This document shows positions 1-64,000 of a stretch of 64,000 nucleotides of DNA, one piece after another. Under the pieces are notes generated by a model. The model did no database searches and was not told the origin of the DNA. It worked only from the letters and a program-made list of their open reading frames with translations. Each line of letters begins with the position of its first letter. Position 1 is the stretch's first letter. The stretch is from Metridium senile (Eukaryota; Cnidaria; Anthozoa; Actiniaria; Metridiidae): positions 7,133,961 to 7,197,960 of the forward strand of contig OX459108.1 in assembly GCA_949775045.1 (NCBI GenBank), read 5' to 3'. A program made the translations under genes and the position numbers.

Positions 1-187
1 TTAATGTTTCTAATTCATGTAAAAAATATGGTTTTTGACTGGTATTGGTCTTCCTTTCCTTGTAATCAAAGCCTTTTTTACAAAGTTTGTCCGCATTTCC
101 ATCCCACAAGGCTTTGCAATATCTGTTTTTTGTAATCGTGAAAAATGCTATTAAGCACACTACCTATTAAAATGTTTGTGTGTGTAG
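1..187 (+). other. DCAF6 intron, 3' part
   Basis: This AT-rich sequence ends in a polypyrimidine-poor but valid acceptor (tgtgtgtag) in front of the exon at 188. No other signal was seen. Confidence 0.6.
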
Positions 188-3100
188 GTGATAACTACGC
201 CAGGAGATCCTAATACTTTCATATCCTGTGGTGAAGATGGTACAGTACGTATGTTTGATATCAGAACAAAGTCTAAATGTGCCAAAAGAGACTGTAAAGA
301 TGTGAGTATTATCAAAAATATCATCATCATCATAATCAACTATCATCATCATCAACTATCATCATCATCATCAACTATCATCATCATCAACTATCATCAT
401 CATCATCAACTATCATCATCATCAACTATCATCATCATCATCAACTATCATCATCATCAACTATCATCATCATCAACTATCATCATCATCATCCACTATC
501 ATCATCATCATCAACTATCATCATCATCAACTATCATCATCATCATCAACTATCATCATCATCAACTATCATCATCATCAACTATCATCATCATCATCCA
601 CTATCATCATCATCATCAACTATCATCATCAACTATCATCATCATCAACTATCATCATCATCCACTATCATCATCATCATCAACTATCATCATCATCATC
701 AACTATCATCATCATCATCAACTATCATCATCATCATCATCCACTATCATCATCATCATCAACTATCATCATCATCATCATCAACTATCATCATCATCCA
801 CTATCATCATCATCATCAACTATCATCATCATCCACTATCATCATCATCATCAACTATCATCATCATCATCATCAACTATCATCATCATCATCAACTATC
901 ATCATCATCATCATCAACTATCATCATCATCCACTATCATCATCATCATCATCATCAACTATCATCATCATCATCATCAACTATCATCATCATCCACTAA
1001 CATCATCATCATCAACTATCATCATCATCCACTATCATCATCATCAACTATCATCATCATCATCAACTATCATCATCATCATCAACTATCATCATCATCA
1101 TCATCAACTATCATCATCATCATCATCAACTATCATCATCATCAACTATCATCATCATCAACTATCATCATCATCATCCACTATCATCATCATCATCAAC
1201 TATCATCATCATCAACTATCATCATCATCATCAACTATCATCATCATCAACTATCATCATCATCAACTATCATCATCATCATCCACTATCATCATCATCA
1301 TCAACTATCATCATCATCAACTATCATCATCATCATCAACTATCATCATCATCAACTATCATCATCATCAACTATCATCATCATCATCCACTATCATCAT
1401 CATCATCAACTATCATCATCAACTATCATCATCATCAACTATCATCATCATCCACTATCATCATCATCATCAACTATCATCATCATCATCAACTATCATC
1501 ATCATCATCAACTATCATCATCATCATCATCCACTATCATCATCATCATCAACTATCATCATCATCATCATCAACTATCATCATCATCCACTATCATCAT
1601 CATCATCAACTATCATCATCATCCACTATCATCATCATCATCAACTATCATCATCATCATCATCAACTATCATCATCATCATCAACTATCATCATCATCA
1701 TCATCAACTATCATCATCATCCACTATCATCATCATCATCATCATCAACTATCATCATCATCATCATCAACTATCATCATCATCAACTATCATCATCATC
1801 ATCAACTATCAAAATCATAAACACCACCATCACTACCATGCATCATCACCATCATACATCTAAAGGCCCAGGCAAACGGTTTACTTTTACTTCAACATCC
1901 ATTCGATTTTTGTTTTGTCACACCATAATTGCCATCATTACTAACATCATCATAATTTCTGTCATTATCATCTTCACAATTGCCATCACCATCATTATTG
2001 TTTGAAGTTATAGTAATCATCATCAATGGTAATGTTTAAACTCTTTCAACATTGATTCAACATTGATTCAACACGTTTCAACAATGTTGAAAGAGTTTAA
2101 AAGTATTTAAACATTGCCATTCAACAAAATCGAACGGATGTTGAAGCAAATGTTGAAACCGTTTGCCCAGGCCTTAAGTGTCATTACACCATAATTGCCA
2201 TCATTGTCATAATAACGAATATCATCATCATTTCTGTCATCATCATCTTCAAAATTGCCATCATCATTGTTTTTATTGTAATCAGCATCATAATTTTTAT
2301 CATAATTTTCTTATTTTTTTACATGATTCCTTATCAGGATAATAATCATAAATAACAGGTTCCCATTTAAATCTGTACTTTCCCATTTAAATCTTGTACT
2401 TTTGCATATTGTGTTAATGTGTGCTAAACACACAGATCAACCAATCAGAGTATATTATTTCTGAAGTGAACTCCTCTGATTGGTTGATGTGTGTGTTTAG
2501 CACACATCAACAAAATTTGCATAAGTACAGATTTAAATGGGAAAGTACAGATTTAAATGGGAACCTGAACTCAATGTTATTTTCATTCTTTTTGCCACCA
2601 CCATCATTTACTTGGTATAGGTGGGACATACAGTATCGTATTTTATTATGGTTTTGCCAATAAACCATTGTTATAAGAACAAAGAAAATTAACAAATCTA
2701 TTGTGAAAATGGTTGGCAAATTAGCATCACAATACCAACACTTGTTAACACTACGCTCACCTATAGGCTGAGTTTATACAAACCCTAAATAGTCTCATAT
2801 TGAATATTTTGTAGGATATTCTAATAGATTGTGGTAAGGCTGCCACTACAATCTGTATCAATCCATTTACTGGTTATAGCTAAGCTGTGTGTTTACAAAC
2901 CCTAACTATTTTCATATTGAATGTTTTGTAGGATATTCTAATAGATAGTGGTAAGGCTGTGACATCAATCAGTATCAATCCATTGGCCCCCTATCAACTG
3001 GGTATAGGCTGTGAGGACAGTCTTGTAGCCTTGTTCGATCGACGTTCTTTGAGCACAGCTAGTGCAAGCTCAGGAAGGAACGGAATGAAAGGAATGACTT

Positions 3101-6100
3101 ACAAATTTAAACCTGACACTTTGAGAGACAGAACATGCCGTGTGACATCATTGCAGTATAGGTAAGGTCACTGTCACAATATTATTATGACATCAGATAT
3201 TATTTTACATGGGATATGGTTGATGGTGAAAATGGTGATGATCATGGCGTTGGTGTCATTGGCGTCGGTATTATAGAGACCCGTGGATAAAAATCGCCAG
3301 CCTCCTCCATGCTACAGTGGAGCAGGCAAAGCGAACGACCCAGAGGGGCGAGTTGGTCACCCAAATCAACTCAAAGGGGGGCTCCACCTCCTCCGAGGAA
3401 CTGAACTGATATGATGGTGATGGTAGTAATGATGATGATTATGATTATGACAATAATTATGATGACAATAATGATGGTGGTGATAGTGATGGTGATGGTA
3501 GTAATGATTATGATTATGACAATAATTATGATGACAATAATGATGGTGGTGATAGTGATGGTGATGGTAGTAATGATTATGATTATGACAATAATTATGA
3601 TAAAAGTAATGATGGTGGTGATAGTGATGGTGATGGTAGTAATGATGATGATTATGACAATAATTATGATGACAATAATGATGGTGGTGATAGTGATGGT
3701 GATGGTAGTAATGATTATGATTATGACAATAATTATGATGACAATAATGATGGTGGTGATAGTGATGGTGATGGTAGTAATGATGATGATTATGACAATA
3801 ATTATGATGACAATAATGATGGTGGTGATAGTGATGGTGATGGTAGTAATGATGATGATGATGATTATGACAATAATTATGATGACAATAATGATGGTGG
3901 TGATAGTGATGGTGATGGTAGTAATGATGATGATTATGACAATAATTATGATGACAATAATGATGGTGGTGATAGTGATGGTGATGGTAGTAATGATGAT
4001 GATTATGACAATAATTATGATGACAATAATGATGGTGGTGATAGTGATGGTGATGGTAGTAATGATGATGATTATGACAATAATTATGATGACAATAATG
4101 ATGGTGGTGATGGTGATGGTAGTAATGATGATGATGATGATTATGACAATAATTATGATAAAAGTAATGATGGTGGTGATAGGGATGACAATAATGGTAA
4201 TGCGATGACAGTAAGATGACATATTTATTTATCTTATCTCTATATCTCTATATTTAATTATTTATTTATTGATAATTTAATTAATTAATTAAAATTACAT
4301 TAAAAAAAGGGATTTATTTATATACATGTATTTTTTATCCTTAAAGTCAATAGACCTCTTTACCTTCCTTGTTTGTTGTCCCATTTCAGATCACGTGATG
4401 CCCTTAGGAATTGTTTCTTTCACATGTAAATGATATAACACATTCATCATAAAAGAACAATTCTCAAGGGACTGACACGTGGTCTGAAATGGGCAATTTG
4501 CATAGTCTTTTAATCTACAAAACATGAATAGATTCAAAGGTCGATTCAGGCATCTTTAGTTCTAAAAACAAACCTTCTTTCTTATTTCAGTGGCGATGGA
4601 AGTGAGCTACTGGTTAGCTACTGTGCTGATTATGTTTATCTGTTTGACACTAAAGGACAGAAGGAAGTCCGTTGTAACAGCGAAGTGGCTCAAGATAATG
4701 GGTCCATAGCTGCCAATAACACTAAAGACAATACACCAATGAAGAGACTAAGGTATGATTATTGTGATGATGATATGCAGATGATGATAATGATGAAGAT
4801 GATTATGATGGTGATATACAGATGATGATAATGATGAAGATGATTATGATGGTGATACAGATGATGATGATGCTGTTAGTGATACAGATGTTGATAATGA
4901 TGAACATGATGATGGTGATATACAGATGATGATAATGATGAACATGATGATAATGTTGGTGATACAGATAATGATAATGATGAACATGATGATGATGTTG
5001 GTGATACAGATGACGATGATGATGTTGGTGATACAGATGATGATGATGATGATGTTGGTGATACAGATGACGATGATGATGTTGGTGATACAGATGATGA
5101 TGATGCTGTTAGTGATACAGATGATGCGATGGTGATTATAACGATAGCATTAAAAAGACGATAATCAAAATGTAATTTTTTCTCCATTGAAAGTCAGTTA
5201 ACAATAATGATGTATGATTATACTAAAACATTAAAAATTGTTTATATCTTAAGGTTGAGAGGGGACTGGTCAGACACTGGCCCAAATGCGCGACCTGAAA
5301 GTGAGGGCGCTTCCACGGAAAGTACCTTAATGCAGCGCATGTCGGATTTGTTTGTCCGCTGGATAGAAGAATCGTTTCGCGGCAGTCAACGTAGCAGACT
5401 AAGGTCAGCTCAAGCTCGAACATCGCCATCTACGTCATCATCGGCGTCATTTCTGTCACGCTCAACAAACTCTTCATCATCTGACAGTTCAGGGATTCTA
5501 GAAGCTTCTGGTTCCATTCCTTCTCGTGACAGGGAGACCGGTACTGATGGGTACTCGGATGAAATGGAGGAATCAGAAAGCACATCGACATCGTTAATCA
5601 CCGTGAGGGAACGAAGCGTAGAAGATATGATGGACGAGAGAGAATGTCCTGAAGACCCATCCCCTTTAGATTGTCCAGGGGAATCCCCTTCAGAGTCTCC
5701 AAGCGAATCTCTTTTAGGATGTTCGGGCAACTCTGGTTTGAAACATCCGAGTAGATCTACTTTAGAATTCACCAGGGAATCCCCGTTAGAATGTTCTAAG
5801 GAATCCTCTTCAAAATCCAGTGAATTATACAGGGAATCCCCATTATGTCTACCAGAGGAGGACAAAATGAGTTCCTTGAAAACTGCTGCTTTCAGTGAGC
5901 TTGTTAACGATAAAAAATTAATGAAATCAAGTCAAGTGAATGAATCGAAACATTTCAATAATCAAAATGATAAAATGGAAGTACAATCAGAAAATAGTCA
6001 ATGTACCCCATCAATAACTCTATCAACAAGTGATACAGATTCGTATAATAAACATTCAGAACAATTTGAAATGGAACAGGGTGGGGCATATGCACGGGGT

Positions 6101-9100
6101 AGGCTGCATGACCAAGTAAAACCTACTGAAGAAATTAAAGATTGTAACGCTCGGCAGGGCGTGGCTGGATCACGTTGTGAACGAGAGAGAACAACTGCGA
6201 GTGGTCAAGAGAATAGTTATGAACAATTTAGTGTGGATTACCCACAAGAGGGTTTGCCAAGTTTACGCAGCCGGTCAAAAAGGACGATTTCGAGTCGAAA
6301 AGTACAAAATAAACAAACTAACATGGACCATCAACAAGGTGTGGCAGATACACGTGGTGAGCCAGTAGAAGATTGTTCTAGTTGTCCAATTGAGAATAAA
6401 AAACTAATTAGTGCTGAACGTCATGAAGAGGGCGTGGCCAGTACACGGGGTGATCCAGTAGAAGATGGTTCTAGTTGTCCAATTGAGAATAAAAAACTAA
6501 TTAGTGCTGAACGTCATCAAGAAGGCGTGGCTGGTACACGGGGTGAGCCAGTAGAAGATGTTTCGAGTTGTCCAGTTACAAACAATAAACAAAATGGTAC
6601 CGAGTGTCAACAAGATGGCGTGGTGGGCTCACGTGGTGAGGTTCCACCAACAAGCTCCAGTCGGGACACCGCGTCTGACAGCTCTCAAAGTGAAGCAGCC
6701 ACCCGGATACAACGCATGTTTAGAAACTACAAAGAAGCTAAAAACAACAAGACTATAGCCGATTGTGATTACTTCACAGACTGGAAAGATGACTTCATCT
6801 GGGTTCCTAAAATGACGCGCGTGTATCGAGGACATAGAAACGCCCGTACCATGGTAAGACATGTAGTGCTTAGTTAGGTGTTTTGTTAATTGATTGCCGG
6901 GTTGATTGTTCGATTATTTTTTATTTTCAAGGTTCTCCCAAAAAGCAGGCCGGTGCTGTATAATAGGACACGAAGTCCCCTTTACAATAGAGAACACTAA
7001 CGTCCCACCCAATAAGAATATCCCAACTAACCCAACCCCTAGGTAATCGCCAATAAGAAAAAAATATATATGAAAAGTTAATAAATATACTATATTATAG
7101 TATTGGTTAAGTAACGATCCTCGTAAGAACGATAGCAGGAACGGCAAGGAATGTGCAAAGGTGATAATTGTGGTATTGTTAAAACTGGTCGTCTGATAGT
7201 TTGAAACATGAAAAATTGCCATAACTTTGTGGATAATCAAACTTATTAATAATCAACTTATTTCTTATTTATGCAATAATTTCCTTATACAAATAGTTCT
7301 TCTAAGGTTAAATTCTAGAGAAATTCTATGTGGGAAACACTGCAAATTGTCTACCTTTCCTTTCTTTTGTCTCTGTCTCCCCTGATTGGTTTAAAACTTT
7401 TATTTTTGAATATATAAAACTTTGCAGAAACGCGTAAACACAAATTGTTCTTCCAAAACCTGCTGTGTATATGTCAATTCATCCCATTAGAAAAAATCTC
7501 ACAATTTGGATGTGGGGAAAGTGAAATGCCGCAGAACAAAAGGAAGTGCTATTCTTTTGATAAGGATCATTACTTAACAAATTAACTGGTTGAATGATTT
7601 ACGTAATGACTGACTGTCAGTGAGAGTGATCGACTAACGGACTAGCTATCTATGACTGACGGAATGTCTGATCAACTGAATAAATTAATGCGGAATAAAT
7701 AAATGAAAAAATATATATACTGAGAGACAACCCCTGCCCTTCGCGAAAAAGAAGCAAAACAGAATTGTTTACCTCCTCTTTAGACAGGGTCACGGGCAGA
7801 TCCAGAAATTTGTCAGTGAATTGCAAATGAACGGATGTTGAAGCAAATGTGGTGTCAGGGGGTGCCCGGTCCCTAAATGTTTTAAATACAATAGGGGTAA
7901 CTGCTGCGCTAGGGGGTGCCTGGTGCTACTAGGGACAGTGTGAAAGCAACTGGTACCGCCGCCTTTATATCAGTCCTTATCTGTGAGAAATCTGATGGTT
8001 CGAAGGAAACTAGACACTGCAAATAGAGTAAAATGTATCTGTAAAAATAATCGTATTTGTTGTTGTATTAAGCAATCTCTTTGTAAACCAATAATATACA
8101 TATTGTTTTGTTCAAGATCAAGGAAGCTCGGTTCTGGGGTGACCGGTATATTATCAGTGGTAGCGACTGTGGTCGAATATTTCTCTGGGATAAAGATACT
8201 ACAGAAGTTGTGATGGTATTTCAAGGTGATCGGCACGTGGTTAACTGTGTGCAGCCACACCCATTTGACCCTGGTGAGTAATACTGATATCGTTTGAGAA
8301 TAGTCCCCTTCCACAGTTCCCTGCGCCATCTTGAAAGGTAGCCGGGCCTTTGCACTGCAAAAACGGCTGAGTAGATACAACGCAGCATATTGAGTTGATC
8401 ATGCATTCAGGATGACACTTTATATGGAGTAAACCCAACTCATTTTTAAGAGTAAATTTAAATTTAGTTGTGCCATTGAGTACAACGTACTCAATATATT
8501 GAGTTCAATCTCACTGTCACTCACTATAGTGTCCTCCTGAATGCATGTTTAACTCAATATACTGAGTTGTATCTACTCAGCCGTTTTTGCACTGAAGTGT
8601 GCATTGAAGCGAAACGAACGTTGAGCTTGCAATGATAGAGACACGTGAATTATTGTCCCGCGAGGTGTTAAAAAGTCTACATCATTGCAAACTCAACGTT
8701 CGTCTCGTTTCGATGCTATAGCCCGGCTACCTTTCAAGATGGCGCAGTGAACTGTGAAGGGGACTATTAGTTGGAGTTATGAATGGGGTCTTCGATTCTC
8801 CGCCTTGTACTGGGTACCATCGCACTCTTTGTTTCTAATGTTTTACTTGGAGTCTTGTTATTTCTATCGAAACTGTTACACGAAGGAGGTGCTTAAATTT
8901 GAGAATCTGTGCTTTAACCTTCAATAGACTTATGTCGTATTCGAAAGAGAAATCATTTCTATGGAAATACGTAGACGGTGAACTATACACCAAGGAGATA
9001 CCCAAATGTGAGATCCTGGGCCCTGTAACATCCAATAGACTTATATCGTATTCCGAAGAGATAACAATACTCCCGTTTCGAGTTCTTTATTGCGCATCCT

Positions 9101-10240
9101 AAGCTTCGATATTGTGTAAGATATATGCGTTTCCATTTAGTACAGTCCGTTGGAAAGTTAGGCATGCGTGCATGAACAAACAGTTAAAATATAGCAGGTT
9201 TTGTTTCTTTGGTAACCCTCTTTGTATGTTAATCATATTTTGCTGTGTTATTTTTCTAGTTCTGGCGTCGAGTGGTATCGACTATGATATCAAGCTCTGG
9301 ACACCGACAGCAAGTCAACCTGTACAAGTACAAGGCTTAGAAGAGGTAATGTCTCAATTACTTGCTATGTTTCTTCTTTTGTTATCTTCCACTATTGAAC
9401 GTAAAGCCAATAGTCCGCTTCATAGTTCCCTGCGCCATCTTAAAAGTTAGCCGGGTTTTTGCATCGAAGCGAGACGAAGGTTGAGCTTGCAATGATAGAG
9501 ACACGTGAATAATTTACATTTTAACATCTTGCGGGACAATTATTCACGTGCCTCTATCATTGCAATGTCAACGTTCGTCTTGCTTCAATGCAAAGGCCCG
9601 GCTACCTTTCAAGATGGCACAGGGAGTTGTCAAACGATATCATGGGGGATATATTTATGGGTGCCATGGGTGGCCTAGCGGTGAGAACGCTGGCGAGACA
9701 GAATTGTGCACCAAAACAAAATATGGTGAACATTTTGAATAACTATGTGGTGAAGGACGTATTTGACTGTTATTACAGCACACATTACAACCATGCTACA
9801 TCACGATTCTGTGTAATGCATCTGAGACCAGGCTATTGTATTGGTAAACAATCATACACGGGTAATGCTCGTGAATGAACGGACACCTATAGACAAATAG
9901 AACCTCCAGCGTCATGTTCCTATTGCACAAGACAAGACAAATAAAAAAAAAAATTTGTTTAAATAATTGTTTAAAAAAATGTTTAAAAAATTGTTCCTAT
10001 TATAGGAGACAAGGCGCTGAGAGACAGTTTTTCGGACCTAACCAAGGTCATACCAGAACCTGTACTGTTCTGATTACTAAGCTATCATTACGGCTCATGA
10101 GAAATAAAGTGACAGTGTTTTTTATTGTTTTCAGATCGTTAGAACGAATGAACAAATGTTAGAAGAGAGTCGAGATACCATCACTGTCCCTGCATCTTTC
10201 ATGTTAAGGATGCTGGCCTCTTTAAACCACGCAAGACTTG
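188..10240 (+). CDS. DCAF6: DCAF6 (IQWD1/NRIP-like), middle and C-terminal exons; partial
   Basis: Seven exons are readable: 188-301, 2932-3161, 4591-4752, 5254-6853, 8117-8273, 9260-9345 and 10135-10240. All have AG/GT borders and agreeing phases. Diagnostic stretches are [12 protein letters not shown] (WD40), VKRLR-type residues running into [17 protein letters not shown], an IQ motif ([13 protein letters not shown]), [45 protein letters not shown] and [17 protein letters not shown]. These match vertebrate DCAF6 in order. The known role of the family is WD40 substrate receptor for the CUL4-DDB1 ubiquitin ligase, nuclear-receptor coactivator and calmodulin binder through the IQ motif. The first WD repeats lie before the window. 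The last visible exon ends in phase 1 at a good donor (gtaaga); the expected short acidic last exon was not found. It may lie beyond the 13-kb transposon that begins 365 bp downstream. Confidence 0.95.
310..1813 (+). repeat. TCATCA/TCAAC minisatellite in DCAF6 intron
   Basis: This is about 1.5 kb of units TATCATCATC(ATC)nAAC or CCAC with variable numbers of ATC, lying right after the donor at 302. There is higher-order structure: the block about 395-990 recurs essentially unchanged at about 1185-1780, an offset of 790 bp. A long open frame with His/Ser/Ile runs through the array is an artefact of the repeat. Confidence 0.95.
1861..2176. mobile_element. MITE family B, copy 1
   Basis: The terminal inverted repeats read taaaggcccaggcaaacgg and its complement before aggccttaag. 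The interior has CAACATTGATTCAACA and AACACGTTTCAACAATGTTG-type words. A second copy lies at 38203-38407 in an SLC28 intron, and a fragment of the end (gaacggatgttgaagcaaatg) lies near 7830. The left arm here is disturbed by ATC-rich sequence. Confidence 0.75.
2356..2567. mobile_element. MITE family C, copy 1 (CAGGTTCCCATTTAAATC ends)
   Basis: This near-complete palindrome begins CAGGTTCCCATTTAAATC, repeats that word, and passes through TGTGTGCTAAACACAC before the complementary arm ends at 2567. A second copy lies at 44251-44465. It lies in a DCAF6 intron. Confidence 0.85.
2815..2883 (+). pseudogene. Decayed partial duplicate of the 2932-3161 DCAF6 exon
   Basis: The 3' end of the intron and the first about 65 bases of exon 2932-3161 are present twice in tandem (about 2760-2875 and 2876-2995). 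The upstream copy keeps the acceptor (ttttgtag) and opens [12 protein letters not shown], close to the real exon's [12 protein letters not shown]. It reaches a TAA at 2881 and has no donor. It is therefore a dead exon start. Use of its acceptor would truncate the protein. Confidence 0.8.
3414..4212 (+). repeat. 66-72-bp GAT/GGT minisatellite in DCAF6 intron
   Basis: About twelve copies of a unit built from gatgatgattatgacaa, ttatgatgacaataatgatg and gtggtgatagtgatggtga, with extra GAT triplets in some copies. Open frames on both strands are repeat artefacts (Met/Val/Ile-only or Ile/Thr-only). Confidence 0.95.
4760..5140 (+). repeat. GATGAT/GTTGGTGATACA minisatellite in DCAF6 intron
   Basis: Units of about 27-45 bp with core gatgttggtgatacagatg fill most of the 501-bp intron between exons 4591-4752 and 5254-6853. 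It is the third triplet-based array in three successive introns. Confidence 0.9.
5254..6853 (+). CDS. DCAF6: DCAF6 large exon: disordered insert with 31-residue repeats, then IQ motif
   Basis: This 1600-nt exon starts with [17 protein letters not shown], the conserved segment after the first WD repeats, and ends with the RGHRNARTM segment that opens the second WD block. Between them is a low-complexity Ser/Glu-rich region with PxESPxES-like motifs. It is followed by three consecutive 31-residue (93-bp) in-frame repeats starting at 6338, 6431 and 6524, plus a partial fourth at 6617. Each repeat begins GVAxTRGxPVED and continues SSCPxxN. The IQ motif comes near the end of the exon. In vertebrates this linker is also long and poorly conserved, so the repeats look lineage-specific. 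An open frame on the opposite strand here (5410-5865) is a shadow of this exon. Confidence 0.93.
6854..8116 (+). other. DCAF6 intron, mostly without recognisable content
   Basis: AT-rich intron. It holds a short fragment of MITE family B near 7830 and two short related words gggggtgcc around 7860 and 7912. Nothing else is supported. Confidence 0.5.
8301..8768. mobile_element. MITE family A, copy 1, carrying a nested MITE
   Basis: The ends read TAGTCCCCTTCCACAGTTCC and its complement at 8750-8768. The inner arm contains tgcgccatcttgaaaggtag and gccgggcctttgca. A different inverted-repeat element is inserted in the left arm at 8356-8591. It lies in the DCAF6 intron after exon 8117-8273. Other family A copies: 9411-9631, 24244-24432 and 37743-37945. 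Confidence 0.85.
8356..8591. mobile_element. Nested MITE with TGCAAAAACGGCTGAG ends
   Basis: Inverted ends TGCAAAAACGGCTGAGTAGA and complement, with subterminal words ATATTGAGTT, flank an AT-rich centre. It interrupts the left arm of the family A element, so it is the younger insertion. Confidence 0.8.
9411..9631. mobile_element. MITE family A, copy 2
   Basis: Same arms as the copy at 8301: ccctgcgccatcttaaaag on the left and ctacctttcaagatggcac on the right, with inner cgttgagcttgcaatg/ tagagacacgtg words. It lies in the DCAF6 intron between exons 9260-9345 and 10135-10240. Confidence 0.85.
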
Positions 10241-10605
10241 GTAAGAACTACCTGATTTTTGTTAAAACCTTTTTCCCATTTCGGCAGGGTGCGTGTGTCC
10301 TCATTATTGTATTCCAATATCCAGTATCCCTGTAGTTTTCACATTTTTTTCGGCGCAATACTTTGTAACTTCAAACGTGCGAACACGTATTCGAGGTTTG
10401 AAGTTACTAAGTAGCGCACAGAGAAATCTCTATTTAGCCAACTTAACACTATACGTTATCCAAAACATTTTTATCAATATCCCGTATCCCTGTTTATCCC
10501 CTTAGATATATCACAAATAGGACCCAAACAGTTGACAGCGTTTCAAAAGAGGCATGCGCGCACCATACAACAGTTTATACCATATAATTGCATCTGAATG
10601 AGTGT

Positions 10606-11170
10606 TACAGCCGTTCTCAGTCACACGTGCACTGGTTCATTTAAAACATTGCTGTCTAGACTTGATTTTTGGAGGGTTGTCCAGTATCACCATTAAACTT
10701 CATTGGTAAAAGACATTTACCAATGGAGTCTAATGGTCAATTACCACAGGAAACCCAAAGACCATATATAATGTACTTAGGGAGGGGAGTGCATTAGCTG
10801 TTTTGTACTAGCCCGAGGGAGGGGATAGTTATATAAATTATACAACTATAGGAAGGGGACACTTCAACGTTAATACATGAATGATATACCTTGGAAAAAA
10901 TTCAAACACAAACATGGTATGGGAACCCTGTGTAGACCATATATAATCTACTTAGGGAGGGGAGATCACTAGCTGTATTGTACTAGACCGAGGGAGGGGA
11001 TAGTTAACTAAAGAAAGGGGACACTAGAATGTTAAGACATCAATTATATACCTTGGAAAAAAATTAAAAATTTTTTTTTGAGGTGAGAGCACCATTGTCA
11101 CCATTGGCACCATTGGCACCATTGGTATAGGGGGTGCCATGATCGTTCTAGAAAAAAATTAAGTTCTGGG
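10606..11170 (+). repeat. Left TIR, unique outer part
   Basis: This pairs with the complement of about 23120-23902. It holds two related sub-blocks, each a gggaggggag / ccgagggaggggatag / aaggggacac module with a taccttggaaaaa end (10764-10900 and 10939-11065). The terminal repeat is therefore itself internally duplicated. Confidence 0.85.
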
Positions 11171-12510
11171 ATACCTGTGGCTACTTACAGTTTATTGCTA
11201 TCACTAGCCAAAGGGGCCCCAAAACCTTTACCAATGGTCTCCGTTGGTACCATTGGTGAATGAAAACTCCATTGGTGCATCTCATTATCGAATGGTCTAA
11301 TGGTGAAAATATCATGGTTTGGGATCCCTGTGGCTACTTACAGTTTATTGCTATCACTAGCCAAAGGGGCCCCTAAACCTTTACCAATGGTCTCCGTTGG
11401 TACCATTGGTGAATGAAAACTCCATTGGTGCATCTCATTATCGAATGGTCTAATGGTGAAAATATCATGGTTTGGGATCCCTGTGGCTACTTACAGTTTA
11501 TTGCTATCACTAGCCAAAGGGGCCCCTAAACCTTTACCAATGGTCTCCGTTGGTACCATTGGTGAATGAAAACTCCATTGGTGCATCTCATTATCGAATG
11601 GTCTAATGGTGAAAATATCATGGTTTGGGATCCCTGTGGCTACTTACAGTTTATTGCTATCACTAGCAAAGGGGCCCCGAAACCTTTACCAATGGTCTCC
11701 GTTGGTACCATTGGTGAATGAAAACTCCATTGGTGTATGTCATTATCGAATGGTCTAATGGTGAAAATATCATGGTTTGGGATCCCTGTGGCTACTTACA
11801 GTTTATTGCTATCACTAGCCAAGGGGCCCCTAAACCTTTACCAATGGTCTCCGTTGGTACCATTGGTGAATGAAAACTCCATTGGTGCATCTCATTATCG
11901 AATGGTCTAATGGTGAAAATATCATGGTTTGGGATCCCTGTGGCTACTTACAGTTTATTGCTATCACTAGCCAAGGGGCCCCTAAACGTTTACCAATGGT
12001 CTCCGTTGGTACCATTGGTGAATGAAAACTCCATTGGTGCATCTCATTATCGAATGGTCTAATGGTGAAAATATCATGGTTGGGGATCCCTGTGGCTACT
12101 TACAGTTTATTGCTATCACTAGCCAAAGGGGCCCCTAAACCTTTACCAATGGTCTCCGTTGGTACGATTAGTGAATGAAAACTCCATTGGTGCATCTCAT
12201 TATCGAATGGTCTAATGGTGAAAATATCATGGGTTTGGGATCCCTGTGGCTACTTACAGTTTATTGCTATCACTAGCCAAGGGGCCCCTAAACGTTTACC
12301 AATGGTCTCCGTTGGTACCATTGGTGAATGAAAACTCCATTGGTCATCTCATTATCGAATGGTCTAATGGTGAAAATATCATGGTTTGGGCTTCCTGTTT
12401 GCTTGGTCGCATGGCTGGTTCAGGGCTTACGGCACCCGTCACCTTTACCAATGGTCTCCGTTGGTACCATTGGTGAATGAAAACTCCATTGGTGTATGTC
12501 ATTATCGATT
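11170..12510 (+). repeat. About 154-bp tandem repeat (8-9 copies) at inner edge of the left TIR
   Basis: Each unit carries gatccctgtggctacttaca, tatcactagccaaagggg, accaatggtctccgttggt and ctcattatcgaatggtctaa. The words ACCAATGG and CCATTGGT recur within each unit, giving dense short inverted repeats. The last unit, near 12390-12510, instead has cgcatggctggttcaggg. That variant is the one found, as a single copy, in the right arm (about 22985-23130). Expansion is therefore specific to the left end. Confidence 0.9.
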
Positions 12511-13564
12511 GGTGTATTATCTAATTGTGAAGTCGCTTAGTTTCCTGGACCATTTTGAAAAAAAATGGATATTCTTATACTTACTGGATTTAGCCGAAGG
12601 TGAGTATTATATTTTTGAATGTTTTAGATGAACGAGTTGAGTTTTGGAGTGGAGTTGTGTTGTTGTTACTCTGTAAAGTTATTTAAAGCTGATCAAATTC
12701 CTTGTATAGAGTTAAAAGTTATTCGATCATTTAATATTGTTGACTAAAGAGCTTTTACATCTCACAATATTTACCAGCTATAAACTCGAACAGAACTTTG
12801 AATAAGAAATATCTCACTCATACGGATTCTGTTTTTTTATTGAACTTAATAAGGCGAACATAGAATATCACTGAAACTTCACTCAGTTACTAATCAAGAG
12901 ATGCTTATTCAAAAAAATAAAATAAAAGGGGGTTGCCGCATTGGTTTTAGCGCTACATGGCGGTGAAATATAAGGTTAGCATTTTTACTGCCGTGCGTAA
13001 CAAATATTCGAATCATTATATGCTAACATTGAATTGTCTATGTCTTTCGTTACATATCCAATACCAAAACAGTTTTATTGAATAAAATTTGTATAAACTT
13101 AAGTATTTATTAAAATTAGAGATCTTTTAGACCTTTCGATGCGCAAGTAAATTTTCGTTAAATAAAATTTAATGCATGACTGTCGTACGTTTTCGTAAAT
13201 TTCTCAAAAATGAAACATAGAATCTTGTTCAAGTTTAGATATGAATTATATGGATCACAAAGTAGCTCTTGAAATGCATGGTGAAGGTATGAATATTTGA
13301 ACTTTATTATCACTGTTGAATTATTATATATTAAATTTATATGTATAAATATATATTTGATTTGTTTATAAAGGCCAGTAGTAATTTACAATCATGACCA
13401 CACAATACATTATTTTCAAAATTAGTTATTTTTGAAAATTCAAATGTTTCAGTTAGACTATATTTATTCAAAACTTGAAAATGATATGAGTAATGTAGCA
13501 AATAATGGATGGTGAATGATTTTTTTTCTTATAAATGAAATAATCTATTATGTTAAACAAAGAC
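12511..13564. other. Interior of the KDZ-type element, no recognisable content
   Basis: Very AT-rich sequence. No exon, motif or inverted repeat could be supported. A missing 5' transposase exon could lie here unseen. Confidence 0.5.
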
Positions 13565-13690
13565 TTAATTGGCCTGTACAGAATGTGATTGTTTGTTAAG
13601 TGTCAGTCGACGGTCACGGATGAAGAGCATCTCATAAATGAGACAGTCAAGTTTAGATTTGCATCTCTTAAGGATCTTGAAACACGATTT
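13565..13690 (-). pseudogene. Penelope-like element C-terminal fragment
   Basis: The minus strand encodes KSKLDCLIYEMLFIRDRR, then LTLNKQSHSVQA and a stop. This has the pattern [K/M]DCLIxEMLFI..LKPxLN.QSDS.RAK that closes many Penelope-like proteins, after the GIY-YIG domain. A clearer copy of the same tail lies at 48773-48905. Only about 40 residues remain here. Confidence 0.5.
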
Positions 13691-13691
13691 T

Positions 13692-13863
13692 ACAGCGCAA
13701 CGCGTAAAAGTATGGCCACTGATAATGTATTCGCATACTTCTGTCTCGCAATCGATCCAATCAGCGTTGCAGGATTGTGTTATCTTGTCTCGGATTGGAT
13801 CGATGGCGAGACAGAAGTATGCGAATACATTATCAGTGACCATACTTTTACGCGTTGCGCTGT
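13692..13863. repeat. Palindrome of about 170 bp
   Basis: The arms cagcgcaacgcgtaaaagta and tacttttacgcgttgcgctg enclose repeated gcatacttctgtctcgcaat / complement. Arm identity is high. It directly abuts the Penelope-like fragment, so it may be an inverted 3' duplication of that element or a separate MITE. Confidence 0.75.
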
Positions 13864-15147
13864 AAGTCCGGCTTTATGATATTGTGCTCTGTTATCACGT
13901 GGCGTCCAACTGATGATACTTCAGACTTATGTATGTTATTATATTAAATATGTTATTATCATAGGAAATTACTTCACTTAAAAAATGAATGGTATACTCT
14001 GAGCATATTTTATGAAGTGGATGTTACTAAGAGCGTATATTTATTTGAAAACTTAAGTATAGTGTTTTTTTTTATTACACTTCTCAATTTATAGTCACAG
14101 GATATATGAAGCGTGTCCACTAGACAGCATTATTTATTTGATTATTTGATTATTCCCAATTGATTTGAATTGGGTGGAACGTACGTAATGTATACAACAT
14201 GTTAGCCAATTAGGTATTTCAGAGTAGAGAAAAAAATTTCAGTTAATTGTCCTATAATTTTAAAATTATTGATTAATTGTTGTAGATGTTTAATTATTTC
14301 ATAAAAGCTAGGATAGACTCTTGCAAATCTGCTTAGCTTTTGCTCACCTCGTGCTTTTGTTAATATGACTGTTTCCAATATAGTGGTCAATATATTGCAA
14401 AGCGCTATGGGACCACTATATATTTTGGGTCATACAATCTCATTTGGGAGAAAACCAAAAGTTGAGAAGGAGACTGTGGAAGAATATAAATGAGGAGATA
14501 CAACAAAAAATCTATACAACAGTTTTATTGATTGAAATATTGATTTAAGTGTAAACTTTGCATAATTCGATCAGCATTTTAGCCTTTGGCGGCATTGTGC
14601 AATTTGATTGGTCAGTAAAATTTTATTTTTAAAAATTAATATGGTTGTAAACTGACTTCAATTTCTTTTGGAGTTCTGAAGAACCAAAGAAATTTACTGT
14701 TTCTACACATTGCCATATGTTCATGAGCTTATTTTTTATATTGGCATTTAAAATGGAAGTTGGTAATGAAATAATGCTACTAAAAATAAAAACAAAGTGA
14801 AAGCTAAGTTGCAATCCAAGAAAATTCTTTTGTAGGACAGTGCATGGTAGAATTGATATTGAAAAACCCCTTGATTTTGAAATAGATAAGATAAAATGAG
14901 ACAAAATGATATGGATAAAGTTTATTAACCTTTTTTTGAGATAAACTTTGAAAGACAATCTTAAAGAAAAAAGCATTGTTTTTGTCATAGTGAAAACATT
15001 TTAATGAGATGAAGGTATCTGTATGATATCAAAACTGTAACAGTATCTAGTTCTTATTATTGTTATTAATTGTCACGCATGTCAATTTCCTGATTATGAA
15101 ATGTACAACTGATCACCTGCAGTGATTTCCCAGCCCACGTGCGATCT
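13864..15147. other. Interior of the KDZ-type element, no gene seen
   Basis: AT-rich. The only structure noted is a short hairpin tatagtggtc ... gaccactata near 14380-14420. No exon could be supported. Confidence 0.45.
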
Positions 15148-15336
15148 AGGTATTGTGCAATAAATCACTCATTTTCTTGCTCTGTTGACTGCTCTGGTAC
15201 TATTATTTGTGTTTACTACGTTTCTGAAGGGTGTTCCAACCCTTTAGTCTTGAAAAATCCCGCTTCTGACAACCATGTAAAAGTAAACGTAGACTCAACT
15301 CATGTGAAGCTCAAGTGATTTATTGCACAATACCTC
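15148..15336. mobile_element. MITE-like inverted repeat (AGGTATTGTGCAATAAATCAC ends)
   Basis: The ends aggtattgtgcaataaatca and gatttattgcacaatacct are exact complements over about 20 bp. The centre is unrelated. It lies within the KDZ-type element. Confidence 0.7.
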
Positions 15337-15384
15337 TTGCATTTTTTTTCCTTAGTTTTCATTTAAGTATACATGTATTTCAAA

Positions 15385-15619
15385 AAAGGTTGTCAGAGAG
15401 AATTGGGGATTACATGACGATTGGCAATTGCACGACTGAAAGGAACTTTGGGTATTCTTTTTTGACAAGTAAAATTAAATTCATAAAGTTTTAGAGCCTA
15501 AAAACACAAGGAAAATCCGAGTTCTATCGGTTTCAAAGTGCCATTTACAAATTATATCATGAACCACAGTTCCTTTTGGTTGGGCAAACGCCAATAATTC
15601 TCTCAGACAACTTTTGTTG
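15385..15619. mobile_element. MITE-like inverted repeat (AAAAGGTTGTCAGAGAGAATT ends)
   Basis: Left aggttgtcagagagaattgg and right ccaataattctctcagacaa are complementary with small differences. Inner words aaaggaact/ agttcctttt also pair. Confidence 0.7.
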
Positions 15620-15834
15620 AAATAGGCGTACACACATTATTAAAGAATCATATTGATGTTTAAAAAATTATTATTGATATTCTCAAGAACTATTTAGCAA
15701 TAAGTCTTAAGATGTATATTTCCTATGTAGATTGTAGGAATATAATGATTGATATGAAATATAATACATATTATGTAATTATATGAAATATACTATGAAC
15801 CATAACTTATAAATGACAATATCAAGTACAATTA

Positions 15835-16083
15835 CAGTGCGACTACTGAAACCATGGCCACCAAAACATGATTATCCAATCACAATCAACAATAGAATCT
15901 CTACAAATGTTTGACTTTTTTGCTTAAAATGATAATAATTTTCATTATTATATTTATGGTATAGATAATGATTGAAAAAGAAACATGTTAGCCTTTGAGA
16001 ACTCTCTACAATGTTTTTGTTTGATCTCAAAAACTATTTACTTTGACATTTTATTGGGTGGCCCGATTTCAGTAGTTGCACTG
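15835..16083. mobile_element. TA-flanked MITE with CAGTGCGACTACTGAAACC ends
   Basis: Flanked by TA on both sides. Left end CAGTGCGACTACTGAAACC; right end is the near-complement GATTTCAGTAGTTGCACTG. The terminal CAGTGCGACT is shared with 26564-26750 and 27012-27287. TA flanks suggest a mariner/Tc1-like mover, which is inference. Confidence 0.75.
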
Positions 16084-17002
16084 TAAATAACAATTTATCT
16101 GAACAAGATAATATAATATTGCGTCATAGTTAGTAGAGAGAAATGGTTAGGAAGTCCTTTGTTGTATGTTTTTGTACACTGTTTTTCAAGTGTGACCGCG
16201 TGCATAATCTTTTATTTTGTAATTGTTTTAGCCATACTGATACATTACAATATAGTTTTCCCGTGACGTCAAAAATTACTCTGAGCTTGAGTATGCGTAT
16301 GTGTTCTAAAGCGAATTTTTTAAGTTGTCAGACTCGAAACAAGTGAAAAGGTTTTAGAAAGTATACTTGAATTTGTTTTTCTTCTTTGTTTATTCACAAA
16401 GCTGATTATGACAGTTTTACCTGGTAATCTTTGACATAGTTTTCGATGATTGGACCCATGTAGACCCAAAAATTCCGCCCAGGGCGTGGACACAGGAATG
16501 TTTAAAACTCTGTAAAATACTCACAATAAATATTGCTTGAAACAAATTCTGACAACGGTTATTATTTATTGGAGGCTTGTAGTTTTCTCCAATTTTTCCC
16601 AATTCTAGGGGTTGTAAGCACTTTAAAACCCAACAATTTACATTTATGAGCAAACTAATTGCTGTGATTGTGCTAGGTTGTCAAATAGGGGAAAATGTAA
16701 ATTATGACCATTGATAAAATGTGTTACATCACTTATAGATATATGTTAATTGAACACTAGCATATGAGGTAGAATAATATTATTAGATAGATAATTATAT
16801 TAAGCCATCAGTCCCATTACATGATCATTTGTGACCTGCATACCTTAGCTAACTACAATTATGGTAATTTGTCCTGTCAAAGATACTGCATTAAATCAAA
16901 CTTGTAATGTTTACATTGAATAATTTGTCAAAAAGTAGTAGTTGTTTTGTTGTCAAATATGTTTAATGTTTTTTCTTATGATATTTATTATTGATTTTGT
17001 AG

Positions 17003-19539
17003 TCATGGATTTGCAGTTCACCATTCAGATGACAATTCTGTTTTTGATGATGACAGCAAGAAAGTAAGAGTATTAGTATGTGGCACCGAAAAGGGGAAGC
17101 ATAAATGCAAAAATGCTAAAACTGCAGGTTAGCAAAAAAATAAATTATGAAATATATTATGTTTTTAAATGGCAAATTTAACATTGTTTAGTGAGTATAA
17201 TTTGAAATAGTTTAATTGAAACAAATAAAGCCTTTGATTTCTCAGTGTGTTTATGTCAGTGCCACATGTAAATATAATTATAACCAATATATATATATAT
17301 CACTTCGAATATTGTAGTGCCTAGAGTGAGTGGCTAAAGCATTTACACCATGATAAAATTATTACATATTAATAAATAGGACATAAATACTTATGAGACA
17401 GTGTTGCATAGTTCATAATAGAAAATCATGAAGCTGGGAGATTATAAATTTAGGTTTAACTAATATAGATGTAGAATATGTGGTAAGTTAACTAAACTTC
17501 TTATTTAGTGAAAACTAAATTTATAATAATTCTTAGCATGAAAATAATTGTGTAACATGAAAGGCTGTGTGATAAGTGTTTTAGTGCTATTTATTTATGC
17601 TCTGTATATAATATAAATAATTATGATTTTGTAGTACGAGTTTCATAAAGTCCTCTACTTTAAAGGAGCTTTCAATAGAATAATATGAGTTTATGTCTTT
17701 AGATTTTCATTGTTTTATTGCTACAAATCTGTTTCGTATGGACATTTTGAAAAAATGACCACAATCATCAGGCAAGTTACAATGAATGACCGTTAACATG
17801 GTATAGATAAGCAGATAAGTTTAAATATTATATGTTGCTAAGTGACAGTTGTATAGAATTCAATATGTTTTTTTCTGTGCGGACATGGGCTTGGTAGTTC
17901 ATTTCTTTTGTTCAGGCTACATATAGGTGTTTTTTTACAAATAATCGTGAATTTTTTCTCTAAGGCATAGATTACATTTTTTGCTTGAGTTACTATAAGG
18001 TTTACATTCACTTTGTGTTGAATGTTTTGCTTGCGTCTTTTAAGTTTTTTAATATTTTTTTAATAATTTTTTAATAATAAGTTTTTTAAGTCTTTTAATA
18101 TATATATGTTTAAATGTTGACATTCTATTTTGTTTAGGTGTTCTTGTCTTTGAAAGGCCGTGTGGTGTGGTGGTAGATGTCCGTGAGCTTTATGGAAGCG
18201 AAAGCAAGTCTCAAGTTTATGGACATCTACACTCCCTTATGGAAGAGGGACATATGTGTGAAACAGGTACATAAATGGTCATTATCTATGTATGAAGTGT
18301 ATGTACAGCTTGTCCTGAGCTTTGATAGGAAGTATATTAGGTTAAAAATACAGAGAATACACAGTGATGTAAATGGATGAATATTACAATAGTTGATGAA
18401 AAGCACATTCCTCTAAGTTGTACTTACAAACTAATAAGAACCTTATTTGATTTTAAAAAAATAAAAAAATAACATCTTTATAACCTACAATACTTGGGGA
18501 AAGGAGGGGTATCCCTTAAAAATTGGTTAGGTATGGTATGCTTGAATGTTTTAAAAGTAACCCTTAAAGGTACACATAGAATACCTCAGGACTTTTGGTA
18601 CTAATTTCAGAACCTAAAAGTTAGGTATGACCACATTTGTTGTTATTTAAAATTGATCAATACACACTTAGTTAATTTAATAAAATATACTTCACTTTCC
18701 AAACAATGTTCAGACTTAATAATGTATTGTCATATATTGAGGCCTATATAATCTTGATAATGTTTGAAAACTGACCGTAAAAGGTATGCGAGGATCTTAT
18801 TTTTGACAGTAAAATGTTTGTTGAGCATACCTACCCATTGTCTAAGGGAGTTTTGGGGATGTTTTATATGATGGGCTACCACAAAAATAACATAACTTAT
18901 AATTTGTTTTGTTTGGTTTAAAAAATAGAAGTTATCTGCTATGATGATGCATGCCATTTAAAGAAGTTTAGCAAAAACCCTCGAAGGTCAGAAGACACTG
19001 AAACTTCAAAAATTTTGGCAAATATGGAAATGGTTTGCGATCGATTTCATTTTCCGAACCATACGGACAAATGGTGCAGGAGAAATTGTAATCCTAACAA
19101 CTGCCCCACATTAAAGGTAAGCATTACAATTGTTAAAGTTGAATTGGTAACACTAGTGTGATCTTTGTAAGTAAAGTGAAAAAGATTCTTGTTCCATTAT
19201 GAGTGTATAAAGAAGTGAATTACAAAAGAATGAAGCAATCATTGTTCATGAAAGAATGGATGAAAGTGATAACCAATCAAAATTGCTTTTTATTTTAGGT
19301 CCTAGAGAACATGACTGTAATTGGTGAACTTTTTCAGACTGTTAGTACAGGTTGATAAACTTGAAATTATATTAAAAGCTAGTACTTTTTGTTTGCAGGA
19401 TGTAAATACAGAAGTGTGCGAACAGCTGTTTTCCTGGTTATCCAATTTTTCAAGAATTACAAAACACATGAACAGATACAGATTTTTATTTTTAATGCTT
19501 TATGTTCTTGATTGTCATAATGAAGATATACAAAATTAG
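17003..19539 (+). CDS. KDZ-type transposase, C-terminal four exons
   Basis: Exons 17003-17127, 18138-18266, 18929-19116 and 19399-19539 have AG/GT borders and matching phases (1, 1 and 0 at the three joins), ending at TAG. The joined frame reads HGFAVHHSDD ... VLVCGTEKGKH, then CGVVVDVRELYGSESKSQVY, ICYDDACHLKKFSKNP, CDRFHFPNHTDKWCRRNCNP and NTEVCEQLFSWLSNFSRITK-HMNRYRFLF. This is the order seen in Kyakuja-Dileera-Zisupton transposases and in the domesticated tail of vertebrate HMGXB3 (acidic YDDACH, Cys-rich RFHFxNHTDxWCxxNC, then EVCEQxFSW). The first 41 codons must be joined to an upstream exon that was not identified. No stop or frameshift occurs in about 194 codons, which argues for recent activity or selection. 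Confidence 0.82.
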
Positions 19540-20770
19540 TACAAGAGATTTAACCCTCAAAGAAAAAATAATTGAAAAAATCGTACATATTTTAAAAGTT
19601 GCCTCAATAAGACCATTCAACTTCCACTGGACAGAGTGAATGAATATAAAACTTTTTTCCATTAATTAGTCATTTTAAAGGACCCAAAGTTACTGCGTTT
19701 TGAGCTTGTGAGTTTGGAAGTTGAGGAATGCAGCATAAGGTAATTTACATAATTGATAAGCTAATTCACATAAAGAGCAAAATTATGATTGAAGCCTCAG
19801 AAAAAGCCAAAATGTGTATGAGTTTTGCAATGTTGGTTCGTGATACAACGCTTTTTGCTGTAATTGATTAACTGGAACTGTGGTGGGAATGTTCGTCTGT
19901 CACCACTGAAGACAATTTTGAGAAGAATTAAAATTATTTTGTTATATGAATAATATTATTGTATGTAGCACATACAATAATAATAAAATAAATGAGCTGT
20001 TGAACTTTGTTATCATTTAGAGTACAAATACAAATACTGCTAGCAGATAGCAAAGAAGAATAAAACATTGCAGACATATTTATGTCACTTGCCCATGGTA
20101 TTTGTATTTGCTCTATTGAAGTCTCAGTTTTAATCTCTGTTCATTGACCTGTGCAAGGTGGTAATGACCTTACGAAGTGAACATGCCATGTTTATGTAGG
20201 ACACGTGTTTTAGAAATGTGGGATGGCTAGTGTAGCAAAGTACAGAGATTTGTGGTACATGTATGCTCAAAACGTTGTGATAACTTGTTAATTAGGAATT
20301 TGAACAAATTTTGAATATTTCATTTCCAAGTCAGCCTCAATGTGTTCTATACAATGATATGTTGCTTGTATAAATAGAATTGAGGCCTTTTTAGGTTCTT
20401 AATTTTTGGTATGTAAAAATATACTTGTATTGGTATATAGAGTGTGCCCTTGTGTCCATGAGATAATGTATAAATGTAATAGTTATTACTACCAAACAGT
20501 TTTTTTAGAGTGTATTAGTGTTTGTTATTAAACTCTATTGTTTATTCAACACTATTTAATACTAAATTATAGTGCATTTAAGTGCTGCATATACTTTTAG
20601 TATTTGTACTTTATAAAAGTATGTAATAAATGAATGTATTAAACAAATGAATCAGTAATCAGTGGTATGTTATGTTTGTTTTGTGAATGCAGATCTCTAT
20701 ATAGGTTATATTCGTGGTTGTTGGTAAGTATTTAAAAAAGAGAATGTAGAGGACGTGCTTTAGAGTATTT
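19540..20770. other. 3' flank of the transposase exons
   Basis: AT-rich. A degenerate copy of the MITE family D interior (caacactatttaatactaaa) lies about 20500-20640. Nothing else is supported. Confidence 0.45.
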
Positions 20771-21042
20771 TGTCAGTATTTGAGTGTGTTGGGCTCATAA
20801 CAATCCAGTTTGTTTACGGCTTTTGAGAGATTTGTGTTGGTCTTTTGTCTTTTGAGAACGACATAAATGATAATACATGCTACACTGGTATCGAGTATTT
20901 GAGCGTGTTCGCCGCATAGCAATCGAGTTTGTTTACGGCTTTTGAGAGATTTGTGTTGGTCTTTTGTCTTTTGGGAACGACATATGATAATACATGCTAC
21001 ACTGGTATAGAGTATTTAAGCGTGTTCGCTGCATAACAAAGT
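20765..21042 (+). repeat. About 128-bp tandem repeat; extra copy at 22793-22920
   Basis: Two full units and the start of a third contain gagcgtgttcgccgcata, gtttgtttacggcttttgag and tgataatacatgctacactg. Another unit sits at 22793-22920. The DNA between (21043-22792) therefore looks like later insertion into an array. Confidence 0.85.
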
Positions 21043-21043
21043 T

Positions 21044-21064
21044 GGGGGGGGGGGGGGGGGGGGG
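21044..21064 (+). repeat. G(21) homopolymer
   Basis: An uninterrupted run of G follows the truncated third unit of the 128-bp repeat. Similar runs lie at 26360-26380 (C), 57159-57188 (G) and 62251-62271 (G). The true length may not be reliable. Confidence 0.9.
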
Positions 21065-21217
21065 TTGGTAGTGCTAAATAGTGCAATTTTATTATATTAA
21101 ATTATATTTTGAATTCATTGTCCGTCAGTGCACAGGTAGCCCAAGCTCACTACCTGTGTTGATTTACTATAGAATATATGGGGATTTTTCAACGTACAAT
21201 TTTTTGCCTTAATTCTT

Positions 21218-21378
21218 AATAAAAGAAAATGAAACTCTTACAGTGTCTTTTTGTTGCTGTCATCAACCGTCTGACTGACTTTCAGCGATTTTCGTTGGAA
21301 TTTAGCTGCTTTTCCTCAGTCAGACGGTTGATGAGAGCAACAAAAAGACACTGTAAGAGTTTCATTTTGTTTTATTAA
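21218..21378. repeat. Hairpin/MITE with AAAATGAAACTCTTACAG arms
   Basis: Left aaatgaaactcttacagtgt and right acactgtaagagtttcattt are complementary. The pairing continues through gtcatcaaccgtctgactga. The loop is short. Confidence 0.8.
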
Positions 21379-21694
21379 AGGGGTACTTGGACGAAAATGG
21401 CTCGAAATTGTAAAAATGGGTTTTAAGAGCTGAAATTTTGCTTAAATAATCTTCAATATCCAAACAATTATTGTGGCAAGTATTGTTCTGATAGTCCAAA
21501 GGAAAGTATTAAAAATTAACGGTTATTTTTCGTCCGCCATTGTTTTGCTTGTATCATGAATCCGGCTCAAGAGGATTGGGTCGAGTCAAAGATATGGCAG
21601 GATATGACATACCCGCAACACATAACAAACACTCGTGGCTAATATACATGTAAATCTGCTTGGAAAGTTGAAAAACTTATGTTTTAACCGAGAA

Positions 21695-21874
21695 ATGTCT
21701 TGGTGCTGCGAAGTGTATGGCTTCAGAAGTGTTGCAGACAAAGCTTCTAGCATTTCTGTTCACATTTCGTCCTTAAAACTAAGGCTGATTCAGACTAATA
21801 GAAGAGATTTTTACGCGCCCACCATGCAAACTTCATCGGGAATATTTGGGCTTTGTTCAAAACATTTTGAATAA
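21695..21874 (+). pseudogene. THAP-domain-like fragment
   Basis: A 59-codon open frame starts MSWCCEVYGFRS and ends GIFGLCSKHFE followed by TAA. Two Cys near the start and a C-x2-H-F at the end, about 50 residues later, match the C2CH spacing of THAP zinc fingers. The inner AVPxxF box is not recognisable and the frame can be extended 20 codons upstream. THAP domains occur in several DNA-transposon proteins, and this copy lies inside the KDZ-type element. It may be a fragment or a chance resemblance. Confidence 0.4.
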
Positions 21875-21925
21875 AAATAAGTATGTAAGGCTATACATTT
21901 CAGAGGACAACAACAAAGGCTTGTA

Positions 21926-22214
21926 AGGGACGGACCATTAGAAAAGTGATGGGGGGGGTGGGGAGTTTCAAAGTTGGAATATTTTTTTTTTCTTGACATG
22001 GATTTAGAATTTTTTTTTTTTTTAGACTTTTTGGCTGGCAATATTTTTTTTTTTACAGTTATGTATGGCCACACCCATATTTACAGTTGTCAATATTTTT
22101 TTTTTCACGCTAAGTGTGAAGAAATATTTTTTTTTTTTTGATTTTTTACCGGAAATATTTTTTTTTTTTGCTTTTGCCCCACCCCCCCCATCACTTTTCT
22201 AATGGTCCGTCCCT
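21926..22214. mobile_element. MITE with AGGGACGGACCATTAGAAAAG ends
   Basis: Left AGGGACGGACCATTAGAAAA and right TTTTCTAATGGTCCGTCCCT are complementary, followed inward by G-rich/C-rich runs (gatggggggggtgggg / ccccaccccccccatc). Several poly-T tracts interrupt the interior, each near aatatttttttttt. Related ends: 57132-57383 and a half-end near 26412-26440. Confidence 0.85.
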
Positions 22215-22792
22215 AACGGGGGCAATCCCAACAATTTGGAGTTTTTAACAGATCGATACACTTGTTGTAGTCGTGAGTAGTCAGACATTGACATATTGTA
22301 AATAAATAAATATGAATTTAATCTATATCTTTTCCAAATTGCTTAGTTGAACTCTGTGATCTCCCACATTCACATTGTTCATGTCTTTAGGAGTAAGTTA
22401 ATTTATTTACTTGGAGTGTCAAGTCTGTAGAATAAAACGTAGTTATCGATAGCTAATCAGGCCAACATCAGGTCAAAGAACATATAGCGAACATATTAAA
22501 CGGGAACGTAAGTATTAAACAAAGCCTAAATTAAAATAATTATGGCCATAAATATATTAAGCATTATAAAGACCCTAACTCCTATAAACATTAATGCCAA
22601 AACGAGGTTAACATTCATCAAAAATATACTTATTTTGTTGTTTCTTGCATCTTTGGATTCGGACACGTGAAGCAGATTCAATGGCGTCCTGTTGTTGTTG
22701 GACAAGCCTCTGGCATTCTTGATCAGCAACAGTACAAATCTCAATTCATTACGAAAGTCTATTGTCTTGTTGCTTGTAGTAGTATGTAGATT
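22215..22792. other. KDZ-type element interior, no gene seen
   Basis: AT-rich sequence with no supported exon or repeat. Confidence 0.4.
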
Positions 22793-22984
22793 TAATAATA
22801 CATGCTACACTGGTATAGAATATTTGAGCGTGTTCGCCGCATAACCGAGTTTGTTTACGGCTTTTGAGAGATTTGTGTTGGTGTTTTGTCTTTTGAACGA
22901 CGTAAATTATAATACAAATCATTACTTGCTCAGTTTATGTTAGCATAGTAAATTGTTAATATTCTCCTAAACATAATGAAATGC

Positions 22985-23902
22985 AGCATTAGACCATTCG
23001 ATAATGACATACACCAATGGAGTTTTCATTGACCAATGGTACCAACGGTGACCATTGGTAAAGGTGACGGGCGCCTGAGGCATGAAGCAGCCATGAGACG
23101 AAGCGCCACAGGGAGCCCATACTACGATTATTTTGAACTTTTTCCAAGGTATATAATTGATGTCTTAACATTCTAGTGTCCCCTTTCTTTAGTTAACTAT
23201 CCCCTCCCTCGGTCTAGTACAATACAGCTAGTGATCTCCCCTCCCTAAGTAGATTATATATGGTCTACACAGGGTTCCCATACCATGTTTGTGTTTGAAT
23301 TTTTTCCAAGGTATATCATTCATGTATTAACGTTGAAGTGTCCCCTTCCTATAGTTGTATAATTTATATAACTATCCCCTCCCTTGGGCTAGTACAAAAC
23401 AACTAATGCACTCCCCTCCCTAAGTAGATTATATATGGTCTTTGGGTTTCCTGTGGCAATTGACCATTAGACTCCATTGGTAAATGTCTTTCACCAATGG
23501 AGTTGAATGGTGATGTTGGACATATGTGGATTTTTGGTGGACGTCAATCAAAGATATATCCAAGGAAACTCAGCCAAAATAGTACGTTGCCGAACGGCCA
23601 TAAATATGCATTACGAATAATTTTTTTAAATTAGATCGTATTTTGATAGAATTGAATGTTCTATTTGTCTTGTTATCAAACCTTTCGTCCTAGAATACTC
23701 GGAACTCAATATTGGAGAAATTAAAATCAATTTGACCTATTTTACGGGCAGAAACTCTACTTACGAGTTTATCGCTGATATGCAACGGACATTTTCAGGT
23801 ACTTGTTGCCTTGGAAATACACTGATTGACGTCCACCAAAATCAAGTTTAGAAGGCAATGTTTTAAATGAAACCAGTGTACGTGCAACTGAGAACGGCTG
23901 TA
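22985..23902 (-). repeat. Right TIR of the KDZ-type element
   Basis: Complement of the left arm. From the inside it holds one copy of the 154-bp unit variant (gcatgaagcagccatgagac), the two gggagggg modules, the accaatggagt block and the outer end CTGAGAACGGCTGTA. It is broken by the MITE at 23536-23837. Confidence 0.88.
23536..23837. mobile_element. MITE inserted in the right TIR (GGTGGACGTCAATCA ends)
   Basis: Perfect inverted ends GGTGGACGTCAATCA and TGATTGACGTCCACC bound about 302 bp that is absent from the corresponding place in the left TIR (near 10668). The occupied-versus-empty comparison within one element fixes the borders. Confidence 0.88.
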
Positions 23903-24141
23903 AATGTGTGTTAGATTTCATCTAAACGTTCGCATTTTCTTAGGTCGAACCCAAGACGATTCAGAAACTGACTCCAACGAATCTGATTGAAAGTCAATTA
24001 ATATACACCAATAACGCCGCCTTTTGATCACGTGCCCAACAGAGGGCAGCCATAGGTTTCCCTGCACCAACTGCACGGTCCTATTTCAGTTGGTATTAGA
24101 AATACTGTAGAGTTATGCTGTAAAACCTTTGCTATTTACAC

Positions 24142-24240
24142 CTATTTCAAAAATCTATGTCACAGCCAAAGCTACAGTCCACACTCTGAAACTGAAGCCT
24201 GCAAAGGATTTCGTTAATATATCGATGTTTTGGCACCTGA
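24142..24240 (+). repeat. Copy of the 58203-58498 repeat arm
   Basis: The words acacctatttcaaaaatcta, cagccaaagctacagtcc and aagcctgcaaaggatttcg match the arms of the inverted repeat at 58203-58498. Confidence 0.65.
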
Positions 24241-24243
24241 CTT

Positions 24244-24432
24244 TAGTCCCCTGCACGGTTCCCGGCTCCCGAAGTGAGACGAACGTTGAGCTTGCAATGA
24301 TAGAGACCTTTTAACACCTTCCGGACAATTGTTCACGTGTCTCTATCATTGCACGCTCAACGTTCGTCTCGCTTCGATGCAATGGCCCGGCTACCTTTCA
24401 AGATGGCGCAGGGAACTGTGAAGGGGACTATT
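24244..24432. mobile_element. MITE family A, copy 3
   Basis: The right arm ctacctttcaagatggcgca and gaactgtgaaggggact is intact. The left arm is shortened (agtcccctgcacggttcccg). The inner cgttgagcttgcaatg and its complement are present. Confidence 0.8.
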
Positions 24433-25400
24433 TGTCAATTGACCGTATACAGTGTACAACTGGAATTTACTGAACTAATTTAACATGGAGTCATTCCAAT
24501 GAACCAGAATGGATAAACTCTGGTGTATATTTAGTCAATTTGTATATAGTGTGTGCGACTATAAATGCTCAAAGCTGGAGAATACGGTGTGGATTACACA
24601 GCCAGCCTCTTCGGCAGTTTTTCGTCTGGATACAATGATTGTAGAGATAATAATAATAAGGAATTTTATATATGGAACATATATTCAAATGCGCTGTAAT
24701 AGAGGGATTTCTTGACAACCATGTGTGTGGTCGAAACAATGGAGCTTTTCTCTCAAGGGAACTGAAATCCTTTTTCATTCAAAAACGTTCTTTTGTACTC
24801 GCCCACAAACATGGCTGCCATGAAATCCCTCTATTGTTTATTAGTATGAGCCAGTCACATACTGAGGGTAGTCATGGCTAGGGTTGTTAGTACGTTATTT
24901 TAGGCTATCTTACCTCTTATCTGGTTTCCAAATACGTCGGCGATATGCCATAAGACTTAAAATCAACTCAACTTTCTCGATCGTAAGCACGACGGCGAGA
25001 AAATAGCGTCCCAGATGGCATCGTAAGCTTGTCGCTGACGTATGGAGATCAGGCCTATTTGTAATGCGCATTGGTACGACTGTCACTGAGGGTGGTCACG
25101 GCCAGGCATTGTTACATTATTGTACTTCCCCCTAATGCAGACATCGAATCGAAAAATGGCGACCAATTTGAATAACTATTGTTTTTGACTTGCTAACCTA
25201 TTATACATGTGAAATATTTCTTATTTTCTAATGTGAACACGAGGCTAGCCAGTCCAGAACATTACGAAGTCGCCATATCTCGATTCAGTCGAGCTCGAGG
25301 TTAGAGGGTGAAATGTGTTCCTACAAGACAGGTGCATAGCAAAATTTTCTCTCGATTGAACATGAGATCTTCTTAGCGACGATTGTCTGACCAGGGACTA
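24433..25400. other. Intergenic DNA with two small hairpins
   Basis: Hairpins at 24699-24836 (atagagggatttc / gaaatccctctat) and 24931-25043 (aatacgtcggcgatatgcc / complement). A direct repeat with words cactgagggt and gtcatggctagg/ gtcacggccagg lies at about 24866 and 25085. No gene was found. Confidence 0.6.
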
Positions 25401-25401
25401 T

Positions 25402-25632
25402 AAAGGCCCGTTTACACTAGCAATTTTGTTGCGCGACAAGAGCTGCGATTTCAATGGCGATTTTATCGCAGCTTTGTCGCCGCAATTTCGAATACGCTCG
25501 AATTTAGGAGACAGAAAGTCGCAGCAAATTGCACTAAATTTCGAGCATGTTCAAAGTAGCGTTGACAAATCTGCGATAAAATCGCCATTGAAATCGCAGC
25601 TCTTGTCGCACGAAAACATTGCTAGTGGAACC
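25402..25632. mobile_element. MITE with GGCCCGTTTACACTAGCAA ends
   Basis: Left aaaggcccgtttacactagc and right gctagtggaaccc are partly complementary. The inner arms gagctgcgatttcaatggcg and cgccattgaaatcgcagctc are exact complements over about 35 bp. Confidence 0.8.
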
Positions 25633-26079
25633 CATTTCTTATGACCTTAATGTGAACCAAACCTTAAAATTTACTTTGATAAGGATTCCAAAGATTCAGG
25701 TATTTCATGTATATATACAATATAATATTAAATATCACGCCTTCCAAACTAATTTGCGTTATGCCAAAATAGAAAATTCCAAGGACAAACTGATAAAATA
25801 CAAGGAAAGACATGTTTTTTTTTGCAAAACGACCCTCGTTTTCCCAATCCGCCCCCTAATTAGTATGCATAGAAAAAACCAATGTTTACACCAGAGCTGT
25901 CAAACTCAAGTGTAAGAATTGCCAGGTACAGTTTGACATTTGTAAAGCTAATATACCCTGGATGCCATCTCGAGTGGTTTGAGGATTTTTTACGATTTAA
26001 AGTAGTTTCGAGGACTATTTTGTATGTATTTTGTTTGTTGGGTAGAGTATCGCATTCTGAACGTAAAATACGGGGAATG

Positions 26080-26380
26080 TGTGGACATGGTAACTCCCTT
26101 AGAAAGTGAATAGGGGTGCTCGACGGAATTTTTTAGGTCGAAAATAAGACCCTCGCGTACCTTTTAGGGTCTCGAACTGGCACCGTACCTTTTAGGGTCA
26201 GTTTTCAAACATAAGATTATACATAATGAAAGTTTTTTAAATGTGGCCGTACCTTTTAGGGTCTGAAATCAGTATCTGAGTTAACTTATGCGTACGGCTT
26301 TTAGGGTCATTTTCAAAACCGTTTGTCGAGCACCCCTATCCATTTTCTAAGCGAGTCCACCCCCCCCCCCCCCCCCCCCC
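26080..26380. mobile_element. MITE with internal CGTACCTTTTAGGGTC repeats, bounded by a C-run
   Basis: The ends pair: actcccttagaaagtgaata / tccattttctaagcgagtcc, then aggggtgctcgac / gtcgagcacccct. Three to four copies of taccttttagggtc lie inside. The right end runs into C(21). The same design occurs at 62251-62492. Confidence 0.75.
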
Positions 26381-26563
26381 AGGGATCAGTTTACCAAACC
26401 ATCCCCGACCCCCCTCAATTAAATGGTCCGTCACTAATGTTGGTCACACTTTTTAAAAACAAGTTCATTAAAAAAGTCAAGTGTTGAAGAAATAAAAAAC
26501 GCGCACGTGTGCTGTGTGCAGCTATAAAGCACGAGGGGTTATCAGAACACAACAGAAGTGTTA

Positions 26564-26750
26564 CTGTGCGACTCACCGTACCGTAGTCACTTACACAAAA
26601 TTTTGATGAATTTTTGACATTTTTTTATCTCAATAAACTCCGCCTGTCGATATAAACTTGTAACTGATTGGTTCATCAAAAAAATGTCAAAATAATGTCA
26701 AAAATCATCAAAAGTTTTTGTGAGTGACTACGGTACGGCGAGTCGCATAG
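26564..26750. mobile_element. TA-flanked MITE family E, copy 1
   Basis: Ends CTGTGCGACTCACCGTACCG and the near-complement. Inner tttgatgaatttttgacatt and its complement pair. The centre has an ataaactccgcctgtcgata word. Lies 260 bp from copy 2. Confidence 0.8.
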
Positions 26751-27011
26751 TAAGCCTTGTTCATGCACACGAGCGTCATAATCATAAGCAAGTTTAGAAA
26801 ACAAAAGATTTATTATCTCCTGGGGAATTAAAAAACAAAGACCAAAGTAAAAATTGCTGATTTACGTTTCTTCTGTATAATGATTTATCATAAAATTTTT
26901 CAACTAAATGCCTGCGTGCAAACAAATATTGGATAAAGACCAAAGTGTTTCCTTTTCTAATTTCTTTTGGGCTTATGATTACGATTATGACGCAGTGTGA
27001 ACCAAGATTTA

Positions 27012-27287
27012 CAGTGCGACTCGCCGTACCGTAGTCACCTACACAAACTTTTGATGAATTTTTGACATTATTTTGACATTTTTTCATCTCAATTGGACCA
27101 ATTACAGACATCAAAGTATCTAAAGTCTCCGCCTCTGATCGATATTAACTCCGCCTCTCGATATAAACTCCGCCTCTCGATATAAACGTGTATCTGATTG
27201 GTCCGATTGAGATGGAAAAATGTCAAAATAATGTCAAAAATTCATCAAATGTTTTTGTAAGTGACTACGGTACGGCGAGTCGCACTG
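27012..27287. mobile_element. TA-flanked MITE family E, copy 2
   Basis: Ends CAGTGCGACTCGCCGTACCG and its complement, with TA on both sides. It contains two to three extra copies of the ctccgcctctcgatataaa word relative to copy 1. Confidence 0.85.
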
Positions 27288-27476
27288 TAATAGAAGCACG
27301 ACGTGAAGCAGTTCGATCTGACAATCCCCAAGTGCTTTGTAACTGCATACATCACAGAAAACAAGTTTTCTTTTATAAAATACAAAATTAATCAACATGC
27401 AAACGCGCGTGCTGTGTGCTCTCGCCAATCAGAATGGTCAATTTTTAATACCTATTTTATGATGTTTAGAGTGCAA

Positions 27477-27760
27477 ATAACAAACCCGTGAAATAGTTGG
27501 CAGAGTTTTTAGTGCAATTTTAATTTATGTTAATTCTATTGTTTTCTATTGTTTAATTAGCACTATTTAGTACTAATTAGTACTAGAGTACAAACACTAA
27601 AAGTGTGCAATACTTTGTACTATTTACCACTAAATAGTGTTGATTAAACAATAGAGAACAAAAGAATTTGCATAATTTAGCAGTATTTAGTGGTATTTAT
27701 GTTGCACACTTTTAGTGTTTGTACTCTACTTGTTTCACGGTTATATTTTTTTGCACTCTA
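27477..27760. mobile_element. MITE with TAGAGTGCAAATAAC ends carrying a nested family D element
   Basis: Outer ends TAGAGTGCAAATAAC and a complement-like GTTATATTTTTTTGCACTC. Inside, 27584-27728 is a typical family D copy (TAGAGTACAAACACTAAAAG ends). The outer and inner elements share the TAGAGTRCAAA start, so they are related. Confidence 0.75.
27584..27728. mobile_element. MITE family D, copy 1
   Basis: Exact-type inverted ends TAGAGTACAAACACTAAAAG and CTTTTAGTGTTTGTACTCTA. Inner words are agtgtgcaa and ttgcacact, with ccactaaatagtgttg. Other copies: 38942-39054, 44605-44745 and 45162-45665 (interrupted). Confidence 0.88.
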
Positions 27761-27897
27761 TTAATCACAGCTAGTAGTAGTGAGAAGGAATAGATCATTC
27801 CAGGAAGGGAAAGGTTCAGTGATTGTGAGATACACCTAAACAAAGATAATGGAAGTACATGTTAATCTTTTTAAATCGTTTGACTATATAAACAATA

Positions 27898-28235
27898 AAT
27901 ATCTCAACAATAACCTCTATGTTCTTAACAATAGATATTGCAACTGATTGCTATATATCTCAACAATAACCTCTATGTTCATAACGAGAATAGATATTGC
28001 AACTGATTGCTATATATCTCAACAATAACCTCTATGTTCCTAACGAGAATAGATATTGCAACTGATCTCTATATATCTAAACCTGAATAACCTCTGTGTT
28101 CCTAACGAATACAATGATTGTAAGATGACCTGAATATATTTAAAAACAACATCTCTTTTGTGATTAGAATCAAGATGAAAACAGCACTAAATATATATAA
28201 AAAATAACCTCTGTTTTTCACGAAAATATATTATT
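27898..28235 (+). repeat. About 60-bp tandem repeat, 3 good and about 3 decayed units
   Basis: The unit contains atctcaacaataacctctat, gttcctaacgagaataga and attgcaactgattgctatat. Later units diverge (ctgaataacctctgtgttcc). Confidence 0.8.
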
Positions 28236-28565
28236 GTAAATACCTCGAATTTTCACCTTTCCGTATCTAGTGCAAGTCGCCTATATTGTCTGGCACTAAG
28301 GCCTAGTTCAAACGTCGCATCTCACATGTGCCGAATCAATTTGAATTCATTTGCATGTCGCCTTGGAGAGCACTGAATTCTCAACACCCATAGCAACGAT
28401 GGCGAAAGTGAAGATATTCTGCTTATATATTTTTGTCTCCTAGACCTCCAACGGTATTATTAAACTTAAGGATTATAATAATATATCTATATAAATGATA
28501 TAATAAAAGCTAAAAAAAACATAAATAGATAAAGAAAAAGTAGAAAAATGAAAACCAAAGGGACT

Positions 28566-28640
28566 CACGAAGACTCGAACCCTGGTCATCGGTTTCAAAT
28601 GCCGAGAATTAACCACGCGCGCCACGAAAAAAGATTATAA
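28566..28640 (-). other. tRNA-like pseudogene or tRNA-derived repeat
   Basis: Reading the minus strand: gtggcgcgcgtggttaattc, then ggcatttgaaacc, then a B-box-like GGGTTCGAGTC. This has the order A-box, anticodon stem-loop (CGG..CCG around a TGA-type loop) and T arm of a serine-like tRNA. The acceptor stem does not close well, so a functional tRNA is not claimed. Confidence 0.4.
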
Positions 28641-28699
28641 CAATACACAATACATTCATGCGATACACTAGGTTGTTGTGTCCTCCAAAACAATCGGTA

Positions 28700-28950
28700 G
28701 ACACGATGGCCGAGCGGTAAGGTGCGTTCATTCATGGCCTAGGATCCGAGCGTTTCCTCCCTCTTTGACTGCAAAACTATCTGTCAGGCCAGCATCGATA
28801 GCATGGTGGGTGCCCCAAATCTCCTGCCTTAATGTAAATCCATACGACGATTCAGCGCTTTGTACGTCTGGATGTATGGTCCTTTTTAAGTTTTGCATAA
28901 AATTAGCACATCAATTCAATCTTACGGACCCGGGTTCGAGCCCCACTTTG
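28700..28950 (+). other. Split tRNA-like A and B boxes
   Basis: The A-box-like gatggccgagcggtaaggtg lies at about 28706 and a B-box-like cgggttcgagcccc at about 28930, some 220 bp apart. The arrangement suggests a leucine/serine-type tRNA relic with inserted sequence, or a tRNA-derived SINE head. The 134-codon open frame across it has no recognisable protein content. Confidence 0.35.
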
Positions 28951-29084
28951 AGTAACCTTTTTGTTTCTTTTTTATCAAATATACTTACTATTAAATACTT
29001 TATATTACTACACAGTAAATTAAGAGTAGCGTCTAAACTGGATTATTTTTGCTTCTGTATTTTTTTTTTTTTAAATCAGTAGCG

Positions 29085-29441
29085 ACCACTTCCACAGCTT
29101 TTTTGTTGTTGTTGGTGGTGTATGTTGTTGTAGCTGTTTTGTTGTAGGTAGTGGTGGTGGTGCAAGTTGTTGTAGCTGTTTTATTGTTGTTGTTGTTGTT
29201 GTTAGTGGTAGTGGTGGTGCATGTTGTTGTAGCTGTTTTGTTGTTGTTGTTGTTGGTAGTGGTGGTGGTGCAAGTTGTAGCTGTTTTATTGTTGTTGTTG
29301 TTGTTGTTGTTACAAAATTATTATTATCAGTTGATAAATGAGAAATGAGAAATGGTGGTGGTGCATGTTGTTGTAGCTGTTTTATTGTTGTTGTTGTTGT
29401 TAGTGGTAGTGGTGGTGCATGTTGTTGTAGCTGTTTTATTG

Positions 29442-29473
<32 letters not shown>

Positions 29474-29515
29474 GGTGGTTGTGCATGTGTTGCAGTAGCT
29501 GTTTTGTTGTTGTTG
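29085..29515 (+). repeat. GTTGTT/GTGGTG minisatellite near the SLC28 3' end
   Basis: Units of about 50-65 bp with core gcatgttgttgtagctgttt, then (GTT)n and (GTG)n. The Thr/Pro/Gln-rich frame on the minus strand is a repeat artefact. It begins 169 bp below the SLC28 stop codon. Confidence 0.9.
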
Positions 29516-29683
29516 GCGGAGGTATTCATATAGTGCCCAATATTCACCTCCAGGATTTGAAGGATAGTTGTTGGAAACAATATATATAACATAACAGTAT
29601 TCCGTCGAAATTGAGAGGAACAACAAGACGAACTTCAGAAAAAGGCTGCTTATCCCTTAATAAAACACGTAGAAAGGCATTCT

Positions 29684-32600
29684 TCATATTGTTGAGTTGT
29701 TCGATGTACCGTTGACAGTGGAATTAGTGTTGATTAATCCTGTCGAGTCCAATGAAGTGTCGTATAGGAAACCTGGAAAAAACACATAATGAAACTTATT
29801 ATATCATTATCAATAAGATACCTATGTTTCTTAATTTAAAAAAATTGATATTTTCAGCGCGCCCATGTAATATCCTCTATATTGTAAATGCTGCAATGCT
29901 ATTCACTGTTCTATTTCTTTGTGCATGTTGGTGCATGTAAGACTGTACGTGATAGCGCCTCCAACTCGACCACGTTGAGCTGCAAAACACGGTGATTCAG
30001 CACTTGAGCCGCAAAGAAAAGTGCTAAAGCCTGGTTTTCGCTAGCGACGCAAGCGCAAGCGCAGACGCAAGCGCAAGCACAAGAGGCCTTATTTCGTAGT
30101 GAAAACTGCCCACGCAAGCGCAAGCACAAGCGCAAGGTATCAACAATTTTCCTTTTTTCTTGCGTTTGCGCTTGTGCTTGCGCGTGGCACTAGTGAATAG
30201 TTTGTTTGCGCTTGCGCTTATTCACGTCTCGTTTTCACATGCTTGTGCTTGCGCTTGCGTTTGCGCTTGCGTTGCGTCGCTAGTGAAAACCAGGCTTAAG
30301 CTAACACTTCATTCATTGATTCAGCAATTTAATCAAAACGCATTTTTAACACGTCAATGAGTATAATAACATGCTGATGAGCTTCAAGCAAGTGACCATA
30401 CAACTCATTGCATAGATATGACAATCTTGGCAAAAATCAAGAAACAAACTATCAGATTTGTCTGTTGCATTACAACGATATAAAGAAATGTTTATTTCTT
30501 TATTTTCCCCCAATTATTACGTTATAATGCGTTATGTGAAATCGCTATACTATGGACAATTGGGAGGCCAAGAAGACGCTGGTTGGACGAGATCAGGGAG
30601 TGTTGGGGTGTACTGCTATGACTAGAGACAGAAACCCGTGGGAACTTGTGGGATTAGGCAGGCATAGAGTTATATATCGAGTAAAAAGGATAGAGGAAGG
30701 GAGGGGAGGGGAGGTATGTAACTATACTTACCAGCAATGGAAGCAGTCAAAAAGCAAGCAATATTAGCACCAATCAGGGTTCTTATTGCTATCTTTGCCA
30801 TGTCACCCTTCCTACTTGGTGCCATTGGGCCCAGGCCACCAAGAAGAACTCCGAGCCCAATAAAATTACTAAATCCACACAAGGCATACGTGGCGATGAC
30901 TTCGGACTGTTTCTGGGGAGAAAATTAAAGAAAGACTCTTAAAACAGGGCCATAGGCGTAAATTGTCCCGTTTTTTCCCTTGTTAAGGTGTTTCCCAGTA
31001 GTTTTTTAATGACCACACTTCCAATTTTCATTTAGCAAATTGATCAACTTTCCCTGATCTGATCAAGATGTATTTTGCACCAGATGCAAAGCATATATTG
31101 AAGTTTTGATTGATGTCAATTTCAACTTAATTTGTGTTGCCATGGCAACTTAAATTAACGTGAAACAAAGATGGCGGAAATAGGTTTTTCTAAAATATCT
31201 CGCATTTTCGATAAGCTTCAGAAAAATGACTATATAGGAGATAAACTTCACTTTCATGCGCTATTATTCTGACCAATGTTAGGATGTTTGATTAGAGCGA
31301 TTTCAAATAAATCGCAAAAAGAATGTTTTTGCAAATTATTCAAAATCGCTCTAATCAAACATTCTAATTAATGTCTTATTAACAGTGCATGAATGTGATG
31401 TTTAATACCTATTAGTCATTTTTCTGAAGCTCATCGAAAATACGAGATATTTTAGAAAAACTTATTTCCGCCATCTTTGTTTTATGTTGCCATAGCGACA
31501 CCAATTGAATTGAAATTAACATAAATCAAAAATTCCATTTATGCTTTATATCTGGTGCAAAATATATATTGATCAGACCAGAGAAAATTGATCATCTCGC
31601 TAAATGAAAATGGTAAGTGTGGTCAATAAAAAACTACTGGGAAACACCTTATATAACGTCACTGACTCATGATCACTCAAAATCTATTCATTTATTCATA
31701 AGCTTTGCCCATAGCACAGGATATCCCAACAGAGCGAGGCTCCACTACGACGTACTTATACCCAAAGACATTGTATTCTCAGTAAAAATATGCCTGAGAA
31801 AGAAACCTTCCAGCCCTCTCCCCATGCACCCTCTCCCCACCCTCCCACAACATATTTTGTATCATGTGTTGAAATGGGTTTTGAAGCGCTTGTTTATCGT
31901 CCCTTTATGTATTCAACGTTGCACATGTTGCCGAGGGGTAAAGCCTCTGTCAGTGTCTTGGCAAGAACTGTATCATGACGTAGAAACATCGATAAATTAA
32001 AGTTTGAAGAATAGCGCAGCGAATGAATGCTAAAAATAGCTCCAAGACTCGGACAAACATTGTGACTAGACATTGTAACACATTGTAACACATCGGACTA
32101 GGAAGCCAAAACCGTGCGGGACTCAATTCCCGCCAAGGGCATATGATATTTTGCTCATGTATCTGTAATTAAGGTTTGTATGAATATTAAATACCGATAT
32201 GGTCCTGTTATTGTTGTGTTTGGACATCTCGATGTAACCAACAAGCTCATTGTAACATAGTGGAAACATCGATCATTTAAGGTTTGTATATATTAGTATT
32301 ACATACCGATATAGTCCTGTCATTAATGTGTTTGGACATCTCGATGTAACCAACAAGCTCATTGAAGAACACTTTGATACCAAGAAACTTGGAAACAGTA
32401 CGACAATCCTGCCACTCGACTCCCATCAGGAACGCGACTGGAACAAACAGGTATGAACAGATATTCTAAAGAACAAAACATCATTTTATTATATAATTGT
32501 CCATGAAATACCTATATTTCTCTGCTTCAAAAATTTGATATCTTCACATGTGAAAATATCATGTAATCTTCACATGTGAAGATATCATCACTATGGTTAC

Positions 32601-35600
32601 ACAGCTTTACGGAAACTTCTTGTGTTAAAAATGTTTTCTTTTCTTTTCATGGATAATTATATGATAAACATAATATTTCATGGTCGCTTGGAGATACGAA
32701 TTTTATCTTCTCGTGTTGAAAATTTCTTACTCTTACTCGTTCGCTGCGCTCACTCGTCAGAGATCATTTCAACACTTGAAGATGAAATTGGTATTTTCGC
32801 GCGCCCATGCATGTAATATTCTCTTTATATGTATTGAATTGATTCAGAGAGGATCCGATTATATTGATGATGATGATGATAATAATAATGATTAAAATAA
32901 CGCTGTCGACGATCATGCATGAACTTTAATATAAAGATTCTGACAATAATAATGCTGATAATAATGATCATGACGAAGATGCTGGAAATAATGTCATTAA
33001 GAATCATGAATGATGAGGATAATTATGAAAACGATGATGGTTATAATGGTGATGATTATATGATGATGATGATTATAATAGTTATGGTGATCACGAAGAT
33101 ATGAACGTGATGATGCCGGCCGATAATGATAATTTTAAAAGACTAAGAAATCAAGTACCATCAGTCAGATTTTTTAAATCTGATTCCGTGCATTTATGGT
33201 AAGATCACTTATAAAGCTCCTTAATGAGGGTCCACAATAGGGTTCTCGTATCCCGCAATCCCGCTCATTTTTGAGTGAAATCCAGCCATCCCGGCATTTT
33301 TTATGGCACAATCCCGATCCCGCTCGAAATATAGAATCCCGCATCTCGCTCTGATTTTTGTTAAAATCCCGTATCCCGCATCTCGCCAAACCTATTGTGG
33401 ACCCTGGTCCTTAATTATTCATGAGAAATTGACAAAAGAATTCACCACCGTGGAGGAGGTTGTATATCCCATACAGATTCGTGCTGATTTGCATAAGTTT
33501 TAACTTGAATTTTCTCGGCCAGATTTACTTTTATCTTGACAATTTAAGTTAGTAAAATATTAAAGAACTAACGTTCGACTTCCATAAGTACTAGCTATAC
33601 AATATTCGTGTCCGATCTGTATATCTCATACAGAACGGCCACTTATATATTGTATATAGTACATACAACACGGCCGCTCATGTTGTAAACATTACATATT
33701 CATTTCTACGTACTCCACCATATATATATCTTATTAGACAGTTTGATGTGTAATATGGCTGGATATTTTACGAGTGAAACGCTGTATTTTGACGAGCCTC
33801 CGGGCGAGTCCAAATGCAAGTTAACGAGTAAAATATACAACCATATTACGACACGGGTGAAAAACGCACGGCGCATGCGTAAGCAAAACAAAAGAGTAAC
33901 TGAAGATTTTACGAAGGGTTTCGTGTTTTCTTGTGGTTATATATTAAGCGAATTTCTCTTGTATTATTTGACAAGGGAAAGAAAATAACTAATGTAATGT
34001 GTTAGGGAAATATAAGCACTAACGTTCCACGAACTTTCTTAACTTTTAAGATTTACCAAACGCCGGTAAATCTCCAATGGTTTTATTGTAAACACGACCG
34101 TCTTCCGAGCGTGCGCAGTGCGTTTTTCACCCGTGTCCCATATTACACGTTAAACTGTTTAATAAGTTATTTATTATCCAATCAAAAGGTTTTTGTTCTT
34201 TTATAATGCAAAATGTTGTTTTACTTGAGCGCTAGATAGACGAGTAAAAATATCGCTGGATATTTTTACGCGATCCAGTCCTACTCCTGCTATATTTTTA
34301 CTCGTCTATGACTAGTTGGATAATAAACATTAATATTTTATCTGTTGTTGTTAAATATCCAATCACCTCAAAGCTTAGTTCTGGATATCCATATAAGCCA
34401 CCAATCCAGGAAAGAATAGCATTAAAGAACGCGATGTACGCAAAGAATGTGATCAGCATGGCGCCAACGTTTGCCACCAACGATATAGCAGTGGATGCAC
34501 CTTTGGCGGCAGCCTCGATGACGTTCTTCTCTCCCCTGTAAATCATGAAAATAGTATAAAAATAATGTTGGTGCAGGAATAATTGACTAAGTTATGGAAT
34601 TCATATAGTGCACGTTTCATTTGAACTATGTTCAAATTTGTTTTACAATGTATAATATTTTTTCGTCATCCTTATAAATAACTAATTTAAAAAGCCGAGC
34701 TTTCGCGTTACATCATTAGCGCAAACGGCAAACGTATAGCATGTCTCTTATAACTAATTTTATTTTTAAAAAGCTGAGCTTTCGCGCTATTAGTACGTCA
34801 TAAGGGCAAACGGCAAAAGTTTAAAATTCATTGATGCAATATAGTAAAACAAAAGCTTGGCTTTTTAAAATTAATCAATTTACTACTGAGTCTGTAGTAG
34901 AAGAGATACACTGCAATACTGATAATGATGATGATGTTGCCTAATAATGATAGTGGTAGCTATGATGATGATGATGATGATGATGAGTTGTGACGATGTT
35001 GTTGATGATGATTATAATGATTAATGTAGCGATGATGATGATGTTAGTTGTAGCGATGATGTTGATGATTATATGCAATTGATGCGGCTGCTGCTGCTGA
35101 TGATTTGTAACTGTATTTAGTAATATTTCAAATTCCATATCTATTTATAAACAAGTAGCAAGTTTTATTCTATAACACTCACCCTTCTTGTATGTGAACC
35201 CCTTCTCCCGATAATGTCTCCGGTATTTCTGTCTCAGGATACAATATCTTGGAGACCGCTAAGGCTGCTGGGGCGGACATGACCGAGGCCGTCATGAGAT
35301 GAGAAGCCTGGACACCAAATGTTATATAAATAGCCAAGACTCCGCCAGCTACGGTAGCCAGGCCGCTTGTCATGACCGCGTGAAGCTCGGAATTAGTGAG
35401 ATGCTCAAGGAATGGTCTGATCATTAATGGAGCCTCGGTCTGAAGAAAGAGAAAGGATTGTCATCGTGTTATCTTTAACTATATTATGCTCCCAGGATTT
35501 TATGATAAAGCTAAATATAAAGCTGGGCATTAATCCTCTTAACCTCGTTTTGATCCGATGCATGTATGAGGCAAAACATGTATTTTAAACTTATTTCAAA

Positions 35601-38600
35601 AACGTCGTCACACCTTAAGCGACAAGCATCAAGCAAAGAGCGAAATGAATGCTGGTTTTATGCTCGTAATGTATTAAAATCACACTTTTTTCTAAATAAC
35701 TAATAATAAAATGTGAGTATTTTCAAATGCGTTATTGTACAGTAAAACCCTGTGTATATAAGAACCGTGATTTTTCCAAGTCTGCCTGAACAGGTTCTTA
35801 CATAAATGGTGCTTAACTTGAAATCAGGCTATCTACAAGGTTCTATTAGCATCACTCACTTCATCATTACAACACCTTTTTACAACACCTATTTTATTTA
35901 CATACAGATCAATGCTCATGGCTCTTTAAAAAAAAAAAAAATGAAAATTTCAGCCTCACAATTTCTTAAATTTTAGGTTCTTATACGCGGGGTTTTACTG
36001 TATTACCATCAATTTTATTGAAACAAGTCTGGTTTCATTGTGTTACCAGCACAAAACTGACCAGCATTCATTTCGTACGTCTTGGCTTGATGCAGGTTGC
36101 TTAAGAAGCGAAAGCGTTTTTTAAATACGTTTATATCGAAAGTCGGCTATTAGTACGTACCTGACCAACAAAGATGTTTCCGGCGGCCGCGAGAGACTCG
36201 ACACCAGAAGTTTTCATGGTGATTTGCATCAGCCAGGCTATCTTTGAGATGAGTAATGGCATAATACCCAGATAATACAGAACAGATATTACTGAACTGA
36301 AGAATATGATCACGGGTAGAATCTGGAAGAAAATATCAACTGGAAATAAGGAAATTGATGTTTTATCACAAATATAAAACACGCTCTGATTGGCCGGATA
36401 AAAGCTATGAACTATTTCCCAACGGGCAATGTTTAGAAAATGTAAAGAACTCTGATCTTGACAAGCTTGAGTCGCATTCGACTACGTCTCGTGCCACTCT
36501 TACGCTTGTTAATCGTTATTGTTATTTTCTAATCGATAAAAGACAATGATAAGAAAGTAAGTGAGTAGGTATTTAAGTAAATAAGCCATGTGAAAAGTGT
36601 AGGAAACTTAGATGGGGCACACAAATATGCATCCTTTTAGCAAAAAATTAATACTCAAAAACACCAGCCTACCCCTTCCCGATAAAGCGGTCCCTTTTAA
36701 ACACTGCTAAAAACACCACTCAGTGTCATTTTGTATAATAAATGGAAACTAGCGAGTAAACTAGTATAGGCTGCGTCGGTGTTTGATATAAACGATAGGT
36801 AATATAATAAAATTTGTAACACCGTAACAAATGTTAACTTAACTTTACTGACGTTTCGAGCTTGAGCCCTTGGTCGCGGAGTAAAAGACGAAGTGCTAAA
36901 GCTCGAAACGTCAGCTATAAAGTAAAATTAACAGTGATGAGAAAGGTTTGAACTCAGGATTAAACATCGTGGTTTATATTGGAGATCATCTGAGATAACA
37001 AACTACTTGGAAAAAGTAGTCACGTTTCGGCCGTCACACCTTAGCATTTGTAAATTTACATTTCATTCTATCATTATTCACTGTGATGATGGTCGCTGTG
37101 TAAGACGGCAGAAACGTCACTACTTTTTCCAAGTAATAAAATTTGTTATCTCAGATGATCTCCACTCAACCACGATTTTTCGCGGTGTTACAAATTTCAT
37201 TCTATTACCTTTATTTTGTATATTAAACGATACCTTGAATGCTATGGTATGCCTCTCAAAATCATCACCGAAGACAAACCTCGTCCCTGTGTTGGTGTAG
37301 TCAAGGAAAGTAGTAACTTGTTTACCAAGGAAATCAAACGCTGAATAGCCATGTTTGGTACGTAATATGATGAAGGCTAAAATCACTTGTAATGCTATGC
37401 CCCACACTACTGGCCGCCAACGAATCTATGAATGGAAATCAAAATATCAAATCAGTACAGTAGAACCCCGCCTTACGGCCACCCGCTTAATACGGCCACC
37501 CCGTTATTGCGGCCAGTTTTTTAGGTCCCGACGAAATGCATGTCCATACATTTTCTATAATATTTACCCGCTTAATGCGGCCGCCCCGTTAATACGACCA
37601 TTTTGGGCTGTCCCTTCGGTAACCGGATTAACGGGGTTCCACTGTATGTCAAAAATACACACATGTCCATGAACAATAGAGGATTTGGCTAGTTTGAAAA
37701 CTAATATTTTTACTGGACAATTTCCGCTGACCGGCCATTATAATAGTCTCATTCACAACTCCCTGCGCCACCTTTAAAGGTAGCCGAGCCTTTGCTTCGA
37801 AGCGAAACGGAAGTTGAGACCTTTTAACACCTCAAGGAACAATTATTCACGTGTCTCTATCACTGCAAGCCCAACTTTTGTCCGTCGCTTCGATGCAAAG
37901 GATTTGCTACCTTTCAAGATGGCGCAGGGAACTGTGAAGGTATTCGGAACTATTTCAACCCCTTGGCATACACGGTTGTCAAAAAGTACGAGCTGAAAGC
38001 GAATAGGGAAGGCTTACCTTTCTTCTGTCAACAGAGCACAAGTAGCATACACCAAGGAAGACCACTACACCTACCAACGAGATCAACTTACGAGGCTTCT
38101 TTAACGTATCGTACCATATCCATATGGCAAATAAACCCAATACAAAAGCCAAAACAACCCTGAATAAATAGAAAATATTACACATTACTATTAACAGACT
38201 AATAGCCCGGGCAAACGGCTTTAGCAATTGGTTTATCACCCGTTCAATTTGGTTGAATGGCAATGTTTAAACTCTCTTTCAACATCAATTCAAAACCGAT
38301 TCAACACGTTTCAACAATGCTGAAAGAGTTTACAAGCGCTTAAACATTGCCATTCAACAAAACGAACGAATGTTGAAGCAAATGTTGAAACCGTTTGCCA
38401 GAGCCTTAATTTTCTCTTTAGTAGTAAAATGTTGTTGTTTTTGTCGTTTATGTTTTTAGGTGAAACATTTATATATTTAAGCCATAGTGTAATGTTCTTT
38501 TTACACTGTGCAATTTATACCGTTTCGAAGCCACAAAAGGCGGGAAAAAGTGAGCGCGCACCAGTGCACATCCGGGACCCTCGGTGTACAGTTTCTTTCA

Positions 38601-41600
38601 TATTTAGTCAGTTAAGATACGATAATGGGTGGCATTCAAACATCTTTGGCGTCACGTTAAGGACCCTTAGAGCAGATTTTATATGACTATGAAAATGTCA
38701 AGGCAAGGCACGCACGCACTGAACTTTTCAAAGTCATAACTGACGAAATCTGCTTTCAACGACCGCCTCCATATAAACAAAACATGCATGAACAACCAAA
38801 GACTTAAATAGCTAACAAAGAATAACCAATAATAATAATGTATTACTTATTAGCCGCAAATTAACATGGGTATATGATCGAATGCGCCTTAGAGCGAAAA
38901 CACTAAAACCATGAAATAAATACAAAATAGTTACTAACTTATAGAGTACAAACACTAAAAGTGTGCAACATAAATACCACTAAATACTGCTAAATTATGC
39001 AAATTCTTTTGTAAATAGTACAAAGTATTGCACACTTTTAGTGTTTGTACTCTAGTTGTTATTTAGTGACTATTTAGTCAGTATCTCTCAACCAGAAACA
39101 TCAAATACAAAAGGAAACAATACCTCATTGCAACTTTACTTGTCTTTAATAGTAACTAATATAATAGTCACTAAATAAGGACTATTAAACACTAACCATT
39201 TGATTTTGTTTCATGGATATAGTGTTAGCGCTCTACACTATTTAAAAAAACTAGCTTAAAAGTACATACAAAAAATCTCTAGAAAACCTTATTTACATAA
39301 TATGATAAAAAATGCTAAAATAAACATTTCTGTAGTCACACATTTAGCTTATAATGTAATAATAAACATCTAGTATGTATACTTAATTATAACCAAAGAA
39401 CAAACAAATAAACAATGAATTAAACAAACAAATAAACAATAGAGCGTTTTCGTATATAACCCACTTTTAAAATGCAAATGAGAATATGTGTAAAATAACA
39501 TGCTAATGAGGTGTGCGTGTTGCAAAGTGCTTCAATGAGTTGCGTTCTTGGTTTTAAATAATCAAAATAAAACAATGAAAGGACAACGAAAACAGTTATA
39601 GATATCCTCGAAACCACTTTTATTAATGATTTTTACAGTGGCTTGTGGCTCAAGGAAAAAACAAAAGCAAATAGCTACACGTACATCTTATTAGCATGTT
39701 ATTTCACACATATGCTCATTTGCATTTTAAAAGTGGGTTATACGAAAACGCTCTAATAACAAACTAAACAACAACAAAACAGTAAACAAAACAAACTGCA
39801 AATATATAAAAACATTGTTCACCAACTAAAAGAGTGTGTAAATAACAAGGTTGGATTATCCCTGATTTCTGTAACTCACCATCTTATGATATTCCATCTT
39901 CTATTAACCAATACAATTACAGGGAGAATGCATGTGATGTAAATCTTTTCACCACAGGTATCCCGAACAAACATGTAGATTATAAAGAACCACATTACCA
40001 TAGCGATCACCAATAATGGCAGGGCCTTGTCAAACCCACTGACAATGATGGCTGAAAATAAAAAGTGATATAATAATATAGAAGTAGAACAAAATACTTA
40101 TAATTAATAATTATTATATAGAAAAACAGACAGATTGATTGATTAATTGTCCTACAAATTAGGGAGACACACTCACTACCCCTACTACATTTAATAATTT
40201 AGCACACAACTATGTGTGACTGACACAACTTATTCGGGAGATGTTATTGGGAGCACTCATACCCACACTCACTACCTCTATATCGCACATGACTCTACCC
40301 CTTTGATCATTAGTTAATATGTGGCATAAGCCATGGTAAAGGGGATGAAAGATGATACATCAGAAAATTACAACTAGTCCAGAACTTTGCGGCCAGAATT
40401 GTTCTAAACATACAGAAATTCGATCATATTTCTCCTATCTTACGTCAACTACAGTGGCTCCCTGTCAGAGACACATTAAAGTACAGAGACACTATAATGA
40501 CTTTTAAATGCATCAAAGGACTAGCCCCAGGGTATCTTACCAACAAATTCCAAAAAAGATCCGACATCCATTCTGTTAATACGAGACACCGCAAAGACCT
40601 AAACATCCCCAAACTAACCACAAAAAGGTGGACAAAGATCATTTACCTACAGATGTGTAAAAATTTGGAATTCTCTACAACCTGAACTGAAATTAGAAGT
40701 TAAGCTGCATGCCTACATTTAAAAAAGATCTGACTCCATGCTTGCAAATCTCTAGTATAATGTTATTAATGCACACTATTAATAATTAATGTTCACTATT
40801 AATAATTGCAAATCTCTAGTATAATGTTATTAATGCACACTATTAATAATTAATTGTTCCCTATTAATAATTGCAAATCTCTAGTATAATGATAGTAATA
40901 TACACTATCAATAATGGGCAGTGCTAAACAGCGAAACACCGAAACGAAACACGAAACGAAACACGAAACGAAACACCTCCGAAACACCACCGAAACAGAT
41001 AAATTTCTAAAATTTATCAATTGTACTGAAAAGATAATAAAGTCAAACAATCAAATTATAGTGAAATTTTCATTATAATAAATATTTTGAACACATGTGA
41101 AACAACTAACATTGTGATTGTAAAAGCAGCGGAGATCGTTGTAAATACCATACATCGATAATCAGCTTGTCTGTTAGTCGGACTTATCCTCAACGCTTCT
41201 CTTGTAAAAATCAATCCTTACAGTAATAATTTTCCATCAGTGAGCTATGGCTTCCAACAAAGGTATGTATGTATTGGGGTATAGCCCCCCAGTATCTCCC
41301 CTATCTGAACCCCCATAAAATGTAAACTGACATGAAATAAAGTAAATAAACAAGACATCATCATATTATATTTATTATAGTATATTATTATATTACATTA
41401 TCGTCATCATATTGATGTTCGCATGTGCATGTGCCGTATTTTAATATATACCATGCAGAATTTTAAGGACTTAAAAGTCTTTTGGATTCACACAAGGATC
41501 GCAGGCTACTGTGGACTGACGCTAAAATCCAATTAATGAAGATTAAAAAGTCATGTTTCCAATGATGGTATTTGGTGATAAGCTAAGCATTGTGGGCTAC

Positions 41601-44600
41601 TATTTTTCCCTCGTGATCCTTTCCAGTGGCTTCCGTCAAGATTACCTGGTTTGCTGACTCATACAGCCACGTGCGCAGCTAGTGATACAGTTCTCTAGCC
41701 TTTCATCGTTTTCACTCCTTCTTCGAATCTGCATATTCAATTACTAGTTAAAAAAGTCTGCGAGCTTTCGTTTTCTTCAGCACAAGTTCTATATAGTAGA
41801 AAAGGTAAGTGTCCCACATCGAGAGTTACTTAAATCAGCTCCTTCCCACTCCGTTCTGCACAATCTTAAGTCTCAGTTGCATGTTATATATTCTTTACAA
41901 ATTCACTAAGCCCATAAATATGTTTTAATAATAATAAATAATAATAGTAATAATGTACATCGCGTATCTAAATAAATGCTCTATGCGCATTGTACATTTT
42001 TGTATACTTCCAATGGCTTGGTAAATTCATAACGAAGATAAAGTTTATATAATTTTTTATCTGAATTTTGTTATACATAATATCGACATAAAAAGGGCTT
42101 GTTTGACAGAAGGCAGGTTGGGCTTCCTGTTTCAAGATTTGGGCTTCCTGTGCTTTGGCCAAAACAAACCTGGTGACCTTTCGGTCTAGAACCGTTTACA
42201 ATTAGAGACTGGCACATGTTGTTTGAATAAATTCCATTCAATTAATATAACTTCGACAAAGAATAAGACACTTTTTACTTTTTTAAGTCAGCCAAATGAA
42301 ATCGTTTCATCGTTTCATTCGCCAGTCTACAGTCACGGAGGTAAGATTAAGCTTATAAAATTGCTTTATTGGTTATTCTTTAATATATATTTTTTCGGTT
42401 ATTGTATAAAGTTAAAGAATTTATCTGTTTCGGAGGTGTTTCGTTTCGTGTTTCGTTTCGGTGTTTCGCTGTTTAGCACTGCCCATCAATAATTAATTGT
42501 TCACTATTAATAATTGCAAATCTCTAGTATAATGTTATTAATGCACACTATTAATAATTAATGTTCACTATTAATAATTGCAAATCTCTAGTATAATGAT
42601 AGTAATATACACTATCAATAATTAATTGTTCACTATTAATAATTGCAAATCTCTAGTATAATGTTATTAATGCACACTATTAATAATTAATTGTTCACTA
42701 TTAATAATTGCAAATCTCTAGTATAATGATAGTAATATACACTATTAATAATTAATGTTCACTATTAATAATTGCAAATCTCTAGTATAATGTTATTAAT
42801 GCACACTATTAATAATTAATTGTTCACTATTAATAATTGCAAATCTCTAGTATAAATAATGATAGTCATATACACTATTAATAATTAATGTTCACTATTA
42901 ATAATTGCAAATCTCTAGTATAATGTTATTAATGCACACTATTAATAATTAATTGTTCACTATTAATAATTGCAAATCTCTAGTATAATGATAGTAATAT
43001 ACACTATTAATAATTAATGTTCACTATTAATAATTGCAAATCTCTAGTATAATGTTATTAATGCACACTATTAATAATTAATTGTTCACTATTAATAATT
43101 GCAAATCTCTAGTATAATGATAGTAATATACACTATTAATAATTAATGTTCACTATTAATAATTGCAAATCTCTAGTATAATGTTATTAATGCACACTAT
43201 TAATAATTAATTGTTCACTATTAATAATTGCAAATCTCTAGTATAATGATAGTAATATACACTATTAATAATTAATGTTCACTATTAATAATTGAAAATC
43301 TCTAGTATAATGATAGTAATATACACTATTAATAATTAAATGTAATTAAGTGTCGAAAAGCCCGTAAGGGAACACATAATAAAGATATGTATGTATGTAT
43401 GTACTAGCATAAATCCTGCTGAGAAAAACTAGAAGTTTAGGTATATAGCATGCAAATATTTCTACTAGCATCTGCTATCAATTCAGATTTATTGAATAAA
43501 AAATGAAGATACATAAGCAGATGTTATCTGAAATACTAGAGTACACATGTCATAAATCCATGTAATAGGATGTAATATTATCAACTATTTAGTTATTGAC
43601 TACCTTGAATTTACTCAGACATGAATTACACAATACACATTACAATGAACGATACAATATGTACACTGTTCTGTTCCAGTGTTATCTACAAGGTTGTTCA
43701 AAAAGTACAAATAGAAATTAGTTAGAAAAAATTGTTTCATGAATATATGATATGCACTCTATGTAATAAATCAAAACGTCCAGTTTTACTCTATAATTAG
43801 AAAGTGTTTGCCCCAAAAGAATGTCTGTGCCCTTTCAGATTAGACTATTATCTTACCTGCGACTGCTAATATAAGTAATGTAGTAGCTATTAGAACAGCT
43901 TTTACTTGGAATGAATAATGTGCGAACAACTTTCTTGTCTTGTCTTGAAGACTACTGCCTTTGATACCAACATCATCACTAGTCTTAGTGTCTACACTAG
44001 TTTCATTTATTGGTACGGTAGTCTCCATCAAGGGAAGCTCAGTCAGCTCGGTCAGCTCAACCTGCTAAAATACAAGAAAATATTATTAACTTTTTTTAGG
44101 GTTAGGGTACTCTCATATATTTGCTAAACAGGTATATGCTGCCAGTCGGGGTATGGTCTTTGAGGTTCTGGTCTTAGACAGGGTATACATGTTAGAGAAG
44201 GATGACAATGCTGTTATATCCTATCAGGTCAGCTAATAATATATCAATAACAGGTTCCCATTTAAATCTGTACTTTCCCATTTAAATCTGTACTTATGCA
44301 AATTGTGTTGATGTGTGCTAAACACACAGATCAACCAATCAGAGAAGTTCAATTCAGAAATAATATACTTTGATTGGTTGATCTGTGTGTTTAGCACACA
44401 TCAACACAATTTGCATAAACTTGTACAGATTTAAATGGGAAAGTACAGATTTAGATGGGAACCTGTTCAATATAGTATTTTTTCATTCCTTTTTCTTCTT
44501 CATTATTTTTCTTTCACATATTTATTCTAATAAAATAACTTTAATGTATCCCCTATCAATATCAATAAAAATACATTGTGTTTAATATATTTATGAAAAG

Positions 44601-46800
44601 CTGATAGAGTACAAACACTAAAAGTGTGCAATACTTTGTACTACTAAATTATACCACTAAATAGTGTTGATTAAACAATAGAGAACAAAAGAATTTGCAT
44701 AATTTAGTGGTATTTATGTTGCACACTTTTAGTGTTTGTACTCTATATATTTGTAAATACTAAGTTAACATTACCCGCCTCGACTAGCTCCGCTATTTGC
44801 GGGTATGTGTATATAAGTTGTAATTTTATGTTGAAATCAAAATAAAGTCAAGTCAAGGTCTTGGAGATATCCACTTACTACAGCTAGTGATTCTAAACTG
44901 CTGTGTTGTCAATAATTGTACAGACCTGAATAAGTCAATTACAGAGTGGAAATTAAAGCCTTAAATTAATAATCGTACAGGCCCCAATAAGGCTGTATAG
45001 AGTGGAAAATTCCTCCAAAAAAAATAAACGTATGTATATTATTATTCAGGACTTCAGAGTACTCCTGCTTTGAGTTGTCTTACCAAGAATAAATAACAAA
45101 ACTCAAAAAAAAAAAGAAAAAACTCCACTAATTATATTATTTTGCATTAGCACACCGTTATTAGAGTACAAATACTAAAAGTGTGCAACATAAATACCAC
45201 TAAATACTGCTAAATTATGCAAATTCTTTTGTTCTCTATTTAAGAAATATAAAACGGCGCGCGTGTCTATGTACTGTGATATAAACACGCTGGGAGATGT
45301 AGAGCACGAGAGAAGCAAGCTTAGAAACACGAGCGTAGCGAGTGTTTCTCTTGCTTCTTGAGTGCTCTACATCTCCCAGCGTGTTTATATCACAGTACAT
45401 AGACACAAGTGGCCGTTTTATATTTCTTTTATGAAATTTTTTCGCAAAAAAATGCAGAGAAAACTTTTCTACCGAATGTTCGTAAACACGTTAGAATCAG
45501 AGCGCGCGACAGCATTCGTCATTTTCATTCTCTGTTCTCTCATATAGACATGGCCATCAACCAATCAGAGCGCGCGTTAGATACCAAAAATTTTATAATG
45601 TTTAATCAACACTGTTTACTGCTAAATAGTACAAAGTATTGCAAACTTTTAGTGTTTGTACTCTATTAATCTTAATTAAATACATCAATTATCATCATTT
45701 TCATATTCATTAATATATCACAATCATCACCATTTACCATGATAATCATTATCAATATTACTATTTTGAAGGACACAAATTATATCCCATGCCCCATGAA
45801 AATAGCAGTAGCAAAAAGCATCTTCAAATTATTCAATATTTTAGTGATTGCTTATAGCTTGACCAGCTTTGTCCCTCCCCCACTAAGGCTAGGTTTACAC
45901 GGGACCGGATGAATTTTTGACCGATCAAAATATCGACCTGGACATGCTGTTCACACGGAACCGATCATTACAATATTTTCTTTTTGACTGGTTAGGCGTC
46001 TAAATTATTGCACGTTTAGCGCGTTCCCGTGTGAACGGAACCTATAAGCGGATGTTTTTTTGACCGGTCAAAAAATTGTCCGGTACAGTGTAAACGTAGC
46101 CTAAATAAATATTGCCACATTGTAGACAATTGACTAGCTGCCAAAGACTGACTGGCAAGTTTACAATGAGGATCAAGACTCGAACTGTGAACACGTTTTT
46201 CATGTTATTATTTTCTTCTCAAAATCTCTAAAAGTAAAGCATTCAGTTCAAATACACTGAGTGCTCATAATAAGTCTTATTTCTAATTTATTAGCGGCTT
46301 CAAAATGTAACTAAAAAAACTCACGGTTTGATCCTCGACACTGTAAAATCATAAGCTTTTGTCTTGTGTTACTTTCGTTTTGAAGATCAATTCATATTGC
46401 CAATCACTATTTATTAGCCCACTGATCTTTATAAGAATGATAATATAAATAGATCTATCAAAGATTAATTTATACGAAAGTTGAACTGTAAACACTCAAT
46501 TAACAAAGCAATCTAATCAAGCCATCAATCAATCAGTAATAATGTTTATGAAATTATTAAAATATCTTAAAGTAAATAACTCACATCCTTAAAATAATCT
46601 CAGTAAGAACTAATAACATTCGCTGTTCAGTATTAATATAAGCCGTCCTTTTGAAAATGAACATCCGAGCTAGTTCTAGAGCCTAAATTAAATAAGCTTA
46701 CATGTGGTATGGTTACTGTTGAGCCGACCATGCATGACTAGATACAATAACATCCACACCAAAACATATTAATTTTACTCACCGATTTTAACTCAGCCAT
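29684..46800 (-). CDS. SLC28: Concentrative nucleoside transporter, SLC28/CNT family; complete, 11 exons
   Basis: Exons in coding order: 46800-46783, 44061-43857, 40051-39880, 38159-38018, 37425-37234, 36322-36161, 35439-35183, 34535-34367, 32465-32307, 30912-30732 and 29772-29684. They total 1746 nt (581 residues plus TGA). Every phase agrees and every border is AG/GT. The start reads MAELKS, continued by [11 protein letters not shown] in exon 2. Family marks include [35 protein letters not shown] (the CNT substrate-site motif), [61 protein letters not shown] and [17 protein letters not shown]. CNTs import nucleosides with Na+ or H+ across the plasma membrane. Length is slightly below human CNT1-3 (649-691), mainly at the N and C termini. 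Introns are packed with MITEs. The paralogue (A1/A2/A3) cannot be assigned. Confidence 0.96.
30025..30299. mobile_element. MITE with AAGCCTGGTTTTCGCTAGCG ends and GCAAGC repeats
   Basis: The ends taaagcctggttttcgctag and ctagtgaaaaccaggcttaa pair. The interior is made of acgcaagcgcaagc and its complement. It lies in the last SLC28 intron. Confidence 0.85.
30983..31651. mobile_element. 669-bp near-complete palindrome in SLC28 intron
   Basis: TAAGGTGTTTCCCAGTAG and its complement bound the element. Pairing continues through gaccacacttccaattttca, caaagatggcggaaata and attttcgataagcttcagaa to a centre near 31320. There is no coding content. Confidence 0.85.
32085..32145 (+). other. tRNA-like 3' half
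   Basis: The stretch cggactaggaagccaaaacc followed by a T-arm-like gcgggactcaattcccgc resembles the anticodon-to-T-arm half of a tRNA or the 3' part of a tRNA-derived SINE head. No 5' half is recognisable. Confidence 0.3.
32188..32260 (-). pseudogene. Partial duplicate of the SLC28 exon 32307-32465 (3' end and donor)
   Basis: About 110 bp covering the last 60 bases of the exon, its donor and some intron occurs twice in tandem (about 32172-32252 and 32280-32370). The downstream copy keeps atgtccaaacac and gagcttgttggttacatcga. It has no acceptor. Confidence 0.75.
32860..33120 (+). repeat. Irregular GAT/AAT-rich tract in SLC28 intron
   Basis: Runs of gatgatgatgataataataa-type sequence without a stable unit. 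Short open frames here are artefacts. Confidence 0.7.
33227..33405. mobile_element. MITE with AGGGTCCACAATAGG ends and ATCCCGCATCTCGC repeats
   Basis: agggtccacaatagggtt and aacctattgtggaccct are inverted ends. The interior has several variants of atcccgcatctcgc. It lies in an SLC28 intron. Confidence 0.75.
33732..34165. mobile_element. MITE with TATTAGACAGTTTGATGTG ends
   Basis: Left ttattagacagtttgatgtg with taatatgg and right ccatattacacgttaaactg with tttaataa pair. Inner acacgggtgaaaaacgcac and its complement also pair. Lies in the SLC28 intron upstream of exon 34367-34535. Confidence 0.75.
34235..34309. repeat. Short hairpin 57 bp from an SLC28 exon
   Basis: The arms tagacgagtaaaaatatcg and tatttttactcgtcta are complementary. 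The inner words ggatatttttacgcg pair partly. Confidence 0.65.
34918..35105 (+). repeat. GATGAT-rich tract in SLC28 intron
   Basis: Interrupted GAT runs (gatgatgatgatgatgatga) resemble the DCAF6 intron arrays in composition but have no fixed unit. Confidence 0.7.
35740..36000. mobile_element. TA-flanked Tigger/pogo-like MITE (CAGTAAAACCCTG ends)
   Basis: TA on both sides. Left CAGTAAAACCCTGTGTATAT with aagaacc; right is the complement ggttcttatacgcggggttt with tactg. CAGT(A/G)(A/G)AACC ends with TA target sites are typical of pogo/Tigger elements. Confidence 0.8.
36795..37210. mobile_element. MITE ending 24 bp from an SLC28 exon
   Basis: Outer ends aggtaatataataaaatttg with taacaccg and the complement cggtgttacaaatttcattc with tattacct. 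Inner gagatcatctgagataac and its complement pair. The right end is 23 bases from the donor-side border of exon 37234-37425. Confidence 0.75.
37458..37644. mobile_element. TA-flanked Tigger/pogo-like MITE (CAGTAGAACCCCG ends)
   Basis: TA CAGTAGAACCCCGCC ... GGGGTTCCACTG TA. Direct internal repeats cccgcttaatacggcc / cccgcttaatgcggcc. Lies in an SLC28 intron. Confidence 0.85.
37743..37945. mobile_element. MITE family A, copy 4
   Basis: ccctgcgccacctttaaagg on the left, ctacctttcaagatggcgca on the right, and inner attattcacgtgtctctatc. Lies in the same SLC28 intron as the element at 37458. Confidence 0.8.
38203..38407. mobile_element. MITE family B, copy 2
   Basis: agcccgggcaaacggcttta and the complement aaccgtttgccagagcctta bound it. 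Inner caatgtttaaactctctttc and its complement pair. Same family as 1861-2176. Confidence 0.8.
38942..39054. mobile_element. MITE family D, copy 2, inside an actaaatagtcac-type repeat
   Basis: TAGAGTACAAACACTAAAAG and its complement bound 113 bp. The flanking DNA (about 38925-39260, atagttactaac and tagtgactatttagtc) is another repeat also seen at 62160-62590 and 63850-64000. Confidence 0.85.
39440..39755. mobile_element. MITE with TAGAGCGTTTTCGTATA ends
   Basis: TAGAGCGTTTTCGTATATAA then cccacttttaaaatgcaaat; the right arm is the complement over about 60 bp, ending cgaaaacgctcta. Lies in an SLC28 intron. Confidence 0.85.
40365..40740 (+). pseudogene. CR1/L2/Jockey-type LINE reverse transcriptase, C-terminal remnant
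   Basis: The plus strand reads [15 protein letters not shown], then [29 protein letters not shown], a frameshift near 40625, and [10 protein letters not shown]. This is the standard C-terminal tail of LINE polymerases of this kind (QNxAAR ... LHWLPV ... KxxxGLAPxYL ... WNSLP). It lies in reverse orientation to SLC28 inside one of its introns. Confidence 0.85.
40742..40915 (+). repeat. AT-rich LINE-tail satellite, left part
   Basis: About 60-64-bp units with ttgcaaatctctagtataat and actattaataattaatgttc. It continues at 42494 after the TIR insertion. Confidence 0.9.
40916..42484. mobile_element. 1.57-kb TIR element in the LINE-tail satellite, 9-bp target duplication
   Basis: The ends GGGCAGTGCTAAACAGCG and its complement extend inward as repeats of CGAAACGAAACA (about 60 bp of TIR). 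The flanks carry an exact duplication ATCAATAAT at 40907-40915 and 42485-42493. No transposase was found inside, so it is non-autonomous. A 9-bp duplication fits Mutator-like elements; that class call is inference. Confidence 0.85.
42494..43335 (+). repeat. LINE-tail satellite, main block, dimeric
   Basis: Units alternate strictly between an A form (ataatgttattaatgcacac) and a B form (ataatgatagtaatatacac), giving a dimer period of about 127 bp, about seven dimers. The tail after it, aagtgtcgaaaagcccgtaa then (TATG)n at about 43385-43405, looks like a LINE 3' end. Confidence 0.9.
44251..44465. mobile_element. MITE family C, copy 2
   Basis: CAGGTTCCCATTTAAATCTG ... ATTTAGATGGGAACCTG, almost identical to 2356-2567. 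Lies in SLC28 intron 1. Confidence 0.88.
44605..44745. mobile_element. MITE family D, copy 3
   Basis: TAGAGTACAAACACTAAAAG and its complement bound about 141 bp. Lies in SLC28 intron 1. Confidence 0.87.
45162..45665. mobile_element. MITE family D, copy 4, interrupted
   Basis: Left half from TAGAGTACAAATACTAAAAG to gttctctatt (45162-45240). The right half resumes at tgtttaatcaacactg (about 45599). The insert starts as a strong hairpin: aatataaaacggc and ctgggagatgtagagcac pair with the complement at 45360-45425. Confidence 0.82.
45884..46105. mobile_element. MITE with AAGGCTAGGTTTACACGGG ends
   Basis: taaggctaggtttacacggg and the complement-like acagtgtaaacgtagcctaa. Inner tttttgaccgatcaaaa / ttttgaccggtcaaaaaa. 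A half-copy lies at 58722-58830. Lies in SLC28 intron 1. Confidence 0.83.
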
Positions 46801-48772
46801 AAAACACAGCTTTTCTTACTTTTCTATACTTTCCAAAAGTTCTCAAAACTTTCCTAGAAGTGATTGATCGTTGTAGGAAGATGTGTAGCAATGGGAGATA
46901 TACGGACTATATACTCTTAAAACTTACTTCAAATTCACAATTTCTTGGCCAAATAGTGAATATTTTCAAGCAAACGATAACGTTCGTGATTTATGTATGT
47001 TTTTGGGGGATTTTTTTACAAGAAAATGTGAGCGCTGTGGCCTACAAAGTGATCCTACCTTTTGTACACGAACGACTCCAAGTAATATTTACATTAGGTG
47101 TCAGAAAATGGGGGAGGAGAGCCTCAGCAGGGGCATACCGTACACCACATAACCACATGGCATACCCACCACAGGAAGCCCGCAAATCAGGGCTGATCCT
47201 AACTGTGTTTTGTGCATTCGTTTCTGTTTTTTTAATGCTGCTTGTTTAATTTACATTTATTATTATTTATCATTTTCATATGAGAATGACAACATTACAA
47301 TTTAGCAGTAAATACCTTTATAGATGAGGTAATACATTTTGATTGTTGCGGTAAAACGCTGAAACTGAAACGGCTGAAAGCTGAGAGAGCTGATGTTCTT
47401 TGCCAGCCAAGTTTACTTTTAGCAACAATACAAAGTAAAATTGACCCTTACTGGCACGGGATCATACTACGTAACTGATTTTTGAGCCAAAACCGATAAA
47501 CGACTACTCCTAAAAGATACGCACAGGAAATAGTATGCCTTTATATTATAGGAAATTAACGATCGGACATATTGACATACTTTAAATTCACGCGACCTAA
47601 ATTAACGCGATTCGCAGGGGAAAATGCTTTCAAATGGAGAAAATTAACGCAAAAAGGGGCTAAAGATTTTAAAAGGAAGGCGTTGGAAAACTACCCACTG
47701 TGGTCTTGCATGAAAACGAGGCTGCATGATCATAAAACTGATGAAAGCTGGTCTTTATGTGGGATTTTAGAATAAAGTATTTCCGATTTTGATAGCCTGA
47801 GATGTCCTACTGAATATCATAGTTTATAGGGATAGCTATATCGTTCACGTGACCGGACGCTAAGGCTTATTTTCCTGTTAGCCTAAAAATGACTTATGAC
47901 TGAAGTAAAACTAAACTGAAACAACAAAGAAAAGTTTGATTCTAATAACTTTTTAACTGATTAATTACTGTCAGTATGTTCGTTGTACTCAATTTGTAGT
48001 TGATCATTATCCGTGGAAGCTGCAATTTTACACGAGTCGTCACAGCAAGAAAAGAGATTGGTACAGTTAAAGACCCATGGTCACTTACCGGCATGCTTTG
48101 CGTTGTTTATTTTGATTTGAATGGCATAATTCATTCGCAGTCAGCTATATTACGAGAAAACGAATAAAACAAAACGCTAAACAATTTGTCAAAAGCGTAA
48201 ATGCCCCCTCACATCGTAAAAGATATTAAAATGCCCGAACGTGCGATTTTAATGGTCCACGAAATTCTTTCGCGCAGTGCATGCTTGTCGTTAGTGACAA
48301 AGGGTCTTTAAAGCCCGATTTTCGGCAATGACATCTATTGTTTGCGCATCTGTTCTGTTCATCTGATCCATTGGTCATCAATCGTCTTTATTTAAGCTGA
48401 ATTAACATTTAAGCTGAACATTCAAACAGATTCTATTAAAAGCAAAATTCTGTTCTGTAGTAGATAATCACTGTAGCATGTATTGGTCTTCTAAAATACT
48501 CGATCTTTTATTGCTTAATAAATCACTTGATGATGGCATCAGACGATGTCGAATCGTTGTGGAGCCAACTTAGCGTTTGTGTTTATTTTAATGTTAATAT
48601 CTAAATTAAAGTGGCTTTAGTCGTTATTTGTAGAACAAAAACTAACGCAAGTAGGTTTGTGATCATTTTATTCTCGACGTTTCGACGCTATCTAACGTCA
48701 TTTTCAAGAGAAAATTAGTATTCAAAAATCAAAACGTTTTATACAATAATAGTGGTCCCATGATAATAGTTT
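46801..48772. other. Region upstream of SLC28; no gene supported
   Basis: This holds the SLC28 5' leader and probable promoter (no clear TATA box seen next to the ATG at 46800). A 129-codon frame at 46860-47249 (+) has a hydrophobic end but no family resemblance. It starts in the divergent orientation 60 bp from the SLC28 ATG and I do not call it a gene. Confidence 0.4.
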
Positions 48773-48990
48773 TTAACAAAAGATCTTCGCTCTAACGGAG
48801 TCTGATTGAATGTTTAGTGATGGTTTGAGTTTTTTGATGAATAACATCTCTTGGATGAGGCAATCCATTTTGCCCGAGCACTTCTTAATGATGGTGAAAT
48901 TGTTAGTATATAAGGTCGGGGACTACCGTTACCACCATCATTAGATTTCAATTGTTCATATCTCATATAAAGAAGAGAGGTCGACATCAA
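48773..48990 (-). pseudogene. Penelope-like element C-terminal fragment
   Basis: The minus strand reads IIKKCSGKMDCLIQEMLFIKK, then LKPSLNIQSDSVRAKIFC and a stop. This is the usual tail after the GIY-YIG nuclease of Penelope-like elements. The following gacgtttcgacgctatctaa (plus strand about 48675) is also common 3' of such elements. Confidence 0.7.
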
Positions 48991-49091
48991 GAAATATTAA
49001 GTACACTTATTATACACCTCATGTACAACAGATTGGCAAAATATCATGAAGGGCGTCAGGTGCACTTTAAGGCAAATGTTTGATATGGACA

Positions 49092-50561
49092 TTACATCCA
49101 AAGGGACTTGACTTTTATCATCACTTTCAGCGCAAAATAATTAACTCGTTTGTAACCATCGCAGCCTTCAGTTACCGCCCATGGGTATAGCTTCTCCACC
49201 TCCTGAGCTACCAAGCCTTCTCCTATACCATTCAGCCCCAGTCTCTTTGCCTTGTCATTCCAAACCCACTGCACTCCTTGAAGGCCGAGGTGAGCATACT
49301 CAGAACCGCTGACCGGTAGTATGTGTTGTTTCAGTCTGGCATCGCTTAATGCCCAAACCCAAGCCAAAGCATGTTGTCCAACCAATCCAGCTCCGACGAG
49401 CGCCGCGGCTTTGATGTACTCGAAAGCATTGCTGGATTCGCTTTTACGCTTTTTTGCTGCTTCTAAAGCAACTCTTACTTTCTCTTTCGCTGCTCCTCTT
49501 TGTTCCTCCAAGGTGCAGATCTTTTCGTATTTTGACAAGTTGTCATGCTGTTTCTGTCCTATTTCTTCTACAGTTAGTTCGTTGCGCAATAGTGGTTCTA
49601 TATGATCTTTAAAACCATTGTTGCAGTTTGCCATCTCGTACAGGAAAACTAGATCTGGCAGTTGCGTCTTCCACTGTTCGTTGTTATTCATCTCATTTAC
49701 CAGCTTTTCTGCCAATACTGCCAAGCCATTCCCATTCATCTGACCGCCTTTTATGGTCTTCTTTTCAGGTGTCTTAAGCAGGTGCCGTTTAATAATAAGA
49801 ATTCGTTCAAGATATTCATCCCCATCAACATCAGAATGCCTGCCAAAGTTTTTAACATATGGTAGTCCAAATACTTCAATAGTATCCATCGGAAAGAACT
49901 TACCAATGATTTCTTGCTTGTTAACGTCCATCTTCCCTTCTTCTGGATTTGCTTTAGTAAATGCATATTTTATATAATCTCCAGTTGTGGAATATCCTTT
50001 AGGGACGGCTAAAGCGCCTCTCATCACCGCAATCAAACGTGGAAAGTTCTTGATGTCGTCAGTGTTCAACACATTCTCGCTTACTCGACAGATCAAGTAC
50101 AGGAATTGGATGATATGATTTGAAGGAGTTTCTTTCATGAAGACCATCAATGATGATGACAATAAAGCTGTGAAAATGCTGAGTTTAGTCGTGCGTTCAT
50201 CGTTTCCAAGATCCGTCCCTTCAACGTCTAACAAGAGCAAGCCATCTTCTGGAATGTAGGACAACCAAACACCACGCGTGACCGCAGTCATTGTGTCTCC
50301 AGTCTTGAACACTTCTTCATCTTTTCGTTTGTGAAGGTTGTTCAAAGCTGTGGACTTACCAACTCTAGCATCGCCAATAGCAGCTATCACTCGTACAGGA
50401 TGAGAGACTTTCTTTAGCAAGGACAGCGCTTCGTTGTTTAGTATGAACTTATCGGTCTTCTTATCTATCGACAGCAAAACGGTGGCTTGTTTAGCTGAAG
50501 TAAATTCTATGAATCTATTCACTGCTAATAACACAACGACTAGGTTTACTAGTTGAGACAT
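49092..50561 (-). CDS. GBP-like GTPase with C-terminal peptidase S74 (intramolecular chaperone) domain
   Basis: Single-exon, 489 residues. Residues 1-23 look like a signal peptide (LVNLVVVLLAVN, then TSA). The GTPase has a P-loop GDARVGKST (63-71), switch I TAVTRGVW (92-99) and DVEGTD (112-117), followed by SIFTALLSSSLMVF, the layout of guanylate-binding proteins/atlastins. The GBP (T/L)RD base-recognition motif appears as AVMRG (178-182), so the Asp is missing. Residues 340-375 are charged and helical. A hydrophobic stretch (385-405) precedes SDARLK (406-411), the S74 start with the Ser and Lys that serve self-cleavage in endosialidase tail chaperones and MYRF. GLVAQEVEKLYP (449-460) and VNYFALKVMI close that domain. 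I infer a secretory or ER-lumenal dynamin-like protein, trimerised and perhaps cut by its S74 part. Function is unknown. Confidence 0.85.
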   Translation of the reverse strand: MSQLVNLVVVLLAVNRFIEFTSAKQATVLLSIDKKTDKFILNNEALSLLKKVSHPVRVIAAIGDARVGKSTALNNLHKRKDEEVFKTGDTMTAVTRGVWLSYIPEDGLLLLDVEGTDLGNDERTTKLSIFTALLSSSLMVFMKETPSNHIIQFLYLICRVSENVLNTDDIKNFPRLIAVMRGALAVPKGYSTTGDYIKYAFTKANPEEGKMDVNKQEIIGKFFPMDTIEVFGLPYVKNFGRHSDVDGDEYLERILIIKRHLLKTPEKKTIKGGQMNGNGLAVLAEKLVNEMNNNEQWKTQLPDLVFLYEMANCNNGFKDHIEPLLRNELTVEEIGQKQHDNLSKYEKICTLEEQRGAAKEKVRVALEAAKKRKSESSNAFEYIKAAALVGAGLVGQHALAWVWALSDARLKQHILPVSGSEYAHLGLQGVQWVWNDKAKRLGLNGIGEGLVAQEVEKLYPWAVTEGCDGYKRVNYFALKVMIKVKSLWM

Positions 50562-50624
50562 CTTGAATATTTCGGCTCAGTAAAGTACAATGAATTGAAT
50601 CTGAAAGCCGCTGGTTTTTGTATG

Positions 50625-50631
50625 TTTTATA
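50625..50631 (-). promoter_or_regulatory. TATA box of the GBP-S74 gene
   Basis: TATAAAA on the minus strand, 64 bases before the ATG at 50561. It predicts a transcription start near 50600 and a leader of about 35-40 nt. A taattggttgttttagaggg block upstream (about 50655-50675) recurs at 55790-55815. Confidence 0.55.
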
Positions 50632-50639
50632 TGAAGAGT

Positions 50640-51476
50640 TCACGTGTCTGTTTTTAATTGGTTGTTTTAGAGGGAATAATGTCAAGAAAATGACATCGGA
50701 AGCAACGAAGAACCAACGAACAATCGCGAATAGAATCGAAGTATTAGCGATTCTACGTCGATGTGTTTTCGGATAGTTAGTGAGCATTCGAGAGGTTTTC
50801 CGGACGTCCAATTTTCTTAAGAATGTAGGGATTTCTGTCGGTTTTCAAGGGTTCGTTTTTTCCTTTCGGAATGTTATCGGTAAAGCACATGGGTCGCACA
50901 TTACATGGAGAAATAAGGACTACTTCAATCGTCAGCCCTCTTTCTACGCAAGACGCCGAACTGTTTGGATCGTAGGGAAAACGTAGACATACTGAGGTGA
51001 GTATAGACTGCTAGAAAGCAAATTATTTAATAGAACTGTTCTAAATTACCGAACTGAATAATTACTTTGTGCTTTTTTACGTGTTTTGTTTATATTTAAG
51101 CTACTCGAACAAGTCGAGAAAGCTTTGTGCGTGCCTGCGATCACGTTTACGAACTCAGTGACCTATAAAGCTTACTTTACGCTTGAAAATATCTTATTAT
51201 TTGAAATCATTGTACCATAAAATATATAAACAGCATCATGACTTACATAATACAATGTAGAAACGTAAAAGCCATTAAAAATCGTAAGCTCAATTCATTA
51301 AAGCTATGGAAACCAAACAAACAACATTCAAAGCCATGCATAACACGTGTAGATTGTCAACTTACGCTGTCAAAAATAACGCAAACATTACGAAACGTGT
51401 CGGAAATCATCACTTTATTTCCACTTAAAGCTCAAATCATTAAACTGTGTAATTGTTTTATTAAAAACTTACATTT
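50640..51476. other. Upstream flank of the GBP-S74 gene
   Basis: No gene or repeat supported apart from the probable promoter. AT content rises away from the gene. Confidence 0.4.
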
Positions 51477-51846
51477 TGGCGGGAAAATGACGTCATAAGT
51501 TTGGCGCCAAAATTACAAGTTTGTTCTATGACCAAAATGACCACATCATTCGAAAGATCTTTATGAAAGGATCTACAAAGTGAAGAGAACAAATAATTTG
51601 AGCTATAAAATCAAAAGATATGAATTTTTAAATACTTCGATTTCGGCCATTTTGTTCTATTTTTAGTAACAAAATGGCCGAAATACAAGTTTTCAAAAAT
51701 TCATATCTTTTGATTTTATTGTGCGAAATATGAATTTTATTTTAATTTTAGATCCTTTCATAAAGATCTTTCGAATGATGTGGTCATTTTGGTCATAGAA
51801 TAAACTTGAAATTTTGGCGCCAAGCTTATGACGTCATTTTCCCGCC
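51477..51846. mobile_element. 370-bp palindrome (GGCGGGAAAATGACGTCATAA arms)
   Basis: ggcgggaaaatgacgtcata pairs with tatgacgtcattttcccgcc. Pairing includes cattcgaaagatctttatga, caaaagatatgaatttttaa and cggccattttgttctatttt, with a loop near 51665. It could fold into one very long hairpin. Confidence 0.85.
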
Positions 51847-52777
51847 AAAAAAATAAAAATCAGAAAAAATAAAAAGAACAAGTTGTAAAGAACATTGACC
51901 TGTGTATTTTGGCGAAGTTTCAAGAATTTTGAGGTTGAAATAGAAAAGTTAGTCAAACCTTGTCGATTTCAGGTGTCTTTTTGGCCACCGTGTTGTCAAA
52001 TAAATCAACCTTTTTAAATGTTAAAATATTTAAATCAACATACATAATCCCTATCTCTCTGACTTACATAAAAAGTGGTTTTGGCTTTTTATTACAGCCC
52101 TACAGAGTACTAAGTTATCGTTAATAGTTTTTTTTTTTTTTCACAAATCAATCATGTACATGCGAAGCCATTTTGTTTTTATGATGAGATGATGGTTAGG
52201 GCTTGGAGTCTCAGCCCAGGTACCAAGTGTTTGGCAAGGTTCCAAGATGACAAATGTTGTTGCGGGAATCAATTTTTTTGTTTTCATCCTAAATAGCCAT
52301 ATAAACGTTGTTATTGGTAGCAATTATTAATCAATAATATGAAATATAACAAAATTATGTAAGAAACAAGGTTTTACTAAAATATTTGGGTCAGAACGCA
52401 CCTCTAAAGAACATTACCGGTGATTGGTTGGCTAAACCCAGAGTGAAACTATAGAACGAAGCATAAGCAATAGAGCTTATTGTTCTGGGCAGCCAATCAC
52501 AATGAGTCTTCTAGAAAACTGTGAGACTACAGAAATATTTTATGGCTAGAACTAAAAATCTAGATCAAATCATACAATACAACCATTATCCTTACACATA
52601 AAATTAATGAAAAAAAATATTAAAAAACCATTAGAAATGTTCCAGATTACAAATGTCATGTTGAACAATAATTTATGTTAGTAATACTATTTCCTTCTAA
52701 ATCCTTCAATTGTCACAGCAAAACAAAATGATACAGTGTTTTTCACTTGTCTAATGTTATGTATCTTTTCCTTATAG
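51847..52777. other. Intergenic, no gene seen
   Basis: AT-rich, with T(13) near 52128-52140. Near 52765-52777 the sequence tatcttttccttatag looks like a splice acceptor for the following frame. Confidence 0.4.
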
Positions 52778-53912
52778 ACATGGCCAGCATCAATCCGGAC
52801 AAGATGGACTCAGTCAATCTAAAAGTAAAAGTTACATCAAAAGCTCTGAAGAATGTTTCAACTGGCACAATCCTTGAGATGTTGGTCTCAGACGTCAAGT
52901 CATTTGCAAGGTGCATTGCCTGGAATAACTTAGTATCATTTTTTGATAAAAGGCTAAGTTTAGATCAAACATACTTAATGTCAGGCGTACATGTTCGCAA
53001 AATTAAACCCCAATATCAATACCAAGGGACTCTACCTATTGAACTAACACTATCTGGTAGAATAGACATTAAAACATCCCAAAGTACCATTGATACTGTG
53101 CCAGAAACCCCTTACTGTAAGATAAAAGAGTTGAATCAAGCTCTTAACACAAGAGTTAACATTATAGGAATTGTAAAATCTTACGAAAACACACCAACAC
53201 ATATTGTAACCCAACAGGGGAAATCTGTCATAAAGAAAGAATTTACAATTGTAGATGATACAGAGAAGGAAGCTACCGCCACATTGTGGGGAAATCTAGC
53301 TCAAACTTTTGACTTAAGTAACAATCCAGTAGTGAACATTACAAATTCTCCAGTTAAGTATTTCAGAATCATGCCACAATATCTGTAACGTCACCAAAAA
53401 GCAAAACACTAAAAGAGTGGTTTAAGAAAAATCCATTAACCACTCCAGTTTCCACAGCAAAAAGACATCTTGACGTAGGTGATTACACTACAATCGATAT
53501 CAGTGAACTTGAACATACAACTGTTGGATGAGAAGTTCAAGTATTGACAGAAATTCAGGATGTCAAATCCAACATGTACTTCTCTTGCAAAGTATGCAAA
53601 AGCGGTGTCATAACAGTCCTTGACGAAATATTCTGTCAAAAATGCAACAAGGCAACTGAAACCTTTAAAAGAGTTGTTTTAAACTTAAAATTGAAAGGTT
53701 TTGCTCAAGAAGTAAAACTTTTTCAAGACAATATTGCATGTCTTTTAAGTTCCGATATCAATAACATTGACAATACTGATATTGAAGAAGCCATTGAGCC
53801 ATTTAAACATAAACAAGCTAATTTTCTAGTATTGAAAAGGGCAAAAAACAACAACATTGACTACATCATTTTAGACATCACCTTTGGACAATTTAAAAAA
53901 CCTGCACTGTAA
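52778..53912 (+). pseudogene. RPA70-like single-strand DNA-binding protein, broken
   Basis: ATGGCCAGC at 52780 opens MASINPDKMDSVNLKVKV. The frame continues to a TAA at 53386 through two OB-fold-like blocks (FARCIAWNNLVSFFDKRL; EFTIVDDTEKEATATLWG, the typical RPA DBD-B strand pattern). A shift near 53360-53380 moves the frame to SVTSPKSKTLKEWF. A TGA follows at about 53530. Then comes a C-terminal DBD-C-like region with zinc-ribbon cysteines (FSCKVCKSG ... IFCQKCNKA, C-x2-C-x12-C-x2-C), ending at TAA 53910. RPA70 binds ssDNA in replication. Divergent free-standing copies are also carried by Helitron transposons, so this may be a mobile-element cargo rather than a lost host gene. An acceptor-like ccttatag just before the ATG suggests a missing 5' exon. 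Confidence 0.75.
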
Positions 53913-54606
53913 ATATGTTATTTTACAATGTCTTTCCAGTATATTATTTTGTAACAATTATCTCAACAGTACTATGAGAGTCACTAGCATGGTAAAAATA
54001 TTTGCTCTAATTCTTCTTTTGTATCACGTGACCACATTATTGGCTTATAATGATCACATAACAAATGATACAATTTTATATAAAAAAAAAAATATTACCA
54101 CTCTTCTGATTTCCATAGTATTAATTGTCCTTTTAGTTGACTTGTGTTAAGTTAGATAGTAAAAATCTTTTACTGAAATAGTTTTCATCAGACTTTGAAG
54201 TAAGACATTTCCCACTTATACACCAATGGGCAGTAAAAAGAAAAATCTGCATATTCAGAGAATATAATAGATGTCCATGTGACTACAAACCACTTCCCCC
54301 CCTGTACTAAACCAAATTTTACAGTCTGATCTAAACTTTTTCACCTGTTAACAATTGTTACCAAGATCAATGTGTTGGTTAAAGTTATATCTGAGAAACA
54401 GTCAACATACAATGTTTTTTTGTATTATTTAGCACTTTACTTTTTCACAGATATAGCATTTGCAAAGCATACTATCATGAGTATCTGCTATGTAAAACTG
54501 TTGAGTTATAATAGTGATGTTCATATTTTCATCGGTTTTGAAAAAAGCATGTCTGAAAAAACTCACAAAAATAAGAATCCCTGTTACCTAGCTCGTAGTA
54601 ATAATA
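53913..54606. other. AT-rich flank of the RPA-like pseudogene
   Basis: No supported gene. A hydrophobic 88-codon frame at 53884-54150 has no family match and AT-biased content. Confidence 0.4.
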
Positions 54607-54819
54607 CAGTAATATCCTGCATATAAGAACAAGAACACAATCAGCCTGGCGCCAGTTGTACAAAGGGTGGAAAGTGCAATTCAGCGGATAAATCCTTGCC
54701 CAATGGGTAAAATTCATAAAAAACTATGCAGTGCTTAAATTTATTTCCAGTGGATAACTTTATCCACCCAGCCCTTGAACTCCAAAAATTGGTGTTTTCT
54801 TATATGCAGGGGCTTACTG
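54607..54819. mobile_element. TA-flanked Tigger/pogo-like MITE (CAGTAATATCCTG ends)
   Basis: TA CAGTAATATCCTGCATATAA ... TTATATGCAGGGGCTTACTG TA. Same end design as 35740-36000. Confidence 0.75.
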
Positions 54820-56417
54820 TATAGTTGACATTATTATAAAACACATCATCCTATTTTTGAACAATCAATATTATTCCTGATCATTACACCGTTGTAAACT
54901 TAACCAAGTAATTGTTTTGTTAATTTAATATCATGTTCTCTATTTGATACACATGTTAGTAGTTATTCACTAATAAATGTTGAGATCTCTCAGTCTTAAA
55001 AGAGTTTGAGTATTTTATTGTATTAGAAATAATTGAACCAGTGAAATACATAATCAACTAATACTTTAAGTATTTTTCCTGATTTTACTGGTCCAATATT
55101 TTCACTCTATGAGCTCTGTATCAACCTATAACAAGTCTTATGTGCAAAATAAGTGAATTTATATGTAATGTATATACACAAATTGAAGCTTTTTCGTATT
55201 AGTTGATTTTTTAAAACAGATTCAGTCTTTCTTACGTACATAAAAGCCTTCCAAAAAATATTGAAAAACCAGGTTTTCGTCAACAAGACCTTGTCGATTT
55301 TTATTTTCGAATTGACAAGGTCTTGTCGACGAAAACCTCTTTTTTCAACGTACGTATGAACGACTGTTTCTAACATCAACTGACATGAAATTTACGAAGT
55401 CCTTTAATGTCCAGTGTAAAGTTATATCAAACAAATTGATGGAAACTAGCTGGAAAGCTTGTGTGAGCTTCGTCGGTGTTTCTAAACAAACAGTTATAAA
55501 AAGATAATTTTTACACCGTAAAAATTGCAAAAGAAGTTACTCAAACAAATTGAGGCTATTTACCAGACGTTTTTGAAAGCGCGCGGGATAATGATGACGT
55601 CACAATGGTACACAGGAACCCCGCGAAGGATTCTTGACAGACTATGATGCAAATAACGAAATAATTGAATTTTAATATTCACGGGAAATCGCCCAGTAGC
55701 CTATATTCCCAAAGACGTAAATGAAAGCCTTATCTTGACATACAGCTGCCTGACCGAGTAGCCATTTTGGCTCTTGTTACTGTATGTTTCTAATTGGTTG
55801 TTTTTGAGGGAATATTCCCTTAGTGAATTTAAGGATTTTCCCTGTTCGTATAATAAGGGGGTTACCCAGATAATATTAAAGGGGTTTCCCCTGCAGTAGC
55901 TTATTACCGCATGGCGGTCTTCGCTTGAAAATTCAGTTTCCAAGCTAATCTATTTCTTGAATTCAAACTGTTGAATGAATAATGAAGAGAAATCCATTCC
56001 AGCTGCTTACATAAAATTGATTACACACAGTGAAATAACGACAGAAAATAACGACAGAAAATAATATAATAAAACTAATTTTATTTTTAACGTTAAAACA
56101 ATCATTCTACGAAATTGATTCGAGTCGAGTCGTATCATCCCCCATGTGGCGATCAGATTAGGTTGAATGATATTTTTATACTTAAAAAATCACTGTATCA
56201 TGAATGAGAAATATTATAGTTTTGGTTATTATTCATTATCTTATAACTCGGCAAATCGATAACCAATGTTGTTGAACTACATCGTAAATATTCATGATAT
56301 ATGGTTTAGTAAGTAATAGACAGTTATGGGGAATCCCCGGTCCCTACAGACATGATAGATGAAAATATTTAAATTGGTTGTCTATTCTAATAACAATGAT
56401 AATTTCCCTGCATTAAA
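54820..56417. other. Intergenic, small hairpin only
   Basis: A strong hairpin at 55271-55337 (aggttttcgtcaacaagacc / complement). The block ggaaactagc ... gtcggtgtttc near 55440 resembles 36747-36785. The block at 55790-55830 resembles the GBP-S74 promoter. No gene. Confidence 0.5.
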
Positions 56418-57133
56418 TTAAGGTTACCGTCCACGTTCGCGGGGTGCTCTGAGTTAAAAATTGTTTAGCGCGTCACTTAACAATAAAGATAGACAAAGTA
56501 TATATCATTTTAAAGCTTATATAACAGAGAATAAGACTATGTAAGTTTTTTTAAGAAAAAGAATATCTTAAACCAATGCTTCACATAAAACCTCAAAATC
56601 GAGCGCTTTCATTAAAAAAAGTATAAGTCCAAAAGTTCCTACTACTTCGCCGTCATTTCTGCATTATGTCAATCAGCACATACATGTGTTCAAAACCGTG
56701 TCCAGTTTTTTCGATAAAATGCTTCGTTCTTGAATAAATGTGTTTCAAAGTCAACTCATTGTTAAAACTTCAAGTTAAATAACAAAAAGGCCATAACTCT
56801 AAAACTAAGCATTTTATCAAAAAAACTGGACACGGTTTGGAAGACCAATATGTGTTGATTGACATAACGAAGAAATGACGGCGAAGCATTATGAACTTTT
56901 TGACTTATACTTTTTTAAACAACTCGCATTGAAGGCTGTTAATTTTGAGGCTTTTCGAAGAGCATAAAATACAGAAAATTGTTGTATATAACAAACATAC
57001 ACAGTCTTATTCTCTGTTATATAAGCTTTAAAATGATATATAATATGTCTATTATTATTGTAAAATGACGCGGTAAACAAACTTTTAACTGAGAGCATGT
57101 GAAAGCACACCGCGAACGTGGACCGTAACCTTA
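56418..57133. mobile_element. 716-bp inverted-repeat element
   Basis: TTAAGGTTACCGTCCACGTT and its complement bound it. Inner atcattttaaagcttatata and its complement pair, as do cataaaacctcaaaatc and gaggctttt words. No coding content. Confidence 0.8.
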
Positions 57134-57156
57134 AGGGACAGACCATTAGATTTTTT

Positions 57157-57189
<33 letters not shown>

Positions 57190-57383
57190 GGTGGTCAAAT
57201 ACCAAAAAAAATTCGAGCACAGCCCTAAAGAGAAAAAAAAAATTCGAGCACAGCAAGTATTCTGAAAAAAAAAAGATCGTGCAAGATGAAAAAACATTTG
57301 TGCACATACTTAGAGTGGGAAAAGAGTATCGTGAGAAAAAAAATTGCCCAACTCCCCCCTCAAAGATCTAATGGCCCATCCCT
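57134..57383. mobile_element. MITE with AGGGACAGACCATTAGA ends and a 30-nt G run
   Basis: Left agggacagaccattagattt and right aaagatctaatggcccatcc with ct. It abuts the element ending at 57133. G(30) at 57159-57188. Related to 21926-22214. Confidence 0.78.
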
Positions 57384-57805
57384 AAGTAGGTCTTGGTACG
57401 ATGACATTGTAAAATATACAAATTGTATAAATAAATCAAATTAGTATCCAATCCATTCAGTTTTCTTTGTTATTCATAGGGTAGTATTATCCCATATTTC
57501 CCTGGTTTACCTTTGTTGGACCTGGTTTGCGGGCTATACAGTCAATTCAAAAAACATTGTCGTGAACGGGCCTCAAGTCTACGCGACTAGACCGAAAGTT
57601 ATCATGGATAGGAATCACCGAAGCGGTGAATTATTCATAACTAGTTGAATGAGCGCGCTTGGTATTACAGTAAATAAGATATTGGTGAGAAATGCATCTT
57701 TGAGTCTTTGTTAAGTTATAACTACTATTAATTCTGTGTAGGATATCTCTACTTTTGATTAGTTCAAAGATTATTTACTTAATCGCTGCCCGGTCGAGTT
57801 ATCGC

Positions 57806-58198
57806 CTTAGGGGCCGTTTACATGGGAAAAAGTTGTCCCTGGTACCAGGATTACCCTCCTCCCAGGGTCACCCTAGGCGAGCCAACTTTTCTATGATTTC
57901 TAGTAAATCAAGATCGAGTGTTTATATGAGACAGTTTTACTTGCCTCGGCTAGAAGGGTTACCCTACCGGTAGGGTTACCCTCTTTGTGAAAAGGGGTTA
58001 CCCTCTTAACAGGGAAAACTTTTCTCCATGTAAACACACTGTCTCGGTACCCTGAGACAACTTTATCTCTTTAGCATGCGCATTGGATTCGATCGTTCCC
58101 AAGGTGTTTTTTCCATATAAACGCTCGGTATAGTTGGCTCGGGTAGGAGGGTAACCCTGGTGCCAGGGACAACTTTTTTTCTATATAAACGGCTGCTT
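57806..58198. mobile_element. MITE with GGCCGTTTACATGGGAAAAAG ends
   Basis: gggccgtttacatgggaaaa then gttgtccctggtacc; right ggtgccagggacaacttttt then tatataaacggc. Inner ccagggtcacccta and gggttaccctc words recur. Confidence 0.83.
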
Positions 58199-58202
58199 AG
58201 AT

Positions 58203-58498
58203 ACACCTATTTCAAAAATCGTTGTCGCAGCCAAAGCAACAGTCGATACACTGAACCATGCAAAGGATGTCGGTATTTCTTCTTTTGCTATCAATTCATT
58301 CGTAGCATATTTTGGATTGACTTGTTTGTGTTGTATGACCATAACACTGTTACAGTCGTAGATTATGAAACACTGATATTTCTTTAAAAAACGTGTTATA
58401 AATCACAAATTATGTTCATAATACCGACAGCCTTTGCAGGCTTCAGAGTGTGGACTGTATAGCTTCGGCTGCGACAACGATTATTGAAATAGTGATAT
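58203..58498. mobile_element. Inverted repeat with CTATTTCAAAAATCGTTGTCG arms
   Basis: cacctatttcaaaaatcgtt, then gtcgcagccaaagc, pairs with gcttcggctgcgacaacgat. Inner ccatgcaaaggatgtcggta pairs with taccgacagcctttgcagg. A single-arm copy lies at 24142-24240. Confidence 0.78.
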
Positions 58499-58721
58499 AA
58501 CTGTATGCATTTGTCCGCTTCGGTGATTTCTACCTATGTTAACTTTCGGCCTAGTCGCGTTGACTTGAATTCCGTTGACGACAATGTTTTTTGAATTGAC
58601 TGTATACAGATATAGCCCGGGTACGTCTGTATATAGCCCGCTAATTTAACCACGGTTCAATACTTCCTTACATCACTTACACTTAGGCTTCAAGACATGA
58701 AAATTTTGGTCGAAATTCACT

Positions 58722-59789
58722 AAGGCTACGTTTACACGGGACCGGACGAATTTTTGACCGGTCAAAAAGTCGTCCTGGACATGCTGTTCACACGAAACCG
58801 AACAATATTTTCGTTTTAAGGCTACGAAAACGGAAGCGATATGAAAAAAATCACAACTCATAAGAAAATAGTTTTTTTTTCATACTATATTAAGCACAAA
58901 TGCCGGGTAATGAATCATTCTAAAATACAACATGTACATGGATGGTTTTAAATAAAAGACAAGGAAATACCTTGTTCTGTCATATTTTGTCCTTTCAGTG
59001 CTTTCAAAACTCGCATGAAGTCGGACAAAAAATCCTACGAAAATCGATTTTTTTGTGACGTTAGAAAAATTAACTTTTTAGATTAGATTTTATTACCGTG
59101 CAAAATTCGAGGGTTTCGCCCTGTTGAAGCTCAAAACGTGTATGGTTCCTTAATAAAATTTTATATTTTTCTCAGCGGTTTTTGTGCGCGCGCACATCGT
59201 GGGCTCGAATCGAACGTTCAAAAGCGTTCAAAAGTAGCCAGTCACCTTAAGGATTCAACAAACCCTATTTACAACCCTTTCAAATAAAGGGGGTTATGTA
59301 ACCTACCAAAACAGTTACATAATTAAACAATGTCTACTAAAATAGTACCCTAGAAACTAGAGGGTTTCTTGTTCTATTATTCGTATTTATCATTTGTACG
59401 TCTGCGTTCGTTTTTTTTCAAGAGAAACCCTCTAGCCAAATGAGCCTATTCTTTTGAATTCGCCGAGCCAATCAGAAGCGAGGGATCGCCGCGTGACCCC
59501 GGCCTTCTGATTGGTTTAAGTCTATGAAGATCTTTGATTGGATGAAAGGTGACAGCAAGATATCAACAAGTTTGCCAAGTTTCCAAATATGGCTATAATT
59601 GACGTTGTCATTCAATACAGCATGGAAGTGAGATTCTAAGCTCATTTGGCCAGGGGTTAGTTTCGTTGAATCACAAACCATAAACAAACCGTCAAATTTA
59701 CAAACGCTAAAGCGAACGATAAAGCAAGGAGAAAATAACCCCTGGTACCCAGGGTACTAAAATAGTTACATAATGAAACAATGCTCATG
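58722..59789. other. Intergenic with a half-copy of the 45884 MITE
   Basis: taaggctacgtttacacggg and tttttgaccggtcaaaaagt near 58722-58830 match the left half of 45884-46105. The pair agagggtttcttg / caagagaaaccctct near 59361-59435 forms a hairpin. No gene. Confidence 0.5.
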
Positions 59790-61625
59790 CTAATGGGCTT
59801 ATACCAAAACGGTTCGCCTAATCATGAGCGATAGGATACATGAAGTTCGTGAACGAAGACATTATTTGCTTTAAAACTAATATAGAACATATAAAAAGTA
59901 TGAATAAATGAACTACTTACCTGTTGTTTGACCCCGGGGGTTTGACTCTATTCCTTCGAAGTCCTTCGAGTTGTATTTTAAATATGGCGGCTACAATACT
60001 GATTTAATTTTATACAGGCCTAGTCTCTCACGGACTATATAAGCTTATTACGTCATACATTCGCCCTTTGAAGCTATAACTACACTGGGTAGGAAGTCTT
60101 AAGAAGGCTTTCGTGCTATGCTGTAAGAACTTTGCTATGCAATCTTCCATATAAGGCAATGTGCCATGCAATGTTCTAGGGTGGGGTAAATCTAAAAATT
60201 TGTTCTGAGTTAATGTACGTTCTAGGGTAGGGTAAGGCACAAGTTTTCAATGACCGCGGAATCATAATATTTGCAAAATTCACTTTATTGTAGCAAGAGC
60301 CACCGCCGAGAGCTATGCATCAAAATAGTTTATGGTTTTTACATTTATATTTTCTATATTATTTTACGACCAGACGACGCAATTATAAAATGTCGAGGAG
60401 CTGTTGTTACTTTGAGAACTGCACATTTAATAGTGTCTTTTTTTAACAATTTTATAAGATGAAAAATATGTTTTTCCAGATAACGTACTACAGAATGCAA
60501 ATTCGTGTTACGAAATAATTCAATAGAGTAAGAAATTCTTGTTTCTAATTATAAGACCTATCAGAAAAGAATGATATCTGAGGCATTAGAGTAGTTTCAC
60601 ATAAGCAGCTTCTTGCTAATGAGCTCGTTGACAACAAATATAACGTATGCACGTGCATACTTTGTTACAATGTAAACACAATTAACGTCTTTTTTTCTAA
60701 AGTTGACGGTTTTTTATATTGTAACAACCTATGAACGTGAATTCGTTATATTTCTTGTCAACGACCTCATTAGAATATAAGAAATACATTAGCATTCAAG
60801 AAGCGGTTTATGTGAAACTTCTGTATTGTTCATAGAAAACACTAAACAAAGCCTGGATAAACAATCAGTGCCTCTGAGTCTCACTCTTGATTAGTTTGTA
60901 CAAAATTTGCATTCTGTACATTCGTAGCTAGATGATGACTATAGTTCATAACCAGAAAAACAGATATCATCATTGATCATGATTCACCTTCTCGTATTTC
61001 CCTTTACAACACATTTTTGTGCACATTTTGTAACAGCAAAAAAATAATTTTCCTATACTAGCTTCACCCGAATGAATTTAAGCATTCTTTGAGAGCATTT
61101 TACCTATTCTTTTAGCATATTTGTTGTTAACAGAGCCGGGAACAGCAGCGGAAGTATCACACAAAAACTTTAGTCCTCCCCTGTAAAAATTACAACCCTC
61201 CCCCTCAAGAAAGTAGTTTGCTGTCAATTTATGACCATTCGGGGATAAGAGAGTCGTAATTTTTGTCTTACAAGCATGGTACGAAAGCCTAAACAATAGC
61301 CTTTTGTTATAAGAGCTGTGTGATTGGATGTATCATGGCAACCTTGATGGACTTCCTACCCAGTGTAGATATAGTTTCGACGGGCGAATGTATTACGTAA
61401 TATGCTTAAAGTCCGTGAGAGACTAGGCCTGTATAAAATTAAATTTATAGAAGGCGCCATTTTTAAAATAAAACTCGAGGACGATGAAAGGAATAAAGTC
61501 AAGCTACAGGTAAATAGTTCATTTACTCATACTTTATGTTCTATATTAGTTTTAAAGCAAATTATGTCTTCGTTCACGAACTTTATGTATCCTATTGCTC
61601 ATGGCCTAATGACGTTATTGTACAG
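59790..61625. mobile_element. 1.84-kb inverted-repeat element with arms of about 300 bp
   Basis: The left arm about 59800-60110 pairs with about 61320-61620. Shared words include aagttcgtgaacgaagaca, ttaaaactaatatagaac, gcctagtctctcacggac and tacactgggtaggaagtc. The right arm reads an open frame (KVRERLGLYKIK ... from 61402) ending at cag|gtaaat. The left arm keeps the same layout (aacag|gtaagt on the minus strand). Both arms thus resemble an exon with a donor. Confidence 0.8.
60590..60822. mobile_element. MITE nested in the 59790-61625 element
   Basis: agtagtttcacataagcagc with ttcttg pairs with caagaagcggtttatgtgaa. Inner tcgttgacaacaaatataac pairs with its complement. Confidence 0.78.
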
Positions 61626-62157
61626 AACAGTACTACTGATTCGATTTATGGAAAGCAATGAACGGAAAAGCAAGTCATTGATATACAATTAAGCTTATTA
61701 AATTAACTTGAAAAGAATTGAAAAGCCATTGTCAAATGTTTTCTTTTGGGAATAAAGTAACAATGAACGGTTAGCTATCGTCCCAATGGGATTATTGTTG
61801 TGTGAACAAGAACACTGATATGCATTCATTTTGTATTCATTCTATAGAAAACCTCATGAATTAGATACTAGATTTGTTAGTTCCCTCGCACGTTGGCTCC
61901 AGTGCGTCGGCTCTTAGCTATAAACAGCCCTTGGGCCTGCGGTTCGATTGAAAATCTATGCACGCGCAGAGGAATGCGCGCGAACAATGCTTCTCATCAA
62001 ATTTGTCATGCATGCAAAGCTGAATCACATGAATTCTCAACAACAGATATTGCTTCATCTATCCATGTCTTTAATTTGTAGAAGTTAGACGTGAAATCGG
62101 AAATCAAGTAAGTATCAAAGGTGGGATAGAGATTGGTATAGAGCGCAAACCCTTAAT
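61626..62157. other. Intergenic, nothing recognised
   Basis: No gene, repeat or inverted repeat supported. Confidence 0.4.
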
Positions 62158-62159
62158 AT

Positions 62160-62590
62160 AATAAAATCAAAATTGTTACTAACAAACAGTTAGTTTATAC
62201 CCCGTCAACCTGAACAGTCTCAGAAAAGGAAAATACAAAGGAGACAATCCGGGGGGGGGGGGGGGGGGGGGTACTCCCTTTGTCCAAGTGGTAGGGGTGA
62301 TCGGCTGAGATTTTGAAAATGACCCCTAAAAGGTACGCTCAGATACACATAAAGCAGAGTAAAAACGACCCTTAGAACTGATTTTTGAGCCAAATCTCTA
62401 AATGGACCCTAAAAGGTACGCACTGGAAATATTTTAACCCTAAAAGGTACGCCGATCACCCCTACCACTTGGATTAAGGGAGAACCCCCCCCGGGGAGAC
62501 AATACTTCTTTACAGCTTTACTTGTCTAAAATGGTCACTAATAGTCACTAAAAATAATTATAAGACAGCTAGTAACAAATAGATTTTATC
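62160..62590. repeat. Repeat with tagtcactaaaaata words split by a MITE
   Basis: The flanks (gttactaacaaacagttag; ggtcactaatagtcactaaa) match the repeat around 38925-39260 and 63850-64000. The MITE at 62251-62492 interrupts it. Confidence 0.6.
62251..62492. mobile_element. MITE bounded by G and C runs, with CCTAAAAGGTACG repeats
   Basis: G(21) then tactccctttgtccaagtgg with taggggtgatcgg. The right end is the complement ccgatcacccctaccacttg with gattaagggaga and C(8). Inside are three copies of cctaaaaggtacg. Same design as 26080-26380. Confidence 0.82.
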
Positions 62591-63140
62591 TCTCGGATTA
62601 GGTGGTCTCGATCTATATCTACGTGGCTGGGTCCCGGGGCTGGGTGCTGATAATATTCACTCGGATGTGAACCGATGCATAGAGGGGAGTAAAAATTGCT
62701 CTAATAATTGAGCTCAAACTCGGTCACAGACTAGAAAACAGTTATTTACAACTATCTACGTCAAAAAAAGTATTTAATATTGTATATTTGAGGCACAGCG
62801 AAAGGATATTTCGCGACTCCATACATTTATACTATAGATATGCAAATTACTAACATCACAAGTAGCGAGCTTAGGTTCCCTGTGAATAATTCACCGCTTA
62901 TCACCTCCACTTATGGGACTAATTGTTTGATTAATATCATAGTTTTGGAAATACTTCTAAAGGTTTTATTTTCAACATCAGCAGTGATTCTAACACCAAG
63001 GATCAACCGATAACAGATCGAATACCGAATGTATTTAGTAGCGTTACGGAATGTATACAGGCGGGCTTAATGGTCTTCAGGGTTCCCTAGTGTTATTCCG
63101 TATGCGGGAATGTTAGGCCTACTCTGAGGTCCATGTTCGC

Positions 63141-63228
63141 CTATTACCGCCTAATACCGCCTAATACCGCCTAATACCGCCTAATACCGCCTAAACCCGC
63201 CTGATTCCACTTAAAGCCGCCTATCGGT
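63141..63228 (+). repeat. 10-bp tandem repeat (TACCGCCTAA)
   Basis: About eight units between cgcctattaccgcc and aagccgcctatcgg. The middle four are perfect. Confidence 0.9.
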
Positions 63229-63566
63229 AATAATTCTAAAATCATCTAATATTATAACATCATTATTTTCCTTTTGGGTAAATCAATTCAAAAATATCCG
63301 CTATAGAAGGGAATTAATAATTCCTCCTTAGCTATATGGAACAACTGGACCATCGATCCTGACCATGGATGCACATGCATAAATGCATTTAAAATATACT
63401 GTACAAAAAAGGAAGACTGGACATTTCTGATAGTCACTTCAAGTACTTTAGCTATAGTGAGACTTACAAATATACTATTTGTATATTCCTTCACTCTTAC
63501 CTGCATGTACTTGAAATGTACCAAAAATATGGGTCTGAATTAAAAGGTCAGGTTAGAAAATACCTT

Positions 63567-63813
63567 CTGTGTGTATGATTATGATTGTCGCGGAGAAATA
63601 AGCAATTTATGTAATTGCAATTATAGAAGCCTGAAAAAAATTTGGGACTTCAACGGGATTTGAACCCATGACCTTTGCAGTGCCGGTGCAATGCTCTATC
63701 AACTAAGCTATGGGTTCAAATCCCGTTGAAGTCCCAAATTTTTTTCGGGCTTCTATAATTGCAATTACATAAATTGTTTATTTCTCCGCGACGATCATAA
63801 TCATACACACATC
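63567..63813. repeat. Palindrome with a tRNA-like apex
   Basis: tgtgtatgattatgattgtc with gcggagaaataa, and ttgcaattatagaagcc with aaatttgggacttcaacggg, pair with their complements at 63713-63813. The unpaired centre (about 63669-63711, minus strand) continues as tagcttagttgatagagc and ttgcaccggcactgcaa, the D arm and anticodon arm of a tRNA. Confidence 0.85.
63643..63711 (-). other. tRNA-like sequence (anticodon GGC, Ala-type), 5' acceptor missing
   Basis: On the minus strand: TAGCTTAGTTGATAGAGC (D arm), TTGCA-CCGGCAC-TGCAA (anticodon arm, GGC in the loop), variable AGGTC, T arm ATGGG-TTCAAAT-CCCGT, then TGAAGTC-CCA. The matching 5' acceptor GACTTCA is not in place. Instead the inverted copy of the T arm precedes the D arm. 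Position 33 is C rather than U. It is a tRNA relic, not a working gene. Confidence 0.55.
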
Positions 63814-64000
63814 ATATAACCGCGGATCAGACCCACATACATAAAATACCTTCTGTTTACTCTATTTACTAGTTAGAGTGCTTACACTATGTCCATGAAA
63901 TAAAAACTAAATAGTAATACTAACTAATAGTTTTTATTTAGTGACTATTACATGTAGCTATAGTCACTACCTGGAGTCACTATCACTCAACTGGAACAAC

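Follow-up and report, generated by a model that had tools for sequence, protein, structure and literature searches.

A GBP-like GTPase fused to a short S74 domain in the sea anemone Metridium senile and other hexacorals

A single intron-free gene of Metridium senile encodes a protein in which a signal-peptide-like leader, a GTPase domain of the guanylate-binding protein (GBP) type, a helical region and a C-terminal S74 domain are joined in one open reading frame (ORF), and the same fusion, here called GBP-S74, recurs in other hexacorals. Both domains are known, and MYRF is a well-known case of a phage S74 domain working in an animal protein; the combination with a GBP domain and the short type of the S74 domain appear to be new, and for this hexacorallian family no description of such a fusion was found among the titles and abstracts listed from the open-licence literature. 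GBP-S74 places a phage-type domain on an immunity-type, seemingly secreted GTPase in corals and sea anemones.

The gene and its product

The gene lies on the minus strand of the window, by which we mean the whole 64-kb stretch of DNA analysed, and its ORF begins with ATG, encodes 489 amino acids and contains no internal stops. Its features are as follows.

49092..50561, minus strand: single-exon GBP-S74 ORF, running from the leader through the GTPase domain, the helices and the hydrophobic segment to S74
50493..50561, minus strand: signal-peptide-like leader by hydropathy, residues 1-23; the cleavage position near TSA/K is a guess
49683..50468, minus strand: GBP-type GTPase domain, residues 32-293
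50349..50375, minus strand: P-loop GDARVGKST, residues 63-71
50016..50027, minus strand: base-recognition (RD) motif, changed to VMRG, residues 179-182
49389..49682, minus strand: helical middle region, residues 294-391, with the near-invariant Cys313 and Cys349 (structure model and alignment)
49347..49412, minus strand: Gly/Ala-rich hydrophobic segment, residues 384-405, abutting the putative scissile bond
49095..49346, minus strand: short S74 (ICA) domain, residues 406-489, with Trp432 and Trp434 and only a short C-terminal helix
49344..49346, minus strand: Ser406, putative nucleophile, equivalent by alignment to MYRF Ser587 (numbering from passages of PMC8326128)
49329..49331, minus strand: Lys411, partner of Ser406 in the putative dyad, equivalent to MYRF Lys592 (same passages)

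Both domains score above the curated Pfam cut-offs: GBP at residues 37-233 (E 2.1e-10; 40.7 bits, cut-off 21.1) and Peptidase_S74 at residues 406-463 (E 3.3e-7; 30.9 bits, cut-off 22). The initial annotation of this DNA had described an intronless frame with a GBP GTPase core and a C-terminal S74 domain starting at SDARLK; the profile matches bear out both domains, the two dyad residues Ser406 and Lys411 are in place, and the frame is indeed a single exon. The S74 domain is not part of another transcript, because both domains are encoded in a single ORF and the fusion recurs in relatives, and none of the observations that the annotation had named as speaking against its reading was made. Chance or misassembly is ruled out by the relatives with both domains, the named ones of which lie on contigs of up to 51.9 Mb. 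We are highly confident that the anatomy is as described, that is, an intact gene with two genuine domains.

A profile search of the 64-kb window found no other clear GBP-S74 copy and returned one weak match, at 57149-57367 (E 0.056). A TATAAAA string, seen by eye at 50625-50631 on the minus strand, 64-70 bases 5' of the ATG, is weak evidence for a promoter.

The GBP-S74 family and its distribution

The protein search gave 91 matches, comprising 81 family members with SDxxLK, 8 family proteins without it and 2 unrelated S74 proteins. The named sources of the fusion are Actinia tenebrosa, Acropora digitifera, two Montipora species, Orbicella faveolata and Nematostella vectensis, all of which we place in Hexacorallia; Desmophyllum pertusum contributed an S74-less model. 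All named family sources found are thus hexacorallian, most sources carrying no name, and the architecture that the initial annotation had proposed to seek in other cnidarians is present in other hexacorals. The closest relatives of the window protein are P0002 (45% identity) and P0003 of A. tenebrosa (41%). In four pairs, P0003/P0005, P0027/P0031, P0070/P0079 and P0075/P0083, both members come from contigs of equal length, which suggests clustered paralogues.

A profile search, which scored the 7993 candidates with the most words in common, contributed, besides known matches, a further family member (P0093), two GBP pieces (P0094 and P0095) and five S74-only proteins (P0096-P0100); among these candidates it found no further named animal group with the fusion. 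When the S74 region alone was used in a protein search, 17 candidates yielded 3 matches, one of which, the phage-like P0092, led to the ejection-type S74 domains considered below.

A GBP-type GTPase with an altered base-recognition motif

By sequence, the GTPase region (residues 32-292) matched 13 distinct solved chains, all of them GBP1, GBP2 or GBP5, with a best E value of 5.8e-15; foldseek with the structure model matched atlastin as well. The window protein retains an unaltered P-loop (GDARVGKST), Thr95 of Switch I and DVEG, and across the 64-row family alignment the corresponding positions are strongly conserved: Gly63 and Arg66 in 62/64 rows each, Lys69 and Ser70 in 63/64 each, the Switch I Thr in 59/64 (Ser in 4), and the Asp and Glu of DxEG in 63/64 and 61/64. 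The RD motif, whose Asp determines guanine preference, behaves differently: its Arg is kept in 63 of the 64 rows, and the Asp position holds Asp in 16, Gly in 29 and Thr in 12. The change to VMRG that the initial annotation had pointed out is therefore real but not peculiar to this gene, the Asp being missing in 48 of the 64 aligned members. Taken across the family, the sequences suggest that the catalytic machinery has been kept while the G4 motif has drifted.

The G1-G3 motifs of GBPs are given as GxxxxGKS, T and DxEG, and G4 as T(L/V)RD, in the passages available of PMC2387175; the window protein has the first three and lacks the fourth, and because the G4 Asp is absent we regard it, from its sequence, as a GBP-domain protein rather than a canonical GBP. 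It differs from vertebrate GBP1 and GBP2 (PF02263) further in its signal-peptide-like leader and its near-invariant Cys pair, as well as in the loss of the RD Asp from most family members. Some GBPs end in a CaaX motif, whereas GBP-S74 ends in the S74 domain and hence has no C-terminal CaaX. With atlastins it shares the G domain of the GBP superfamily and a helical middle region, but it has no clear transmembrane hairpin, and a GTPase behind such a leader would be lumenal. A defence role and inducible expression, which the initial annotation had suggested, may be envisaged by analogy with the general biology of the GBP family; in the portion consulted of a Nematostella study, GBPs are named as a class, with the members not specified, among the genes found in the response to poly(I:C) (PMC8476169).

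Leader, cysteines and compartment

In line with the signal peptide claimed at the outset, hydropathy, the measure used here, points to a signal-peptide-like leader: the best N-terminal 11-mer of the window protein, starting at residue 4, has a mean of 3.14, and 74 of the 81 family members reach an 11-mer mean of at least 2.0 within their first 70 residues. Cys313 is present in 64/64 and Cys349 in 63/64 aligned rows, and the two presumably form a disulfide. At the start of the S74 domain, an N-x-S/T sequon occupies alignment column 413 in 55 of the 61 members with letters there (the window protein has His and lacks it, whereas P0075, its Nematostella homologue, has it); this is weak evidence for secretion, since the number of sequons per protein (3.11) is barely higher than expected (2.79) and Asn is also frequent at this site in phage and bacterial S74 domains. 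On these sequence features, the GTPase is likely to be lumenal or secreted. We know of no established supply of GTP in the ER lumen, which counts against a lumenal GBP. The family prompts the question of how such a GTPase, its base-recognition motif altered, could function outside the cytosol.

The S74 dyad and the comparison with MYRF

The predicted structure of the S74 domain matches the MYRF ICA domain, 3gw6 and 3gud, so that the S74 fold is present in the model. As the 81-member set was itself defined by SDxxLK, conservation of the dyad was counted on family hits with precomputed PF13884 matches, all 75 of which carry SDxxLK, and on the 64-row alignment, in which Ser406 is Ser in 62/62 and Lys411 is Lys in 61/61 rows with letters. 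The passages seen of the MYRF study state that MYRF is cut between P586 and S587 by a Ser-Lys dyad, that S587A or K592A abolishes cleavage entirely, and that cleavage requires a trimer whose formation is driven mainly by a C-terminal triple helix (PMC8326128); related statements are found in the part consulted of PMC3742443. Trp432 and Trp434 align with the two tyrosines in the HYRY stretch of MYRF, which are probably the Y615 and Y617 described in PMC8326128, as far as its text was available, as lining the cutting hole.

The initial annotation had brought in trimerisation and self-cleavage of the MYRF kind together with the domain. The domain and its dyad stand; the mechanism cannot be carried over from MYRF, because the long C-terminal coiled coil is reduced to a short helix. 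Counted from the Ser to the C-terminus, the S74 tail has 84 residues and contains a single helix (475-488), with no long triple coiled coil of the MYRF type in the window protein and no triple-beta-helix stalk upstream of S74 in the structure model. In the absence of such a coil, any trimer must rest on the S74 core or on the upstream helix. MYRF is, moreover, a transcription factor that has a beta-helical stalk and a long coil at its C-terminus, whereas GBP-S74 is a GTPase that has an apolar segment and hardly any coil.

A conserved dyad is no proof that cleavage takes place, and the S74 domain may instead be a permanent clamp for oligomerisation or folding that yields a trimeric secreted GBP and keeps the dyad as part of its fold. 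The missing coil fits such a clamp, given that MYRF cleavage depends on the trimer (PMC8326128, from the passages cited), and Asp407 and Leu410 of SDxxLK are conserved about as well as Ser and Lys, as would be expected of a structural motif; against it, Ser406 and Lys411 are invariant in the aligned rows with letters while positions 408, 409 and 412 vary, and two S74-less relatives, P0081 and P0083, resemble the product of a cut. We consider a non-cutting S74 domain unlikely, though it deserves serious attention.

A probable relationship to S74 domains of phage ejection proteins

A tblastn search of 50,697 phage records with the S74 cassette of the window protein gave 30 matches. Fourteen of these bear the annotation tail fibre or tail spike, and several others sit among P22-type head-completion and ejection genes: gene 11 of AH02 precedes a 'P22-like injection translocase', gp17 of H6/1 is annotated 'putative ejection protein', and the S74 locus of PVA1 precedes genes named as ejected proteins. 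Six short proteins read from the annotated records (L001-L006) end 70-83 residues past the Ser, have a W-x-W motif and mostly show a Gly/Ala-rich apolar segment before SDxxLK; one of them, L005, is annotated 'tail spike protein/chaperone'.

For comparison, S74 domains were divided into a short class, no longer than 83 residues when counted from the Ser to the C-terminus (70-83 observed), and a long class. The viral loci are the best 80 of at least 241 confirmed ones and were found with family-derived patterns, and nine phage loci were hand-picked from the 30 tblastn matches, so that both sets are biased towards resemblance. Five of the 89 viral and phage loci were dropped (L015, L016 and L059 for a wrong motif position, L066 for a wrong frame, and L075 because none was found), as were 17 of the 79 bacterial loci, which had no recognisable SDxx[LMIVF]K. 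The length that defines the short class is not independent evidence, whereas W-x-W is: the motif occurs in 81/81 family members, 18/18 short-class, 4/67 long viral and 0/62 bacterial domains. The window S74 domain has W-x-W, no long coil and the apolar Gly/Ala segment, and its 84 residues lie just above the range of the class.

Most similarity measures point the same way. A short-class HMM scored higher than a long-class HMM in 80 of 81 family domains (median 71.8 against 58.8 bits), and the top BLAST group was the short class for 64 family domains, the long class for 13 and bacteria for 4, although the short class supplied only 18 of the 147 targets. In the reverse direction, a family HMM gave its best long-class domain 71.2 bits and its best short-class domain 67.3, and the median best BLAST scores were close (short 60.5, long 57.0, bacterial 55.5 bits); P0003 was best matched by a bacterial S74 domain and P0034 by a long viral one. 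A first tree (17/81 family, 18/18 short, 34/67 long) showed three separate clades and gave no placement for the family. In a second, midpoint-rooted tree built on 75 columns (13/81 family, 14/18 short, 17/67 long, 16/62 bacterial), a branch with support 99/94 separated the family and the short class from the long viral and bacterial domains, and within that grouping the family and the short class each formed a clade of its own.

Profile matches to PHROG families are in keeping with an ejection link. The window protein was best matched by the virion-structural phrog_6121 (4.7e-9; best tail family 4.3e-7), and both P0075 and P0003 by phrog_4287 'DNA ejection protein' (P0075: 4.4e-9, best tail family 1.1e-7; P0003: 7.7e-9, best tail family 1.7e-8, a difference of only two-fold), so that one or other of these led in all three family members tested. 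Among the 10 of 18 short-class phage proteins tested, six had an ejection family as their top match, three had phrog_6121 and one, L026, had a tail family. For six loci the ejection label is independent of the S74 domain itself, because phrog_598 'DNA ejection' matches mainly before S74 in L001, L002 and L024, and phrog_4287 covers nearly the whole protein in L013, L040 and L055. The 10 proteins encoded downstream at nine short-class loci comprised three 'released from the phage upon host infection' (L001, L024 and, weakly, L040), one endolysin (L026), one weak virion structural match (L013) and five with no match.

Taken together, the sequence comparisons link the family S74 domain, with moderate confidence, to the ejection-type short class, to which it is closer than to tail-fibre or bacterial domains on most tests; our confidence is kept at that level because the best short-class and bacterial BLAST matches of the window S74 domain tie at 68.6 bits. 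Like GBP-S74, the phage ejection S74 domains (phrog_4287 and phrog_6121; P22 ejection cassette) have W-x-W, no long coil and a Gly/Ala segment before SDxxLK, but the animal domains end in a helix of about 15 residues, and the GTPase replaces the ejection-protein body. The tail-fibre S74 domains, to which the endosialidase and tailspike chaperone domains (3gw6 and 3gud) belong, fall on another branch in both trees and are here mostly preceded by fibre sequence rather than by an apolar Gly/Ala segment.

The short class itself (70-83 residues, W-x-W, no C-terminal coil) ends phage proteins that mostly match DNA-ejection families, at loci including L001 (2937-3752), L002 (2889-3719), L013 (2140-3267), L022, L024, L026, L040, L055 and L083. 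At L002 (NC_023605.1, Vibrio phage PVA1), the S74 ORF at 2889-3719 has no RefSeq gene, apart from a short overlap with the next gene. No paper naming such a class was found in the open-licence literature, and the terms 'S74' and 'endosialidase' are absent from the main text of an ejection-protein review (PMC8954989). The animal family thereby points to a little-noticed class of S74 domains on phage ejection proteins.

The hydrophobic segment and S74-less relatives

The 15 residues before the Ser have a median hydropathy of 1.99 in the family, 1.08 in the short class and 0.81 in the long class; the short class is thus only slightly more apolar here than the long class. In the structure model, residues 390-401 of this segment have pLDDT below 50. 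The Gly/Ala-rich segment before the Ser, which the initial annotation does not mention, is probably the part on which the S74 domain acts, but it may simply be packing. It might also be a membrane anchor, in an atlastin-like arrangement in which the S74 domain lies across the membrane or, as in MYRF, frees the GTPase. The foldseek match to atlastin, the 19-mer means of 3.03 in P0005 and 1.88 in P0003, and the strongly hydrophobic C-terminus of the S74-less P0086 agree with an anchor; a 19-mer mean of at least 1.6 is reached in only 6 of 81 members, however, which makes a transmembrane reading by hydropathy weak, the segment is Gly/Ala-rich as it is before S74 in phage ejection proteins, and a GTPase that the leader had brought into the lumen would differ in location from that of atlastin. 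We regard such an anchor as improbable.

Upstream of S74 runs a helix that is charged and, in many relatives, long. The linker from Cys349 to the Ser has a median of 121 residues and reaches at least 120 in 34 of 60 proteins; that of the window protein, at 57, is the second shortest of the 60. P0081 and P0083 have no S74 domain and terminate in a hydrophobic segment directly after the coil, an end that looks, at the level of sequence, like the product expected from S74 self-cleavage. P0081-P0083 form a clade of their own (support 99 or higher, 100/99, in a tree of GTPase and helical columns with 30 of the 64 rows), and the C-terminus of P0082 may be a worn S74 start, which would mean that the domain was lost; alternatively, S74 may have been gained in other lineages.

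The short linker, the lost sequon and a branch of 0.9, the longest of its four-row clade (others 0.12-0.4), might mark the window gene as a degenerating paralogue, a duplicated GBP-S74 copy that is losing function in this species. Its 489-codon frame is intact, however, and G1, G2, G3, the Cys pair, Ser406, Lys411, Trp432 and Trp434 are all retained; the window protein is also found on six contigs of at most 2262 bases each, which may be transcripts. Degeneration is accordingly very improbable in our judgement.

A proposed mechanism

The best explanation overall, to which we give slightly less than an even chance, is a secreted GBP-like GTPase with an apolar segment and an ejection-like S74 cap that is cut off after assembly; self-cleavage by S74 and action on membranes, taken as a claim of their own, are put forward more tentatively still. 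We infer secretion, a disulfide, a trimer, a cut between L405 and S406 and a membrane-active tail. The leader would direct the GBP-S74 chain into the ER, where Cys313 and Cys349 would form a disulfide within the helical region. The S74 domain, aided by the upstream helices, would join three chains and keep the hydrophobic segment covered; after assembly, the Ser406-Lys411 dyad would cleave the L405-S406 bond, and the S74 cap would be shed. The product would be an oligomeric GBP whose bare hydrophobic C-terminus could bind to or insert into a target membrane. Cytosolic GBPs and atlastins attach to membranes by a lipid tail or a transmembrane hairpin, and if S74 does cut, the family would represent a further eukaryotic use of this domain and a means of controlling a membrane-active GBP without a lipid tail.

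A bolder version, which we consider a long shot, is that hexacorals co-opted a phage ejection cap as a switch: S74 would sheathe the apolar tail and cut itself off, and the secreted GBP would attack or remodel a microbial, phagosomal or symbiosome membrane from outside, using a pocket that is not restricted to guanine and might accept, for example, extracellular ATP.

Other features of the window

Tandem repeats occur at 323-1818 (ATC-rich, about 1.5 kb, units of 16-35), at 11167-12513 (8.8 copies of 153-base units) and at 42488-43343 (65/129-base units). An inverted repeat at 51474-51850, with two 183-base arms that are 88% complementary and separated by 11 bases, may be a foldback element of the MITE kind lying upstream of the GBP-S74 gene. 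A 570-codon open frame at 5165-6874 is Ser/Glu-rich, with a 93-base repeat in its interior and, close to its end, an IQ-like motif; it has no Pfam match and may resemble the WD/IQ protein DCAF6. Two plus-strand open frames at 52732-53906 carry replication protein A domains (REPA_OB_2, E 1.2e-13; Rep_fac-A_C, under its cut-off) and would be part of an RPA1-like gene or of a mobile element.
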